A stretch of DNA of 64,000 nt from contig NZ_LT799838.1 in NCBI RefSeq assembly GCF_900168255.1, positions 3,038,001 to 3,102,000 on the forward strand, read 5' to 3'. Position numbers and translations under genes: made by a program. Under the pieces are notes generated by a model, which had not been told where the DNA came from, ran no database searches, and saw only the letters and a program-made list of their open reading frames with translations. This document shows, one piece after another, positions 1-64,000 of the stretch. The number at the start of each line of letters is the position of its first letter. The stretch's first letter is position 1. Origin of the DNA: Psychrobacter sp. DAB_AL43B (GTDB taxonomy: Bacteria > Pseudomonadota > Gammaproteobacteria > Pseudomonadales > Moraxellaceae).

Positions 1-375
1 AAAAATCAGCGCTAAAAAGCCATGGAACAATCCCATGCCCAAACCCATCAACGCAATCATAATCAGCGCAAGCCACGCTGGCGTATCACCATAGACGTGA
101 ATAGAGGTATATAGCCAAAACGCCCCAACACACCAAAGCCCGGTACCATAAGCCTGACCAATAGCAAACGCACGCTTACCACTCATCTCCGGCACCAATA
201 ACGCGTATAAAATAGCCGGTGAGACCAGTGCTAACGGCCAAATATCGTAAGGCGCAAGCGCAAATATAAACACTGCCCCTGCCAGCAACGCAATCAATAG
301 AGTCAGCACCAAAGGTAAGCCCTTTGGCTTATCGGGGTTCAGACGTTTTTGCAAATCAACAGTAGACAGACGCAT
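1..375 (-). CDS. lnt: Apolipoprotein N-acyltransferase Lnt, N-terminal part (runs off the window)
   Basis: This is the first 125 codons of a gene whose 3' part lies outside the window. Lnt is the inner-membrane enzyme that adds the third acyl chain to the N-terminal cysteine of bacterial lipoproteins. After a short polar start (MRLSTVDLQKR) come several hydrophobic segments. The typical Lnt N-terminal pattern is visible: FALAPYDIWPLAL, then GAFWLYTSIHVYG, then GMGLFHGF. The nitrilase-like catalytic domain would lie beyond the window edge. The gene follows corC on the same strand, the common corC-lnt order of gammaproteobacteria, but about 300 bp and a hairpin separate them, so lnt may have its own promoter. 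Assignment is from sequence pattern and context. Confidence 0.88.
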   Translation of the reverse strand, partial: MRLSTVDLQKRLNPDKPKGLPLVLTLLIALLAGAVFIFALAPYDIWPLALVSPAILYALLVPEMSGKRAFAIGQAYGTGLWCVGAFWLYTSIHVYGDTPAWLALIMIALMGLGMGLFHGFLALIF

Positions 376-552
376 AGCAGTTATCCAAAACCTTATTATT
401 CAATAATTTTAAAACTCAATGATGCAGTCAACGTTCAATTTAAAGCTGACCCTATTATGATAAATATAGTACCTAAAAATTAAACCCGTCTATGATAGCA
501 GCCTGCGCCACTCAATGGGTAAATTTGCGTTGCAAAATACCGGTTTTAAAAG

Positions 553-583
553 CAAAAAAAACACGACCGCAATCGTGTTTTTT
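553..583 (-). terminator. Intrinsic terminator after corC
   Basis: An 11-bp perfect inverted repeat (AAAAAACACGA / TCGTGTTTTTT, arms 555-565 and 573-583) with a 7-base loop. Read on the minus strand it ends in a run of T, as expected for termination of corC transcripts before lnt. The rest of 376-682 is AT-rich and shows no gene. Confidence 0.75.
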
Positions 584-682
584 AGGATTAATCATTCATA
601 GATTTAATAATAATGTGAATGATAAATCTAGCTGATAACGCTTTTCGATAAATTAATGACTAAAAAACTGGTGGCTAATAAA

Positions 683-1582
683 CTAATGACTGCCTATTAG
701 CACTTGCGGGTCATCGTTTATTTTAGTCACCTCGAGATTTTGGATAAAACGTCCCTCAACATCGGTAATGATGATTTGCCAATCATCTATGACGACGCTC
801 TCACCTTCTAGATCACCGACGTAGCCTAGCGCCTGCATGACCAAACCACCCATGGTATCGACGTCGGTATCATCAAAATCAGAGCCAATCTCATCATTAC
901 AGTCTTCAATCGCCGTAGACGCTTGGATGCGCCACGTATTCGGCTTTTCAGGATCGGCGACAATATTATTAATATCACTGTCTTCATCGAAATCATCATG
1001 CTCATCGACGATGTCACCGACGATCTCCTCGAGTAAATCCTCCATCGTCACAACACCACCAAAGTTGCCAAACTCATCGACGACAACTGCCATGTGGACT
1101 TGGGTACGCTGCAACGAGCGTAGCAAGGTATCAGAGCGTGCGCTCTCACTGATATATAGTGGTTGACGTACCAAATCTCTTAAGCGTTTACTATCAATCT
1201 TGTCTTCTTGGTCGCGCACCATATGCACCAAAAGAGGAATCAAATCTTTTGCCAATAGGATACCGATGACCGCATCATCATCTTGGCTATCAAAGACCGG
1301 ATAGCGCGAATGAGTCGTCTCAAGAATGATATCCATCACTTCAGCCAGACTGGTACTTTCATGCAAGCCAATCACCTGCGGACGTGGGGTCATGATTTCA
1401 CGAACTTGTGTCGCCGGCAGATCGAGCACGCCTTCTAACATGTCCACCGTATCTGGCTCTAAGAATTGGCGTGACTGTTGTACTAAACTAATCAATTCAT
1501 CACGGGTTTCGGGGGCAGTCGATAGCCAGCGTTTTAAGCCGCGCATCGACCAACTACTCGGGCTGGGAGCATCTTCAGACAT
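683..1582 (-). CDS. corC: CorC/HlyC family CBS-domain protein
   Basis: A 299-residue soluble protein of the CorC (YbeX) family, linked to magnesium/cobalt efflux and envelope homeostasis. Two CBS repeats are visible: the first begins near VREIMTPRPQVIGL, about residue 60, and the second around residues 135-190 with VHMAVVVDEFGNFGGVVTMED, the family signature. An acidic linker (EHDDFDEDSD) leads to a C-terminal CorC_HlyC domain containing DTMGGLVMQALG. It lacks the N-terminal DUF21 membrane domain, as expected for the short CorC type. It lies upstream of lnt, its usual partner. The ATG at 1580-1582 has no strong ribosome-binding site nearby. Confidence 0.9.
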   Translation of the reverse strand: MSEDAPSPSSWSMRGLKRWLSTAPETRDELISLVQQSRQFLEPDTVDMLEGVLDLPATQVREIMTPRPQVIGLHESTSLAEVMDIILETTHSRYPVFDSQDDDAVIGILLAKDLIPLLVHMVRDQEDKIDSKRLRDLVRQPLYISESARSDTLLRSLQRTQVHMAVVVDEFGNFGGVVTMEDLLEEIVGDIVDEHDDFDEDSDINNIVADPEKPNTWRIQASTAIEDCNDEIGSDFDDTDVDTMGGLVMQALGYVGDLEGESVVIDDWQIIITDVEGRFIQNLEVTKINDDPQVLIGSH

Positions 1583-1832
1583 GATGGTGTGAGTTAACCT
1601 CTTTAGTTAATGGTAATTAAAATAATACATAGAAAATATGTAAAGTGATATATGGAGATTAAAACAATAAATAAAACCGACTACTTATTATTAAAAATAA
1701 ATGGACCAGCTTAATGAGTTTCACTTTATCGCAAGGCTTACTGACATTCAACGATAAATTCACTCAAATTGTATTGTCAGTGTGTTGCAAACTTTGCTAT
1801 GGTCAAAGCCTTCATTCCTCAAAATCAACCCT

Positions 1833-3203
1833 ATGTCGCTACGTGCCTTTGTTTCTCGCCTGCTTTCGTCTCATTCAAATAGCCATCGCTCAGATAACGG
1901 CTTAGACAGTCATGGCTTAGAAGCTGATAATTTAAATAATGGCATAAAGGCTAGCGCACCGAATAGCAATCCGCCAAAGTCTAAATGGCGGCATTATCTG
2001 CTACAATTTTTAATTGCGCTCACCCTTATATTGTCCGCCGTTTGGTTACTGCTGGCGATTTGGTACCAATTTGGCGGGCACTCGGTCATAACGTGGCTAA
2101 CGATAGCCCTTATTGTCGGAGTGCTGGCAACTTTATTGGGTGTAAACGTTTGGTCAAAAACTGCTGAAAAATTAATGGATAGGCTCACCAGCGAGCGAAA
2201 AATCAGTAATAAAAAATCCAACGTTAAAAAAACAAACAATAAGAAAACCACAACTAAAAAAACAGCAACCAGATGGTTATTGGGATTGTACGCTGCCATT
2301 TGGTTTGTTGGCTTTGGTTGGTTTATGACTATCGAACCCAAGCAACAACGCGACTGGATGCCCGAAGTCAGTGAAAGAGTCACTTATACGCGTGATGCGA
2401 GTAATCCTGATTTAATTACCCTAACCAATGTACGCAATTTTGATTGGCATAATGCTGACGCTGCCACTGAACGCTGGGAGACGCGCACGATTGATATGTC
2501 GAAATTATCTGGCGTTGATGTGACCAACTCTTACTGGATGGGACCGCTGATTGCGCATACGTTAGTGAGCTTTCGCTTTGAAGATGATCGACCACTTGCC
2601 TTTTCATTTGAGATTCGTAAAGAAAATGGTGAATCTTTTTCTGCGCTGGCTGGTTTTTTTAGACGTTTTGAGCTCAGCTTAGTCGCCGCAGAAGAGCGCG
2701 ATATTATTTATACTCGTAGTAATGCGCGTGGTGAGCAGGTTTATCTATTTCCGATCAGTCATTTGCAGCAGCATGAGGTCAAAGCATTATTTAAATCTTA
2801 TTTAATCGCCGCCGATGAGCTAAATGAAGAACCCACTTGGTATAACACCTTAATTAGCAACTGTACCAATATTATTTTTTATATGGCACGTATCGTCAGT
2901 GATGATCGTCTGCCATGGGATTATCGGATTTGGGTATCGGGTTGGCTGCCAAACTATCTACACGATGTCGGTATGTTAGATACCAATCCTGAAAAAACAG
3001 GACAACCTTGGTCGATGGATACCTGGTATGAGCGCACGCATATCAATCCGAAGGTCAAAGGCTTTCATAATAACAACGACATTCATGGCAGCGAATTTTC
3101 TCAGCAAATTCGCCAAGCTATTCCCATTCCGCCACTTGCTGACTCGCGAATTGATGCCAAGGTAGGCGCTAAATCTGCGGCTCAGGCTTCTAAAGAATAC
3201 TGA
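1833..3203 (+). CDS. DUF4105 (Lnb N-terminal-like) membrane protein
   Basis: About 456 residues from the ATG at 1833 (MSLRAFVSRLL). A GTG at 1782 would add 17 residues, but the ATG looks better. Three N-terminal hydrophobic segments are visible (around LLQFLIALTLILSAVWLLL, WLTIALIVGVLATLL and GLYAAIWFVGFGWF), with a Lys/Thr/Asn-rich cytoplasmic loop between the second and third. A large extracytoplasmic domain follows. It carries the DUF4105 pattern: LVSFRFEDDRPLAFSFEIR, FRRFEL, YLFPI and WYNTLISNCTNIIF. The conserved Cys of NCT and the His before LVSF are candidate catalytic residues. From memory, this Pfam family (PF13387) has been renamed after Lnb, a Bacteroides lipoprotein N-acyltransferase. 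The gene lies 1.5 kb from lnt on the opposite strand. Family assignment is firm; function here is inference. Confidence 0.82.
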   Translation: MSLRAFVSRLLSSHSNSHRSDNGLDSHGLEADNLNNGIKASAPNSNPPKSKWRHYLLQFLIALTLILSAVWLLLAIWYQFGGHSVITWLTIALIVGVLATLLGVNVWSKTAEKLMDRLTSERKISNKKSNVKKTNNKKTTTKKTATRWLLGLYAAIWFVGFGWFMTIEPKQQRDWMPEVSERVTYTRDASNPDLITLTNVRNFDWHNADAATERWETRTIDMSKLSGVDVTNSYWMGPLIAHTLVSFRFEDDRPLAFSFEIRKENGESFSALAGFFRRFELSLVAAEERDIIYTRSNARGEQVYLFPISHLQQHEVKALFKSYLIAADELNEEPTWYNTLISNCTNIIFYMARIVSDDRLPWDYRIWVSGWLPNYLHDVGMLDTNPEKTGQPWSMDTWYERTHINPKVKGFHNNNDIHGSEFSQQIRQAIPIPPLADSRIDAKVGAKSAAQASKEY

Positions 3204-3288
3204 TGACGATTGCTTCTTGTTAATATCACAGCTTTTAAGGGTTGAGATTCTCAAGAGAAAAGGTTAACGCAACTAACGCCTAACACCA

Positions 3289-3894
3289 TTAAGGCTTAAC
3301 CCAATTCACCACGCGCGTTTCCATCTCTTCATCATCCATACCTATTTCAGAGACACAACGACCAGCCACACCGACATTGGCAGCGCGCATTTGTTGTTGC
3401 GTGACTACTGCATCTTGGGTCAATAGCAAATGCCAACTGGGTAAGCTTTGACCTTTATACAAACGCTTATAAGAACAGTGCGATGGTAGCCACATCATTT
3501 TTGGCAAGTTCTCAATATTTAGCTGAATACAATCTGGCACATGCGCTTGGCGCGTCGCGTAATGCTGGCAATAACCCGTTGCACAGTCCATCAGCTGGCA
3601 AGTCACATCGGTATATTCGACCATTTCTTCATCAACATCGCCAGCTTCGTCTTCGTCGATATATTTAATCAAGCAACAACTGCCACAGCCATCACACAGT
3701 GCTTCCCACTCGCTATGATTTAATTCTGCTAGCGTAAAGCGTGACCAGAACTGCGGGCGCAATGTTTCAGTTGCTACAGCAGCAAACAGCTGATTCACGG
3801 CTGATTCTGACCCTGATTTTTCCTCAGCATTCGAATCAACATCAGTAGCTACATTTAAGCTGGCTTCATATTTATTTAACAAATTTAGCGTCAT
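3289..3894 (-). CDS. ycgN: YcgN-type cysteine-cluster protein (UPF0260/YkgJ family)
   Basis: A 201-residue protein rich in conserved cysteines: LCDGCGSCC, VTCQLMDCATGYCQHY, VPDCIQL and LPSHCSYKRLYKG. The order and spacing match the UPF0260/YcgN branch of the YkgJ cysteine-cluster family, thought to bind metal (zinc or iron-sulfur); the biochemical role is unknown. The first 45 residues are a poorly conserved, acidic extension; the family core starts at FWSRFTLAELNHSEWEALC. It is convergent with the DUF4105 gene, 85 bp apart, with no obvious terminator between them. Confidence 0.88.
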   Translation of the reverse strand: MTLNLLNKYEASLNVATDVDSNAEEKSGSESAVNQLFAAVATETLRPQFWSRFTLAELNHSEWEALCDGCGSCCLIKYIDEDEAGDVDEEMVEYTDVTCQLMDCATGYCQHYATRQAHVPDCIQLNIENLPKMMWLPSHCSYKRLYKGQSLPSWHLLLTQDAVVTQQQMRAANVGVAGRCVSEIGMDDEEMETRVVNWVKP

Positions 3895-4069
3895 AAAGTT
3901 GCCGTATCATTTTGACAAAGAGCGTTACAGTATTATAGCTGTTTTTGACTGGGTTGGGCGTTAAGGTAGTAAAGGTAAGGAAAATGATCAGTTAAAAATA
4001 CTCCTATATCACATTCCTAACCTAAAAATCATGACCTAACATTCATAACATAAAAAAAAGGACAACAAT

Positions 4070-4807
4070 ATGTCAATTAAGACTTTTGAATTAATCAGTA
4101 CCACCGAAAATGGCATTCAGTTAATCAGCTATGTTGCACTGCCAGAAAACGCCTCAGATGACAATCCAGTAGCTGGCATTTTAGTCGCCCCAGAATGGTG
4201 GGGCGTCGTCGAACATCCAAAATCAATCGTTGAACGCTTAGCAGAAGCAGGCTACGCCGCCGTCGCGATGGACGTCTATGGTGAAGGAAAACTCACCACT
4301 GATGCGGCTCAAGCCAATATGTGGATGGAGCAAGTACTTGCCGATCAAGGTATGCTGATGGCACGCTGTCGTTTAATTCTCAATGACTTTAGTGACCAGA
4401 TGGCTGTTAATGGCGATAATCTAGCCGCCATTGGCTTTTGCTTCGGTGGCAAAGTCGTCCTCGATATGGCACGTGAAGGCATGCCGTTAAAAGCAGTTGC
4501 AACTTTCCATGGCAACCCTTCGCCGAAGCAGCCAGCCGATAAAAACTTCAAAGCTAAAGTATTGGTCGCCCACGGTCGCGATGATTCTATGGTATCGATG
4601 GAGGCCATAGAAGGTCTCAAATCAGAGCTAGATGCCGCTGATGTCGATTACACTATTGATGTTTATGATAACGCTAAGCATGGTTTTACTAACCCACAAG
4701 CCGATGAGCGCGCTGCCAAAAATGGCGTAGATTTGGGCTATAACGAAGCCGCTGCCAAGCAAAGCTGGGAAAACATGCTGGAGTTTATGAAAAGCAACTT
4801 GGCATAA
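4070..4807 (+). CDS. Dienelactone hydrolase family protein
   Basis: A 245-residue alpha/beta hydrolase. The nucleophile elbow is GFCFGGK with Cys124, which is the dienelactone hydrolase form (Cys in place of Ser). The acid is in HGRDD (Asp171 or 172) and the histidine in AKHGF (His204), giving a complete Cys-Asp-His triad. An early VAPEWWGV motif matches the family. The true substrate cannot be told from sequence: relatives hydrolyse dienelactone in aromatic breakdown, but many family members are general carboxylesterases, and no aromatic-degradation genes are nearby. A good ribosome-binding site (AAGGA) precedes the ATG. Single-gene transcription unit ending in a strong terminator. Confidence 0.9.
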   Translation: MSIKTFELISTTENGIQLISYVALPENASDDNPVAGILVAPEWWGVVEHPKSIVERLAEAGYAAVAMDVYGEGKLTTDAAQANMWMEQVLADQGMLMARCRLILNDFSDQMAVNGDNLAAIGFCFGGKVVLDMAREGMPLKAVATFHGNPSPKQPADKNFKAKVLVAHGRDDSMVSMEAIEGLKSELDAADVDYTIDVYDNAKHGFTNPQADERAAKNGVDLGYNEAAAKQSWENMLEFMKSNLA

Positions 4808-4840
4808 AGCTTTATAAAATCTTGTTATAAATAACGCAGC

Positions 4841-4881
4841 AAAAACAAGGGCAGCTTAATACTTAAGCTGCCCTTGTTTTT
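4841..4881. terminator. Strong intrinsic terminator
   Basis: A perfect 18-bp inverted repeat (arms 4841-4858 and 4864-4881) with a 5-base loop, A-rich on the left and T-rich on the right. It ends the dienelactone hydrolase transcript and would also work on the other strand. Confidence 0.92.
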
Positions 4882-4960
4882 CCATTAAAACCATTACTAT
4901 TGTGCTTATCGCCAAATAACGTCATTATCACTCTATTATCAGATGGATTGAGTGACGAGG

Positions 4961-7900
4961 ATGCTATATCTATTTATAAACCAACTTGGCTGGCTGGCTT
5001 TTATTGCTTTGTTAATTGTGGTTGTGGCGTTATACGCCAAGATAAATCAGCAGCTCAGGCATTTACGCCGCGATATGGCACAATTACAAGCTGAGTTTGA
5101 GCTGCATAAAAATAACCTGATAGCAGAAAAACCTGCCCATTCTGCTGATATAAGCTTTATTAAAGATAGTAGTTCGGAATCAGAATCTGCGGTAGCACCT
5201 GATAGCGCTTTAAGTCCTTGGCCACCAACGCTTACTTCTTCATCATCGTTATCTTCAGAAGAAGAAAAAGTTACTTCTGCGTCATCTACTTTACCTATTT
5301 TTGACTCTATTAAAAACCTGCGCTTAAAGTCGAAACCACAGAATTCAACCACTGACATAGAGCCGGACGAACGCTCTTTGCCAATAGTTACTTCCATTAT
5401 CAGCTCGATTAAAAACTGGTTCTTTGGCGGTAATTTGGTGGTACGTGTCGGAGTCTTAGTATTGCTGGTCGGCGTGGTTTTATTGCTACGCTTATTAAGC
5501 GAGTATATCGAGATACCGATTACCGTTAAACTTATTGCCATAGGTGCTATTGGCTTAGGGCTAGCAGGATTGGGATTAAAACTAGTAAAAAATCGCTTTG
5601 CTTACGGCATTACCTTGCAAGGAGCCGGTTTATCCATCGCTTATTTAAGTACCTTTTTTGCCTATAGCGTGTATCACGTCATTAGTGCCTTACCAAGCTT
5701 TATGGCACTCGGTATATTATCGGCGCTAACGGTTGCTTTAGCGGTGCGCCAAAACGCTTTCCCGTTAGCATTATTGGCATTATCCGGTGGCTTTTTTGCG
5801 CCAATTTTGACAAGTCAAGATACCGGCAGCTTAACGGTATTATTTAGCTATTATTTATTATTAAATGTGACCATTGCTGCTATTGCCCATTATCGCCCGT
5901 GGAAGGTACTTAACTTATTGGGTGTGGGCGTGACCTTTGGGCTGGCATACTATTGGGGGCTCACTGAGAATTTAATAGCAATTATTGATAATCAGCGCTG
6001 GGCATTGGTCCTGCTCGTAGCACTGCATGTCCTGCTCTATCTATTCGTCGTCATTCGCTATGCTCAGCAAATCATTGCTTATAACAATAGCCATGAGTTG
6101 GATACTAATAGCGAAAATCAAACTGCTGACATTCAGACCGCTAATATTACTGACCATCAGTATTTATTTCCTATTGATATTGGGCTGCTATTTTCAGTGC
6201 CGATATTGGCATTTGGTTTATTTTCAGCGTTATTGAGCGATATCAATCACGCATTAACCTTTGCTAGCGCGATTTTAGCAGCGATTTATTTGGGGCTTGG
6301 CTGGACCTTTATTCAGCGTAGTCAGCGCTATGCGCTGATTACTGAAGGCATGCTGGCATTAGGGTTTGGCTTTTTAGCCTTGGTGATTCCGCTGGCGTTA
6401 AACGCTGAGTGGATTGCCTTTGGTTGGTCGGTGCAAGGATTAGCTTTGGTCTGGTTTGGCCGTCGCTCATTACGTGCATGGTCAGTATTATTCGGTTTAT
6501 CGTTACAGCTGATTAGTATTGCTATGCTGTTAAATAGCTTTGTTATCACTGTTACGCATTATCCCACCTTGGCATTAACGATTTCTGCCATCAGTGCGCT
6601 CGCCAGCGTTTTTATTCTACGTGCCAGTAACTCGCCTATCCTATCTCCTATCGCAGAGATTCAAGATTCAGCACAAGCTATTCATTATTCTGAAAACGAG
6701 CTTAACGCCAATCATACGCTGTCAGAATACGCCAAAGATTTGGGCATCAGTGACACGGCAGCTCAGCAATGGCTTGCCAGTATCAATAGCCAAAGCATAG
6801 CGTTTAAAATCATTTGGCAAAGTCCAGTTTTGATACGTCTGTTGACGCTCACTGCGATGGGCTGGCTACTATATGTGTTAATCATTGATTTTGACCAATG
6901 GTTTGCCAGCTGGCAATTGGCAACGACTACCCTGATAGCATTGGCGAGTTTAGTCAGCATTATCATTTATCATGTGGTTAACTATTACCGTTCGTGGCGC
7001 GAAATCAGACAATTTAGCCATGGTTTGCTGCTGTTATTTTATGCCATGATCGTATTACAGCTGCCACAAAGATATGAATTTGACTATCAATGGACGACTT
7101 TTCATTGGCCGATATTTATGACGCTCTTAATCGGCTGGCTAGTCGTTGGGCAACTTTGGTTAAAAACGTGGCATAACAATACTAATATCAATAAAGACAA
7201 TCATAACAATGCAGAATTAAAAGGCTACGATAGCGCTAGCTGGCTTGGCACTGGAATTATAGTTTTGGCAGAATTGGTACATTATAGATTGCCCAATTCA
7301 CAAGGGGTGATGACTATCCTTGTACCTATTGCCTTGATGCTGGCTGGACTCTGGTGGACGCACCGTCATAACTTAATTCAATCCCATCATTCGCCAGAAA
7401 AAAACACATCTTCAGCGCTTTCGCTGTACTGGTTTGACTGGCAAGAGGCAATATTAAACAGTGCCAAAATTTTTGTGCCCATTACATTAGGCTGGGTTAT
7501 TTTTACCAACTTCTCCTATGATGGCGTCATTTGGGAACTACCCTATTTTCCTTTGTTTAATTTATATGATGTGACCTTATGGCTAATCGTATTTTATGGG
7601 TTGGGCGTTTATTTACTCGGTCAATCACAGGGCAAGCAATCGCAAAACATCTTAGATGCCATTCCTAAAAATAATACGCTACTCATTATATTAGCGCTGA
7701 TTAGTTTTTGGATACTTTCGAGCATGTTGGTCAGGACGTTGCACGCTTTTATTAACACACCACTATGGATTGTTGGTTTCTACGAAAGTACTGGCGGCGC
7801 ATGGTATAGCGAGCAAGTGCAGACAGGATTAACGATTTTATGGACATTATTGGCATTGGCTGCAACTATTATTGCCAGTCGCTACCTCCAGCGGGCGCTG

Positions 7901-8086
7901 TGGTTTATGGGTATTGGATTGCTGGGCGTGGTGGTACTCAAACTGGTCTTGGTTGATTTATCACAAACTGAGGCGATTTGGCGGGTGATTTCTTTCCTTG
8001 GCGCAGGTAGTTTGATATTAGTGATTGGTTATTTGGCACCCCTGCCACCTGCTCATGATGAGGTCGTAGATGATCCTCAAGGATAG
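4961..8086 (+). CDS. DUF2339 polytopic membrane protein
   Basis: A very long integral membrane protein of about 1041 residues. An N-terminal anchor (LAFIALLIVVVALYAKI) is followed by a short coiled stretch (LRRDMAQLQAEFELHKNN), a Ser/Glu-rich linker to about residue 140, then about two dozen hydrophobic segments. The DUF2339 signature begins at GGNLVVRVGVLVLLVGVVLLLR and continues with LQGAGLSIAYLSTFFAYSVYH and ALSGGFFAPIL. Function of the family is unknown; it resembles large envelope-related membrane proteins. The start is uncertain: GTG at 4952 or ATG at 4961, with GAGG directly abutting the ATG. Hydrophilic insertions between membrane segments, for example the Asn/Asp-rich loop around residues 380-405, look like lineage-specific additions. 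Confidence 0.87.
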   Translation: MLYLFINQLGWLAFIALLIVVVALYAKINQQLRHLRRDMAQLQAEFELHKNNLIAEKPAHSADISFIKDSSSESESAVAPDSALSPWPPTLTSSSSLSSEEEKVTSASSTLPIFDSIKNLRLKSKPQNSTTDIEPDERSLPIVTSIISSIKNWFFGGNLVVRVGVLVLLVGVVLLLRLLSEYIEIPITVKLIAIGAIGLGLAGLGLKLVKNRFAYGITLQGAGLSIAYLSTFFAYSVYHVISALPSFMALGILSALTVALAVRQNAFPLALLALSGGFFAPILTSQDTGSLTVLFSYYLLLNVTIAAIAHYRPWKVLNLLGVGVTFGLAYYWGLTENLIAIIDNQRWALVLLVALHVLLYLFVVIRYAQQIIAYNNSHELDTNSENQTADIQTANITDHQYLFPIDIGLLFSVPILAFGLFSALLSDINHALTFASAILAAIYLGLGWTFIQRSQRYALITEGMLALGFGFLALVIPLALNAEWIAFGWSVQGLALVWFGRRSLRAWSVLFGLSLQLISIAMLLNSFVITVTHYPTLALTISAISALASVFILRASNSPILSPIAEIQDSAQAIHYSENELNANHTLSEYAKDLGISDTAAQQWLASINSQSIAFKIIWQSPVLIRLLTLTAMGWLLYVLIIDFDQWFASWQLATTTLIALASLVSIIIYHVVNYYRSWREIRQFSHGLLLLFYAMIVLQLPQRYEFDYQWTTFHWPIFMTLLIGWLVVGQLWLKTWHNNTNINKDNHNNAELKGYDSASWLGTGIIVLAELVHYRLPNSQGVMTILVPIALMLAGLWWTHRHNLIQSHHSPEKNTSSALSLYWFDWQEAILNSAKIFVPITLGWVIFTNFSYDGVIWELPYFPLFNLYDVTLWLIVFYGLGVYLLGQSQGKQSQNILDAIPKNNTLLIILALISFWILSSMLVRTLHAFINTPLWIVGFYESTGGAWYSEQVQTGLTILWTLLALAATIIASRYLQRALWFMGIGLLGVVVLKLVLVDLSQTEAIWRVISFLGAGSLILVIGYLAPLPPAHDEVVDDPQG

Positions 8087-8224
8087 CGACTGCGATAACT
8101 GCCGCTGATGACGTCAAGAAATTGTAACGTGATAACGCTGGTTCTGTAGTAAACTGAACACCATTAAAAAGTAAATGACGATTGTCTTACTTTTAGCATT
8201 TTCTATAAAAGGTTATAAAAGCAA

Positions 8225-9181
8225 ATGGATAAGAGAGTAAGTATTCAGTGGTTCCCTGGGCATATGAACAAAGCCCGCAATGAAATCAAAGAAAACATGC
8301 CACAAATGGACGTGGTCATCGAAGTGATTGATGCGCGTATCCCTTATAGTAGTGAAAACCCAATGGTCGCGGCATTGCGCGGCGAAAAACCTGTCATCAA
8401 AATCTTAAACAAAGCCGATCTTGCTGATCCCGAATTGACCCAAGCGTGGATGGATTATCTTGAGCAACAAGATGGTGTCAAAGCAATCGCTTGTGACGAT
8501 AATAAAGCCGATGACGTAAAGCGCATCATCGCCCTTTGTAAAAAACTTGTCCCCAATAAAGTCGGCACGGGTCGCCAGATCAAAGCCATGATTATGGGGA
8601 TTCCAAACGTCGGTAAATCGACTTTGATTAATACCCTAGCAGGACGTGCGGTTGCTAGAACAGGTGACGAACCAGCGGTGACTAAGTCGCAGCAGCTAAT
8701 TAAGCTTGACGATGACATCATGCTCTATGATACCCCTGGTATGCTATGGCCAAAGGTTGAAAACGAAAACTCTGGTTATCGTTTGGCAGCGACCGGCGGC
8801 ATACGTGATACGGCGTTTGACTTTGCTGATGTTGCAGGCTATACCGCTGAATATTTGCTTGAAGCCTATCCTGAGCTATTAAAAGCCCGCTATAAAATTG
8901 AAGAATTGCCCAAGACAGATTGGGAGTTTTTTGAAGTGGCTGGACGTAATCGTGGCTGTGTGCGTGCGGGAAATAAAGTCGATACTTACCGGATGTCAGA
9001 AATCCTAGTCAATGAACTGCGTAGCGGTAAGATTGGACGTATTACTTTAGAGACGCCGGCAATGACTGAGGCTGAAGAAATCGTCGTCGCCGAGCAACGT
9101 CTGGCTGCTGAAGAAAAAAGGATTGCTAAAGAAGAAGAGAAACGCCTGCGTCGTTTAAAGACACGTAAAAATCGTAAATAA
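8225..9181 (+). CDS. ylqF: Ribosome biogenesis GTPase YlqF/RbgA family
   Basis: A 318-residue circularly permuted GTPase. The motif order is G4 (NKAD, residues 62-65), then G1 (GIPNVGKS, 125-132), then G3 (DTPG, 169-172), the permuted arrangement of the YlqF/RbgA group, which acts in late assembly of the 50S subunit. The N-terminal IQWFPGHMNKA is the family signature. The C-terminus ends in a Lys/Arg/Glu-rich helix likely to contact rRNA. It lies 138 bp after the DUF2339 gene and 24 bp before the GIY-YIG gene, with which it may be co-transcribed. Confidence 0.93.
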   Translation: MDKRVSIQWFPGHMNKARNEIKENMPQMDVVIEVIDARIPYSSENPMVAALRGEKPVIKILNKADLADPELTQAWMDYLEQQDGVKAIACDDNKADDVKRIIALCKKLVPNKVGTGRQIKAMIMGIPNVGKSTLINTLAGRAVARTGDEPAVTKSQQLIKLDDDIMLYDTPGMLWPKVENENSGYRLAATGGIRDTAFDFADVAGYTAEYLLEAYPELLKARYKIEELPKTDWEFFEVAGRNRGCVRAGNKVDTYRMSEILVNELRSGKIGRITLETPAMTEAEEIVVAEQRLAAEEKRIAKEEEKRLRRLKTRKNRK

Positions 9182-9205
9182 ATCTCATAAAAAATACCGG
9201 CTACT

Positions 9206-10147
9206 ATGAATCCATTAATACCATCGGCTAAAACTATTCAAATCTATCTGCCAAAAGGCAATCCTCGCGGGTTACGTTTGGCAGAGATGACTACGCGTAC
9301 AGTAAGACTGATTGAAATCCCGCGCATTCATATTGATGACTTTTTTGCGATGCCAGAAGCCAATCAAGTTGGTTTATATTTTTTGGTCGGTGATACAGAC
9401 AGTATCGACAAGCCGCTACTATATATTGGGCAAACCGGTGATTTAAGAAGACGACTAAATCAGCATCATGAAAAGGATTTTTGGACGCGTGCTTTTGTCA
9501 TGCTCTCGACCAATAACTCAATGACCCAAACTCACGCGTTATATATGGAACATAAAGCTATTGCCACTGCTATTAAAGTTGGGCGCTATGAGATAAAAAA
9601 TGGTAATACTGGTAATCGTCCACATACTCCTGATCCATTAAAAGCCGACTGCGAAGAACTGTTTTATACGCTCGATGTTTTATTATCAACTTTAGGGCAG
9701 CCTATTTTTGAATCACTTAGTATCAATAACAAAAGTGCTAACAGTAATGAGATCTTACCTATTATAGATACAAGAAATACTATCTGTATTGGGACAACTC
9801 CTACTCAAATATCCCTTACTCAACCGGAGTCCACACTTTTTTATTGCAAAACTCATGGTACCTATGCTAAGGGTTATTATGATGATGATGGGTTTGTAGT
9901 GTTATCAGGTTCACTAATAAATAAGAGAACAATTGCATCAGCAAGCAGCTGGGCAATTAATAAAAGAGATGAAATGTTGTCAGCAAAGAAATTAATTGAA
10001 TATGATAGCGAACTCTATGAGCTAATAGAAAACTTATTGTGCAAAACACCCAGTGGTGCATCTGATTTTGTACTTGGCTCTTCAAGCAATGGTTGGAAAA
10101 TTTGGAAAAATGAAGCAGGTCAAACTTTAGATAGTATCTATCGCTAA
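9206..10147 (+). CDS. GIY-YIG nuclease-like protein with C-terminal DUF4357
   Basis: A 313-residue two-domain protein. The GIY-YIG-like fold occupies roughly residues 50-130: VGLYFLVG and LLYIGQTGDLRRRLNQHH replace the classic GIY and YIG strands, followed by a conserved Arg and, near EHKAI, the expected catalytic Glu. The C-terminal part, from about residue 205 (LFYCKTHGTYAKGYYDDDGFVVLSGS), matches DUF4357, a small domain that often accompanies GIY-YIG domains in accessory-genome proteins. The second half is clearly more AT-rich than its neighbours. No restriction or toxin partner is adjacent, so the biological role is open. The gene separates ylqF from mutY and looks like an accessory insertion. 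Confidence 0.8.
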   Translation: MNPLIPSAKTIQIYLPKGNPRGLRLAEMTTRTVRLIEIPRIHIDDFFAMPEANQVGLYFLVGDTDSIDKPLLYIGQTGDLRRRLNQHHEKDFWTRAFVMLSTNNSMTQTHALYMEHKAIATAIKVGRYEIKNGNTGNRPHTPDPLKADCEELFYTLDVLLSTLGQPIFESLSINNKSANSNEILPIIDTRNTICIGTTPTQISLTQPESTLFYCKTHGTYAKGYYDDDGFVVLSGSLINKRTIASASSWAINKRDEMLSAKKLIEYDSELYELIENLLCKTPSGASDFVLGSSSNGWKIWKNEAGQTLDSIYR

Positions 10148-10213
10148 CGCCTTTAATCCCGATACGCAACCCTCATATAACCTTCATACTTTTGAATTGC
10201 TCGCCCATTGCCT

Positions 10214-11488
10214 ATGACAGCCCCTACTTTTATTCATACAGATACCAACCTTAATTCCTTCGCCCCACGCCTACTCGACTGGTTCGCCGAAAACGGTCGC
10301 CATGATTTGCCTTGGCAGCAGCACCAAACCGACACGCCTAACCCTTATATCGTTTGGTTATCCGAAGTCATGCTTCAGCAAACGCAAGTAACGACGGTGC
10401 TGCCCTACTTTGCCCGCTTTATGGAGTCGTTTCCGACAGTACAAGATTTAGCAGTAGCAGAATGGGATATGGTGGCAGAGCATTGGGCAGGACTTGGTTA
10501 CTATGCGCGTGCGCGTAATTTGCATAAAGGCGCTAAGCAGTTGGTTGAAGTGATCGCTGAGACTGGCGAATATCCAACGACCCTAGCAGGTTGGGAAGCA
10601 ATATCAGGTGTCGGTCCTTCGACCGCTGGCGCGATTATGGCGATGGGCTTGCACCGTTATGGCGTCATCTGTGATGGTAATGTCAAACGTGTACTCACAC
10701 GCTGGGCGGCAATCGATGGCGATATCACTAAGTCGGCGACGACTAAAGAATTATGGGCATTGGCAGAGCGTTTAACCCCTAGAGAGCAATCAGGATTGTT
10801 TGCGCAAGCGATGATGGATATGGGCGCAACGTTATGTACACGTAGCAAGCCCGCTTGTCTATTATGTCCGCTACAAGATGATTGCTTAGCACATGCACAA
10901 GGGCGCGAGACGGACTATCCGGTCAAGGCAAAAAAGCAGCCAAAACCCAGTAAATTCAGTAATGCGCTGCTTATTAAAAATACAGCTGGTGAGATATTGT
11001 GGCTACAGCGCCCTGATAATGGCATTTGGGGTGGGTTGTGGAGTTTGCCACTAGAGTTTGTAGAAAAGATTAGCGGAAAAGTTGCTGTTAAAGCTGTTAT
11101 TAAAGACACTATTAAAAATACTGACAACAATATAGATAACAAACTAAGCGCCGCGACTGGTAATCAGCCATTAGAAGTGGCTAGTAATGAGAAAGTATAC
11201 GAAGCAGAATTTACCACTGCTGAACAGATTATTAATGAGTGGTTGGCAAAAAATCAATTAATAGCAAAATCAGTGAGTAAAAGTTTATTAGACGACGCAC
11301 CGATTAAACATTCATTGACCCATTTTCATTGGTATTTGACGCCGCAATCAGTCACTTTAAATGCTAAACAAACTACCGATATAACCGAAGCATTACAAGC
11401 TGGTGACATTAATATCAATTGGTTGAATGCTGATGATGCCCAAGCAACACTAGGGTTGCCACGAGCGATGGTTAAAATTTTAGAATAA
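10214..11488 (+). CDS. mutY: A/G-specific adenine DNA glycosylase MutY
   Basis: MutY removes adenine mispaired with 8-oxoguanine. The helix-hairpin-helix region reads SGVGPSTAGAIMAMG, with the catalytic Asp in CDGNVKRVL. The N-terminal WLSEVMLQQTQV contains the family's catalytic Glu. Four cysteines with C-x6-C-x2-C-x5-C spacing (CTRSKPACLLCPLQDDC) bind the [4Fe-4S] cluster. The C-terminal third is the Nudix-like 8-oxoG recognition domain (GGLWSLPLEF), interrupted by a hydrophilic stretch rich in Lys, Asp and Asn. ATG at 10214 is preferred over the in-frame TTG six bases upstream. The length of 424 residues is longer than the roughly 350 usual, due to that insert. Confidence 0.95.
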   Translation: MTAPTFIHTDTNLNSFAPRLLDWFAENGRHDLPWQQHQTDTPNPYIVWLSEVMLQQTQVTTVLPYFARFMESFPTVQDLAVAEWDMVAEHWAGLGYYARARNLHKGAKQLVEVIAETGEYPTTLAGWEAISGVGPSTAGAIMAMGLHRYGVICDGNVKRVLTRWAAIDGDITKSATTKELWALAERLTPREQSGLFAQAMMDMGATLCTRSKPACLLCPLQDDCLAHAQGRETDYPVKAKKQPKPSKFSNALLIKNTAGEILWLQRPDNGIWGGLWSLPLEFVEKISGKVAVKAVIKDTIKNTDNNIDNKLSAATGNQPLEVASNEKVYEAEFTTAEQIINEWLAKNQLIAKSVSKSLLDDAPIKHSLTHFHWYLTPQSVTLNAKQTTDITEALQAGDININWLNADDAQATLGLPRAMVKILE

Positions 11489-11499
11489 GTATTTATGCT

Positions 11500-11637
11500 T
11501 ATAGTAAAAACACCTTAAAAACGTGACGGTACTGCTGGTATAAGTTTTTTGCAGCCTCTGTCTGCGTAGGCACAGCAAGCGAAAAAAACTTATATCAACA
11601 GTACAGGATTTATCGATATTATTTTTCGCTGACTATA
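11500..11637 (+). mobile_element. Correia-like MITE, copy A
   Basis: A 138-bp palindromic element starting TATAGT and ending ACTATA. Inner arms of about 22 bp (11529-11550 and 11581-11604) are near-perfect inverted repeats, and the centre holds GCAGCCTCTG and CACAGCAAGCG. It begins 11 bp after the mutY stop codon, between converging mutY and tesB. Orientation is defined by the central GCAGCCTCTG. Copies B and C in this window share both termini and centre. It has no coding capacity. Confidence 0.8.
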
Positions 11638-11670
11638 AATACTTAAAACAATCGCTTAACACTCCATTAA

Positions 11671-11709
11671 AAAAGCGACTCAGCATAATCCTGAGTCGCT
11701 TTTATTTTT
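11671..11709. terminator. Bidirectional terminator between mutY and tesB
   Basis: A 13-bp perfect stem (AAAAGCGACTCAG / CTGAGTCGCTTTT) with a 7-base loop and flanking A and T tracts, placed between two converging genes. Confidence 0.92.
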
Positions 11710-11737
11710 GGTCTAACGAAATATTAGAACGATAAAA

Positions 11738-12640
11738 CTAAGACTTCGGTACACGCAAACGCATCAAGCCTTCTTGTTGTACCGTCGCTACCAGCTTACC
11801 ATCTTGCCAAAACTGACCGTGATTGAGTCCCATCGCATTGGATGTCGTATCACTCCACATGTCGTATAGCAGCCATTCATTTAAGTCAAAGTGACGATGG
11901 AAATGCATCGAATGGTCGATACTAGCAGCCTGTAAACCACTGGTCATAAAGCTAATACCGTGCGACATCAGACCGGTGCCAACCAGATAAAAATCAGATG
12001 AAAATGCCAATAATGCTTGCTGGATGGCGAGCGGCTGATTACCCAATTCACGGATACGTAGCCAGTTTGCTTGCTTCGGTTTCATCGGTTCTGGATGAAT
12101 CGGATCACGCGGCTTAACGGGTTTGATCTCGATATGACGGCGGCGCATAAAGCGCGCTTTTAACGCCTCTGGGACTTTACCGACATACTCTTCTTTTAAA
12201 TCCTGCTCAGCCAATAAATCTTCAGGCGGCGGATAAACCGGCATATCTTCTTGATACTCTAAGCCTTCTTCCATCGGTGAAAAAGACGCAATCATCGAAA
12301 ATATCACTTGCTCAACCGGCGGCTTACCGCGTACTTGCTTATATTGAATCGCGGTCACTTCACGCGCAGACAGACTGCGACCATCACGTAAGCGGCGCAC
12401 TTGATAAATCACTGGTTGATTGATATCACCACCGCGTAAAAAATACCCATGCAATGAATGACAAGGCTTGTCTTTATCAAGCGTATGCGCTGCTGCCATG
12501 ATCGCTTGCGCGAGCACTTGCCCACCGAAAATACGGGCACCAACATAGTCATGGCTTTTACCTTCAAACACATCAGGGCTGACTTCAATGAGCGCCACTG
12601 TGGCCAGTAACTCATCGATCAGTTGCGAATAATCAGACAT
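11738..12640 (-). CDS. tesB: Acyl-CoA thioesterase II
   Basis: A 300-residue double hot-dog thioesterase that hydrolyses medium- and long-chain acyl-CoA. The N-terminal hot dog shows ARIFGGQVLAQAIMAA and SLHGYFLRGGD; the C-terminal one shows SIDHSMHFHRHFDLNEWLLYD and GQFWQDGKLVATVQQEGLMR, both family signatures. The start at 12640 (MSDYSQLIDELL) has an AAGGA ribosome-binding site ten bases upstream; a longer frame to 12679 is less likely. Monocistronic, convergent with mutY. Confidence 0.94.
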   Translation of the reverse strand: MSDYSQLIDELLATVALIEVSPDVFEGKSHDYVGARIFGGQVLAQAIMAAAHTLDKDKPCHSLHGYFLRGGDINQPVIYQVRRLRDGRSLSAREVTAIQYKQVRGKPPVEQVIFSMIASFSPMEEGLEYQEDMPVYPPPEDLLAEQDLKEEYVGKVPEALKARFMRRRHIEIKPVKPRDPIHPEPMKPKQANWLRIRELGNQPLAIQQALLAFSSDFYLVGTGLMSHGISFMTSGLQAASIDHSMHFHRHFDLNEWLLYDMWSDTTSNAMGLNHGQFWQDGKLVATVQQEGLMRLRVPKS

Positions 12641-12870
12641 GACGGTATTTTCCTTATTTTTGTCAATAACGCCAAGCATCTAGATATAAGCGCCAAACGA
12701 TATCAATACGATATGGCTCAAGCCGATATGGCGTTTTAATTTAAAATAATATGAAATCACTTGCAGTAATATACAAGAGAAATTTTAGGATGAGCAATAA
12801 CTTAGTATGATTAACAATAATAACAGACAATAAAACGATTACTAATAACTCATTATAAAACGAAAGGCAT

Positions 12871-12902
12871 AAAAACGAGATGTTTTATATCCCCTCGTTT
12901 TT
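12871..12902 (-). terminator. Terminator after rapA
   Basis: A 9-bp stem AAAAACGAG / CTCGTTTTT (arms 12871-12879 and 12894-12902) just downstream of the rapA stop on the minus strand, with a T-rich end in that direction. Confidence 0.7.
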
Positions 12903-12917
12903 ACTATTGTCTTACAT

Positions 12918-15806
12918 TTATGGCTTCACTGCCACCAGCACACGAATAGAATCTGGTACGAGTGATAAGCTTCCTAGCGCCTGCTCGCCTTGTGCTTGTA
13001 GCTGCTCTAAGCGTTCAATCTCTTCTGGACGCACGTTAGGATTGATGGTTTGTAGATGCTTAAGACGTTTAATCTCACGCGACCACTGCTGGCTAAAGCG
13101 TGCGCTTGCTTGCTCACCAATCTCAGCCAACTGCTGACGCGCAATGTCTTCGGCTTCATAATAACGCTGCTCAATCACATCGCCACGTACTTTAATCACT
13201 TGGCGCGCGCGGTTTTTATCTAAGCGCTCAATGTGCGGCATAATCATATCGGCGCTGATACGCGCGGATAAATCACTACCCTGCTCACTAATAAAGACAC
13301 GGATATTTTGCGTGCTCAAGGTCGCTGGCAAATTAAGCAATTTTGGTGCGATGGCTTCTACGCGGAAGTTTACTTCTAGCAGCACCATGCCTTGTGGCAC
13401 GGCGGCGCTTTTTAGCATCGCAACCGTGGTATTACCAAAGGTGCTGGTACTCGCCAGCTCATAAATCGCGCGCATTAGCGGATGCTCATGAGTGATGAAT
13501 TCGATATCCTCACGCTGCAGCGCTTGCTCACGCTCAAAAGTCAACGTCATGCCATCTTCATCACCAAGTGGCAGACCGTCGATATAATCACTAATTTCAG
13601 TGCTATCAATCGGTGCAATCACCCACGAGCCATCACGTTGGATGTTATGCTCGATATTGGCTGAGGCAAAAAATCGCTCAATAAACTGCGGCAATAGATT
13701 GTGACCGTCGAAGTCACGCATGGCATCAGCGATACGTCCAGCAACACGTGGACGGCACGAGTTGTATTCTAGTAAACGGTCGCGACCCGCTTGGAGCTGT
13801 TCCTCAAGTCCCAATCGCGTCTGTAATGCTTCTGCGACAACATTTTTAAGCGTTGTACGGTTCTCGTCGGTATCTGCACCCTCAAGCATTGGTTTCAGCT
13901 CTTGGATGTACTGCTCTTGCACGCTTTGCGCCGTCGGTGAAATCTGATTAAACATATTTAGCGCGCTGCTGTACCAGTGATAGAGGCGCTCTTGCGCTGT
14001 GCCCTGCACATAAGGCACATGCAACATAATTTGCTGCGTTTGCCCGATACGATCTAGACGACCGATACGCTGCTCTAGTGTATCGGGGTTGGCTGGTAAG
14101 TCCCACAATATCAGCTGGCTGGCAAACTGGAAGTTGCGACCTTCAGAACCAATCTCAGAGCATAATAATATCTGCGCACCTTCACTATCGGCAAAAAATG
14201 CCGCCGCTTGGTCGCGCTCAAGTAAGGTCATCTGCTCGGTAAAGATGGCCGTCTTAATACCAGCATGTAGACGCAATACTGCTTCTAAACTCTCAACCGT
14301 CGCGCCACTACGAGCAATCAATAGCACTTTTTTGTGCTTAAGCTCACCCTTTAAGATATTAATTAACCAAGGAACACGCGGGTCATCTTCTAACCAGCCG
14401 CCATCAGGCTGATTTTCTTCGCCCCATAGCTGCTCACGCAATTTGCCGTTGGTTTGGTAGCTATCGATCCATGCTTCAGGTAATGGCAGTGGATATGGCT
14501 GGCTACTACGTCCGTAGAAGCCTTTGACACTTTCACGGGTATTGCGGAATAAAATACGTCCAGTACCATGGCGATCTAGCAGCTCATTGAGCGCATAAGT
14601 GCGTAGTTTTTCGTCTTCATTAATCGTTGCTAATTCATCAATACTAATCGTAAGCAGGCTGCTTAACGCTGCGATTTGCCCTTCACTTAACGGCTTATCT
14701 TCTATTAATACGCTTGCGACTGACGCAGTTTCCGCAAAGGCTTCTTGTCCATCAATAAATTCATCTAAATCGTCAAAGCGAGCGGGATCTAATAAACGCA
14801 AACGCGCAAAGTGACTTTGTGCGCCAAGCTGCTCAGGCGTCGCTGTCAATAACATGACCCCTGCCGTTTCTTCGGCAAAGTCTGCAATGAGGTCATACTT
14901 ATCATTACCGCCTTGCGTCTCATCCCAATGCAAGTGATGCGCCTCATCGACGACCAGTAAATCAAACCCTGCGTCCATCGCTTGGTCATACAAGTCAGGA
15001 TGGTCGAGCAATAGATCCATACCAGCGATGATACATTGCTCAGTGTTAAAGACGTTTTGCTCAGGGTCATGTTCTTTAATCGCCGCGGTACGTACCAAAT
15101 CAAACAGGGCAAAGTTTAGATTAAAACGACGACGTAGCTCGATCATCCACTGGTATTGCAGGCTGTCCGGCACGAGAATGAGCACGCGCTCAGCTTTGCC
15201 AGTCAGCAACTGCTGATGAATAACCAAACCCGCTTCAATAGTTTTACCCAAACCAACTTCGTCGGCAAGCAACACACGCGGTGCGATACGTTTGCCAACT
15301 TCATGGGCGATATAAAGCTGATGCTCAATGATATCGACGCGCGCGCCCATTAGACCTTTTAATGGATGACCAGCAATTGCCGATTGCATACGCAAAATAT
15401 CTTGACGCAAATCGTACCAATCACTACGTTCAATACGACCAGCCAGCAGACGCTCAAGTGGCTTTGCTAAGGTGATATTGGCGGCAAGACGGGTTTCCAT
15501 GATGGCTTTCTCATGCCCATCAACGCTGTATTTGAGCACGCCCATCACTTCTTCGACGGCGCTTACCGTATAGCTCTTACCCGCCTGATCAGAGATGCTA
15601 TCGCCAACCTTAAATACTACACGCGACAACGGCGCAGAGTTTTTCGCATAAACGCGCGTCTCTTCACTTTGGGGAAATAAAATATGTACACATCGGTCGT
15701 CTACATCGATGACCACACCTAAGCCCAGCTCGGACTCCGTATCAGATAAATAGCGTTGACCAACGGCGAATTCGGTGCTGTGCAATGAAGCGATAGAGAT
15801 AGTCAT
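12918..15806 (-). CDS. rapA: RNA polymerase-associated ATPase RapA
   Basis: A 962-residue SWI2/SNF2-family ATPase that binds RNA polymerase and helps recycle it after transcription. The N-terminal 100 residues form the Tudor-like region (GQRYLSDTESELGLGVV). The helicase core has Walker A in ADEVGLGKT (181-189) and the DEAH box at 287-290, followed by LLLTATPEQLG. The second lobe ends with EGRNFQFASQLILWDLPANPDTLEQRIGRLDRIGQ, motifs V and VI. The C-terminal RapA-specific domain follows. Length matches the family (E. coli 968). Single gene with its own terminator; no strong ribosome-binding site is visible before the ATG. Confidence 0.96.
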   Translation of the reverse strand: MTISIASLHSTEFAVGQRYLSDTESELGLGVVIDVDDRCVHILFPQSEETRVYAKNSAPLSRVVFKVGDSISDQAGKSYTVSAVEEVMGVLKYSVDGHEKAIMETRLAANITLAKPLERLLAGRIERSDWYDLRQDILRMQSAIAGHPLKGLMGARVDIIEHQLYIAHEVGKRIAPRVLLADEVGLGKTIEAGLVIHQQLLTGKAERVLILVPDSLQYQWMIELRRRFNLNFALFDLVRTAAIKEHDPEQNVFNTEQCIIAGMDLLLDHPDLYDQAMDAGFDLLVVDEAHHLHWDETQGGNDKYDLIADFAEETAGVMLLTATPEQLGAQSHFARLRLLDPARFDDLDEFIDGQEAFAETASVASVLIEDKPLSEGQIAALSSLLTISIDELATINEDEKLRTYALNELLDRHGTGRILFRNTRESVKGFYGRSSQPYPLPLPEAWIDSYQTNGKLREQLWGEENQPDGGWLEDDPRVPWLINILKGELKHKKVLLIARSGATVESLEAVLRLHAGIKTAIFTEQMTLLERDQAAAFFADSEGAQILLCSEIGSEGRNFQFASQLILWDLPANPDTLEQRIGRLDRIGQTQQIMLHVPYVQGTAQERLYHWYSSALNMFNQISPTAQSVQEQYIQELKPMLEGADTDENRTTLKNVVAEALQTRLGLEEQLQAGRDRLLEYNSCRPRVAGRIADAMRDFDGHNLLPQFIERFFASANIEHNIQRDGSWVIAPIDSTEISDYIDGLPLGDEDGMTLTFEREQALQREDIEFITHEHPLMRAIYELASTSTFGNTTVAMLKSAAVPQGMVLLEVNFRVEAIAPKLLNLPATLSTQNIRVFISEQGSDLSARISADMIMPHIERLDKNRARQVIKVRGDVIEQRYYEAEDIARQQLAEIGEQASARFSQQWSREIKRLKHLQTINPNVRPEEIERLEQLQAQGEQALGSLSLVPDSIRVLVAVKP

Positions 15807-16334
15807 AGGGCGATGTCTTTTGTACTCAGATGATAAGAAAGTAAGTAGCTTACGATGCGAGCCATGCTTGCTGGGTCAGTAACATTAGTAAGCTAGGTCA
15901 GTCAATAAAGCAGACCATTATATAACGTTAGCGACTAGATGAGTGCGCTAAGTTAACTTTTCAAGAGCAGATTCATGCAAGATTCTGGCAAAGCCAAGCA
16001 TAAGTTGGTCATACAAAACAATAAGATAACGACTCGCAAGTAAAGAAAAAATATTGTTATTATAAAATTGTTGCTGTATTGTTAACAAATGCAATAGGAC
16101 ATTGCTTTCTATTTGCAAGACTATTTGATCAATCTGAATTACTTAGATATTTACTCACCTATTACCTATACACCCTGATAGCCACTATCGATTCTTTCTC
16201 AGCGGTTATAGGCATAGTTTTTCTTATTGTAGTCCATTAAGTTATTATTCGTATTATTTATCATTACTTTAAGTTATGTAAATATTTTTTGTCGTTTACG
16301 TTCATGACCAATTATTTATATAGCGTTTTAATTA
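15807..16334. other. Intergenic region between divergent rapA and the sensor kinase gene
   Basis: About 530 bp of AT-rich DNA without a credible gene. It must hold the rapA promoter and the upstream part of the kinase promoter region. The only further signals are the candidate promoter and the octamer repeat described separately. Confidence 0.6.
16295..16322 (+). promoter_or_regulatory. Candidate promoter of the sensor kinase gene
   Basis: TTTACG (16295-16300), 16 bases, then TATATA (16317-16322). If used, transcription would start near 16329 and the octamer array would lie in the 5' untranslated leader. The -35 match is weak. Confidence 0.4.
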
Positions 16335-16340
16335 AGCATA

Positions 16341-16412
16341 AGCACATAAGCACATAAGCACATAAGCACATAAGCACATAAGCACATAAGCACATAAGCA
16401 CATAAGCACATA
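16341..16412 (+). repeat. Octanucleotide tandem repeat, 9 copies of AGCACATA
   Basis: Nine perfect copies of the 8-bp unit AGCACATA, preceded by a 6-bp degenerate unit (AGCATA). The array ends 70 bp before the kinase start codon. Perfect short-unit arrays are prone to slipped-strand changes in copy number, so this may tune or switch expression of the downstream gene. Confidence 0.97.
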
Positions 16413-16423
16413 AGCGATTGTGA

Positions 16424-16440
16424 CCAATAAACCATATTGG
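16424..16440. promoter_or_regulatory. Inverted repeat CCAATA-N5-TATTGG
   Basis: A 6-bp perfect inverted repeat with 5-base spacer between the octamer array and the kinase ribosome-binding site. It could be an operator or a leader hairpin; no regulator is recognisable. Confidence 0.4.
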
Positions 16441-16482
16441 CAGTCTTCTTTGTGATCCCTATTACCAAGGACAAACACTATA

Positions 16483-18795
16483 ATGAGTGACTCCAAAAAA
16501 GTTGGCTTTTTCAACCAAGTTAGTACCCAAGTTACTACTATTTTATTTATTGCTTTTGCGGTCGTACTGGCGGTCGTTGTTTATGTTGTTGACAAAGAAG
16601 GCTATGAAAAAATTCGCCTTGAGTCAGCAAAACTGGTCGCTGAGCGCGGTAACACGGCGGTTAATAGTATCTCTGCCGATATCAATCGGGTGATGCGTAG
16701 TGCCTTGCTGCTACAGCAAAGTGCGCAAACCTTACCACTACAAGAAAATATTTTACAAGCCAGTACCGCCAATGCTTTTGATAAGCGCGATTATAACTTA
16801 TTAGGTAGTGGCGGCATTTGGCCTGATAACGGTGCGCTTGGAGCAAATACTGCGACGCATCCGTTCTTGATGGTGCGCCAAAATGGTGATTATCAAGCGG
16901 TACTAAGCGATCCAAATCCGGCCAATCCTTATTATCAAGAAGATTGGTTTAGCGTTCTAAAATTGCTTAAACCTGACAGTTGTATCTGGAACCATGTCCG
17001 CGCCAGCCAAACCAAAGGCGAGCTTGCCATGAGCTGCGGTGTCGCTATTGAACGTGACAATCAGTTTTGGGGTGCCAGTACGGTCAACTTTACCCTCAAC
17101 CAGTTACAAGAAAATATTGTTAAGCTCAGTGAAAGCTCGGGCTCTGGTTATATTCTATTGCTAGATAATAGTGATAAGGTTATTGCCTCGTCTAACCCTG
17201 AACGCTTAAGCTATATTGATGAAGAGACAGGCACGCCGCTTGATATCAAACAGGTGATTAACTCTGACCCAGCTTGGCAACCGGTACTTGATTTCTTAGA
17301 TGTCCAACGTCAAGAAACTATCGAGCAAGTCGCCTCCAGTGTATCGCCGCAAATACAGCAAGTACTAACCACACTCGATAAAGCTGAAACCGGTACGGCA
17401 AAAGGTTACTATTTGGTCAACTACGCTGCTTATTTAAATAACGGTGAAAATAAGCAAAATGCCATGGATAGCCGCTTGTTACAAAGCTTTGAGCTGGCAA
17501 AAGACAGTTACTATAACGGCAGTCAAGCGTATGTGTTTGAGATTCCTGAAACTTATTGGAAGCTGATCGTCGTACAGCCTGATGATGAGATTAACGCCAT
17601 TGCCGACAATCTAAGTGAAAACTTGATTAACTGGATTGCTTTAGCGCTATTATTCACCGCTGGTATTATTTATTTCATGCTGACTTTCTTGGCATTTAAA
17701 CCATTGAAAGAAACTACTGATAAAATTTCTTTGGCAGAAAACATCATTAACAATAAGCAATACAACAAATTGAGCTCCGTTAAATTTAAGAAAGGTCGCA
17801 ACGAGATTGGGCTGGTAAACGGCTCTATTAATGACCTATTAGATCGCATTCAATCTAACGAAGGTAAACTTGCCAATATCAATCAGCAGCTTGAGATTAA
17901 AGTCGAAGAGCGTACCGCTGAGCTGCAAGAGACGCTAAAAGAGCTGAAAAGCTCGCAGCTACAATTAATACGTTCAGAAAAAATGGCAACGCTAGGACAA
18001 ATGGTGGCAGGCGTCGCTCATGAAGTGAATACGCCATTGTCTTATGTGCAAAATAACCTTGAGATTATCGGTCAGCTGACTGAGCAATACGAAGAGTTGA
18101 TTGAATTGGTACAAGGGTTAAAAGGTATCAAGTCTGACGCAGCAGCTGATGGCAAAATTGATAAGCTATTGGCTGATATCGTCCGTGCTTCTGATGAAAT
18201 CCAAGAAGATGATCTATCAGCTGAGCTAAAAGAGCTGATTAAAGACTCGCTATTTGGGGTCGAGCAAATCACCGAGATGGTATTAAACCTACGCAACTTC
18301 GCCCGTCTTGATGAGTCAAAAGTGAAAACTATTGATGTGCGTGAATGTATCGAAGCCTCACTTAAAATCGCTGGTAACTCTATCAGACATCAAGAGATTG
18401 TTACTGATTTTGCGCCAACGCCTGAAGTGAAATGTTCACCGTCGCAGATCAACCAAGTGCTGGTCAATTTGTTAAACAATGCCTCGCAAGCTATGGAAGA
18501 AAAACCGGATGGCAAAATCGAAGTGCGTACCCGTGCTGATGACAGCAATGTATATATTGATGTCAGCGATAATGGTAAAGGCATGAGCGCTGAAGTGCTT
18601 AATCAAATATTCGAGCCATTCTTTACCACCAAAGGCGCAGGCGAAGGGACGGGGCTTGGGATGGCAATCAGTCAGCAGATTATGGAACAGCATAATGGTG
18701 ACATTAAAGCGATATCGACTGAAGGCATTGGCACTACATTTACCTTAACGCTACCGATTAATAATGATTTAACGGAAAAAAGCCTAGCAGCATAA
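16483..18795 (+). CDS. Membrane sensor histidine kinase with Cache-like periplasmic domain
   Basis: A 770-residue kinase. One membrane segment lies near residues 13-35 and another near 383-405; about 345 residues between them form a periplasmic sensor that looks Cache-like (WNHVRASQTKGELAMSCGVA, FWGASTVNFTLNQL). A HAMP-like stretch and coiled coil (VEERTAELQETLKELKSSQLQL) lead to the phosphoacceptor in GVAHEVNTPL, His513. The ATPase domain has NLLNNASQAM (N box), DNGKGM (G1), FEPFFTTKGAGEGTGLGMAI (F and G2). This architecture is typical of kinases acting with receiver-only or HD-GYP regulators. The regulator gene follows 84 bp downstream. Ribosome-binding site AAGGA precedes the ATG. The ligand is unknown. 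Confidence 0.9.
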   Translation: MSDSKKVGFFNQVSTQVTTILFIAFAVVLAVVVYVVDKEGYEKIRLESAKLVAERGNTAVNSISADINRVMRSALLLQQSAQTLPLQENILQASTANAFDKRDYNLLGSGGIWPDNGALGANTATHPFLMVRQNGDYQAVLSDPNPANPYYQEDWFSVLKLLKPDSCIWNHVRASQTKGELAMSCGVAIERDNQFWGASTVNFTLNQLQENIVKLSESSGSGYILLLDNSDKVIASSNPERLSYIDEETGTPLDIKQVINSDPAWQPVLDFLDVQRQETIEQVASSVSPQIQQVLTTLDKAETGTAKGYYLVNYAAYLNNGENKQNAMDSRLLQSFELAKDSYYNGSQAYVFEIPETYWKLIVVQPDDEINAIADNLSENLINWIALALLFTAGIIYFMLTFLAFKPLKETTDKISLAENIINNKQYNKLSSVKFKKGRNEIGLVNGSINDLLDRIQSNEGKLANINQQLEIKVEERTAELQETLKELKSSQLQLIRSEKMATLGQMVAGVAHEVNTPLSYVQNNLEIIGQLTEQYEELIELVQGLKGIKSDAAADGKIDKLLADIVRASDEIQEDDLSAELKELIKDSLFGVEQITEMVLNLRNFARLDESKVKTIDVRECIEASLKIAGNSIRHQEIVTDFAPTPEVKCSPSQINQVLVNLLNNASQAMEEKPDGKIEVRTRADDSNVYIDVSDNGKGMSAEVLNQIFEPFFTTKGAGEGTGLGMAISQQIMEQHNGDIKAISTEGIGTTFTLTLPINNDLTEKSLAA

Positions 18796-18879
18796 TCGCT
18801 AGGTTCTGTTGTTAGTTTAATTGCTATTTTAATTATTATACAAAGTTATAGCACTGTTATTCATCACAAGGAACTCATC

Positions 18880-19848
18880 ATGAATGAATTAGAAAATGAC
18901 ATCAGTAATGACATCGGTACAGCTGAGCTAAGTACTGAAGCTAAGCCAAAACTGGCATTTATTGACGATGAACAACGCATTTTACGTTCTATGAAACTGC
19001 TGTTTCGTAAAACCCATGACGTTTTTATCACAACGGATCCTACTGAGTATATTGACTATATTAAAAACAACCATGTACATGTCGCGGTCAGTGACCAGCG
19101 TATGCCTGAGCGTGTTGGTGTCGATATCCTACGCGAAGTAAAAGAAGTATCACCGTCTACCATGCGCATCCTATTGACCGGTTATGCGGATCTAAATGCG
19201 ATTATTGGCTCTATTAATGACGGTGAGATTTATCGTTATCTGACCAAGCCGTGCAAATCTGAAGAGCTACTCTCGGTCGTCGGTCGCGCCACCGAAATCG
19301 CCTTGACTTATAATCCAGACGAAGACGCTGAGCAATTCGACAGCTCAGGTAATAAGCAAACGCTATTGGTGATCGATGAGACCAACGATCTGATTGAGCA
19401 AATACGCAAGCAATTCTCTAACAGTTATAAAGTACTGCATGCTAAAGGCTTAGAAGAGGCTTATGATTATTTGGCGAACGAAGATATCGGTGTTTGTATC
19501 ACCGATATTAATGTCAGCGGCGAAAATATCGCACCTATTATTTTTACCTTAAAGCAAGATGCACCGCATTTAGTGGTCTTGGTACAGACTGAATTCCAAG
19601 ACGCTGGCTTGCTCATTGATTTGATTAATAAAGGTCAGGTCTATCGCTGCTTACCGAAGCCGATGCGCGCCAGTTTGCTTGAGATTAGTGTTAACCGTGC
19701 GTTTCAGCATCATGCAAAACTCAAAGCCAGTCCTGAATTGGTCAAACGTTATGAAGTAGAACACGATCCTGAAAACGATGTGCGTATTGATTTAAGCAGC
19801 CGCGTACGGAATCTTATCGGTAAATTGCGTAAGCGCTTCTCTTTATAA
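18880..19848 (+). CDS. Tandem receiver-domain response regulator without output domain
   Basis: A 322-residue protein of two receiver domains. The first (about 22-140) has the acidic pair in FIDDEQRIL, phosphoacceptor Asp72 in SDQRMPERVG, Thr in ILLTGYAD and Lys in YLTKPC. The SDQRMP/LLTGYAD pattern is that of RpfG-type receivers normally fused to HD-GYP. The second (about 160-285) keeps an acid in VIDETND, Asp209 in CITDINVSG, Thr in VQTEF and Lys in LPKPM, so it may also be phosphorylated. No DNA-binding, GGDEF or HD-GYP domain follows; the tail is short and basic (GKLRKRFSL). It probably acts by protein contact or phosphotransfer with the upstream kinase. Confidence 0.88.
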   Translation: MNELENDISNDIGTAELSTEAKPKLAFIDDEQRILRSMKLLFRKTHDVFITTDPTEYIDYIKNNHVHVAVSDQRMPERVGVDILREVKEVSPSTMRILLTGYADLNAIIGSINDGEIYRYLTKPCKSEELLSVVGRATEIALTYNPDEDAEQFDSSGNKQTLLVIDETNDLIEQIRKQFSNSYKVLHAKGLEEAYDYLANEDIGVCITDINVSGENIAPIIFTLKQDAPHLVVLVQTEFQDAGLLIDLINKGQVYRCLPKPMRASLLEISVNRAFQHHAKLKASPELVKRYEVEHDPENDVRIDLSSRVRNLIGKLRKRFSL

Positions 19849-19916
19849 GTGCATAACTTTACAGCACTTGGATTTATCACCTTATAAGCGATAAAAGATT
19901 ATTGTCCAATAAAATA

Positions 19917-19953
19917 AAACCTCTATATCAAAGCTGAAGTAGAGGTTTTTTTG
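19917..19953 (+). terminator. Terminator of the kinase/regulator operon
   Basis: A 10-bp perfect stem AAAACCTCTA / TAGAGGTTTT followed by a T run, 68 bp after the regulator stop codon. Confidence 0.9.
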
Positions 19954-20057
19954 CTTTGTACTTTTTGACGTACTTTTTGAATAAAGGCAGCAACGTGCTA
20001 CATTAAGCCGATAATAATCAAAGCCCATTTACGATAACAATGAGATAAGGAATCACC

Positions 20058-20993
20058 ATGCAAGCGGTTTTTTTAGATAAAGGCACTTTTTCTGATAACG
20101 TTGAATTGTCAGCACCAGCTGGCGTGACTGACTATATTACGTACGACGATACACCGCAAGAGCTCATAATTGAGCGCTGTCAAAACGCCGATATTATTTT
20201 TACTAATAAAGTGCAAATCAGTGCTGATGTGATTGCTAAGCTACCCAAGCTGAAGCTCATTCAATTGACCGCAACCGGTATGAACAACGTCGACCAGGAT
20301 GCTTGCGCTGAACATGGTATCGCGCTGTATAACGTTGCTGGTTACGCGGTTAAAAGTGTTCCCGAACATACCTTTATGCTGATGTTAAATGCAATGCGTG
20401 CAGGCTTACATTATCATAATAAGGTCATTGATGGCACGTGGGTAGAGGATGGTAATTTTTGTTTGCTTGATATACCGCTAGTCGATTTAGAAGATAAAAC
20501 ACTGGGTATCATTGGCGTCGGTACCATTGGTAAACGTGTCACTGATATTGCGCGTGCTTTTGGCATGACAGTATTGTGGGCGGAGCACCAAGGTCGCACG
20601 CCGCGTAATGACGATTATACTGCCTTTGATGAGGTGCTCGCCGCTGCTGATGTGATTAGCTTACATTGTCCTTTAAACGATGATACCAAGCATTTGATTA
20701 ATAAAAACACACTGGCAAAAATGACTAAGAAACCGTTACTGGTTAACGTTGCGCGCGGTGGTATCGTCGATAGTAAAGCGCTCGCTGATGCTATTAATAA
20801 CGAGCAAATTCTGGGTTATGGTAGCGATGTTTTTGAGCAAGAGCCAATCGCTGCCAACGATCCTTTACTTGCTCTTGGTGAACATCCGCGTGTGATCTTT
20901 AGCCCGCATAATGCTTGGGGTAGTAAAAGCGCCCAAGAAACTTTGTGGCAAATACTTAGCAAACAAGTGACTGACTTTATTAAACAGAGTTAG
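20058..20993 (+). CDS. D-2-hydroxyacid dehydrogenase (glycerate/hydroxypyruvate reductase-like)
   Basis: A 311-residue NAD(P)-dependent D-isomer-specific dehydrogenase. The Rossmann motif is GIIGVGTIGKRV; the catalytic Arg is in NVARGGIVD, the Glu in DVFEQEP, and the His in FSPHNAWGS. LTATGMNNVD at the substrate domain and AWGS near the end are typical of the hydroxypyruvate/glyoxylate reductase (HprA-like) subgroup. The exact substrate cannot be fixed from sequence. A ribosome-binding site (AAGGA) precedes the ATG. It stands alone, convergent with the monooxygenase gene. Confidence 0.88.
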   Translation: MQAVFLDKGTFSDNVELSAPAGVTDYITYDDTPQELIIERCQNADIIFTNKVQISADVIAKLPKLKLIQLTATGMNNVDQDACAEHGIALYNVAGYAVKSVPEHTFMLMLNAMRAGLHYHNKVIDGTWVEDGNFCLLDIPLVDLEDKTLGIIGVGTIGKRVTDIARAFGMTVLWAEHQGRTPRNDDYTAFDEVLAAADVISLHCPLNDDTKHLINKNTLAKMTKKPLLVNVARGGIVDSKALADAINNEQILGYGSDVFEQEPIAANDPLLALGEHPRVIFSPHNAWGSKSAQETLWQILSKQVTDFIKQS

Positions 20994-21037
20994 AGAGCTT
21001 AATAAAGCTTAGAAAGTCGTCAATGCTTAGAAAAAAA

Positions 21038-22714
21038 TTAACGAGTGAAATGTAGCCATTCATCTTTGATTTTACGGTATTTGAGCATGATGCGATCGGT
21101 GATATAGTTATTATTCACCCGCCACGGATAGCGGTCACCTTGCTTTGGCAACTCATCTTTGGCACGGCTGACATAACCTGCAGATAGCGCGCCAAGTACC
21201 GTATCCGGCTGCATTACTACTTGTCTAGTCACTTGCTCTTGCTCACTTTGAGCCTGCGCACATACTGTTTTATAGCCTTCTTTATTCATATAATTAAGTA
21301 ACCGCAGCACATACTGACAGGCCAAATCAATCTTTAGCGTCCAAGAAGCGTTGGTATAGCCGAACATGATTGCCATGTTTGGCACGCCCTCAAGCATTAC
21401 CGCTTTATAGGTCATCCGTGAGCCTACATCGACTGGCTGTCCATCGACATATAAAGCAGCGCCGCCGAGCATCTGTAATTTGAGACCAGTAGCAGTAACA
21501 ATGATATCCGCATCCAAATGTCTGCCTGATGCCAATGCAATACCCGTCTGCGTAAAGTGGCTAATGATATCGGTAACGACTTCAGCACGCTTGCTATGTA
21601 AAGCTTGAAACAAATCGCTATCAGGCACCGCACATAAGCGCTCTTCCCATGGATTGTAAGCGGGCTTAAAGTGGGCAACATCCACGCCACTACCTTTGAG
21701 CTCTTTTTTGACTCTATGATTTAACAACGCTTTCATGATTTTTGGCGCATGAATCGCGATTCGATAAACCCCTTGCTGAAACATCACATTACGCGTACGT
21801 AGTAAGGTATAGGCCTGTGCCTTTGATAAAGGTGAGAATCTACCTGACAGCAAGTCAAGCGCATGATCATCGCCCGGTACACTTGCCACATAAGTCGGTG
21901 AGCGTTGCAACATCGTCACATGGCGGGCGCATTGTTCACTATTTTCATCGACCAACGCCGGTATCAGCGTCATCGCAGTCGCCCCACTACCGATGACAAT
22001 TACTTTTTTATCGTCATAGTGCGTATCCTGCCAATGCTGCGGATGGACAATTTTACCTTTAAAACTTTCTTCATCTTTAAAATGTGGTCTATAACCGGTC
22101 TCATAATCATAATAACCAGTCGCCCCAACGACGAAATTCGCTGTTAGGGTGAATTCTTCACCAGTGGCATGATTTTTAATCATCGCCGTCCATTGTTTAC
22201 TACTACTTGACCACGATAGCTGCTGTAGCTCATGTTGATAGCGAATATGTTCTACGATTTTGAACTCGCGGGCGGTATCAGCGATATAGCTTTTAATGTC
22301 AGCGCCTTTTGCCAGCATTTTGTGATCTAGCCATGGCCGGAAGCTATAGCCAAACGTTAATGCATCAGAGTCAGAGCGAATACCAGGATAGGTAAATAAA
22401 TCCCATGTACCACCCAAATCCTCGCGTTTCTCTAATACTAAAAAGCGCTCGGTAGCGTTTTTTTCTTTATTTTTACGCTTTTGTTTTATAGCATTTTTAC
22501 GCTTAAAAACCCCGCTACCTTTTTGTTGCTGTTGGAGATGGCAAGCCATACTTACACCGGCTATACCAGCGCCAATGATAAGCACCTCATAATCCGCTGA
22601 GGTGGTCGATTGTGGTTTTGAGCGTTTGAATAAACGTTTGATACGCTTACGATTGCTTTCATTAGCGCCTTTTTGAGTATCATTATGCGCTTGAGATAAT
22701 GTGTTATCGACCAT
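21038..22714 (-). CDS. Flavin-containing monooxygenase, Baeyer-Villiger type
   Basis: A 558-residue FAD/NADPH enzyme. FAD-binding GAGIAGVSMACHL lies near residue 48; the NADPH-binding GSGATAMTLIPAL comes later. Between them is FKGKIVHPQHW, which fits the FxGxxxHxxxW fingerprint of Baeyer-Villiger monooxygenases (next residue Gln rather than the usual Pro/Asp). GGTWDLFTYPGIRSDSD marks the EtaA-like subgroup, which oxidises ketones or thio-compounds. Two oddities are a basic 40-residue N-terminal extension and a Lys/Arg/Asn-rich insertion between the first helix and second strand of the FAD Rossmann fold. AAAGGAT precedes the ATG. Substrate unknown. Confidence 0.87.
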   Translation of the reverse strand: MVDNTLSQAHNDTQKGANESNRKRIKRLFKRSKPQSTTSADYEVLIIGAGIAGVSMACHLQQQQKGSGVFKRKNAIKQKRKNKEKNATERFLVLEKREDLGGTWDLFTYPGIRSDSDALTFGYSFRPWLDHKMLAKGADIKSYIADTAREFKIVEHIRYQHELQQLSWSSSSKQWTAMIKNHATGEEFTLTANFVVGATGYYDYETGYRPHFKDEESFKGKIVHPQHWQDTHYDDKKVIVIGSGATAMTLIPALVDENSEQCARHVTMLQRSPTYVASVPGDDHALDLLSGRFSPLSKAQAYTLLRTRNVMFQQGVYRIAIHAPKIMKALLNHRVKKELKGSGVDVAHFKPAYNPWEERLCAVPDSDLFQALHSKRAEVVTDIISHFTQTGIALASGRHLDADIIVTATGLKLQMLGGAALYVDGQPVDVGSRMTYKAVMLEGVPNMAIMFGYTNASWTLKIDLACQYVLRLLNYMNKEGYKTVCAQAQSEQEQVTRQVVMQPDTVLGALSAGYVSRAKDELPKQGDRYPWRVNNNYITDRIMLKYRKIKDEWLHFTR

Positions 22715-22911
22715 GGTCTTATTTATCCTTTATTAATATTTAATCATCCTTAACTCAATCAACTATAAACAATTTTAGCGCTAGGTTAACTTATATTACT
22801 GACTGGTCTTTCCAAACTCACCCTTTAACAGATACTTTTTAACTAAGATTGTAAAAAGTCACCTTTAAAGAGCTATGCAATAAAGAGCTATGCATTTAAA
22901 AATCCATTCAT

Positions 22912-23625
22912 TTAAAAAGGTACAGGACTTTCCCAATCCATCCATGCGCCAAGTGTAGGATGCTTAAGACGCAGTTGCTGCGCATGTAAATTAAGCCTTG
23001 GCGCAATATCTAATGCACGACCTTCAGCATAAATGGGGTCGCCAATCATCACATGCCCGACGTGTACCATATGGACGCGCAGCTGATGGCTACGACCAGT
23101 GACTGGCTTTAACAGCACCCGAGTGACTATCTGACCATTGCATTCTTCATGCGCCAGCACTTCATACAAGGTTAAAGCATGTTTTGACCAATTATGATCG
23201 ACGATGTGGCGCGGTTTGGTGGCTGGCTCATAACGTACAGGTGCTGATATCTTGCCCGTTGCACCCACACTTTCCCATTGCCCAAATACTCGTGCTTGGT
23301 ATTTTTTTTGCGGTAGCCGGTCAATAAACTGCTTACTAATATTGGTTTGTGCTGCCGCGTTCTTTGCAAAAATGAGCAGCCCTGAGGTGTCCATATCTAG
23401 GCGATGGATCAATTTAACCGCTGGATTGGCGCGCTCAAGCCGAGCAAGCAAACTTACCTTGAGCGTTTTACCATCGACACTTAATAGTCCTACCGGCTTG
23501 TCCACCACCCAAATATCATCGTCTTCATAGACAGTAACTTTTTTGGCGAATGTTTGAAAAAACTCAAGCGGATAGGCTTTTTCTTGAGCATTAAGGGCAT
23601 CGATCTCTTGATCAGTAAAAGACAT
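22912..23625 (-). CDS. rluA: RluA-type pseudouridine synthase
   Basis: A 237-residue pseudouridine synthase without an S4 domain. HRLDMDTSG contains catalytic Asp77. LLKPVTGRSHQLRVHM, VMIGDPIYAEG and APRLNLHAQQL follow E. coli RluA closely, so the targets are probably U746 of 23S rRNA and U32 of certain tRNAs. The N-terminal 30 residues are an extension relative to E. coli (219 residues). It is upstream of nothing obvious on its strand; 197 bp of AT-rich DNA separate it from the monooxygenase start. Confidence 0.88.
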   Translation of the reverse strand: MSFTDQEIDALNAQEKAYPLEFFQTFAKKVTVYEDDDIWVVDKPVGLLSVDGKTLKVSLLARLERANPAVKLIHRLDMDTSGLLIFAKNAAAQTNISKQFIDRLPQKKYQARVFGQWESVGATGKISAPVRYEPATKPRHIVDHNWSKHALTLYEVLAHEECNGQIVTRVLLKPVTGRSHQLRVHMVHVGHVMIGDPIYAEGRALDIAPRLNLHAQQLRLKHPTLGAWMDWESPVPF

Positions 23626-23966
23626 AAAAATGGGCTACTTATAGTAATGGACTTGAATCTATAAACCATACTCAGTGATTGAGCAAAGTTTGAGATGAGG
23701 GTAAATTTTGACGCAAAGGTGACGACAGATTAAAGCAAGTGACAGATAAATCATAAGCTGTATCGTTATGTGTCGATTTATTGTACTAATCGTAATTGTT
23801 AAACAATTTAACCAGCCTGCGTCTGTCAACTTTAGGCAAACATGTTAATATAATGGCAGGTTTTCACCCCTTCTTAACCATTCTTTAGCCACTCATCATT
23901 TTATCGTGACATCTATGTTTATATGGATGAGTGGTGACAGATATAATAAAACAAGAGAGAGAAATT

Positions 23967-24293
23967 ATGTCAGACCTTATTATTAATACTACCGATGCTA
24001 ACTTTGACCAAGACGTACTGCAATCTGACGTACCAGTCTTAGTAGACTTTTGGGCAACGTGGTGTGGTCCTTGTAAAGCTATCGCTCCTATTTTAGAAGA
24101 TTTAGCGACTGAGTACCAAGGTAAAGTTAAAATCGTTAAAGTTGACGTCGACAACAACCCACAAGCAGCAAGCCGTTTCGGTATTCGCAACATTCCTACC
24201 TTATTCGTCTTTAAAGATGGCGAAAAAGTAGATTCAGTGATGGGTCTACAGCCAAAAGCTGAATTGGCAAAAGTAATAGATAAGCATCTATAA
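23967..24293 (+). CDS. trxA: Thioredoxin 1
   Basis: A 108-residue classical thioredoxin. The active site WCGPC is at residues 32-36, preceded by VLVDFWAT; the cis-proline loop is [10 protein letters not shown] and the end is [12 protein letters not shown]. The start at 23967 ([10 protein letters not shown]) gives the usual length and has a purine-rich AGAGAGAG ribosome-binding region; an upstream in-frame ATG would add twelve residues and is unlikely. It precedes rho, the gene order trxA-rho known from E. coli and many proteobacteria, but a strong terminator separates them here. Confidence 0.97.
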
Positions 24294-24383
24294 GTAGCCA
24301 TTTATTTAAGACCGATGATTGCTAGGGTTTACTAATATTTAGTGACTCTCATGCAAGTCATTTGCCGTATAAAAAAACTCTCG

Positions 24384-24419
24384 AAAAAGCCATTGTCTGT
24401 ACAAGATAATGGCTTTTTT
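24384..24419 (+). terminator. Terminator of trxA
   Basis: An 11-bp stem AAAAAGCCATT / AATGGCTTTTT with T run, 90 bp after the trxA stop. Confidence 0.9.
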
Positions 24420-24471
24420 GCTGCTTTTATGAGCAAAAAACTGGATTATACGACTTTTTTGGCAAAAATTA

Positions 24472-24501
24472 TTGACAATGCTGTCTTGAAGGTCGTATAG
24501 T
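24472..24501 (+). promoter_or_regulatory. Sigma-70 promoter of rho
   Basis: A consensus TTGACA (24472-24477), 18-bp spacer, TATAGT (24496-24501). Transcription from here gives a leader of about 350 nucleotides before rho at 24858. The leader is AT-rich with no convincing gene; a 12-codon frame from 24623 is the only small candidate. Confidence 0.8.
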
Positions 24502-24857
24502 CTGCTAACAAGAGAAAACCAATTGTTTTCATAAATATCTTGTCGCTACTCTCCCCGTGTTTGTCAACAAAAACACCATCGTCATTATTAAAAAAACACT
24601 ACTGACCGAATGATTAAACACAATGAATTATATTGAGTTTTTGACACAGACTCTTATGTAGACTTCTTTATCTTCACTTTTATTACTTTGCCTGTATTTC
24701 TTACAACAAGCATATAAGCTGGCACGTTAAATCAAATCTACATAAACCTCAACGCTGTGTATACATCCTCTATCTCCCTAATACTATTGTTTAATCAATA
24801 TCGTGATTTGTGCAGATAATGGCATCTCTCATCTGACCAACTGCTAATGACCTATCT

Positions 24858-26126
24858 ATGAATCTAACTGAATTAAAGAAAAAATCAATCGCTGAGCTAT
24901 TGGCCATCGCCAAAGAAATGGGTCTTGATAATATGGCACGTAGCCGTAAACAAGACATTATCTTTGCTATTTTAAAAACCCATGCCCGTAACGGTGAGGC
25001 CATCTATGGTGATGGTGTGCTTGAAGTGCTCCCAGATGGTTTTGGCTTTTTGCGCTCATCAGAAGGCTCTTACTTAGCAGGTCCTGACGACATTTATGTC
25101 AGCCCGAGCCAAATTCGCCGCTTTAGTCTTAAGACAGGCGACAGTATCGCTGGCACGATTCGTCCACCCAAAGACTCTGAGCGTTATTTTGCGCTATTAA
25201 AAGTCGGCGAAATCAACTTTGATACCCCAGATCGCTCGCGTCATAAGCTTATTTTTGAAAACCTAACGCCGCTATTTCCAACCGAGCATCTCAAGCTTGA
25301 GCTTGGTAACGGCACGACTGAAGATTTGACCGGTCGAATTATTGATCTGATTGCCCCTATCGGTAAAGGTCAGCGCTCCATTATCGTTGCCCCGCCAAAA
25401 GCCGGTAAAACGATGCTCCTACAGACCATCGCCCAATCCATCACACGTAACAATCCTGAATGCTATTTGATCGTCTTACTAATCGATGAGCGTCCAGAAG
25501 AAGTTACCGAAATGGTGCGTACGGTACGCGGTGAAGTGGTTGCCTCAACCTTTGATGAGCCGCCACAGCGTCATGTGCAGGTTGCAGAGATGGTCATTGA
25601 AAAGGCGAAGCGTTTGGTCGAGCATAAACAAGACGTGGTCATTTTACTTGACTCTATTACCCGTCTTGCCCGCGCCTATAACACCGTCATTCCTTCATCA
25701 GGTAAAGTGTTGACCGGTGGTCTTGATGCCAATGCGTTAGAGCGTCCAAAACGTTTCTTCGGTGCTGCTCGTAACATTGAAGAAGGTGGTAGTTTGACCA
25801 TTATTGCCAGTGCCCTTATCGATACCGGCAGTAAAATGGACAGCGTTATCTTTGAAGAGTTTAAGGGAACAGGCAACCAAGAGATTACCCTTGAGCGTGA
25901 TTTGGCTGAAAAACGAGTCTTCCCAGCGATCAATATCAAAAAATCTGGTACACGCCGCGAAGAGCGCTTGCTTGATGAAGATAAGCTACGTAAGGTTTGG
26001 ATTTTACGTAAATTGCTACAGCCGATGGATGGCGTACAAGCGACTGAATTCTTATTAGATCGTTTAAAAGAAGCCAAGACCAATGACGAATTCTTTGAGC
26101 AAATGAAACGTAAATCACAAAATTAA
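24858..26126 (+). CDS. rho: Transcription termination factor Rho
   Basis: A 422-residue hexameric RNA-dependent ATPase. The N-terminal Rho helix bundle ([22 protein letters not shown]) and the cold-shock RNA-binding domain with DGFGFLRS precede the RecA-like motor. Walker A is APPKAGKT near residue 180, with the arginine-rich [26 protein letters not shown] (Walker B and Q loop) and GTGNQEI motifs in order. No insertion domain is present; length is close to E. coli Rho (419). It has its own promoter with a long leader, which suggests autoregulation as in other bacteria. Confidence 0.98.
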
Positions 26127-26180
26127 TTTACCCTCATTTGTTGTTGTTAATATAAACCGTTAATCAATGTTCCAATTATA

Positions 26181-26206
26181 AAGGCTGCCTCAAAGGCAGT
26201 CTTTTT
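26181..26206 (+). terminator. Terminator of rho
   Basis: A short GC-rich hairpin CTGCCT-CAA-AGGCAG followed by TCTTTTT, about 60 bp after the rho stop codon. The remaining intergenic DNA to 26470 shows no gene. Confidence 0.8.
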
Positions 26207-26470
26207 GCGTTTGTAACCATTAGAAGTCGTCTTATTATAAACAGTTAGCTTACTATCAGTACTAATACAATAACCCTAAGCAAAAGCACTACCAACGATA
26301 CAGTGAAGCAACATACTTTACAGGTTATTTGCAAAGCTTAGCGTTTCTACTACGACCATAAATACATTAACAGTGGTACTATTAGATATGGCATAAGTGT
26401 GCTTTATATTAATCAGTGTTGGAAGGAATCAGTACTGAATTTTAATCTTGATAAATCAATAGGTAATATT

Positions 26471-26719
26471 ATGAAATTTGCTAAAACGATCGTAATGACA
26501 GCTATTACTGGCTCAGCTCTTATCATGGGTGGCTGTAACTCAACTGGCGGATACGGATACAACAGTGGTATAAACAACACCGCTAAAGGCGCTGCTGCTG
26601 GTGCTGCTGCTGGTGCGCTTATCAGAAGTGGCGGCGACAGTAAAGACATCGCTCGTGGCGCAATTGGCGGTGCTGCAATTGGTGGCGCTGGTGCATACAT
26701 TCTTAATAACAGCAGATAA
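26471..26719 (+). CDS. Small glycine-zipper lipoprotein
   Basis: An 82-residue precursor. The signal peptide MKFAKTIVMTAITGSALIMGGC ends in a lipobox (IMGG-C), so Cys22 should be lipidated. The mature part is a Gly/Tyr linker followed by two glycine-zipper stretches (GAAAGAAAGALI and GAIGGAAIGGAGAYI), the pattern of outer-membrane glycine-zipper lipoproteins. The ATG at 26471 follows AGGTAAT and is preferred to an upstream frame opening. Function unknown; relatives are thought to stabilise the outer membrane. Flanked by terminators, so monocistronic. Confidence 0.85.
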   Translation: MKFAKTIVMTAITGSALIMGGCNSTGGYGYNSGINNTAKGAAAGAAAGALIRSGGDSKDIARGAIGGAAIGGAGAYILNNSR

Positions 26720-26785
26720 TCGATGTTAAGTAGCTATATTGGCGGATAGGTTTTGATTAAAAACATTATCTAACCAGATAGCCTA

Positions 26786-26823
26786 CACAAAAAAGCCTGC
26801 ATCGATTGCAGGCTTTTTTGTGT
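26786..26823. terminator. Bidirectional terminator
   Basis: A perfect stem centred on GCCTGCA / TGCAGGC with A tract before and T tract after, between the converging lipoprotein and metallopeptidase genes. Confidence 0.92.
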
Positions 26824-26881
26824 CTAGTAGTTTTCTATTAGTTAACGAGCAATCTTATAAAATTAGTCTATGTAACTTGAT

Positions 26882-27769
26882 CTATAAAGCGCCACTAAAC
26901 GTATCACAAGATTGTACATTACCACTCTCTAGACCACGCGTAAACCATTGGATACGCTGTTGGCTAGTGCCATGAGTGAAGTTATCAGGCACTACCGCCC
27001 CGCCGCCTGCACGTGCTAAGCGATCATCACCGATTTGACCAGCCGCATTGATGGCTTCATCGATGTCTCCTGCTTCTAAAAACTGTACGCGTTCTTGATT
27101 GCGCTGTGCCCAAACGCCAGCAAAGCAATCGGCTTGTAGCTCTTGCAGTACCGATAATTTATTAGCCTGTGCACTTGTCACTTGACGGCTGGCTTCACTA
27201 ACTTGCTGGGTAATACCTAGCAAGGTCTGTACATGATGACCGACCTCATGTGAAATGACATAAGCTTGGGCAAAGTCGCCCGCTTTATTTTGGTTTTCGC
27301 TATCGCCTGAGCCTTGAATATCACCCGCAATACCAAGATTTTGTCGCATTTCTACAAAAAACGACGTATCTAGATAGACAGTCTGATCACCTGGGCAATA
27401 AAAAGGTCCTGTCGCCGAGCTAGCACTGCCACAAGCTGAGCTAATCTGCCCATTAAATAAAATCAGTGACGGTTCTTTATAAGTGCTTCCTGCTTCATTA
27501 AATATCTGATGCCAAACCTCTTCGGTATCGGCCAATACGACTTTGACAAACCGTGTATCACGATCATCGCTGGTCGCAGGCTCAGTGGACGTATTACCTC
27601 CGCCACCTGCTACTACTTGACCTGTCTGTAATGCGGTCATCGGGTTTACCCCAAATACTAGCCATAAAATGCCAGCAATAATGATACCGCCAATACCACC
27701 GCCGATCATTTTACCGCCACCACTGCTGGTACGTACGTTAGAACTGCCGCGTCTGCCTTCCCATTTCAT
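26882..27769 (-). CDS. ypfJ: YpfJ-family neutral zinc metallopeptidase
   Basis: A 295-residue membrane-anchored protein. The N-terminus (MKWEGRRGSSNVR) is cytoplasmic and basic, then a hydrophobic segment GGIIIAGILWLVFGVNPM. The extracytoplasmic part has the zinc-binding HEVGHHVQ and a downstream ELQADCFAGVWA, which supplies the third ligand, as in the YpfJ family. GTSQQRIQWFTRG near the end is another family mark. GGGAG precedes the ATG. A Correia-like element ends 32 bp upstream of the start, so the promoter must lie in or beyond it. Physiological substrate unknown. Confidence 0.92.
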   Translation of the reverse strand: MKWEGRRGSSNVRTSSGGGKMIGGGIGGIIIAGILWLVFGVNPMTALQTGQVVAGGGGNTSTEPATSDDRDTRFVKVVLADTEEVWHQIFNEAGSTYKEPSLILFNGQISSACGSASSATGPFYCPGDQTVYLDTSFFVEMRQNLGIAGDIQGSGDSENQNKAGDFAQAYVISHEVGHHVQTLLGITQQVSEASRQVTSAQANKLSVLQELQADCFAGVWAQRNQERVQFLEAGDIDEAINAAGQIGDDRLARAGGGAVVPDNFTHGTSQQRIQWFTRGLESGNVQSCDTFSGAL

Positions 27770-27801
27770 AATCTTACTCCCAAAAATACGATAATGTCTG
27801 C

Positions 27802-27948
27802 TATAGTCAGTTAAAAATGAAAGCGATACGATTGTAATAAAGTGCTATTGCTATCATTTTTTCTTGCTTGCTGTTCGCAGGCGTGACAGAGGCTGCAAAA
27901 AATTTATAGCCAATAGCACTGTATCGTTTTTAAAATGAATCTACTATA
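27802..27948 (-). mobile_element. Correia-like MITE, copy B
   Basis: A 147-bp element: TATAGTCAGTTAAAAATGAA at the left, ACTATA at the right, and inner arms AGTGCTATTG... / ...CAATAGCACT at 27841-27920. Its centre read on the minus strand is GCAGCCTCTG...CAGCAAGC, as in copies A and C. Exactly the same length as copy C. It sits directly upstream of ypfJ. Confidence 0.85.
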
Positions 27949-28369
27949 TGCGTACCAATAATTATTCATGTTATATAATTTTTAGTTCAATCCTTTGATT
28001 TAACCTTTTAAACCTCTAATATCATGTGTAATAGATTACTCAATTACTTGAAGATACTCACAATGTATTTATCTTTATACTCGACTACGATTGTATAATT
28101 TCACTCATCCAATCCCTATATTACTTATCCTAGCGTAAGAATACAGATAGAAAAGAGTAAGAGAATTAGGCCATAAAGGCCTGCTTGCAAACAGTCTGAT
28201 GTTGTTGATTATACTTCGATTAATTCAACTTATTGTATTAAGAATTATGTTAGATAGGTAAAGTAAAACCCTATTTACAATTTTATTGTAACTTAATTGT
28301 ACAACCTCTTTCTATACAGAAAGAAATCATATAGAATGCGTGAAAGCTGAGTAGCTGTAACTAAGACTA
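27949..28369. other. Intergenic region upstream of the acidic lipoprotein
   Basis: About 420 bp of very AT-rich DNA with no credible gene. It presumably holds the promoter for the hairpin-ended leader and lipoprotein gene downstream; no strong promoter match could be chosen. Confidence 0.5.
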
Positions 28370-28405
28370 GTTGAATTCTGAGATATCTCTGATTCAACCT
28401 TTTTT
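28370..28405 (+). terminator. Terminator-like hairpin in the leader of the acidic lipoprotein gene
   Basis: Outer arms GTTGAAT (28370-28376) and ATTCAAC (28392-28398) enclose the palindrome GAGATATCTC, followed directly by CCTTTTTT. It lies 38 bp upstream of the lipoprotein start codon and upstream of its ribosome-binding site, so it could be an attenuator or the end of a small RNA. Confidence 0.55.
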
Positions 28406-28443
28406 GCTGCTACTGCTCATTCAATTATTCCGGAGAAAACCTT

Positions 28444-28803
28444 ATGAAACTTAAATTACTTGCTCTAGCTGGTATCATGACTGCAACTATGGGCCTAACT
28501 GCCTGTGACAGCAACAAAGAAAACGCTGCTGAAGATTTATCTGACGCGCAAGAAGAAGTGCAAGACGCTTCACAAGAATTAGATCAAGCTGCTGCTGAAG
28601 GCGAAGCTGTTCCTGCTGAAGCTGACGCTGCTATTGCTGGCGCTGAAGCTGAAATCGCTGATGCACAACTTGCTACTGCTACTAACGAAATCGACGCTGA
28701 AGTTCCTGTAGACGGTACTACTACTAGCGTTGACGTAGCTAGCGAAACTCCAGCTGTAGACGCAGCTGACGAAGTTGTAGTTGTTGAAGAACCAGCTCAG
28801 TAA
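28444..28803 (+). CDS. Small acidic Ala/Glu-rich lipoprotein
   Basis: A 119-residue precursor. The signal peptide MKLKLLALAGIMTATMGLTAC ends in the lipobox LTA-C (Cys21). The mature part is highly acidic and alanine-rich, with heptad-like DAQEEVQDASQELDQAAAEG that should form helix or coiled coil, then a Val/Thr/Asp-rich tail. No enzymatic motif is visible; it does not match a family I recognise beyond small envelope lipoproteins. GGAG lies at good spacing before the ATG. Strongly biased, alanine-rich codons suggest high expression. Confidence 0.8.
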   Translation: MKLKLLALAGIMTATMGLTACDSNKENAAEDLSDAQEEVQDASQELDQAAAEGEAVPAEADAAIAGAEAEIADAQLATATNEIDAEVPVDGTTTSVDVASETPAVDAADEVVVVEEPAQ

Positions 28804-28836
28804 TTTTTATTTTTATAAATAAAAATACTGTATTAA

Positions 28837-28866
28837 AAAAAAGAGAGCCTATGCTCTCTTTTTTAA
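28837..28866 (+). terminator. Terminator of the acidic lipoprotein gene
   Basis: A 12-bp stem AAAAAAGAGAGC / GCTCTCTTTTTT with 4-base loop, 33 bp after the stop. Confidence 0.92.
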
Positions 28867-29022
28867 TGCCTGCTATTTATGATTTTTATTAGTAGTCAAC
28901 ATACTTTAGATTAACGCAATCTACTTGATATCAAACCTATATCTCATGGTTATAAAATAAGAAATCATCACTAATCTATTTCAAGCGTTAAAGCATTAGT
29001 TGCTAAAAACTGCCTACCAACA

Positions 29023-29322
29023 TTACTCATCAAATAAACGCTCATCGACTTGTTGACGAAATTTTTGTCCTGTTTTGAATGTAACAACACGACGTGCCGA
29101 TACAGCAACTGGCTCCCCTGTCTTTGGGTTACGACCTGGACGGCTATTTTTATCTTTAAGCTCAAAGTTGCCAAAGCCTGAAAGCTTGACCTCTTTGCCA
29201 TCAATCAAACTCTCTGACAATTCGTCAAAAAAATTCTCTACCAAACAACGGCCTTCTTGGCGTGTTAGGTTTAGATGACTCATCAAATGCTCAATCATGT
29301 CAGATTTGGTTAAGGTGCTCAC
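29023..29322 (-). CDS. ihfA: Integration host factor subunit alpha
   Basis: A 99-residue HU/IHF-family DNA-bending protein. The beta-arm [19 protein letters not shown] and [12 protein letters not shown] identify IHF-alpha; its position after pheT supports alpha over beta. It starts with GTG, with GGAG eight bases upstream. The gene follows pheT by 275 bp, so it may be transcribed both from the pheST operon and from its own promoter. Confidence 0.96.
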
Positions 29323-29538
29323 AGTACGACTCCTATGCTATGTCGTGATGTCGAATATCATGGTTTAGCGGTATGAAGATTAATGTTAGCTATTATAAAG
29401 GTTTTTTACCGTCTTTTTAATAAAGACTACATTAAAATCCTTTATTAATAACCACTTAACTCATTTTCGAAAAAATTTGTATAAAAAACAGCTTATATAA
29501 AAAACCATTTTTGCGAATAATAGTTTTTAAGAATAACA

Positions 29539-29575
29539 ATGCTCCATAGCCTCTTAATAAGAACCTATAGAGCAT
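29539..29575. repeat. Inverted repeat between pheT and ihfA
   Basis: Arms ATGCTCCATAG (29539-29549) and CTATAGAGCAT (29565-29575), one mismatch, 15-base loop. It lies just after the pheT stop in the transcribed direction, without a T run on that strand, so processing or a weak terminator are both possible. The remainder of 29323-29597 is AT-rich and empty. Confidence 0.5.
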
Positions 29576-29597
29576 GGTATCTTTTTACAGCTAAGTT

Positions 29598-32033
29598 TTA
29601 GCTATCACGCAACTGTACTGAATGCTGATCCGTTAGCGCTTGTACCACTTTGTCAGTGACCGTTTTTACGGCTTCATCAGATAATGTTTGGGTTTTATCT
29701 TGCCATATTAATGCAAAGGCTAATGAACGTTGACCAGTCGGTATTTTGTCGCCTTGATAAACGTCAAACAACCATAGGTCAGTCAACAAATTACCTGCCG
29801 CAGCGCGTATGGTCGACTCTAACGTCTGCAAACTGATATCGCTATCTACTAAGACAGCGATATCACGGCGTACTTGCGGGAATTTGCTTGGCGTGGTGAT
29901 GGCATGCTGTTCACGAGCAAGCGTTAGTAATGGTGCAAGAAGTAATTGAGCGACCCAAGTAGCGGGTAGATCTAACTGTTTGGCAGTATTGGGATGTAAT
30001 TGTCCTAACCAACCGACATATTGGTCATCGATATATAGTTTGGCGCTTTGTCCAGGGTGCAAGAAATTCAGCGCACTACGCTCATAGCGAATACGCGCGC
30101 TATCGATTTTCGCCGGTAATAATTGCTCAATATCATGCTTCAAATCATAAAAGTCTAGTGCGCGGTTTTGATAAGCTTGCTCATCCCAGATATCACCAAC
30201 TGCCACTAGAGCAATACTTGGTGTTTGTACTAACTCACTAACACTATGACCGACAAAACTCAGACCTGTTTCAAAGAAACGCACGCGCGATTGCTGGCGA
30301 TTCAGGTTATATTGCACGCATGGCAATAAACTTGATAGCAAAGTACGGCGCATAACGGCCAAATCACTAGAAATAGGATTGGCCAGTGCCAATACTTCTC
30401 CTAAGGCTTCATCATCAAGCAAGGCTTCTAATTTGGCATCACTAAAGCTAAAGCTAATCGCCTCCATATAACCATTATCGACCAGCGCTAGCTTCATCTC
30501 ATGGGTCAAGTCTGCAGTATCGTCATAATCCATGCTAACTTGCAGGTGCGGCAAGATGCTTGGGATATTGTCATAGCCATAAATACGGGCAATCTCTTCG
30601 ATTAAATCTTCTTTGATGCTCATATCAAAGCGATACGATGGCGGCGTGCAAATCAGGCTATCTGCTTGCTGCTCTACTTCAAACCCTAATTGGGTCAAAA
30701 TACGCACCATGATTGCTGGCTCAATCTCAATGCCAATAACATCACGAACCTTTGTAATCGGTAAAGTAATTGGCGCACGAGCAGGTAGGTGCTCGCTACT
30801 TTCAGCTTTTACGATTTGTCCCGCTTGGCTACCTGTAACGCTTGTAATCAAATCAACAGCACGCGCTAAAGCAAGCATTGGTAATTCAAAATCAACACCA
30901 CGCTCAAAGCGTTGTGAAGCATCGGTATGCAAACCAAAACGACGTGCGCGCGCAGCGATAGCCAATTGATTAAAGAAGGCACTCTCTAATACGATATTAG
31001 TGGTGCTATCAGTAACGCTACTACGCTGACCACCCATAATACCAGCAAGCGCAAGTATACCTTTATCGTCAGCAATGACCAACTCATCACCCGTTAAAGT
31101 AATGGTTTGCTCATTAAGCAAGGTAATAGTTTCTTCAGGCTGTGCCAAACGTACAACGATATCGCCCTCGATAGTATCGGCATCAAACGCATGTAGCGGT
31201 TGACCTAATTCCATCAGCACGTAGTTAGTCACATCAACTAAAAAGTTGTGCGAACGTAGTCCTGACTGTACTAATGCATCTTGCATCCATTTTGGCGTAT
31301 CGATACTACGATCAATGTTACTAATTGACTGTAATAGATAGCGCGGGCAAGCTTCAACAGCACTGACTGTCACAGCTGTCACAGCTGGCATATCTTGCAT
31401 AGCTTCGTTATGAGTAAATTGGCAGTTATCAGGGATATTTGGCATTTGCATAGGTAGATCGTTAATGACTGATATCTCACGGGCAATACCACGAACACTA
31501 AAGCAGTCACCACGGTTTGGGGTGATAGAGATATCCAATATTTGATTGTCTAAACCCAAATACTCACGGATATCCATGCCAATTGGTGCATCAGCTGCCA
31601 ATTCAAGCAAACCATCTATGCTATCAGTTAAATCAATTTCAGAAGCACCGCAAAGCATACCGTTAGAGTCGACACCGCGTAGGTTGCCGTTTTTAATTTT
31701 AAAGCCCGCATTTTTACCACTAACGTCATCAGAGGGTAAAACAGCACCAACGGTAGCAACAGGCGCTTTCATACCGACAGTGACATTGGGCGCACCGCAG
31801 ACGATTTGCAACGGTTCAGCTGCACCAATATTAACCTGTGTAACACGTAATTTATCTGCATCTGGATGTTGCTCGACGCTGATCACTTCACCGACAACCA
31901 CACCGCTAAAATCACGGGCAACCGCATAGCGATCGTCAATTTCAAGGCCTGCCATGGTCAATTGGTCAGCCAATTGCTCACTGGTATTAGTAGGGTTTAC
32001 CCATTGACGTAGCCACTGTTCGCTAATTTTCAT
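29598..32033 (-). CDS. pheT: Phenylalanine-tRNA ligase beta subunit
   Basis: An 811-residue beta subunit of the alpha2-beta2 synthetase. The N-terminal tRNA-binding OB domain contains VVVGEVISVEQHPDADKLRV; the B3/B4 editing region has YVLMELGQPLHAFDAD; B5 has IYGYDNIPS; and the C-terminal anticodon-recognition domain (FDX-ACB) begins near SKFPQVRRDIAVLVD. Length is normal (E. coli 795). It follows pheS by 68 bp in the conserved pheST operon. Confidence 0.98.
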   Translation of the reverse strand: MKISEQWLRQWVNPTNTSEQLADQLTMAGLEIDDRYAVARDFSGVVVGEVISVEQHPDADKLRVTQVNIGAAEPLQIVCGAPNVTVGMKAPVATVGAVLPSDDVSGKNAGFKIKNGNLRGVDSNGMLCGASEIDLTDSIDGLLELAADAPIGMDIREYLGLDNQILDISITPNRGDCFSVRGIAREISVINDLPMQMPNIPDNCQFTHNEAMQDMPAVTAVTVSAVEACPRYLLQSISNIDRSIDTPKWMQDALVQSGLRSHNFLVDVTNYVLMELGQPLHAFDADTIEGDIVVRLAQPEETITLLNEQTITLTGDELVIADDKGILALAGIMGGQRSSVTDSTTNIVLESAFFNQLAIAARARRFGLHTDASQRFERGVDFELPMLALARAVDLITSVTGSQAGQIVKAESSEHLPARAPITLPITKVRDVIGIEIEPAIMVRILTQLGFEVEQQADSLICTPPSYRFDMSIKEDLIEEIARIYGYDNIPSILPHLQVSMDYDDTADLTHEMKLALVDNGYMEAISFSFSDAKLEALLDDEALGEVLALANPISSDLAVMRRTLLSSLLPCVQYNLNRQQSRVRFFETGLSFVGHSVSELVQTPSIALVAVGDIWDEQAYQNRALDFYDLKHDIEQLLPAKIDSARIRYERSALNFLHPGQSAKLYIDDQYVGWLGQLHPNTAKQLDLPATWVAQLLLAPLLTLAREQHAITTPSKFPQVRRDIAVLVDSDISLQTLESTIRAAAGNLLTDLWLFDVYQGDKIPTGQRSLAFALIWQDKTQTLSDEAVKTVTDKVVQALTDQHSVQLRDS

Positions 32034-32101
32034 AAATATCTCGGATCAGAATTTCATAATAAAGATTTTGGAGTAAAGGTAGGCGTATTAATAACGACAA
32101 T

Positions 32102-33274
<1,173 letters not shown>

Positions 33275-33354
33275 TTAGACGATTATAAAGGCAATTCGAC
33301 AAAATATGCATTTGGCTCTTATGCAGAAAACTGGCAGTAAGATAATGTTATATA

Positions 33355-33386
33355 AAAAAAGCCACCGACCAGCGGTAGCTTTTATT
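33355..33386 (-). terminator. Hairpin between rplT and pheS
   Basis: AAAAGCCACCG...CGGTAGCTTTT, one mismatch, with A/T tracts on both sides. Probably a terminator of rpmI-rplT on the minus strand. The rest of 33167-33512 contains no gene. Confidence 0.6.
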
Positions 33387-33512
33387 AATATCGTACTATT
33401 AATTAATATTATCTCTATCCATGTAGATAATCGCTTATGGACAATCAGTTATAAGTAATCACTTATAGAAAATCATTTAAAAAGCAGCATACCTAAGTAG
33501 AATAGTTAATAT

Positions 33513-33869
33513 TTATGCTAGTTCCGCTTTTGCTTTTTCAACCAATGCTGTGAAAGTCGCTGCATCATGCATAGCGATGTCAGCAAGTACGCGACGATCG
33601 ATTGCAATGTTAGCTTTTTTCATACCATTGATAAAGCGGCTATAGCTTAAGCCGTTTAAGCGTGCACCAGCATTGATACGTGCAATCCAAAGGCGACGGA
33701 AAGTACGTTTTTTGTTGCGACGGTCACGATAAGCATATTGACCAGCTTTGGTAACTGCTTGTACCGCTACGCGGTAAACACGTGAACGGGCACCGTAGTA
33801 GCCTTTTGCGCGTTTTAGGATTTTTTTGTGACGGCGATTTGCCTGTACACCACGTTTTACACGGGCCAT
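33513..33869 (-). CDS. rplT: 50S ribosomal protein L20
   Basis: A 118-residue basic protein: [31 protein letters not shown] and [16 protein letters not shown] are the invariant L20 segments. L20 binds 23S rRNA early in 50S assembly and in E. coli represses its own operon. GGAGTAATTT before the ATG is a good ribosome-binding site. It lies 129 bp after rpmI. Confidence 0.98.
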
Positions 33870-33998
33870 AAATTACTCCAAGATTTCTTTAATTAAGCGA
33901 GTAACGATGTTATTAAAATATAAGCATCGTTTTCAGATTGCAAAGTCAAATATTTTTAATCAAAATATTTTTGATTAAACCCAAATGACGATAGGTTA

Positions 33999-34196
33999 TT
34001 AGATGTATGGGCACATACGACGAACTGCTGCTTCGTCAGACTTGTCCACCATCTTAAGACCACGCAACTGGCGAATACGCTTAGCTGATTTCTTGGTCAA
34101 GATATGGCTTTTGAATGCTTGCTTACGCTTAAAGCCATTCGCTGTTTTTTTGAAGCGTTTAGCTGCACCGCTTCTGGTTTTCATCTTAACTTTCAT
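33999..34196 (-). CDS. rpmI: 50S ribosomal protein L35
   Basis: A 65-residue basic protein ([35 protein letters not shown]) of normal L35 length. It opens an rpmI-rplT unit. The usual upstream partner infC is absent: the next 480 bp upstream contain no gene on this strand and then hisIE on the other. Confidence 0.97.
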
Positions 34197-34307
34197 GATG
34201 ATTTGCCTCTTTGTCTTTGATAGAACCTGGTCGTCAAATAGTTAAAAGCGTATAGTCGCTGTAAAAACAACCACTAAACCTCTATTTGCCTCGAGGTGGG
34301 AGGCGCT

Positions 34308-34337
34308 ATTTTAGCAGATAGGTCGCTGTTTTGCCAA
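34308..34337 (-). promoter_or_regulatory. Promoter of rpmI-rplT
   Basis: On the minus strand TTGGCA (34332-34337), 18-bp spacer, TAAAAT (34308-34313). The predicted leader of about 105 nucleotides starts with a hairpin GCCTC-CCACCTC-GAGGC (34287-34303), which could serve L20 autoregulation. The rest of 34338-34675 is AT-rich, empty of genes and must carry the hisIE promoter. Confidence 0.65.
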
Positions 34338-34675
34338 GGAAAGTTTTGCGCCCTACTCTTACCTAAAGTTCTGTGCAAAAAAAATAGCATTTAACTCATA
34401 TTTACGCCCTAAATTTTTATAAACAAAACCCTAAGAAGTACATTTTAAATATTCACAAATAACTTGGGGCTAATTTACAATTATTGATTTATCAAAATTT
34501 AGCTCAGGTATAATTGTGCATTATTTACTGATTTAAAATATTGAATGTCAGTCTCAGCTATGTTTAAGTATCTATTGCGTCTTGATAAAGCTTTAACATA
34601 GCGCATAATAAATCCTGACTGCTGTTATTTGACCACTCTTTTACTACTTTCTACTGATAATAAGACAGATAAATT

Positions 34676-35542
34676 ATGACTTTACCTGCTTGGCTGACTG
34701 CCGTAAGTTTTAATGCTGATGGCTTGATTCCTGCAATTGCCCAAGACTTGCAGTCAGGACGTATCTTGATGATGGCTTGGATGAATGCCGAAGCGTTACA
34801 ATTGACTGCGCAAACACAAACGGCGGTTTATTTTTCGCGTTCGCGTGCTAAATTATGGCATAAAGGCGAGTCATCAGGGCATACCCAGCAAGTGCATGAT
34901 ATTCGTTTGGATTGCGATGCCGATGTGATTGTGCTTAGCGTCACTCAGGCTGGTGGTATCGCTTGTCATACGGGTCGCGAATCTTGTTTTTATCAACGTT
35001 TTGATTTGTCTGGGCAAACGCCTAAATGGCAAACAGTCGATAAAGTATTAAAAGATCCTGCAGAAATTTATAAATCTGATACAGCCGTCAGCGCTACTCA
35101 TCAAGATACTGTCATTGATACAGATTCTGATAACGTTAACAAAGCTCCTAATATTATTGCAAACTCTGACAGCCAAGTTAAAGTTGCGACCCATTCTATT
35201 TTACAGCAGCTTGATAGGGTATTAGCAGAGCGCAAACAAGCGGATGCTGATAGCTCTTATGTGGCAAGCTTATACGCCAAAGGTTTGAATAAAATATTAG
35301 AGAAAGTTGGTGAAGAAAGCACCGAAAGCATTATTGCGGCTAAAGATTTTGCCAATTGCGATGAAAACCTCAACAAAACGCAATATGATGACGCGCGCCA
35401 TGAGCTCATTTATGAAGTGGCTGACGTCTGGTTTCATACCTTAGTTGGATTGGCATGGTTTGATATAGAATCGGATACGGTATTAAATGAGCTAGGACGA
35501 CGTTTTGGCTTATCAGGTATTGATGAAAAAGCGGCTCGATAG
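34676..35542 (+). CDS. hisIE: Bifunctional HisI-HisE histidine biosynthesis enzyme
   Basis: A 288-residue fusion that catalyses the second and third steps of histidine synthesis. The HisI cyclohydrolase half has [29 protein letters not shown] and the zinc cysteines in [14 protein letters not shown] hydrophilic linker of about 60 residues rich in Asp, Ser and Asn follows. The HisE pyrophosphohydrolase half has [15 protein letters not shown] and [14 protein letters not shown]. The fusion is known from enterobacteria; here the linker is unusually long. It stands alone from other his genes, just upstream of tatABC. Confidence 0.94.
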
Positions 35543-35581
35543 TTTTTATAAGTTCGATAGCATTATTAATCTCAATAATGT

Positions 35582-35612
35582 GGGCAGTGGTTATAAGCCA
35601 CTGCCCTGTTTG
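35582..35612 (+). terminator. Hairpin after hisIE
   Basis: A 9-bp perfect stem GGGCAGTGG / CCACTGCCC with 7-base loop and a T-rich but interrupted tail. Probable terminator separating hisIE from tatABC. Confidence 0.65.
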
Positions 35613-35770
35613 ATTATTGTTGCTTTCACCTTTTTGTCACAAGTGCAGGTTATAATATAACTCTGTTTTACTTCGCATTGTATGTCGAAGCTTTTTATTG
35701 AGTATAACGATATTCGATAAACCCAAAGTAGGCATACAAAGACTGAAAACCAAGACATAAGGATACCTTT

Positions 35771-36040
35771 ATGGGTAGTTTTTCTATTACGCATTGGCTG
35801 ATTTTATTGGTGGTAGTGGTGGTCGTATTTGGCACCTCGAAGCTTAGAAATGCTGGCAAAGATTTGGGCGGTGCCGTCAAAGGCTTTAAAGAAGCGGTCA
35901 AAGACGAAAATACCGAGCATGCTAAGAAGCACGTAGTCCTTGATCATGATGGCAATGCGCGACCAACAAACCATGCGACAACGAATAAAGTGGACGATGC
36001 TAACATCAACTCCACTACTGATGATAACCACAAGGTGTAA
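35771..36040 (+). CDS. tatA: Sec-independent translocase subunit TatA
   Basis: An 89-residue protein with one N-terminal membrane helix ([19 protein letters not shown]), the FG hinge and the amphipathic helix [20 protein letters not shown], all typical of TatA. The tail is polar and variable. AAGGAT lies before the ATG. First gene of tatABC, which exports folded proteins across the inner membrane. Confidence 0.96.
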
Positions 36041-36075
36041 TGCGTGCTGCATCTAGATAGTGATATTTAACGCTT

Positions 36076-36768
36076 ATGTTTGATATTGGGTTTTCTGAAT
36101 TATTGCTTTTTGGCGTCATCGCCTTAATCGTCTTGGGGCCAGAGAAGCTGCCCCAAGCGGCACGTACCGCTGGGCAATGGTATGCCAAAATTCGCCGCAC
36201 GGTCTCTACGCTACAGTCTGAAATAGAAGCTGAGCTCGACTTAGCTGAGACTCGGCAGCAAATGCAAAAAGAGCTGGCCAAAATTCGCCAAACTGAAGCC
36301 GAGATGAGACGCGAAATGGCCGAGATGCGCGGCAGTATGCAAGAGTTTGAATCTTCGCAAAACCAGCATTTAAAAACCACGCATAGTGCCGTAGCTGATG
36401 AAGAGCATGACGCCAATAATGAAGACAAGAGTAATAACAGTGATCAAAGCAGTCATGAGTCAGCCACGCCAAAAACATTTGACTACAGCTATCAGCAAAA
36501 TGACCAGTCAAAAGTGTCTGATGACAATTTAAAAACTGACCCCAATGATATCAAAGACAATTCAGATCAAATCGCTCAAATTATCACCACTAAACCGTGG
36601 GAAAATATGTGGTTCCGCCTTGGTGCTTATGATAAAGCGCGGCGCTTGCCTGTAGCGCCCTATTTACCGAACTATAAAGCAGATATTTTATTAAACAGTG
36701 GTTTAGATAGCCCTTTAAACAACCATTTAAATAAACAGTCTTCTGCCAATAAGCAGGAGAGTAAATAG
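36076..36768 (+). CDS. tatB: Sec-independent translocase subunit TatB
   Basis: A 230-residue TatB. The N-terminal MFDIGFSELLLFGVIALIVLGPEKLP with conserved Glu and GPEKLP is diagnostic. A long charged helix (residues about 25-100, many Glu/Arg/Lys) follows, then a hydrophilic Asn/Asp/Ser-rich tail and a conserved-looking basic patch near the end (WFRLGAYDKARRLPVAPYLP). The stop codon overlaps the tatC start by one base, implying coupled translation. Confidence 0.95.
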   Translation: MFDIGFSELLLFGVIALIVLGPEKLPQAARTAGQWYAKIRRTVSTLQSEIEAELDLAETRQQMQKELAKIRQTEAEMRREMAEMRGSMQEFESSQNQHLKTTHSAVADEEHDANNEDKSNNSDQSSHESATPKTFDYSYQQNDQSKVSDDNLKTDPNDIKDNSDQIAQIITTKPWENMWFRLGAYDKARRLPVAPYLPNYKADILLNSGLDSPLNNHLNKQSSANKQESK

Positions 36769-37637
36769 TGGGTTTATTTAAACGTCAAAAAAGCCGCCAA
36801 GAAAAGCTGACAGACTCAGCCATTGAAACCGAGACAGAGTCGGCAAACAGTGATGATTCGGGCGATATATTAAGCTCATTGGCTGATATGCCTATCACTG
36901 AGCATTTAATTGAGTTGCGCGTCCATCTAATTAAAATATGTGTTGCTGTGCTGGTGATATTTTTAGCGTTAGTTGGATTTTCACGTGAGTTGTATGATTT
37001 TTTATCGGACCCGTTAGTCGCGCAGTTACCTGCTAACTCAACGATGATTGCCACAGATATCACTTCAAACTTTATGGCACCAATACGCTTAACGATATTT
37101 GTAGCCGCATTCTTTGCTATGCCTTATATCCTGTATCAAATTTGGTCGTTTGTAGCTCCAGGCTTATATAAAAAAGAGAAAAAAGTCGCTATTCCAGTAC
37201 TGCTGTCCTCTATATTTTTATTTTATTCTGGGGTGGCTTTTGCTTATTTTATTGTACTCAAAGGCGTCCTAAAATTCTTTATCATGTTCGCCCCGCAGAA
37301 CGTCTTGCCAATGACAGACATCGACAGTTATCTGAGCTTTGCGCTCAAGCTCTTTATGGTATTTGGCTTAACTTTTGAGATTCCAGTCGTCACCTTGCTG
37401 TTGATATTGGTCGGCATCGTCTCCATTCAGGGCTTAGAAGATAAACGTCGTTACATTATTGTCGGCTGTTTTGCCGTTGCTGCCGTCGTCACTCCGCCTG
37501 ATGGCGTGTCGATGCTAATGCTGGCTATTCCCATGTGGTTGTTATTTGAGCTGGGTTTATTTTTAGCGAAAATCTTAATTAAAGAGGATCGCAATACTGC
37601 TTTAGCGGCAGTAAATAAAGAATTGAACAAGGAGTAA
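36768..37637 (+). CDS. tatC: Sec-independent translocase subunit TatC
   Basis: A 289-residue polytopic protein with six membrane segments. MPITEHLIELRVHLIK is the TatC signature start, followed by FMAPIRLTIFVAAFFAMPYILYQIW, FAPGLYKKEKK-like loop (VAPGLYKKEKK) and a conserved Glu in LTFEIPV. A 40-residue acidic/Ser-rich N-terminal extension precedes the core. Translation starts at GTG overlapping the tatB stop, with AGGAG upstream. Confidence 0.96.
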   Translation: MGLFKRQKSRQEKLTDSAIETETESANSDDSGDILSSLADMPITEHLIELRVHLIKICVAVLVIFLALVGFSRELYDFLSDPLVAQLPANSTMIATDITSNFMAPIRLTIFVAAFFAMPYILYQIWSFVAPGLYKKEKKVAIPVLLSSIFLFYSGVAFAYFIVLKGVLKFFIMFAPQNVLPMTDIDSYLSFALKLFMVFGLTFEIPVVTLLLILVGIVSIQGLEDKRRYIIVGCFAVAAVVTPPDGVSMLMLAIPMWLLFELGLFLAKILIKEDRNTALAAVNKELNKE

Positions 37638-37889
37638 ACTTCCTTATTAGAAATTTTTTCAAAAAAAACAGCCAACCATTTAATCTGGTAATATGACTCA
37701 CCGTACATTGAGTTCTATGTGCATTTTTTTCTAAATGAATTGTCGCTTAACGTATTTTTATCATCGTCGTTTACAGTCATAAGTATCTTACGATAACGTC
37801 CATTATTACTCATCAGCCATTGTCTATGCAGTGGCTTTTTTTACCCCCATTATTTCTGTCCACATTCTAGTCTTTTAGGTAGCTTTGTT

Positions 37890-39389
37890 ATGTCCGCATC
37901 TATGCCAGCTTATATGAGCGATCCCACTGATGAGCAGCTAAACGCGCTTAACATGGCGATGGATCATAAGTCATTTAAAGTGGTCGCCTATGCCGGTGCC
38001 GGTAAAACGACGACCTTGAAGCTCATCGGTGAGCGCTTGCGTGGACGCGGCTTGTATTTAGCCTTTAACAAAGCCATTGCTAATGATGCGCGCTCAAAGT
38101 TTCCGTCACATGTGGACTGTCGTACTTTTCACTCACTCGCCTACCGCCACGTACCCCGCGATATCACTGCTAAACTGTCTTTGCCGCGCTTCTCACCCAA
38201 ACGCCTTGGGGATGATTTGGGCTTGCAACCGGTACAAATCCGTCGGCAGATGGATGGGGTAAATAAATATATTACTTTGACTCCAGCACGATTGTCGCGC
38301 TTTGTCAGTGACGCGGTGAGCAATTTTTGTAGTACGCATGCCAGCTACCCTGCGCCAAGGCATATCTTGTTTCCAAGCTGGCTTGATGCCTCAGATGCCG
38401 AGCAGCTACGTGAGATGCTTTACCCTGCCGTGGAGCAGCGCTGGTTACAGTCGATTGATGCACGTCACCCTGCTGGTATCGGTCATGATATTTATCTTAA
38501 ACTTTGGGCATTGTCAAAACCTAGTATTCCAGCGGATTTTATCTTATTTGATGAAGCACAAGATGCCGATCCATTGATGATGGGAATTCTGACCCAGCAG
38601 CCACGGCAAGTGATTTATGTGGGCGACGCTCACCAACAGATTTATGAGTGGCGCGGCGCAGTCAATGCCATGAAACAGCTACCATTGCCACAAACTTTAT
38701 TGACGCAGTCCTTTCGTTTTGGCGAACCGATTGCCGACATTGCCAATACGCTGTTAAAGGCATTGCAAGAAGATGTGCCGCTAAAAGGCAACCCTAAGAA
38801 ACAGTCTTCTACTGATAAAGGTATGGTACATAGTAAAAAAGATGCCATTCTTTGTCGTACTAATGCCGCTGCTATGTCACAGCTATTAACTGGTCTAAAG
38901 CTTGGACATCGGGTGGCGCTACAAGCCGATACTGACCGTATGCTCAAATTCTGTCAGGCAGCCGAAAATTTAAAAAATGGTAAATCGGCGTATGGTGTAC
39001 CTGAGCTGGCGTATTTTTATAATTGGAGTGATGTACAAGAGTATTCTGAAACCAATGAAGGTAGCGATCTAAAAACGCTGGTCAAATTGGTTGATGATCA
39101 TGGCACCAATGTGTTGAGCCAAGCCGTTAACAGCTTATCCAGTATTGAGAATGCCGATTATGTTATTTCAACTGCCCATAAAGCCAAAGGGCTTGAATGG
39201 GGAAAAGTACAGTTAGACGATGATTTTTATTATGATGTGACGACCAATGCGGTAAAAATCAGCCCAGAAGAATTACGTTTGCTCTACGTTGCTTGTACGC
39301 GTGCGCAAAGCAATTTAGATATTCATAATATTAAAGATTTGATATCAGGATTGCAAACGGGGAAAAAGGTGATTTTTGGCAATTCTTAA
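37890..39389 (+). CDS. Small UvrD/FBH1-like superfamily 1 helicase
   Basis: A 499-residue SF1A helicase. Walker A is AYAGAGKTTTL near residue 35; motif Ia region YLAFNKAIANDARSKFP and TFHSLAYRHV; motif II FDEAQDADPLM; motif III VGDAHQQIYEWRGA; motif IV QSFRFG; motif V STAHKAKGLEW; motif VI LLYVACTRAQ. The compact size, AFNK and TFHSLAYR motifs resemble FBH1-type helicases, which disrupt recombinase filaments in eukaryotes, more than the 700-residue UvrD/Rep proteins. The role in bacteria is not established. It stands alone between tatC and dusC. Confidence 0.87.
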   Translation: MSASMPAYMSDPTDEQLNALNMAMDHKSFKVVAYAGAGKTTTLKLIGERLRGRGLYLAFNKAIANDARSKFPSHVDCRTFHSLAYRHVPRDITAKLSLPRFSPKRLGDDLGLQPVQIRRQMDGVNKYITLTPARLSRFVSDAVSNFCSTHASYPAPRHILFPSWLDASDAEQLREMLYPAVEQRWLQSIDARHPAGIGHDIYLKLWALSKPSIPADFILFDEAQDADPLMMGILTQQPRQVIYVGDAHQQIYEWRGAVNAMKQLPLPQTLLTQSFRFGEPIADIANTLLKALQEDVPLKGNPKKQSSTDKGMVHSKKDAILCRTNAAAMSQLLTGLKLGHRVALQADTDRMLKFCQAAENLKNGKSAYGVPELAYFYNWSDVQEYSETNEGSDLKTLVKLVDDHGTNVLSQAVNSLSSIENADYVISTAHKAKGLEWGKVQLDDDFYYDVTTNAVKISPEELRLLYVACTRAQSNLDIHNIKDLISGLQTGKKVIFGNS

Positions 39390-39474
39390 CCTTACCATTT
39401 GTGCCATCGAATAGATTTTGATTATGCCAATTTATAATGATAATGCCTCATCAATAGACAATGAACAATAAGCC

Positions 39475-40539
39475 ATGAATAATCAGCAGCCTAATATTTT
39501 GTCTCAACCTTTATCGCACCTATTATCTGAGGCACTGCAAGAGCGCCAAAAAACCATACAAAACCTATTTAACAACCCAGTCCGCCTCCTCGCCCCAATG
39601 GAAGGTTTGACCGATCCTCTTATGCGGCAAATTCTAACGCAAATTGCCGCTGATTTAGGTCGTCCTTATGACTGGTCGGTGAGTGAATTTATCCGTGTCA
39701 CCCAGCACGTCTTGCCAGCCCATGTATTTTATAAATATGTTCCAGAGCTGCATCATGACGCTAAAACAGCATCTGGGACACCGATTCATATCCAACTACT
39801 AGGAAGCGAAGCACAGCTGATGGCAGAAAACGCTGCTTACGCTTGCGAGCTTGGTGCGCCTGCCATCGATATTAACTTTGGTTGTCCCGCTAAAACCGTA
39901 AATAGCCATCGCGGTGGCTCAGTGTTACTTGATGAGCCTGAAGTGATGTACGACATTATCAGTGCCGTACGTCAAGCCGTTCCTGCCCACATTCCAGTAT
40001 CAGCGAAGATTCGCTTGGGCTATACCGATAGCAGTCGCATGGATGATATTCGCGGGGCGATTGCTTCTAGCGGCGCCGATTGGCTAACCATTCATGCGCG
40101 GACGAAAACTCAAGGCTATAAACCACCTGCCTATTGGGATAAGATTCAAAATTTTAATGCGCTTAGTATTCCGATAATTGCCAATGGTGAAATATGGAAC
40201 GCGGAGCACGCGCAAAACTGTATGGCGCAAGCAGGGACAGCGCATTTAATGTTAGGTCGCGGCGCAGTCACCCGTCCCGACTTGATTGCGCAGGTCGACA
40301 ATAGTAATCTTAATAATTTAGAAAATACGACAACATTATTATGGCAAGATCTGATTGCTCATCAGATTAAGTTTTTAGAAGGCGCAGCGAAAAGCGAAGT
40401 GATATTAGTCGGTCGTTATAAGCAGTGGCTTGGCATGCTGACCAAAGGCTATAGCGAGGCTCAAATACTGTGGGACAGTATCAAACGAGAAAAAAACAAA
40501 GCAGTGATTATCCAAGCACTACAAACTAGCACAAAGTAA
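39475..40539 (+). CDS. dusC: tRNA-dihydrouridine synthase C
   Basis: A 354-residue FMN-dependent enzyme reducing uridine in tRNA (U16 for DusC). LLAPMEGLTDPLMRQIL at the start of the barrel, INFGCPAKTVNSHRGGS with the catalytic Cys, KIRLGYTD, HARTKTQGY and IIANGEIWNAEHAQNCM match DusC rather than DusA or DusB. The N-terminal 35 residues are an extension. ATG at 39475 lacks a strong ribosome-binding site. 85 bp after the helicase gene; co-transcription possible. Confidence 0.92.
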   Translation: MNNQQPNILSQPLSHLLSEALQERQKTIQNLFNNPVRLLAPMEGLTDPLMRQILTQIAADLGRPYDWSVSEFIRVTQHVLPAHVFYKYVPELHHDAKTASGTPIHIQLLGSEAQLMAENAAYACELGAPAIDINFGCPAKTVNSHRGGSVLLDEPEVMYDIISAVRQAVPAHIPVSAKIRLGYTDSSRMDDIRGAIASSGADWLTIHARTKTQGYKPPAYWDKIQNFNALSIPIIANGEIWNAEHAQNCMAQAGTAHLMLGRGAVTRPDLIAQVDNSNLNNLENTTTLLWQDLIAHQIKFLEGAAKSEVILVGRYKQWLGMLTKGYSEAQILWDSIKREKNKAVIIQALQTSTK

Positions 40540-40589
40540 TAATCGGCTGCTTTTATTATAAAATGATGCCATTAATTAAATACATTCAG

Positions 40590-41015
40590 TTAAAAACTAA
40601 CCCGAATGGCTAAATAAAAGAGCATGAAGCAACAGATAATCGATAATACCCAAAGAATGGAGCGGAACACTGCCAAATTGGTAATATATGCCACGCAAAA
40701 ACCAATACGAATCAGCACGTATAGCCATGCCAATGTATTGACAATCATCTGTGGGACAAAAAATAGCATCGCAACCAACACCGCCGCCAAAAAGACGGGC
40801 AACGTCTCATAGCTATTTTGCTGTGCTGCATTAGCACGTGCCGCTGCGCCCGTCGTACCTTGCAAAAAATCTCGCGGATGCGCATTATCAGTCAAGTTAA
40901 AGCCGCCGAGCGCTTTTGCAGTTAACGCCATTGCTAATGGCAACAGACTTGCCACTATCATCGCCCAAATGGCAGACGCTGCGGTATCAGAGACCAATCC
41001 AAAAAATGAATTCAT
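40590..41015 (-). CDS. MAPEG family membrane protein
   Basis: A 141-residue protein with four hydrophobic segments. The MAPEG pattern is visible: GFNLTDNAHPRDFLQ, then RANAAQQNSYETLPVFLAAVL. Family members include glutathione transferases and peroxidases, but bacterial ones are mostly uncharacterised. It starts 14 bp downstream of the osmC-like stop codon on the same strand, so the two form an operon. Confidence 0.88.
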   Translation of the reverse strand: MNSFFGLVSDTAASAIWAMIVASLLPLAMALTAKALGGFNLTDNAHPRDFLQGTTGAAARANAAQQNSYETLPVFLAAVLVAMLFFVPQMIVNTLAWLYVLIRIGFCVAYITNLAVFRSILWVLSIICCFMLFYLAIRVSF

Positions 41016-41029
41016 GAGTATGTTTGCCT

Positions 41030-41443
41030 TTATCCTGCGATAACTTCAAAATCGTGGGTCACATTCACCCCGCCCTGTACCAACATTCGGCTGGCTGAGC
41101 AGTATTTTTCTGCAGACAATTTTATGGCTCTTTCTACTTGGCTTTCTTTGATGTCTTGTCCCTTCACAATAAAGTGCATATGAATATCCGTATAAACAGC
41201 TGGTACAGTTTCGGCACGTTGGGCAGTCAGCTCACAGCGTACGTCTGTTACTTCTTGACGAGATTTTTGTAAAATCGATACCACGTCATAACTGGCACAA
41301 CCGCCAAGCCCTAATAAAATCAGCTCCATCGGGCTTGCGCCTTTTTCTTTATCGGCATCGATTTGGACGTTATGACCTGATGGTGATATACCCATAAAGG
41401 CTTTGTTTTCTTGCCACGTAACACTTGCTTTTGACTCTGACAT
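41030..41443 (-). CDS. OsmC-family peroxiredoxin-like protein
   Basis: A 137-residue OsmC fold protein. The two redox cysteines are in GLGGCASYDVVS and AEKYCSASRML, positioned as in OsmC/Ohr, which reduce organic hydroperoxides. SPMELILLGLGGC is the typical helix. The overall sequence resembles the YhfA-like branch more than true OsmC or Ohr. First gene of a pair with the MAPEG gene. Confidence 0.9.
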   Translation of the reverse strand: MSESKASVTWQENKAFMGISPSGHNVQIDADKEKGASPMELILLGLGGCASYDVVSILQKSRQEVTDVRCELTAQRAETVPAVYTDIHMHFIVKGQDIKESQVERAIKLSAEKYCSASRMLVQGGVNVTHDFEVIAG

Positions 41444-41946
41444 TTTGGCGAACCCTTGTTTTAATTGGTAGATAGTTAATCGCGAATAGAATATTTTTTA
41501 TTGGCTTCTTTCATTAGCCAATTTCATTAACTTAGTATTTTATTATTGATTGAGATAAGCAGAATATGACTAGTGTAACATAAGCTAAAACGAGATTTTA
41601 TGAAGCATTGTCTTGTACCATTAAGTTAGCATATATGGTATATCTACCCGCATAAACGAAGTAAAAACCAACAAACAGAAGTACAAATTCATCAAAATAG
41701 TTTGTTGAACAAATTTACAAAAGTCTGTTTATATCCCCCTATATAATTACTTAATTTTAAATGACTAAACTCGTGAAACATTTTATAGCAAAATACTGTT
41801 ACACATTTGGCTTGTTTCTTGGTTTAATAACGGTAATGAATCTTATTTTGACCTGATATCGACAACGATCACCCTATAATAATTATGATTGCGGTCAGTG
41901 TGTCCTGTCAAGATAAGCTGTTTTAAACAACTTAAAAGGTTAAGTC
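41444..41946. other. Intergenic region between divergent osmC-like gene and rppH
   Basis: About 500 bp, AT-rich, with no credible gene. A consensus -10 box TATAAT lies at 41875-41880, upstream of rppH; no good -35 is at proper distance (a TTGACC is 21 bp away). Confidence 0.5.
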
Positions 41947-42468
41947 ATGATAGATGCAGACGGCTTTCGCGCCAATGTCGGCATCATCTTGGCAAATACA
42001 CAAGGGCAAGTTCTGTGGGCAAAACGCATTGGTCACAACGCTTGGCAGTTCCCTCAAGGCGGCATCGACCGCGGGGAGACGCCGATGGATGCGATGTATC
42101 GCGAGCTCTGGGAAGAGGTCGGTCTACATCCACGTCATGTGGATCTACTGGCGGTCACGCAAGATTGGTTGCGCTACCGCTTGCCAAAGCGCTATGTGCG
42201 CCATGGGCAGTATCCTTTGTGTATTGGGCAAAAACAAAAATGGTTTTTGCTACGCTTAGATGAGCCGAACACCCAACATATCCGCTTTGATGAAGGGAAA
42301 CCAGAATTTGACAACTGGCAATGGGTCAGCTACTGGTATCCACTCGGACAAGTGATTCACTTTAAACGTGGGGTATATCGCCGCGCCTTGCAAGAATTGG
42401 TGCCCGAACTACCGCTCAAACAAGAACTTATTATTCCAGAACAAAACAACCATTTGTTGGTGGAATAA
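41947..42468 (+). CDS. rppH: RNA pyrophosphohydrolase RppH
   Basis: A 173-residue Nudix hydrolase that removes pyrophosphate from 5'-triphosphorylated RNA and so starts decay. [17 protein letters not shown] at the start, [18 protein letters not shown], the Nudix box [23 protein letters not shown] and YRLPKRYVR all match RppH. Length is typical (E. coli 176). AAAGG lies before the ATG. Confidence 0.96.
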
Positions 42469-42497
42469 GGTCACTGATTGCTTCGACAATTTTAGAA

Positions 42498-42545
42498 TAA
42501 AAAATCCCCATATTGATTGTTCATCATCACTATGGGGATTTTTTT
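42498..42545. terminator. Bidirectional terminator between rppH and the NRDE gene
   Basis: Arms AAAATCCCCATA and TATGGGGATTTT with flanking A and T tracts and a 17-base loop, between converging genes. Confidence 0.9.
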
Positions 42546-42558
42546 ATGTTAATTCTGC

Positions 42559-43383
42559 TCAATGTTTGCATTCACGACTAATAATTTCCGCTTGTATCTT
42601 TTTATCTGGCTCAATATTTTTTCGCAAAGTTAAAATGCTTTGCGTACGTGTACCATAGCTTGGCAGTGCTGTAGGACTGATACCTGTAGAATTGGCACCT
42701 GTCAAATTTGCACCTTCAATATAAATAGACGACAGTGCTTGTTCTATTTTTATATCGATACCAGTATCGGGGAGATTATCTACTGGCGCGGTGGTATTGT
42801 CCGACATGACAGAAAAAGCAGCCTCTTGCCAATACTCATGTGCGCTGTTCTCGCTAATTAATGGTAATACCTCTTGGCGTAGCCGACCGCGTAGCCGCTC
42901 AGTTTTAAACCAACCTTCTTCTGGCTGACCATTAGAGAAGACGTGCAAGCCTGCATGTAACGGTGTCGGTGCATGACCGCGGTTATTAACGACAACCGCT
43001 TGCTTGCTATTACCAATAATAAGGTTAAATCCTGCATAATCTTGTAGGCTTATTTGCCGTGCAAAGTCCATCGGGCTTAAGTCACTAGTCAAAAAATCAG
43101 TCACTAATTCACCACGCGAGCGCTCATTATTACTTGCCTGTACACCATCACGAAAGTTCAATACCGCCGCCCAGCGTCCATTTTGTTGATGAAAATTCGT
43201 CTGCTGCTGTTGGTGAATGCCCAGCCACGTACCGCCACTTTGCTTATCGCGTCCCGCATAAATAGGCTGATCTATCCATTGATGCAGCGGCTCTGTCGGA
43301 CGCTGTAAAAACTCATCACGATTGGACAATAAAACCAAAGGTAGCTCATCAAATAACTGCCAAGCAATGGCAACGATACACAT
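42559..43383 (-). CDS. NRDE (TANGO2-like) family protein
   Basis: A 274-residue protein with the N-terminal MCIVAIAW, LLSNRDEFLQRPTEP (the NRDE motif), GGTWLGI, AAVLNFRDG and SRGELVTDFL. These identify the NRDE/TANGO2 family, reported to act in haem trafficking in eukaryotes; the bacterial role is not settled. Cys2 after the initiator Met is conserved in the family and may become N-terminal. AAGGA precedes the ATG. A Correia-like element ends 24 bp upstream of the start. Confidence 0.9.
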   Translation of the reverse strand: MCIVAIAWQLFDELPLVLLSNRDEFLQRPTEPLHQWIDQPIYAGRDKQSGGTWLGIHQQQQTNFHQQNGRWAAVLNFRDGVQASNNERSRGELVTDFLTSDLSPMDFARQISLQDYAGFNLIIGNSKQAVVVNNRGHAPTPLHAGLHVFSNGQPEEGWFKTERLRGRLRQEVLPLISENSAHEYWQEAAFSVMSDNTTAPVDNLPDTGIDIKIEQALSSIYIEGANLTGANSTGISPTALPSYGTRTQSILTLRKNIEPDKKIQAEIISRECKH

Positions 43384-43407
43384 AGTTTTCCTTTTATATG
43401 ATTATTA

Positions 43408-43554
43408 TATAAGAATTTCAATATAAAACAGGGTCGTTCAAAATAGCGTTCTGCTAGGATAAGTTTTCCTCGCTTGCTGTGTGCTTCGCACTCCAGAGGC
43501 TTCACAAAATTTATCCCAGCAGCACTGCATTCTTTTTAAATTGAATCGATTATA
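43408..43554 (-). mobile_element. Correia-like MITE, copy C
   Basis: A 147-bp element with termini TATAAGAATTTCAATATAAA and, inverted, TATAATCGATTCAATTTAAA; inner arms GTTCTGCTAGGATAA... / ...TTATCCCAGCAGCAC at 43448-43525; centre read on the minus strand GAAGCCTCTG...CACAGCAAGCGA. Same length, orientation relative to the next gene and internal layout as copy B. It lies between the 3' end of the MuiA-like gene and the start of the NRDE gene. Confidence 0.85.
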
Positions 43555-43570
43555 TGATTCTGATTTAGCA

Positions 43571-45259
43571 TTAATTCGTGCTTAATTTTTTATCGGCAGG
43601 GTAGCTAATTTTATAGGTCGATTGCAGTACTTTAGATTGTTTACTCGGCAAATCAAACTCCCAAGCAACCATGCCCTTATTATCGTTCCAGTCTTTTTGG
43701 CTAATGGCTGGTGTGTGCGTCGCGGTTACTTTAATACTGTCATCGCTACTGACCGGTTCCGCACTTAACACTTGCAAGCGCACGCTACGATTATGCTGAT
43801 TGGTAAATTGATAAGCTTGGGTAGTTGTTTTGGTTTGCTGACGATTAAACACGCCTTTATCACCTTGTTTGTTTTCATCAGTCAGCTGTTTGACGAGCAA
43901 GCTGGGATCAATACCAAAACCAATGCCCTGCTCTTTTAAGCTCTGATAATCATACTGCGACTGTCCAACATAGTTATCGTCGCGGTACAGTTGCAACGAA
44001 CCGTTAGCCCAAGCTGGTGTCAAGAACGGCGCAGATGCATACCAATAAGCGGCAGCTTCGGCACTGGGTGTACTACGTAACCATAGCTTACTGATACCCG
44101 ATTGCTCGTCAATAACCGTACGTACGTGCCTGCCATCACTAGGAATACTGACGCGCTGCGGTAAGCGATATTCAGTAATACCATTTTTATTTTGACTGCT
44201 CACCGTAAAGCTGGGTAACGGCGGCATATCTGCTCCAGACGCGCCACCATAACTAGCTCTAGCAGAAACGACTACTGGTGCAGATTCACTTTCCATCATG
44301 GGTTGTGCATAGCGAGCCAACTTATCTTGCCGCTCTTCATATAACGACAAGCGCTCGACTCGTGGTAATTGGCTGGTTGTCGTTTGATTGGGATTAACGG
44401 TACTTAAAATAACGGGTACGTTGTTCCAATTTTCGCCTGTTTGTTGGGCAATGATGGCAGAGGCGGTGATATTAAGCTGCTTACTATCGGTATTTAAGCG
44501 TGCTTGATAGGTTGGCTCCCAACTTGCACCGCGTACTTGATAATGCAGTTTAACGCTGCTTGCAGAACGACTGGCGATACGTACACTCACTTGGGTCACG
44601 CTATTCTGTGCCGAGGTGGTACTGCCCGCGACCAATTTATTTAGGGCGTCTTTAGCACGAGCTTCTTGCTTTTGCAGCTCTACAATCTTTTTATTAATAC
44701 TTGCAGCTTGTGTCTCTAAATCGCGTGCATTATTAGCAAGCGTGCCAGCTGTAGTTATCTGCGTCACTTTAGTCAGGTTTTGCAAATAGGCTTTGGTCAA
44801 ACGCGCTGCTTCTAATTCGGCGCTGATATTGGTTAGATTATTCTGCTGAGTCTGTACGTTAGCATCACCTTGATATTGACATTGCGCTGCTTGTTCACCG
44901 CTTAGCGTCTCAATACTAACCTCACCAATATTGACATTACCCAGTGCTTGTACGCTGATACTATCTGATTCAATAGCAGGCGATAAGCAAGAAAAAACCA
45001 GCGTCTGCTCACCTGTGCCGCTGATTGGCAAGGCGCGAGTCACACTGGCTAAACCTTGATAAATTGTAATTTGTTCGATACTACTGTTTGCCGCTTGCAC
45101 GGTTACAGGAACAAAAACCGTTAAGCCTGATGCCACGGTGTATAGCACTGATAATGGCAGTATTTTCAATTTAAAGTTACTATTTAAGATTAACGCATCA
45201 AACTTTGTTTTTAATTTTTTATCGTGTAAAGGTGATCGCGGTGATAAATTAGTGTGCAT
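43571..45259 (-). CDS. MuiA/DUF4139 family exported protein
   Basis: A 562-residue protein. A 36-residue polar, basic N-terminus precedes a hydrophobic segment (LSVLYTVASGLTVFVPVTVQA) that ends like a signal peptide (VQA-A). DUF4140 follows (IEQITIYQGLASVTRALPI), then a coiled coil (residues about 135-205) and DUF4139 with LHYQVRGASWEPTYQARLN and GENWNNVPVILSTVNP. The pair defines the family named after mucoidy inhibitor A. Function unknown; relatives occur in eukaryotes and bacteria. The unusually long N-terminus may mean that a later start is used. AAGGAAT precedes the ATG. Confidence 0.85.
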   Translation of the reverse strand: MHTNLSPRSPLHDKKLKTKFDALILNSNFKLKILPLSVLYTVASGLTVFVPVTVQAANSSIEQITIYQGLASVTRALPISGTGEQTLVFSCLSPAIESDSISVQALGNVNIGEVSIETLSGEQAAQCQYQGDANVQTQQNNLTNISAELEAARLTKAYLQNLTKVTQITTAGTLANNARDLETQAASINKKIVELQKQEARAKDALNKLVAGSTTSAQNSVTQVSVRIASRSASSVKLHYQVRGASWEPTYQARLNTDSKQLNITASAIIAQQTGENWNNVPVILSTVNPNQTTTSQLPRVERLSLYEERQDKLARYAQPMMESESAPVVVSARASYGGASGADMPPLPSFTVSSQNKNGITEYRLPQRVSIPSDGRHVRTVIDEQSGISKLWLRSTPSAEAAAYWYASAPFLTPAWANGSLQLYRDDNYVGQSQYDYQSLKEQGIGFGIDPSLLVKQLTDENKQGDKGVFNRQQTKTTTQAYQFTNQHNRSVRLQVLSAEPVSSDDSIKVTATHTPAISQKDWNDNKGMVAWEFDLPSKQSKVLQSTYKISYPADKKLSTN

Positions 45260-45515
45260 AATGATTCCTTAGAAATTGATGCGCTTTTTTTCATCTTATC
45301 GGTTTTTTTAGTGCTTTGCTATCCATTCACTTATCTAGTTCCATAATTCGCTGCAATAGTCCGCTTCAATAACCATAGTGTCGATTAGCGTTAGAAAAAA
45401 TACCGTGCTGCTGTGATAGCTAACCGTCTTTTATTTTGAACAGACGGTAGTGTTCGTAAGGGTCGAATTTTGCTATTATGACCAGCATTCTATTATTAAT
45501 AATTATGATACCTTT

Positions 45516-46400
45516 ATGATAATTCATCCTCAGTACGATCCTGTAGCACTGTCCTTGGGTCCAGTAGAAGTGCACTGGTATGGCCTAATGTATTTGCTGG
45601 CATTTGCCGCAGCTTATGGTCTGGCTTGGTATCGCAGCACAAAACGCGATAATTGGACCACCGATATGGTGTCTGATTTGGTCTTTTATGGTGCGCTTGG
45701 CGTTATTTTAGGCGGTCGTATTGGCTATGTGTTGTTTTATCAATTCGGCGAGCTACTACAAAACCCCGCCTACCTATTAAAGGTTTGGGAAGGCGGTATG
45801 TCTTTCCACGGCGGCTTTATTGGCGTCATGCTAGGTATGTGGTTCTTTGCGCGCAAATATAAAAAAACCGCTTTCCAAGTATTCGATTTTATCGTTCCTT
45901 GTGTGCCAACCGGTTTACTATTTGGTCGCATCGGCAACTATATTAACGGTGAGCTATGGGGGCGCGTATCAGACGGTGGCTATAACTGGCTGACCTATTT
46001 CCCGCAAGCGGCTGCCTTTGATATGGAGCAATTACAGAGCAATCCACAATTGCAAGAATTGATGATTGAGGTTAATGGTCAGTATGTGCTGCCGCGTCAC
46101 CCATCGCAGCTATATGAAGCCTTTGCCGAAGGCCTGCTACTATTTATCTTCTTATGGTGGTATTCATCGAAGCCGCGTCCACGTATGGCCGCCTCTGCTG
46201 TGTTCTTACTAGGCTACGGCATCAGCCGCTTTATCATCGAATTCTTCCGTCAGCCTGACGTTGACCAAGGATTTGTTTTATTAGGCTGGATGACCAAAGG
46301 ACAACTATTAAGCGCACCGATGATCATCGCTGGCTTAATCATGCTGATTTATGCTTATAAACGCGGCATCTATGATTGGGGTAAGCAGTCAGCTTATTAA
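45516..46400 (+). CDS. lgt: Prolipoprotein diacylglyceryl transferase
   Basis: A 294-residue inner-membrane enzyme with about seven membrane segments that adds diacylglycerol to prolipoproteins, the first step of lipoprotein maturation. VHWYGLMYLLAF, GGRIGYVLFY, EGGMSFHGGFIG and the signature GRIGNYINGELWGR are present, as is RHPSQLYEAFAEG. ATG at 45516 gives the standard N-terminus; an upstream in-frame opening is disregarded. lgt-thyA order is conserved in many gammaproteobacteria. Confidence 0.97.
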   Translation: MIIHPQYDPVALSLGPVEVHWYGLMYLLAFAAAYGLAWYRSTKRDNWTTDMVSDLVFYGALGVILGGRIGYVLFYQFGELLQNPAYLLKVWEGGMSFHGGFIGVMLGMWFFARKYKKTAFQVFDFIVPCVPTGLLFGRIGNYINGELWGRVSDGGYNWLTYFPQAAAFDMEQLQSNPQLQELMIEVNGQYVLPRHPSQLYEAFAEGLLLFIFLWWYSSKPRPRMAASAVFLLGYGISRFIIEFFRQPDVDQGFVLLGWMTKGQLLSAPMIIAGLIMLIYAYKRGIYDWGKQSAY

Positions 46401-46473
46401 GCTTTATCTTCCTTCAGCATTACCTTAAGAACGATATCAACGATGCGTTTGAACAGCGTAGAAGAGTAACTTT

Positions 46474-47361
46474 ATGACCATGAACAACGTTATTATTAAA
46501 ACCGAGCAGAGTAAAAACGAGCAAGCCTATTTAGACTTGCTAAAACACGTCATGACTCATGGCACCGAAAAAGGCGATCGTACTGGAACCGGTACGCTCA
46601 GCCACTTTGGCGCACAGCTACGTTTTAATTTAACCGACGGTTTCCCCTTATTAACTACCAAAAAAGTGCATCTTAAGTCCATCACCTATGAGCTGTTATG
46701 GTTTTTAAGTGGCAGTACCCACGTCGATTATTTACAAGAAAACGGCGTGCGCATTTGGAACGAATGGGCGACCAGCGAGCAAACCGCACGCTTCAATCGT
46801 CCTGCGGGTGATCTAGGTCCTATTTATGGTCATCAATGGCGTAATTACGGGGCAACTAAAAGCGCAGATGGTCATTATAATTTTGATGGCGTCGATCAAA
46901 TTACCCAAGTCATCGAGCAAATAAAGACCAACCCCAATTCGCGCCGTTTGATCGTCTCTGGCTGGAATCCCGGTGAAGCTGAGCAAGTCGCGCTGCCACC
47001 TTGTCATACGATGTTTCAGTTTTTTGTCGCGGACAATAAACTCTCTTGCCAGCTCTATCAGCGCTCAGCCGATTTATTCCTAGGGGTGCCGTTTAATATC
47101 GCTAGCTATGCTTTGCTTACCCATATGGTGGCGCAAGTTTGCGGCCTAGAAGTTGGCGAATTTATCTGGACGGGTGGCGATTGTCATATCTATCAAAACC
47201 ACCGTGAGCAAGTCGAGTTACAGTTAACGCGCTCGCTGTATACGCTGCCAACATTGACGCTCAACCCTGATGTTAAAGATATTTTTGCTTTCAAATATGA
47301 AGATATCAACGTTGCTGGTTACGAGTCGCATCCTGCTATCAAAGCGAAGGTTGCTGTATAG
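46474..47361 (+). CDS. thyA: Thymidylate synthase
   Basis: A 295-residue enzyme making dTMP from dUMP with methylenetetrahydrofolate. [14 protein letters not shown], the nucleophile Cys177 in [28 protein letters not shown] and GDCHIYQNH are all intact. The sequence is longer than E. coli ThyA (264) because of an insert near residues 95-150. 73 bp after lgt and 64 bp before folA, forming a functional cluster. Confidence 0.98.
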
Positions 47362-47425
47362 CGTTGGTCTTATTGACTGTTTTAAATAAAACCTGCATTT
47401 TAGAAGCTAATAAAAAGGATACGTT

Positions 47426-47998
47426 ATGAGTTATGCCAACACCGAAGTTGCCCAAATCGCAGCTATCAGTAGCAATCGCTGTATTGGTAAAGACAATGAG
47501 CTACCGTGGCATATCTCAGCCGACTTGCAGCATTTTAAAAAGATGACGACCAAACAAAATGATGGCGCGATACAAGGTATCGTCATTATGGGTCGTAAAA
47601 CATTTGAATCTATGGGCAGTAAGCCTTTGCCAAAACGTGTTAGCTTTATCATCAGCACTCAGCTAGATTATACTGAGCAAAAAGGCCTTGTCGGCAAAGA
47701 TAACGCTTATGTGGTACATAATTTAGACGATGCCCTGACGCAAGCGGCAAGCCTCGCGCATGGCGCGCATCTTGACACGATTTGGGTGATTGGCGGTGAG
47801 CGCGTATTTAGCGATGCGTTGATGTATACCGACCGTATCGAGCTGACTCATGTCGATACTGAAATCACGGGTGGTGATGCGTTTTATCCTGAACTGCCAA
47901 ATGAGTTTGCAGTCGCAGAAGAATCTGAGCAGATGCATGATGAAAAAAGTGCGTTAGATTTTAGGTTTGTGACTTATAGGATAAAAGCTGCTAAATAA
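47426..47998 (+). CDS. folA: Dihydrofolate reductase
   Basis: A 190-residue DHFR that regenerates tetrahydrofolate used by ThyA. AAISSNRCIGKDNELPWHISADLQHFK holds the substrate-binding acid region, IVIMGRKTFESMG the NADPH-binding loop and WVIGGERVF the second glycine motif. AAAAAGGAT precedes the ATG. About 30 residues longer than E. coli FolA, with an extended loop (TKQNDGAIQG). Confidence 0.97.
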   Translation: MSYANTEVAQIAAISSNRCIGKDNELPWHISADLQHFKKMTTKQNDGAIQGIVIMGRKTFESMGSKPLPKRVSFIISTQLDYTEQKGLVGKDNAYVVHNLDDALTQAASLAHGAHLDTIWVIGGERVFSDALMYTDRIELTHVDTEITGGDAFYPELPNEFAVAEESEQMHDEKSALDFRFVTYRIKAAK

Positions 47999-48023
47999 TA
48001 AAGTGCCGTCGTTAAAAAAACCA

Positions 48024-48071
48024 AAAAAACTGGGGCTGTTCTAATATTATTTAGAACAGCCCCAGTTTTTT
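48024..48071. terminator. Very strong bidirectional terminator
   Basis: A perfect 21-bp inverted repeat (arms 48024-48044 and 48051-48071) with a 6-base loop between converging folA and uvrC; the GC core is CTGGGGCTGTTC. Confidence 0.97.
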
Positions 48072-48108
48072 ATTATCAGAAACCTAAATTTATTGAAGGT
48101 TAGACAAA

Positions 48109-49953
48109 CTATTCATGCAATACTTTATAGACCGTTTTCGCCAAAATTGGTCCAATACCTTGCACGCCAGCCAATTCTTGCTGCGATGCACCTAGCAATT
48201 GCTGCAATCCGCCAAAGTGATTGAGCAAGTCACGACGGCGCTTTTCACCCAGTCCCGGAATTACTTCCAACACTGACGATGAACGGCGCTTATCACGCTT
48301 TTTACGATGCGCAGTAATCGCAAAACGATGCGCCTCATCACGAATATGCATCAATAAATGCAGCGCTTTGCTATCCATGGGTAAATCAAGCGGCTCATGA
48401 TCAATAAAGTGCAATACTTCAAGCCCAGCCTTGCGCCCTTCTCCTTTTGCCACGCTAATCAGCAAGGTATCACCAAGAATACCCAACTCTGTCAGTACTT
48501 CTTTGGCTATTCCAAGTTGACCTTTACCGCCATCGATAAGCAGCAAGTCAGGCAGCGGCTGCTTCTTATAACGACGGGTCAGCACTTGCTTCATCGCGGC
48601 ATAATCATCACCACCGACAATGTCATGAATCGCATATTGACGATAATCACGGCGACGTGAGCCACCTTGATCAAAGACTACGCAGCTACCAATGGTCGCC
48701 TCGCCCATCGTGTGCGAAATATCAAAGCACTCAATACGATCAATGGTTCGATCAGTGACGTCAGCCAAGACGTCTTTGAGTGCGCCAAAACGCGCATGCA
48801 ACTCTAAATAATCGCCAAGCTTGGTTTTTAAGGCATTATTAGTATTAAGCTTGGCTAAGTCTAACCATTCGGCACGGTGCTCACGGACGCTGGTTTTGAT
48901 GACGACTTTACTACCAAAATGGCTCGCCAGCGCTTCACTGACCGCAACCTGATCCGGTAGTTCATGACTCAACATGATTTCTGCTGGTAAGTCATCAGTT
49001 ACCTGAAAATAAAACGAGGTGATAAATGCCGATAAATTATCAGCAAGCGGCTCGCTGCTATCAACATCGGGGAAGTAATTCTTACCGCCAAGTACACGTC
49101 CGCCACGTACGGTCAAGACGTTGACACAAGTCATGCCTGCTTGACTGGCAATAGCAATCACATCCGCCTCGCCTTGCACAGTATAAACAGCTTGCTTAGC
49201 TTGTACTTCGCGCAGCATAGACAGCTGATCGCGATAAAACACCGCTTTTTCAAAATCTAATTCTTCCGCAGAAGCTTCCATTTTTTCAATCAGCGCGCTA
49301 TGAATATCACTAGAATCACCCTTTAAAAAACGAATGGTATTATTAACATCTTCTGCATATTCATCAGCTGATACCAAGCCCACACAGGGTGCACGGCAGC
49401 GTTTAATTTGATATTCAAGACAAGGGCGCTTACGTTGCTTAAAAAAAGTATTGGTACATTGACGCATTTGGAACATCTTTTGCATCAACACCAACGTTTC
49501 TTTTGCCGCGTGAGCAGAGGGAAAAGGACCAAAAAAACGACCTTTTTGATGATTACCCTTACCGCGCCCGTAAGCCAATCTTGGATAGGGCTTATCTGCT
49601 GAAATAAACACGTAAAGATACGATTTATCATCGCGCAGTAACACATTATAAGGCGGACGATGTTCTTTAATCAGGTTTTGCTCGAGCAGTAGCGCTTCCG
49701 TTTCACTACGCGTGATAATGGTTTCGATATTATGAATACGGGCCACCAGTGCGCGTGTCTTCGGATGATCAATCGTTTTAACAAAGTAGCTGTTCACACG
49801 ACTTTTAAGCGATTTTGCCTTACCGACGTATAAGATATCGCCATTTTTACCCAGCATTTTATAAACCCCTGGCAAATTTGGCAGGCGCTGGATTAAATGC
49901 TTCAGACGGGCTTTTTTATCGTCGACGAGGCTCGATGCGGAGACATTGACCAT
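48109..49953 (-). CDS. uvrC: Excinuclease ABC subunit C
   Basis: A 614-residue nuclease that makes both incisions in nucleotide excision repair. The GIY-YIG domain starts at [24 protein letters not shown]; the cysteine cluster [13 protein letters not shown], the UVR domain ([25 protein letters not shown]) and the RNase H-like domain ([21 protein letters not shown]) follow. Two C-terminal helix-hairpin-helix motifs end with [17 protein letters not shown] at 49953 chosen over an upstream TTG at 49971. Confidence 0.97.
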
Positions 49954-50095
49954 AGAATTTATTGCTCTCAAGATACTGATATACAGCTATTTATGGGGCG
50001 ATAGTGAGCGTTTTACAAGAACAGTTATCAGCTTAGCAATAACCATAAAAAAAGCCAGCACCAAGGCTGACTTTTTTGCAAAAATAACAATAATT

Positions 50096-51616
50096 CTAAT
50101 GACGGAAATTTGGCATTAATGCTGGAATACCCGGCAACATACCAACGATAGCCATCACGCCCGTTAATATCACAAAAGTAATTACAGGAATAATCCAGCG
50201 GCTCATCTTGGTTAGATTAGCACTACGCTCTTTAGAGCCAATTAAACCTAAATTATCAAGCACCAAAGTAATTGACCAACCAAAGGCTGGATTTACCAAC
50301 GCTGAGGCAAAAACGACAATGGCAGCGGACTGGGTGGTTTTACCTTCACGTGTCATCTCCATTCCTGCTTCAAGTAGCGGAATAAAGACCCCGACAATGA
50401 GCGCCACACACATAACTGGCTCCCAAATTGCCAAATCCATGGGATAACCCCAAACACCAGCGATGATACAGAAAATACCGGTTAAAATCGCACCAGCTGG
50501 AATAGGACGCTTCGCAATCGCTGCTGGTACAATATATGTACCCCATGAGGAGGCAAAGTTTGCACCGCCAAGTAAAGAGCCTACCACCTGACGAAACGAG
50601 GCACTGGTCATCGTATCATCAATATCCATCAGCACACGTTCGGTACGTTTGGGATAGCTGATTTTTTGGAAGACCTGATGACCCAAAAAGTCTGGTGACC
50701 ACATGGCAACCGCCAACACCGCAAATGGCAGTACGACGATAAAGCTCTCGACCGTTGGTAATCCTAGCATCCAACCGGTGTTTTCGCCCCACCAATACAT
50801 CGGGCTCATATTCGGTAAACCTGGCGCTGTTTTAAAAGCGAAGGGCGCACCCATGGCAAAGGCGACCCCGCCACCTAGCAAGCAACTAAGCGGCACGGCA
50901 AGCCAGCGTTTTTGAAAATTCTCTAGCACCGCATAAAGTATGATTGTGAGTAGAATCACCACAAAGGCAATATGTGCCATACCGATGCCTTCTGCCCAAG
51001 TAAACAGATTTTTAACTTGAGAGATGGTACCAATAAAGCCCAAATATAGTAGTAAACCACCGCACACGCCTTTACTGGTCAAGTTTGCCAGCAGACTTCC
51101 CCCTTTACTAATGGCAAGCAATAAGCCAAAAGCACCGATAAGCAGACCAAAAGCCATTGGATGACCACCAGCGGCTACGACAATAGGAATGAGCGGGATT
51201 AGTGGACCATGGGTACCCGCAAGATTCGCTGTAGGTAGCAAAAAACCTGAGAATAAAATAACGAAGAACGCCACGATTAACAGCTCATAACGGACGTTTT
51301 CTAGAACAAATGCATCACCCAAACCAAGCGGTCCTGCGAAAGTAGCGGCAATGGCGCCGACCATCACGACTTTGCCAATGGTTGCCGCCATTGCCGGAAT
51401 CGTATCTTCATATTCAAAACGATAATCACGGAACGGCAAATTAGGACGCCAGCGCTTGGGCTGCATAATTTGTAATTCATGGTTCAGATAGGCGTTACGG
51501 TTTTTAAAACTTGAATTGGGCTTATGTAAATCTACATAGCTACCTTGCAAATCACTATCAGAGGGGATTGGGTGCTGCGGATTGGACCCTGTAGCGGGAA
51601 GCTGTGTATCACTCAT
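50096..51616 (-). CDS. DUF3360 permease-like membrane protein
   Basis: A 506-residue protein with a polar N-terminal 70 residues and about 12 hydrophobic segments. The overall look (LLPTANLAGTHGPLIPLIPIVVAAGGHPMA, SKGGSLLANLTSKGVCGG) resembles the SulP/NCS2 transporter fold and corresponds to the DUF3360 family as I recall it. Substrate unknown. ATG at 51616 has AAGGA seven bases upstream and is preferred over GTG at 51619. No co-transcribed partner gives a hint of function. A weak hairpin with T run lies after the stop (50047-50078). Confidence 0.8.
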   Translation of the reverse strand: MSDTQLPATGSNPQHPIPSDSDLQGSYVDLHKPNSSFKNRNAYLNHELQIMQPKRWRPNLPFRDYRFEYEDTIPAMAATIGKVVMVGAIAATFAGPLGLGDAFVLENVRYELLIVAFFVILFSGFLLPTANLAGTHGPLIPLIPIVVAAGGHPMAFGLLIGAFGLLLAISKGGSLLANLTSKGVCGGLLLYLGFIGTISQVKNLFTWAEGIGMAHIAFVVILLTIILYAVLENFQKRWLAVPLSCLLGGGVAFAMGAPFAFKTAPGLPNMSPMYWWGENTGWMLGLPTVESFIVVLPFAVLAVAMWSPDFLGHQVFQKISYPKRTERVLMDIDDTMTSASFRQVVGSLLGGANFASSWGTYIVPAAIAKRPIPAGAILTGIFCIIAGVWGYPMDLAIWEPVMCVALIVGVFIPLLEAGMEMTREGKTTQSAAIVVFASALVNPAFGWSITLVLDNLGLIGSKERSANLTKMSRWIIPVITFVILTGVMAIVGMLPGIPALMPNFRH

Positions 51617-52110
51617 CACATTTCCTTATGTCGACCGACGTTTGAGTGACTACCCGTTCATTTACTAAACTTGCTATAAACGTTAAGTCACCATAGACAA
51701 AATTGCGGCTATTGTATGCTATGAGACTTTGAAATGCGAATTTATAACGATTAAAAGATACTATATGCATCGTTATTATTGATAACTTAAAGTTTCCATT
51801 TATGACTATCTGAAACTTATCAGATGCTTATATAATAAAAGGACATACAATTACGCTATATCGACGGACTAATATGAAACTAGTTTAAGCTAAAACACAC
51901 ATTTTCTTTTTTGGCTAATTGCGCCAACAATTATAAACACCATTACGATAAGTGATTAATAATAATAGAAAGTAACGATTAAAGTTCTGCTTCAGTTACG
52001 CTTTAGGTCTAGCGACTTTAGTTATTTTTAATTATGATGAATACCTTTTTATCAATCACGATTGATTAGTAGCCGTCTAAAAAATCAAGAAAAGGCCATA
52101 GGATAAATTT
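51617..52110. other. Intergenic region between divergent DUF3360 and DUF4442 genes
   Basis: About 490 bp of AT-rich DNA. I see no gene and no clear repeat; it must contain both promoters. Confidence 0.5.
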
Positions 52111-52668
52111 ATGAGTTTACTACCCAGCAAACTTGAGACTCTAAAACGTAATGCTAAAAAAAACATTATGCCATTGCTCACGCCTTATCTGCTTAAGCTG
52201 CGTATCAACACTTATGCTCCCTATATCGGTGCCGGTATCAAAATTGAGCATATCAACCTTGATCAGGGCTTATGTGTAGTGAGCATGGGACTTAATAGTC
52301 TGAATAAAAATATCGTAGGTACACAGTTCGGTGGCAGTTTATACTCAATGATTGATCCTTTTTATATGCTGATGCTGATGCACCAGTTAGGTAGCAGCTA
52401 CGTCGTCTGGGATAAAAGCTCACATATCGAGTTCCTTGCCCCCGGTAATAGCAAAGTCACCGCCCGCATGAAAATTCCTAGCAATGAAATCACAATTATC
52501 CAAGAATTGGCAAAGGACGGCGAACCCGTCTTTCGCGAATACCAAGTAGATATCGTCGACGATCAGCAAAAGACCATCGCTACCGTCACTAAGACGCTAT
52601 ACATACGCCTGCGTAAATACAGTAAATCTAAAGATCAAAACAGCCATATCGAAAATCTTGATGGTTAA
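52111..52668 (+). CDS. DUF4442 hot-dog fold thioesterase-like protein
   Basis: A 185-residue protein of the hot-dog superfamily. VGTQFGGSLYSMIDPFYMLMLMHQLG carries the usual central helix with Asp, and VWDKSSHIEFLAPG the next strands, as in DUF4442/YiiD-type proteins. A thioesterase role is likely from the fold but unproven. AGGATAAATTT precedes the ATG. Monocistronic, with a strong terminator after it. Confidence 0.82.
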   Translation: MSLLPSKLETLKRNAKKNIMPLLTPYLLKLRINTYAPYIGAGIKIEHINLDQGLCVVSMGLNSLNKNIVGTQFGGSLYSMIDPFYMLMLMHQLGSSYVVWDKSSHIEFLAPGNSKVTARMKIPSNEITIIQELAKDGEPVFREYQVDIVDDQQKTIATVTKTLYIRLRKYSKSKDQNSHIENLDG

Positions 52669-52748
52669 AGGTAATTTTTAAAACGATCATTTAAATTTAA
52701 AGCGATTTGTGATTTAAAGCGTATTTATAATTTAAAGCACTACAAACA

Positions 52749-52794
52749 AAAACCCCAATCTGGCATACGCACAGATTGGGGTTTTGTCTTTTTT
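52749..52794 (+). terminator. Terminator of the DUF4442 gene
   Basis: A 13-bp perfect stem AAAACCCCAATCT / AGATTGGGGTTTT with 11-base loop and following T-rich tract. It could also serve the rplS operon from the other side. Confidence 0.9.
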
Positions 52795-52935
52795 GGTACT
52801 ACCCGCTTATTTATATGATAAACCTATGAATAAGGGCTTGTATCTGATTTTTCTTTATTGCCGAATCGCATAATGGACGGTTCAGCAACAAAGTAATATT
52901 AAGCACAATGCTTAAAACCAGATACTGGATATAAT

Positions 52936-53328
52936 CTAAGCGTCAGCTTTTGGCTTAACAACTTTAGGTGCACGCGGAGCAAGCTTCTCGCGGATACGTG
53001 CTGATTTACCAGAGCGCTCACGTAAGTAGTATAGTTTCGCACGGCGAACAGCGCCACGGCGTTTCACTTCGATGCTCTCAATAATTGGTGAATGCAATTG
53101 GAAGGCACGCTCAACGCCAACACCGCTTGAGATTTTACGTACGGTAAACGCTGAGTTTAAACCGCGGTTACGCTTAGCAATTACAACGCCTTCAAAAGCC
53201 TGTAAACGCTCACGCTCACCTTCACGTACTTTTACTTGAACCACAACGGTATCGCCGGGTGCAAAGCTTGGGCGCTCAATCAATTGAGCATTTTCGATGA
53301 CCTGAACCAATGGATGCTTGTTGCTCAT
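52936..53328 (-). CDS. rplS: 50S ribosomal protein L19
   Basis: A 130-residue L19: [41 protein letters not shown] and [17 protein letters not shown] are the conserved core. The C-terminal 15 residues are a Lys/Ala/Pro-rich extension. AGGAG precedes the ATG. Last gene of rpsP-rimM-trmD-rplS, 190 bp after trmD. Confidence 0.98.
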
Positions 53329-53517
53329 GAGAGTTATCTCCTCACATTAGATAATAGAGGCTTAACGCATATCACCTGTTTGTAATAATTAATCGTATCT
53401 GTTTTAATGAGACACAACGTAAGTGGGTTATGACAAACGGCCATTATGCTATGACTCGTTTTATTGTTGCTCAAAATTTTATTACTTAACTGTTTATCTT
53501 TATAGCAGCTATCAACG

Positions 53518-54282
53518 CTACTTTTTATCTGCTTTTGCCAATGCTTTTAACCACTTTGCTTGCTCTACCGTTGGGGTAAACGCTTGCCATAAGTCTGGAC
53601 GCCGCGTTTGCGTACGCTCAACTTGCTGACTAAAGCGCCACTTCGCGATATTGGCATGATGGCCTGAAAGTAACACTTCAGGCACTGCCATACCCGCAAA
53701 CTCATGCGGCTTAGTATAATGTGGACAATCAAGCAAGCCATCGACGAACGAGTCTTGCTCAGCTGACTTATCATCACCCATAATATCAGGCAGACGACGT
53801 ATCACACTATCCATTAGCACCATCGCTGGTAGCTCACCACCGGTCAGTACATAGTCACCCAGCGAAACTTCCATATCGACATACCGCGATAATAAGCGCT
53901 CATCAATGCCTTCGTAACGACCACATAATATAATCATGCCATCATACTCAGTCATATCGACCACACTACTCTCGCTCAGCGTCTGCCCTTGTGGTGACAT
54001 GTAAATCACCGGACAGTGCGCTGCGTCCATACGGCAGCCATGTTGGCTGGCACGCAGACGAGCATCTTCAATAGCTAGTGACAATGGCTCAGCCATCATT
54101 ACCATACCAGGACCACCACCATACGGACGTTCATCAATACGGCGATAGTTGTCAGTGGTATAATCGCGCGGGTTAATGCATTCAATCGTGACCTTTTCCT
54201 GAGTCACTGCACGCGCTGTGATACCAAAATCACGAATCGTTGCAAACATCTCAGGAAAAATACTAATCACGGCAAAATACAT
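53518..54282 (-). CDS. trmD: tRNA (guanine-N1)-methyltransferase TrmD
   Basis: A 254-residue SPOUT methyltransferase forming m1G37 in t[58 protein letters not shown] and [17 protein letters not shown] are the family motifs, including the trefoil knot. Third gene of the rpsP operon. Confidence 0.98.
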
Positions 54283-54366
54283 CTGAATCCTACATACAAG
54301 CGTTTAAATAACGACTGACATGATGATTACGATATTAACGTTATGCTATTAACATGACATTAATAA

Positions 54367-54402
54367 GCACTGAATTAACAGGCACTTAATTAACAGGCAC
54401 TA
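54367..54402. repeat. Short tandem repeat between trmD and rimM
   Basis: Two copies of a 15-bp unit, GCACTGAATTAACAG then GCACTTAATTAACAG, plus the first six bases of a third. Just outside the rimM stop codon. Confidence 0.8.
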
Positions 54403-54404
54403 AA

Positions 54405-54938
54405 CTAATAGTCGCTTTCCCAAGCTACCGTTACCGTTTTACTGGCCATATCGACTGTGACAACGGTTTGCTTATGCCAAGGTATCAGGCGCTCTTCAGC
54501 ATCTAAACTGTCTGAGGTTGCCGCTACACGCATGATGTCATGGGCACCGGTCTCAAACATTTCAGTGATATCACCAAGATACTGGTCTTGCTCATTCATA
54601 ACCCGCATACCAACTAAATCCGACCAATAATATTCGTCTTCATTAGGTTCTGGCAATACGTCTTGAGCAACCCAAATAGTAACACCATTCATGGTTTCAG
54701 CAATATTACGGTCAGGGACTTGCTCAAACTGAGCAACAAGTCCTGTGCCTTGCTCACGCCACGCTTTAACAGTTAACGGCTTCATACCGGTAGCTGTTTT
54801 CATCCACCACTGCTTAATGTCAAATATTTCCGCATGTTCATCGGTGTCGCTAAACACCCAAAGCCAACCTTTAATGCCATAAGGCTTTTTGAGTTGACCG
54901 ATTTTCATAAGGGTACTGGCGTCTGGAACAGATGACAT
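54405..54938 (-). CDS. rimM: Ribosome maturation factor RimM
   Basis: A 177-residue protein for 30S maturation near S19. The N-terminal barrel has MKIGQLKKPYGIKGWLWVFSDTD; the PRC barrel has YYWSDLVGMRV and HDIMRVA, ERLIPWHKQTVVTVD. ATG at 54938 (MSSVPDAS) is preferred over an upstream in-frame opening at 55004. Between rpsP and trmD as usual. Confidence 0.95.
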   Translation of the reverse strand: MSSVPDASTLMKIGQLKKPYGIKGWLWVFSDTDEHAEIFDIKQWWMKTATGMKPLTVKAWREQGTGLVAQFEQVPDRNIAETMNGVTIWVAQDVLPEPNEDEYYWSDLVGMRVMNEQDQYLGDITEMFETGAHDIMRVAATSDSLDAEERLIPWHKQTVVTVDMASKTVTVAWESDY

Positions 54939-55129
54939 AACGGCTAACCTAACAATATATAAACAGCAGTAAATAAATCGCGCCCGTTTAACCACGGTAG
55001 TCAACTAAAACAGCGATAAACAGTTAATCGCGCATACTGGTCAGACCAGCTACGCTGTGTGTTCTAAAACTACGAGATAACGCTATTATCACGTTATCAT
55101 TTTTTACCACTAAAACGCCTGCTTAAAAA

Positions 55130-55399
55130 TTAAGCAGTCGCTTCAGTAGTAGCCGCAGCTTTGTTATAAGCTTTTGCTAATGAAGCAACGCGATCTGAAG
55201 GTTGTGCACCTTTTTCGATCCACGCATTGTACGCTTCCATGTTTAGGCGTACTGCTTCTTCAGAATCTTTAGCGAGTGGGTTAAAAAAGCCGATGTTTTC
55301 AATATAGCGACCGTCACGCGCGCGGCGTTGATCAGCAACAACTACTTGATAAAATGGGCGTTTCTTGGCACCGCCCCGTGCTAAACGAATAACAACCAT
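55130..55399 (-). CDS. rpsP: 30S ribosomal protein S16
   Basis: An 89-residue S16: [20 protein letters not shown] and [16 protein letters not shown] are invariant. First gene of rpsP-rimM-trmD-rplS; 191 bp to rimM contains an inverted repeat (GATAACG / CGTTATC, 55076-55099). Confidence 0.98.
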
Positions 55400-55735
55400 G
55401 TGAATTCTCTCTTTCGCAGGTATACCAAAAAGGGCATAATTATATCACAGTCTTATTTTATTGAAAACATAAACTGTGCTTATTTAATTATTTATTAACA
55501 ATAGCTTAAATCGTCGTTGCTGTAAAACAAAATCCATAATCAGTCCTCATTATTAGAAAATAGGCTCGTATTTCACTTTCTAATAAATGCTTTAAATCAG
55601 AGATACGTTTATATTTGGCTAATTATTCGCTTCCGCCTATGTGAGCAAGGATTTTGTAATATGAAAGCTACCAGCGCCACTATTTGATTATGCTATCCTA
55701 GTATCTACCATTGCATACCAATATCTTGGACTCAT
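55400..55735. other. Divergent promoter region of rpsP and envZ-like gene
   Basis: 336 bp, AT-rich, with no gene. In particular, no ompR-like response regulator gene precedes the EnvZ-like kinase. Confidence 0.6.
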
Positions 55736-57205
55736 ATGACGACCCCAAATACTCAATTGCCTCATAAAAGCTGGCTGCCACGCTCTTACTCCAACAGTTG
55801 GCTGACCACCTTGATGGTCGCTTTTATTGTTATCATCAGTGTCGGGGTATCGATTTTATTTTTTTGGCGTAGTCTGTATTTACCAGAGCTTAAAAGCCAT
55901 GCACGCTATTTGACCAGTGAGCTACGGTTAATGAATAGCGTCAATCAAGATTGGAAGGACAATCCTGAAGTACGTCAATGGATTTACCAGCACTCTCATG
56001 TAGTGGTCGTAGACAATCCAAACGACTTTCCACAGATTGCGGATAAAGCTTTTGTCGGTGTCTTTACCGATGTGCTACAACGCGAAATCGGGGCGCAGTT
56101 GGGTCGACCGGTGGAGGTGTATTTCAAGTTTAAGCCGACCCCGCAGCTTTGGGTACAAGACAGTCGTGATAGTAGTTTTTGGATTCGCGAACCGGTGGTT
56201 TATTATTCTCAGTACAGTCCGACCTTATTAATATTATTTTTAATTGGCCTACCGATTTTAACGCTATTGACCATCATTCTATTGGCGCGTCAATTAAATC
56301 GCCCGTTACGTTATTTACAGCGGGCAGCGACCAACTATATTCGCCTCGGTCATGCCACCACTTTGCCAACCCGTCATGGTCCTACTGAGATTCGCCAAGT
56401 GAATATGGCCTTTAATCACTTGTTTACGACGCTCAATCAAGCGCAAAAAGAGCGCACGATTATGCTTGCCGGTATTTCACATGATTTGCGTACACCGCTG
56501 ACTCGGATGCGTTTAACCGCTGAGATGCTGCCTGATGAGTTTTTTCGTGAAGGCTTGATTTATGATATTGAGGATATGGATGCTATTTTAGAGCAGTTTA
56601 TCTCCTTTATGAAAGATGGCTCTGATGAACCGGTACGCCTCACCAATTTAGATACCATATTTAATGAGATTATGGTGCAGTTTGCACCAATGGAGTTTAT
56701 TTATCAGTCAGAATGTCACAAGGTCGTCCCCGTAAGACCTATGTCCATTAAGCGCCTGATTGTCAATCTGGTAAACAATGCCAAACGTTATGGCAAGCCG
56801 CCTATTTATCTATCAGCAACGGTTATACCAACCTTTATGGAGACAGAGGTAATAGAGGATAGCGATGTGGTGACTGAAAATGCGGTCAACAAAGAAGCAA
56901 AAGAGCAATTGATAATATGTGTGCGCGACTGTGGTGGTGGCGTTGCAGAAGACCAATTAGAGCGTATTATGCAGCCGTTTGAGCGGGGTGAGTCAGCGCG
57001 TACTACTCAAGGTAGCGGTTTAGGCTTAGCGATTGTCGATCGTATCGCGCGCTTGCACCATGGGACAGTTGAGGTCATTAATCATCCGGATGGCGGCCTA
57101 CAGGTCTGCGTACACATTCCTTTGATCTCCAAAGTTGCTGGAGAACAACCATTGGATGCCAATACAGATAAAATTCCTATGGCTGCTAAAATAGTAAATA
57201 AATAA
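55736..57205 (+). CDS. envZ: EnvZ-like osmosensor histidine kinase, no adjacent ompR
   Basis: A 489-residue kinase. Membrane segments near residues 22-45 and 160-185 flank a periplasmic part of about 115 residues. HAMP follows (RQLNRPLRYLQRAATNYIRLG, EIRQVNMAFNHL). The phosphoacceptor region AGISHDLRTPLTRMRLTAEM is the EnvZ form; EQFISFMKDG fits too. ATPase motifs are NLVNNAKRYG, RDCGGGV and GSGLGLAIVDRIA. A polar insertion of about 30 residues interrupts the ATPase domain. In most relatives envZ follows ompR, but here rpsP is upstream on the other strand. Confidence 0.86.
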   Translation: MTTPNTQLPHKSWLPRSYSNSWLTTLMVAFIVIISVGVSILFFWRSLYLPELKSHARYLTSELRLMNSVNQDWKDNPEVRQWIYQHSHVVVVDNPNDFPQIADKAFVGVFTDVLQREIGAQLGRPVEVYFKFKPTPQLWVQDSRDSSFWIREPVVYYSQYSPTLLILFLIGLPILTLLTIILLARQLNRPLRYLQRAATNYIRLGHATTLPTRHGPTEIRQVNMAFNHLFTTLNQAQKERTIMLAGISHDLRTPLTRMRLTAEMLPDEFFREGLIYDIEDMDAILEQFISFMKDGSDEPVRLTNLDTIFNEIMVQFAPMEFIYQSECHKVVPVRPMSIKRLIVNLVNNAKRYGKPPIYLSATVIPTFMETEVIEDSDVVTENAVNKEAKEQLIICVRDCGGGVAEDQLERIMQPFERGESARTTQGSGLGLAIVDRIARLHHGTVEVINHPDGGLQVCVHIPLISKVAGEQPLDANTDKIPMAAKIVNK

Positions 57206-57275
57206 CGCTAAAAATGAAAAATCTGACTAAAAATACAAATGATAAAATTTTTGCAGCTATTTTATGCGGTAGATA

Positions 57276-57455
57276 CTATTCTCTAGTGCCAATGATAGGC
57301 GGGATATACTCAGCGCTATTGGTAAACGCTAAAGGCTGGGTTATGTCTTCCTGCGCCGCTTTTAAAGTCTGAGTCGTGGTTGGTTGCTGCAGAAACAAGT
57401 AATACCCTAGCGTTGCGGCATTCAATACGACTAAACCACCAAATAAATATGGCAT
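57276..57455 (-). CDS. Small single-pass membrane protein (59 residues), unrecognised
   Basis: A complete 59-codon reading frame with a strong ribosome-binding site (AGAGGAGAGCAAAGG directly upstream of ATG at 57455). The product starts MPYLFGGLVVLNAATLGYYL, a single membrane segment with few charges, and continues with a polar tail containing KAAQEDITQ and ending NSAEYIPPIIGTRE. I do not recognise the family; the start is reminiscent of membrane anchors of SPOR-type proteins. It lies 81 bp downstream of bfmS on the same strand and may belong to the same transcript. Confidence 0.72.
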   Translation of the reverse strand: MPYLFGGLVVLNAATLGYYLFLQQPTTTQTLKAAQEDITQPLAFTNSAEYIPPIIGTRE

Positions 57456-57496
57456 CCTTTGCTCTCCTCTATTTTCGACTATATTATTCTACAAAC

Positions 57497-57531
57497 TATA
57501 GTCGATTATTTTTAATTTTGCACTGACTATA
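57497..57531. repeat. 35-bp palindromic remnant with TATAGTC/GACTATA ends
   Basis: Starts TATAGTC and ends GACTATA, with AT-rich interior. The ends match those of the Correia-like elements in this window, so it may be an internally deleted relic. It lies 5 bp after the bfmS stop codon. Confidence 0.5.
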
Positions 57532-57536
57532 AATGA

Positions 57537-59222
57537 TTAAGCATCAAAATCGCGTTCGCTCTTTTCTTGCGTTAACTCATCAGCAGCAAGAACTTGGGTC
57601 AGCGGTTTAATCGGCCAGGTCATGACGAATCGTGCACCGCCCAAATCGCGGCTCTCACCTACTTTCATACTGCCATTAAACCAAAAAGCGATACGTGACA
57701 CGATAGATAAACCCAAACCATAGCCACCTGAGGCACGCGTACGACTGTCATCCAAGCGTGAAAATGGAATGAACACCTTTTCACGATCTGCTTCTGAAAT
57801 ACCGTGACCGTCATCTTCTACACTGACAAAGGCATTGCCCTTTTTAACTCCAGCGCTAATAATAATAGTGCTCTCTGCATAGCGTAAGGCATTACCTGCC
57901 AAATTCTGAATAACGCGATGCAAGTAGCGCCTATCGGCTACTGCGGTCACTTTAGCATTTGGCAGCTTAGTCACTATTTTGATAGGCTTACCTAAAGCAT
58001 TGGTTTCACGCTCAATCTGCTCAAGTAATTCCCTAAGATTCACCGGCTCCAAGTCTAGTTTTGGTGAGCCTTCTTCAAGTTTCGCATACGTTAATATCTC
58101 ATCAATCAGACCATTAAGTGCTTCGATATCTTCATCAATAAAGTCGCGCTGACTGAACCGCGAGTCTTCATCATCAGTATCTGCCAACATATCAACGGCA
58201 AAGCGGATACGTGCAACTGGCGTACGCAGTTCATGGGAGACCGCGCGGGTCAATTCGCGCTGCGACTCAATCAAACGCTTAATATGGGCAGTCATCGCAT
58301 TAAAGGTCGCTGATAGACGCGCAATTTCATCTTGCCCAATGACCTGTACTTGACTATCAAGATTGCCTTTACTAACTTCATTTACCCCCACTTGAATCAG
58401 TTGTAATTTGCGCTCGAGCGGGAAAATTAGCGCATAAACCCCCAAACTGATTAAAAACATACTAATCAGAATCATACTGACGATTAAATTAAGCGGGAAA
58501 AAATTAAACAGAGGGACTGGTCCTATCAAAACCGCCATATCATTTATTTCAGATGGCACAACAACTTTAATAGACGAATTGCTTTTACTGCTATTAGTAT
58601 CTTGCAATAAAATGACGACCTCATCACGGCGCAAGCGCGCCATCTGATCAGGATCTAAATCGAGCGTATTTACGGCTTTAAATGCTAACGGAAACGAAAA
58701 TTTTTCTTCCAACTGCGCCAAACGTGCGCGCTTATCAGACAAGGTACTGTAATAGGACAAATCATCTAATAGAAATACAGCAATTGCCCGTACATGCTGT
58801 TCGGTGACTTGTGATATGCGGGCGGTTAAAACACTTTTATTGTCTGGCAATCGGTAATAAACATCAGCGTACATCGGCTGACTGACATAGCGAACGACAG
58901 TATTTCCCTTCTCAAAGCGACGCAATTCACTGGCATTGAAGTCCACCTCATCGATGGACAAAATACTGAATTCTGTGCCAAACAAACTGCTTGCATCAGC
59001 TAGCCAATAATCACGTTGCGCTTCATTTTCTTGGTGAGTAAGACCTTCGCTTACTATATGAAAAGCCCCTGTTGCCATGTTTTCACGGTAAGATTGAACG
59101 CGTTCTTTATTGATAGTATCCATCAATAGCTGGGCAAATAATGCCACACACAAGCAGACTATTAATAATCCTGCATAAATACGAACAAAAATACTGTGTT
59201 TGAGAGAAGAGACTAATGACAT
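57537..59222 (-). CDS. bfmS: Sensor histidine kinase BfmS
   Basis: A 561-residue kinase, partner of BfmR. Membrane segments near residues 13-33 and 230-250 flank the periplasmic sensor. HAMP (PLERKLQLIQVGVNEVSKGNLDSQV) precedes the phosphoacceptor in RAVSHELRTPVARIRFA. ATPase motifs are NLAGNALRYAES, EDDGHGI and GYGLGLSIVSRIA. The RstB/BfmS-like length and pairing with a close BfmR match support the name. BfmRS in Acinetobacter controls envelope integrity, capsule and biofilm. ATG at 59222 chosen; a TTG at 59237 is an alternative. The gap to bfmR is unusually long (316 bp). Confidence 0.88.
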   Translation of the reverse strand: MSLVSSLKHSIFVRIYAGLLIVCLCVALFAQLLMDTINKERVQSYRENMATGAFHIVSEGLTHQENEAQRDYWLADASSLFGTEFSILSIDEVDFNASELRRFEKGNTVVRYVSQPMYADVYYRLPDNKSVLTARISQVTEQHVRAIAVFLLDDLSYYSTLSDKRARLAQLEEKFSFPLAFKAVNTLDLDPDQMARLRRDEVVILLQDTNSSKSNSSIKVVVPSEINDMAVLIGPVPLFNFFPLNLIVSMILISMFLISLGVYALIFPLERKLQLIQVGVNEVSKGNLDSQVQVIGQDEIARLSATFNAMTAHIKRLIESQRELTRAVSHELRTPVARIRFAVDMLADTDDEDSRFSQRDFIDEDIEALNGLIDEILTYAKLEEGSPKLDLEPVNLRELLEQIERETNALGKPIKIVTKLPNAKVTAVADRRYLHRVIQNLAGNALRYAESTIIISAGVKKGNAFVSVEDDGHGISEADREKVFIPFSRLDDSRTRASGGYGLGLSIVSRIAFWFNGSMKVGESRDLGGARFVMTWPIKPLTQVLAADELTQEKSERDFDA

Positions 59223-59465
59223 ACGTGCCGTAACCAACCTAATGAATAAGAGTTATTGATACCATGATAAATGTAAGCAACTGCGGTTAAATCAAAAACA
59301 AATAGCGGCTGCTTTTTGAATACTGCGTGTTATATATCATAACGGATATATGATAAATATTTACTATTGTATTTATCTGACATTTACTTAACTGGCGTAT
59401 TAAATTATCGCTTAATTAAACCACATAACACAGCGATTAAGTTTAAAAACTTAAAATTTAAACCA

Positions 59466-59490
59466 TAAAAAACCAGCTTCATGCTGGTTT
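59466..59490 (-). terminator. Terminator between bfmR and bfmS
   Basis: On the minus strand AAACCAGC-ATGAA-GCTGGTTT followed by TTTTATGG, 49 bp after the bfmR stop. It should reduce read-through into bfmS. The rest of 59223-59538 has no gene. Confidence 0.8.
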
Positions 59491-59538
59491 CTTATTAAAT
59501 AACGATTAATGCTAAGGGTTTGCGTCGAAAAGAGTGTA

Positions 59539-60255
59539 TTAGTTGCCTTCTTTAACGAACAAATACCCTTTACTACGGACGGTTTTGATACGTTTTGGAT
59601 TCTCTGGATCATCACCGATTTTTGGACGAATACGCGAAATACGTACGTCAATAGAACGATCTTGACCGTCGTATTCGATACCACGTAGGCGCTCAAAGAT
59701 ATCTTCACGCGACAAGATACGACCGGCATTAGAAGCCAATAACCATAATAGGTCATATTCAGCACTGGTAAAATCAACCAATTCTTCGCCTAGCATGACT
59801 GAACGACCACCGTTATCGATGATAAGCTCGCCAAACTCTAAACGCTGTGGCACATCTTCTGAGGGTGCGTTTTCTGAGCGACGTAATAATGCACGAATAC
59901 GTGCTAATAATACACGCGGCTGAGCAGGCTTAGCGACGTAGTCATCAGCACCCATCTCAAGACCCAATACTTGATCCATATCTTCTGTGCGCGCGGTCAG
60001 CATCAAAATAGGATTTTGGTAATGTGGGCGTACCTCACGGCATACAGTCAACCCATCGCTACCAGGAAGCATAACATCAAGCACGACCAAATCTGGTTGT
60101 TCATTGACAATACGACGAATGGCGCGATTACCATCCGTTTCAATCGCAACTTCTAAACCATTTTTGACCAAATAGTCTTGGGTCAACATGGCCAGACGCT
60201 CATCATCCTCAACAATCAAAATTCGTGGGGTATTGTCATCATCATTCGTTGTCAT
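59539..60255 (-). CDS. bfmR: Response regulator BfmR
   Basis: A 238-residue OmpR-family regulator. The receiver has the acidic pair in LIVEDDER and phosphoacceptor Asp60 in VVLDVMLPGSDGLTVC; MLTARTEDMDQVLGLEMGADDY follows. The winged-helix domain (SAEYDLLWLLASNAGRILSR, FERLRGIEYDGQDRSIDVRI, RIKTVRSKGYLFVKE) is nearly the same as Acinetobacter BfmR from memory. AGAGGAT precedes the ATG. It regulates envelope stress and surface polysaccharide in Acinetobacter; the same role is inferred here. Confidence 0.93.
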   Translation of the reverse strand: MTTNDDDNTPRILIVEDDERLAMLTQDYLVKNGLEVAIETDGNRAIRRIVNEQPDLVVLDVMLPGSDGLTVCREVRPHYQNPILMLTARTEDMDQVLGLEMGADDYVAKPAQPRVLLARIRALLRRSENAPSEDVPQRLEFGELIIDNGGRSVMLGEELVDFTSAEYDLLWLLASNAGRILSREDIFERLRGIEYDGQDRSIDVRISRIRPKIGDDPENPKRIKTVRSKGYLFVKEGN

Positions 60256-60907
60256 TGTTATATCCTCTAATACATCTCATTTAAAAGCAGTCAAAGTAAG
60301 AGCGGTAAAATTAATAGCACCATAGAGCAGTGCAATTGATGTTGGTATAGCTGTTACAAACTTGGTAGCACAGTATACTATTAAACCTACAGCTTCCTAT
60401 ACTATAGCGTATTGTTGGTAACAAAACCTATAAACTACATCCGCTAAAACTTTAGTTTGCGTCCAAAAATCATACCTTTTATAGCGAACAAAAGAAATAA
60501 AATAGTTTTTATTCAATAATTATTTTTTATCATATTCAAACGATTACTTACCAAGCTAGATAGCCAAATAATACAGACACGCTTAATCAAAATCAGGACT
60601 AGTAACTTGATACTTAAAGTTTTATTTTCTAACCCCTAATATAACCATATATTGCCATTGTCGCTAGCGACTTTTCCAGCAGTTTATAAAAAACTTTTAA
60701 TTCGTTGATGAGGATTCTATTAATACAGTGTATCTCTGTGGGAGTTAAACATAAAAAGCCAAACGATGGTAAAAACAGACATATAAAAAGGTAGTTATAA
60801 AAAGGTAGTTATAAAAAGACAGGCATAAAAAAACAGCCCATCATGGACTGTTTTTTATTATCGTAGAAAAAGCTAAAATAAATAGTTAACCTTACTAACA
60901 AAAAATA
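60256..60907. other. Long intergenic region between atpC and bfmR
   Basis: About 650 bp, AT-rich, no credible gene. It contains the bfmR promoter region, two tandem copies of the 14-bp unit ATAAAAAGGTAGTT (60783-60810) and, nearer atpC, an imperfect hairpin with T-rich end. Confidence 0.6.
60826..60857 (-). terminator. Terminator of the atp operon
   Basis: AAAAAACAGCCCATCATGGACTG-type hairpin (arms AAAAAACAGCCCA and TGGACTGTTTTTT, one mismatch) about 50 bp after the atpC stop; bidirectional A/T tracts. Confidence 0.75.
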
Positions 60908-61324
60908 CTAAGCACGGTTTTTGTACTTACGAATAGTTTGTAGCTGTGCGACTGATTCGGCCAATGACGCCAAAGCTGCATTAGTTTGTACGGTATCAGA
61001 TTGGTTGACCAGCATTTGCTCCGCTTTCTTACGTGCTTCAACGATTTTACTTTCGTCAAGATTATGCGCACGCATGGCAGTATCAGCCAATACTGTCACC
61101 ATCTTAGGTTGTACTTCTAATACACCACCTGATACATAAATCACTTCTTCTGCACCATCTGGGGTTTGCACGCGCATTGCGCCAGGCTTAAGCAAAGTAA
61201 TAAGCGGTGTGTGACCTGGCAATATACCAATCTCGCCTTCGGTACCACTAGCTATTAACATGCTAATTTCGCCTGAATACAACTCTTCACGAGCACTTAC
61301 GACGCGACATTGTAATGTTGCCAT
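60908..61324 (-). CDS. atpC: ATP synthase epsilon subunit
   Basis: A 138-residue F1 subunit coupling rotation to catalysis. TLQCRVVSAREELYSGEISMLIASGTEGEIGILPGHTPL is the N-terminal beta sandwich with the typical GELGILPGH motif; the C-terminal helical hairpin includes DESKIVEARKKAEQML. AAGGAATT precedes the ATG. Last gene of the atp operon. Confidence 0.97.
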   Translation of the reverse strand: MATLQCRVVSAREELYSGEISMLIASGTEGEIGILPGHTPLITLLKPGAMRVQTPDGAEEVIYVSGGVLEVQPKMVTVLADTAMRAHNLDESKIVEARKKAEQMLVNQSDTVQTNAALASLAESVAQLQTIRKYKNRA

Positions 61325-61427
61325 ACTTAATTCCTTACTATCAAAGCGCGATCAAAACTGCGATGCGTTACTTATTAGCAAGTAGGCCTGTTATAGCCTA
61401 CTTACCTTTAGCGAATGCTTAAATCAT

Positions 61428-63793
<2,366 letters not shown>

Positions 63794-64000
63794 AATGATT
63801 CCAATATAAGAGGGTTAAAAAGCATTGGCGCATGCAACAATATTTTAATATAAAACAGTGTTCTTATTAACATTAACAATGTAGCATTGCTGCATTTTAT
63901 CATTGTTTTGATGTTTTAATATCTTGTGGCATGACGCAACCATATACCATTAGTTGTGACTAAAGTGGCGCTGCTGTCTTAATAAAAAGCTTATCAGACA

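What the first reader, a model, noticed from the sequence alone, without database searches (positions are those of the whole stretch)
16341..16412. Nine perfect octamer repeats in the leader of a sensor kinase gene: candidate contingency locus
AGCACATA is repeated nine times without error, 70 bp before the start codon of a two-component kinase. A candidate promoter lies just upstream, so the array would be in the 5' untranslated region. Octamer arrays elsewhere change copy number by slippage and switch genes. A signalling operon under such control would make whole populations heterogeneous in one sensory pathway.
Basis: partly seen in the sequence, partly recalled or inferred. Interest (0 to 1): 0.7.

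Follow-up and report, generated by a model that had tools for sequence, protein, structure and literature searches.

The report
Young octamer repeat before kinase gene
A short DNA word repeated almost ten times sits in front of a sensor gene of a Psychrobacter bacterium; it seems to have grown there recently and was not found in the related species examined, so it may change length easily, but whether it switches the gene is unproven.

Summary
The array is real: period 8, unbroken, 79 bp (16337-16415, 9.9 copies), far beyond chance. The genome is a Psychrobacter. A three-unit pattern occurs at this one place in it and in 0 of 194 other genomes, 104 of them congeners. None of 32 related leaders read has an array there. 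The nearest relative found (P. glacincola ACAM483) has 15 bp there, matching 1.9 units at 12 of 15 positions, and the window is longer by exactly 64 bp, eight units, with other leader distances equal. So it probably grew in place by slippage. No promoter was found just upstream. The best conserved promoter-like block, TTGGCA-17-TATTAC, lies between array and start codon, which would put the array upstream of the core promoter, not in the 5' UTR; but sites of nearly equal score lie upstream of the array, and the block's predicted start falls at the likely ribosome site, so this is open. A 400-kb sample of the same genome holds six other short arrays: such arrays are ordinary here. Best reading: young microsatellite, probably little effect; a promoter-distance rheostat stays possible (0.2). 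No second isolate was compared.

The parts
16337..16415 (+). tandem array, unit CATAAGCA (= AGCACATA rotated), 9.875 perfect copies
16229..16245 (+). conserved upstream element A, GTAGTCCATTAAGTTAT here; 64 bp further from ATG than in the nearest relative found
   Evidence: matched with 0-2 substitutions in 23 of 32 other leaders
16325..16336 (+). conserved element A2, GTTTTAATTAAG, abutting the array
   Evidence: 0-2 substitutions in 15 of 32 other leaders, at -94 to -101
16437..16454 (+). conserved block B, TTGGCAGTCTTCTTTGTG, with -35-like TTGGCA at 16437-16442
16460..16465 (+). -10-like TATTAC, 17 bp from TTGGCA; candidate core promoter downstream of the array
   Evidence: column permutations reached the observed mean score in 2 of 300
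16466..16471 (+). CAAGGA, likely ribosome-binding site, 11 nt before ATG
   Evidence: exact in 31 of 32 other leaders, one mismatch in the other (L042)
16483..18795 (+). sensor histidine kinase gene (dCache-like sensor, HisKA, HATPase_c), 770 aa
18880..19848 (+). response regulator with two receiver stretches, no other Pfam domain
12918..15806 (-). rapA, divergent neighbour; the array lies about 530 bp before its start

Best explanation
A young microsatellite that arose in place. At the site the nearest relative found has a 15-bp stretch of the same length and similar sequence as 1.9 units (CACAACCACATGAGC against CATAAGCACATAAGC). In the window's lineage a stretch of this kind became a perfect pair and expanded by replication slippage to about ten units, 64 bp more than the relative. 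It should keep changing in copy number. It lies in a linker between conserved upstream elements and a conserved block that holds a likely core promoter and ribosome site, and most likely has little or only modest quantitative effect on the kinase gene. Shown: the array, its absence from the leaders read, the exact 64-bp difference, the flanking conservation. Inferred: slippage as the process, direction of change, present mutability, weak effect.
For: Exact period-8 run. One place in the genome, 0 of 194 other genomes. 0 of 32 related leaders with an array at the site. In the relative L008 elements A and A2 sit at -190 and -94, here at -254 and -158: both shifted by 64 bp, with block B and CAAGGA at the same place; the 15 bp there match the first 15 bp of the array at 12 positions. 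The A-to-ATG distance varies in other leaders, -138 to -221. Six other short arrays of unrelated units in a 400-kb sample of the same genome, two inside ORFs with units divisible by three, the others wholly or almost wholly intergenic near unrelated genes. As single DNA strands the array folds no better than any of 200 shuffles, on either strand.
Against: The relative's 15 bp are not a clear duplicate in themselves: they agree with themselves at period 8 at only 4 of 7 positions, so the seed is an inference. The relative is only 88% identical in DNA, so number and order of steps are unknown. It is the array with most copies in the samples, within 70 bp of a start codon and against conserved elements, so a regulatory effect is plausible. 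In 12 of 13 other leaders with exact A2 and TTGGCA their distance is the same (42 bp; 36 in L008), which could mean a distance rule, though these leaders are closely related. No second isolate was compared, so mutability is unshown.
Confidence: 0.6

Rival explanations
1. Promoter-distance rheostat, working like nadA of Neisseria or hmw of Haemophilus: the array sits upstream of the core promoter TTGGCA-17-TATTAC and changes distance and helical phase of upstream elements (A, A2) to RNA polymerase. One unit is 0.76 helical turn, four units about three full turns, so expression should rise and fall with a period of about four units.
For: A conserved -35/-10-like pair lies downstream of the array; its mean score over 13 distinct leaders is reached by 2 of 300 column permutations. 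Conserved elements flank the array; A2 to TTGGCA is 42 bp in 12 of 13 other leaders where both are exact. 64 bp is 6.1 turns, so the present length nearly keeps the relative's phase. Precedent with a quasi-periodic pattern: nadA (PMC2791445, abstract and passages).
Against: Distance from element A to ATG varies in leaders without arrays. The predicted transcript would start about 16472, just behind CAAGGA, losing the likely ribosome site. In the window the pair scores 7.4, sites upstream of the array 7.2 and 7.1; it is the top site in only 10 of 25 leaders, many closely related. In 5 of the 13 rows the alignment puts a gap into the second hexamer. The score weights are recalled approximations for E. 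coli.
Confidence: 0.2
2. 5' UTR modulator, working like uspA2 of Moraxella catarrhalis: the array is transcribed and its length changes mRNA stability or translation.
For: Conserved CAAGGA before ATG implies a transcript that starts upstream of it. Promoter-like sites of nearly the best score lie about 90 bp before the array. The same bacterial family, Moraxellaceae, has this precedent: AGAT, 6-23 copies, in the uspA2 5' UTR (PMC4679880, introduction read).
Against: No + strand consensus promoter in 15500-17000. The RNA from the array to the start of the gene folds no better than shuffles (z -0.98, 33 of 200 as good). The array is 67 nt before ATG and closed by stops in all three forward frames, so it cannot act by frame.
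Confidence: 0.13
3. Cluster of binding sites (iteron-like) for a regulator or RNA-binding protein.
For: Perfect directly repeated octamers beside a regulatory gene pair.
Against: The three-fold unit occurs at no other place of the genome or of 194 others; no conserved copy of the unit at the place in the aligned leaders; 8-bp spacing is out of helical phase.
Confidence: 0.04

Closest known systems
nadA promoter TAAA repeats, Neisseria meningitidis (PMC2791445, abstract and passages)
   Same: tandem array upstream of a core promoter between regulatory sites, if the downstream promoter is right
   Different: 4-bp unit, surface adhesin, known NadR and IHF sites, variation among isolates shown; none of this shown here
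hmw1a/hmw2a repeats, Haemophilus influenzae (PMC2651432, passages)
   Same: heptanucleotide arrays about 100 bp and octanucleotide (GCATCATC, 12-15 copies) arrays 200-213 nt upstream of the gene
   Different: adhesin genes, copy number differs between strains; here a sensor kinase and no strain data
uspA2 AGAT repeats, Moraxella catarrhalis (PMC4679880, introduction read)
   Same: same bacterial family, array before the start codon
   Different: reported in the 5' UTR with an expression effect; tetranucleotide; strain variation known
Phase-variable two-component genes: flgR and flgS of Campylobacter jejuni (PMC3930126, passages); Bordetella pertussis frameshift (a reference title in PMC11868660)
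   Same: a signalling pathway subject to slippage or frameshift
   Different: homopolymer tracts for flgR and a frameshift in the Bordetella title; here an array outside the coding sequence
Haemophilus influenzae intergenic octanucleotide ATTATTTG between cmkB and pdxS (PMC2651432, passage)
   Same: intergenic octamer, 1-6 units, between divergent genes
   Different: seen to vary between strains; shorter

Membership tests
Simple-sequence-repeat contingency (phase-variable) locus | perfect tandem array longer than chance | tested here: met
   run 71 versus maximum 15 in 100 simulations
Simple-sequence-repeat contingency (phase-variable) locus | copy number varies between isolates or within cultures | not testable with these tools
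   no second isolate of the species reachable; only other species, which lack the array
Simple-sequence-repeat contingency (phase-variable) locus | copy number changes expression reversibly | not testable with these tools
   needs reporters
Simple-sequence-repeat contingency (phase-variable) locus | array kept, or re-evolved, at the same gene in related species (supporting, not strictly defining) | tested here: not met
   0 of 32 leaders with an array of 3 or more units at the site; one unrelated 15-mer array about 515 nt upstream in L009
5' UTR repeat of the uspA2 type | array lies between promoter and start codon | tested here: inconclusive
   best-scoring promoter candidate lies downstream of the array but would lose the ribosome site; nearly equal sites lie upstream
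Promoter-spacing repeat of the nadA/hmw type | array upstream of the core promoter, between it and regulatory sites | tested here: inconclusive
   conserved blocks on both sides; promoter by score and permutation only
Dispersed short direct-repeat family (TAACTGA type) | same unit repeated in front of many genes | tested here: not met
   one place in the genome; the leader matches only itself

The most novel reading that the evidence does not exclude
A bacterium of a genus known (recalled) mainly from cold and marine settings has put a whole sensory pathway under a multi-state DNA-length rheostat: each octamer gained or lost turns the upstream elements by about 274 degrees relative to the kinase promoter, so a clone carries cells set to several levels of one sensor kinase, away from surface antigens.
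Probability: 0.18. Interest if true: 0.6.

Novelty: new member of a known kind. Interest (0 to 1): 0.3.

Why it matters
If length changes alter kinase expression, it would extend repeat-driven bet-hedging from surface structures of host-adapted bacteria to sensing in a bacterium of another way of life, through promoter distance rather than frameshift. Even if not, the site is a clean case of a recent microsatellite, with a sequenced relative that keeps the short form.

Tried and rejected
Mobile or dispersed origin of the array: rejected; the leader matches only itself in the genome and its flanks align with the nearest relative up to the array. Frame-switching: rejected; the array is outside the gene and has stops in all three forward frames. 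A minus-strand gene through the array: the repeat itself is open on that strand, but no ORF of 80 aa or more is listed there. Structured RNA or DNA: none found. Loss of mismatch repair as the cause: MutS and the MutL transducer domain are present; MutL_C is above cut-off in 0 of 105 genomes of the genus, so this does not mark out this strain. Element A as a member of a dispersed repeat: not supported in the 464 kb looked at.

On re-checking I corrected: element A2 is matched in 15 of 32 leaders; the relative's 15 bp are described by their counts instead of as two copies; the constant 42-bp distance and the upstream promoter-like sites are now told. In one search the window's own row carried one base too many, so its positions read one too far; the coordinates here are.

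Full report
Observation. The array is as described, slightly longer: period-8 identity over 16337-16415, 79 bp, 9.875 units, with nine exact AGCACATA at 16341-16412. The longest run for any other period 4-12 in the window is 14, and 100 simulated sequences never exceeded 15, against 71 here.

Setting. The array lies in the 676-bp gap between divergent rapA (12918-15806, minus) and a 770-aa sensor histidine kinase (16483-18795), followed by a response regulator with two receiver stretches and no other Pfam domain. The genome-contig scan returned 27 loci: 24 with a match from residue 1 (L008-L031), all titled Psychrobacter, two partial Psychrobacter matches (L032, L033) and one remote Neobacillus match (L034); the last three were set aside. 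The tool says that records of the window's own or a very near genome may be left out there. The host genome is one contig of 3,309,148 bases.

Distribution. A three-unit pattern is found at this place only in the own genome and in 0 of 194 others, 104 of them congeners. In the genus search 54 of 105 genomes have a match at E up to 1e-100; many matches are 35-38% identical, probably a paralogue. By my reading of its table 32 genomes besides the own one hold an orthologue of 78% or more, whole or split. I read 32 leaders: 24 and 8, one of which (L042) belongs to a 50% relative. By matching coordinates I infer that these cover 31 of the 32 orthologues; the split one of G025 was not read. None of the 32 has an array of three or more units at the site; L009 has a 15-mer array about 515 nt upstream.

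Origin. The nearest relative found, L008 (P. glacincola ACAM483; 88.2% DNA identity over the aligned neighbourhood among the loci compared, and the highest kinase identity as G042), has 15 bp, CACAACCACATGAGC, between the flanks AATTAAG and GATTGTG that it shares with the window; the first 15 bp of the array match it at 12 of 15 positions; it agrees with itself at period 8 at 4 of 7. Conserved element A lies at -254 here and -190 there, A2 at -158 and -94, block B at -46 in both, CAAGGA at -17 in both. The difference is thus 64 bp between the flanks, eight octamers. This is what slippage expansion of a short seed would leave; the direction (growth here rather than loss there) rests on the absence from the other leaders.

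Promoter. The consensus scan found no + strand site in 15500-17000. With recalled E. coli weights the best-scoring site in the window leader is TTGGCA-17-TATTAC (16437-16465), between array and ATG, at 7.4; sites with -10-like hexamers at 16243 and 16252, upstream of the array, score 7.2 and 7.1. TTGGCA-17 is the top site in 10 of the 25 leaders scored (window included), many of them closely related. In the 13 distinct leaders of the main clade its mean score was reached by 2 of 300 column permutations (eight leaders of other clades left out, leaders with the same last 60 nt collapsed, a gap inside the second hexamer in 5 rows). Against it: the expected transcript start would fall just behind CAAGGA, which is exact in 31 of 32 other leaders at 10-11 nt from ATG and looks like the ribosome site. 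So the array's place relative to the transcript start is open, with a lean to upstream.

Is it special in its genome? In 400 kb of 20 evenly spaced stretches I found six other exact arrays of three or more units and 18 bp or more, with units of 6, 7, 8, 12, 17 and 18 bp. Those of 12 and 18 bp lie inside ORFs; the 17-mer lies between two genes and overlaps the end of one ORF by 14 bp; the 6-, 7- and 8-mer arrays are intergenic, near unrelated genes. The 8-mer array was not found with three or more units in the 29 other loci fetched for it. Congeners show arrays too, with other units at other places: three in 252,405 bases around the kinase and arrays in 4 of the 58 loci left after the two own ones. 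Short private arrays are therefore ordinary in this genus, which weakens the case that this one was selected as a switch. It is the array with most copies that I saw.

Mechanism. The array is not translated and is closed by stops in all forward frames; as single DNA strands it folds no better than any shuffle, and the RNA from the array to the start of the gene is ordinary. If it acts, it most likely acts by distance. Eight base pairs are 0.76 turn, four units about three turns (3.05 for +32 bp); ten units differ from the relative by 6.1 turns. Under the promoter-distance model this predicts a period of about four units. The variation of the A-to-ATG distance in other leaders (-138 to -221) speaks against a strict distance rule for A; the constant 42 bp between A2 and TTGGCA in 12 of the 13 other leaders where both are exact (36 in L008) speaks for one, or only for close kinship.

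Literature. Repeats upstream of promoters that tune expression are known (nadA, PMC2791445, abstract and passages), as are octanucleotide arrays upstream of hmw genes (PMC2651432, passages), repeats before the start codon in Moraxella catarrhalis (PMC4679880, introduction read; passages; also PMC8895709, passages) and slippage-switched two-component genes (flgR, flgS, PMC3930126, passages; a Bordetella reference title in PMC11868660). Searches joining Psychrobacter or Moraxellaceae with phase variation or repeats showed no such locus in Psychrobacter among the rows listed (15 of 345, 12 of 110, 8 of 12, 8 of 20 papers; titles and starts of abstracts only); they cover open-licence papers only, so absence from print is not claimed.

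Verdict. A genuine, probably recent microsatellite, private among the genomes examined, before a sensor kinase gene. The kind is known; the target class would be the interesting point.

Noticed in passing
L055:15863-16012; G000 C1:2938342-2938492, 545355-545503, 556421-556568, 1136602-1136750; core match near window 27832 (minus): A dispersed intergenic repeat of about 150 bp; 110 first-look candidates in G000 and 401 in G042 for the whole query, only five scored per genome, and matches to that part of the query in many congeners. Short arrays of TTTCAT and ACCATTA sit inside or at the edge of two copies.
   Followed up: partly
G000 C1:1441773-1442108 and genus: MutL is found in G000 by its transducer domain, but the MutL_C family is above cut-off in 0 of 105 Psychrobacter genomes, while it rings in 11 of 14 control genomes: perhaps a divergent C-terminal domain across the genus.
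   Followed up: partly
L043:10134, L054:18264, L055:16012: Other intergenic short arrays in the same genome (8-, 6- and 7-bp units), 94 to 535 bp from a gene start: candidates for the same length test.
   Followed up: partly
window 33424-33479, 60782-60818, 52689-52738: Weaker tandem repeats of 14-18 bp units listed by TRF.
   Followed up: no
window 16000-16055: A block well conserved in many of the aligned leaders on the rapA side of the gap, possibly the rapA promoter or leader.
   Followed up: no
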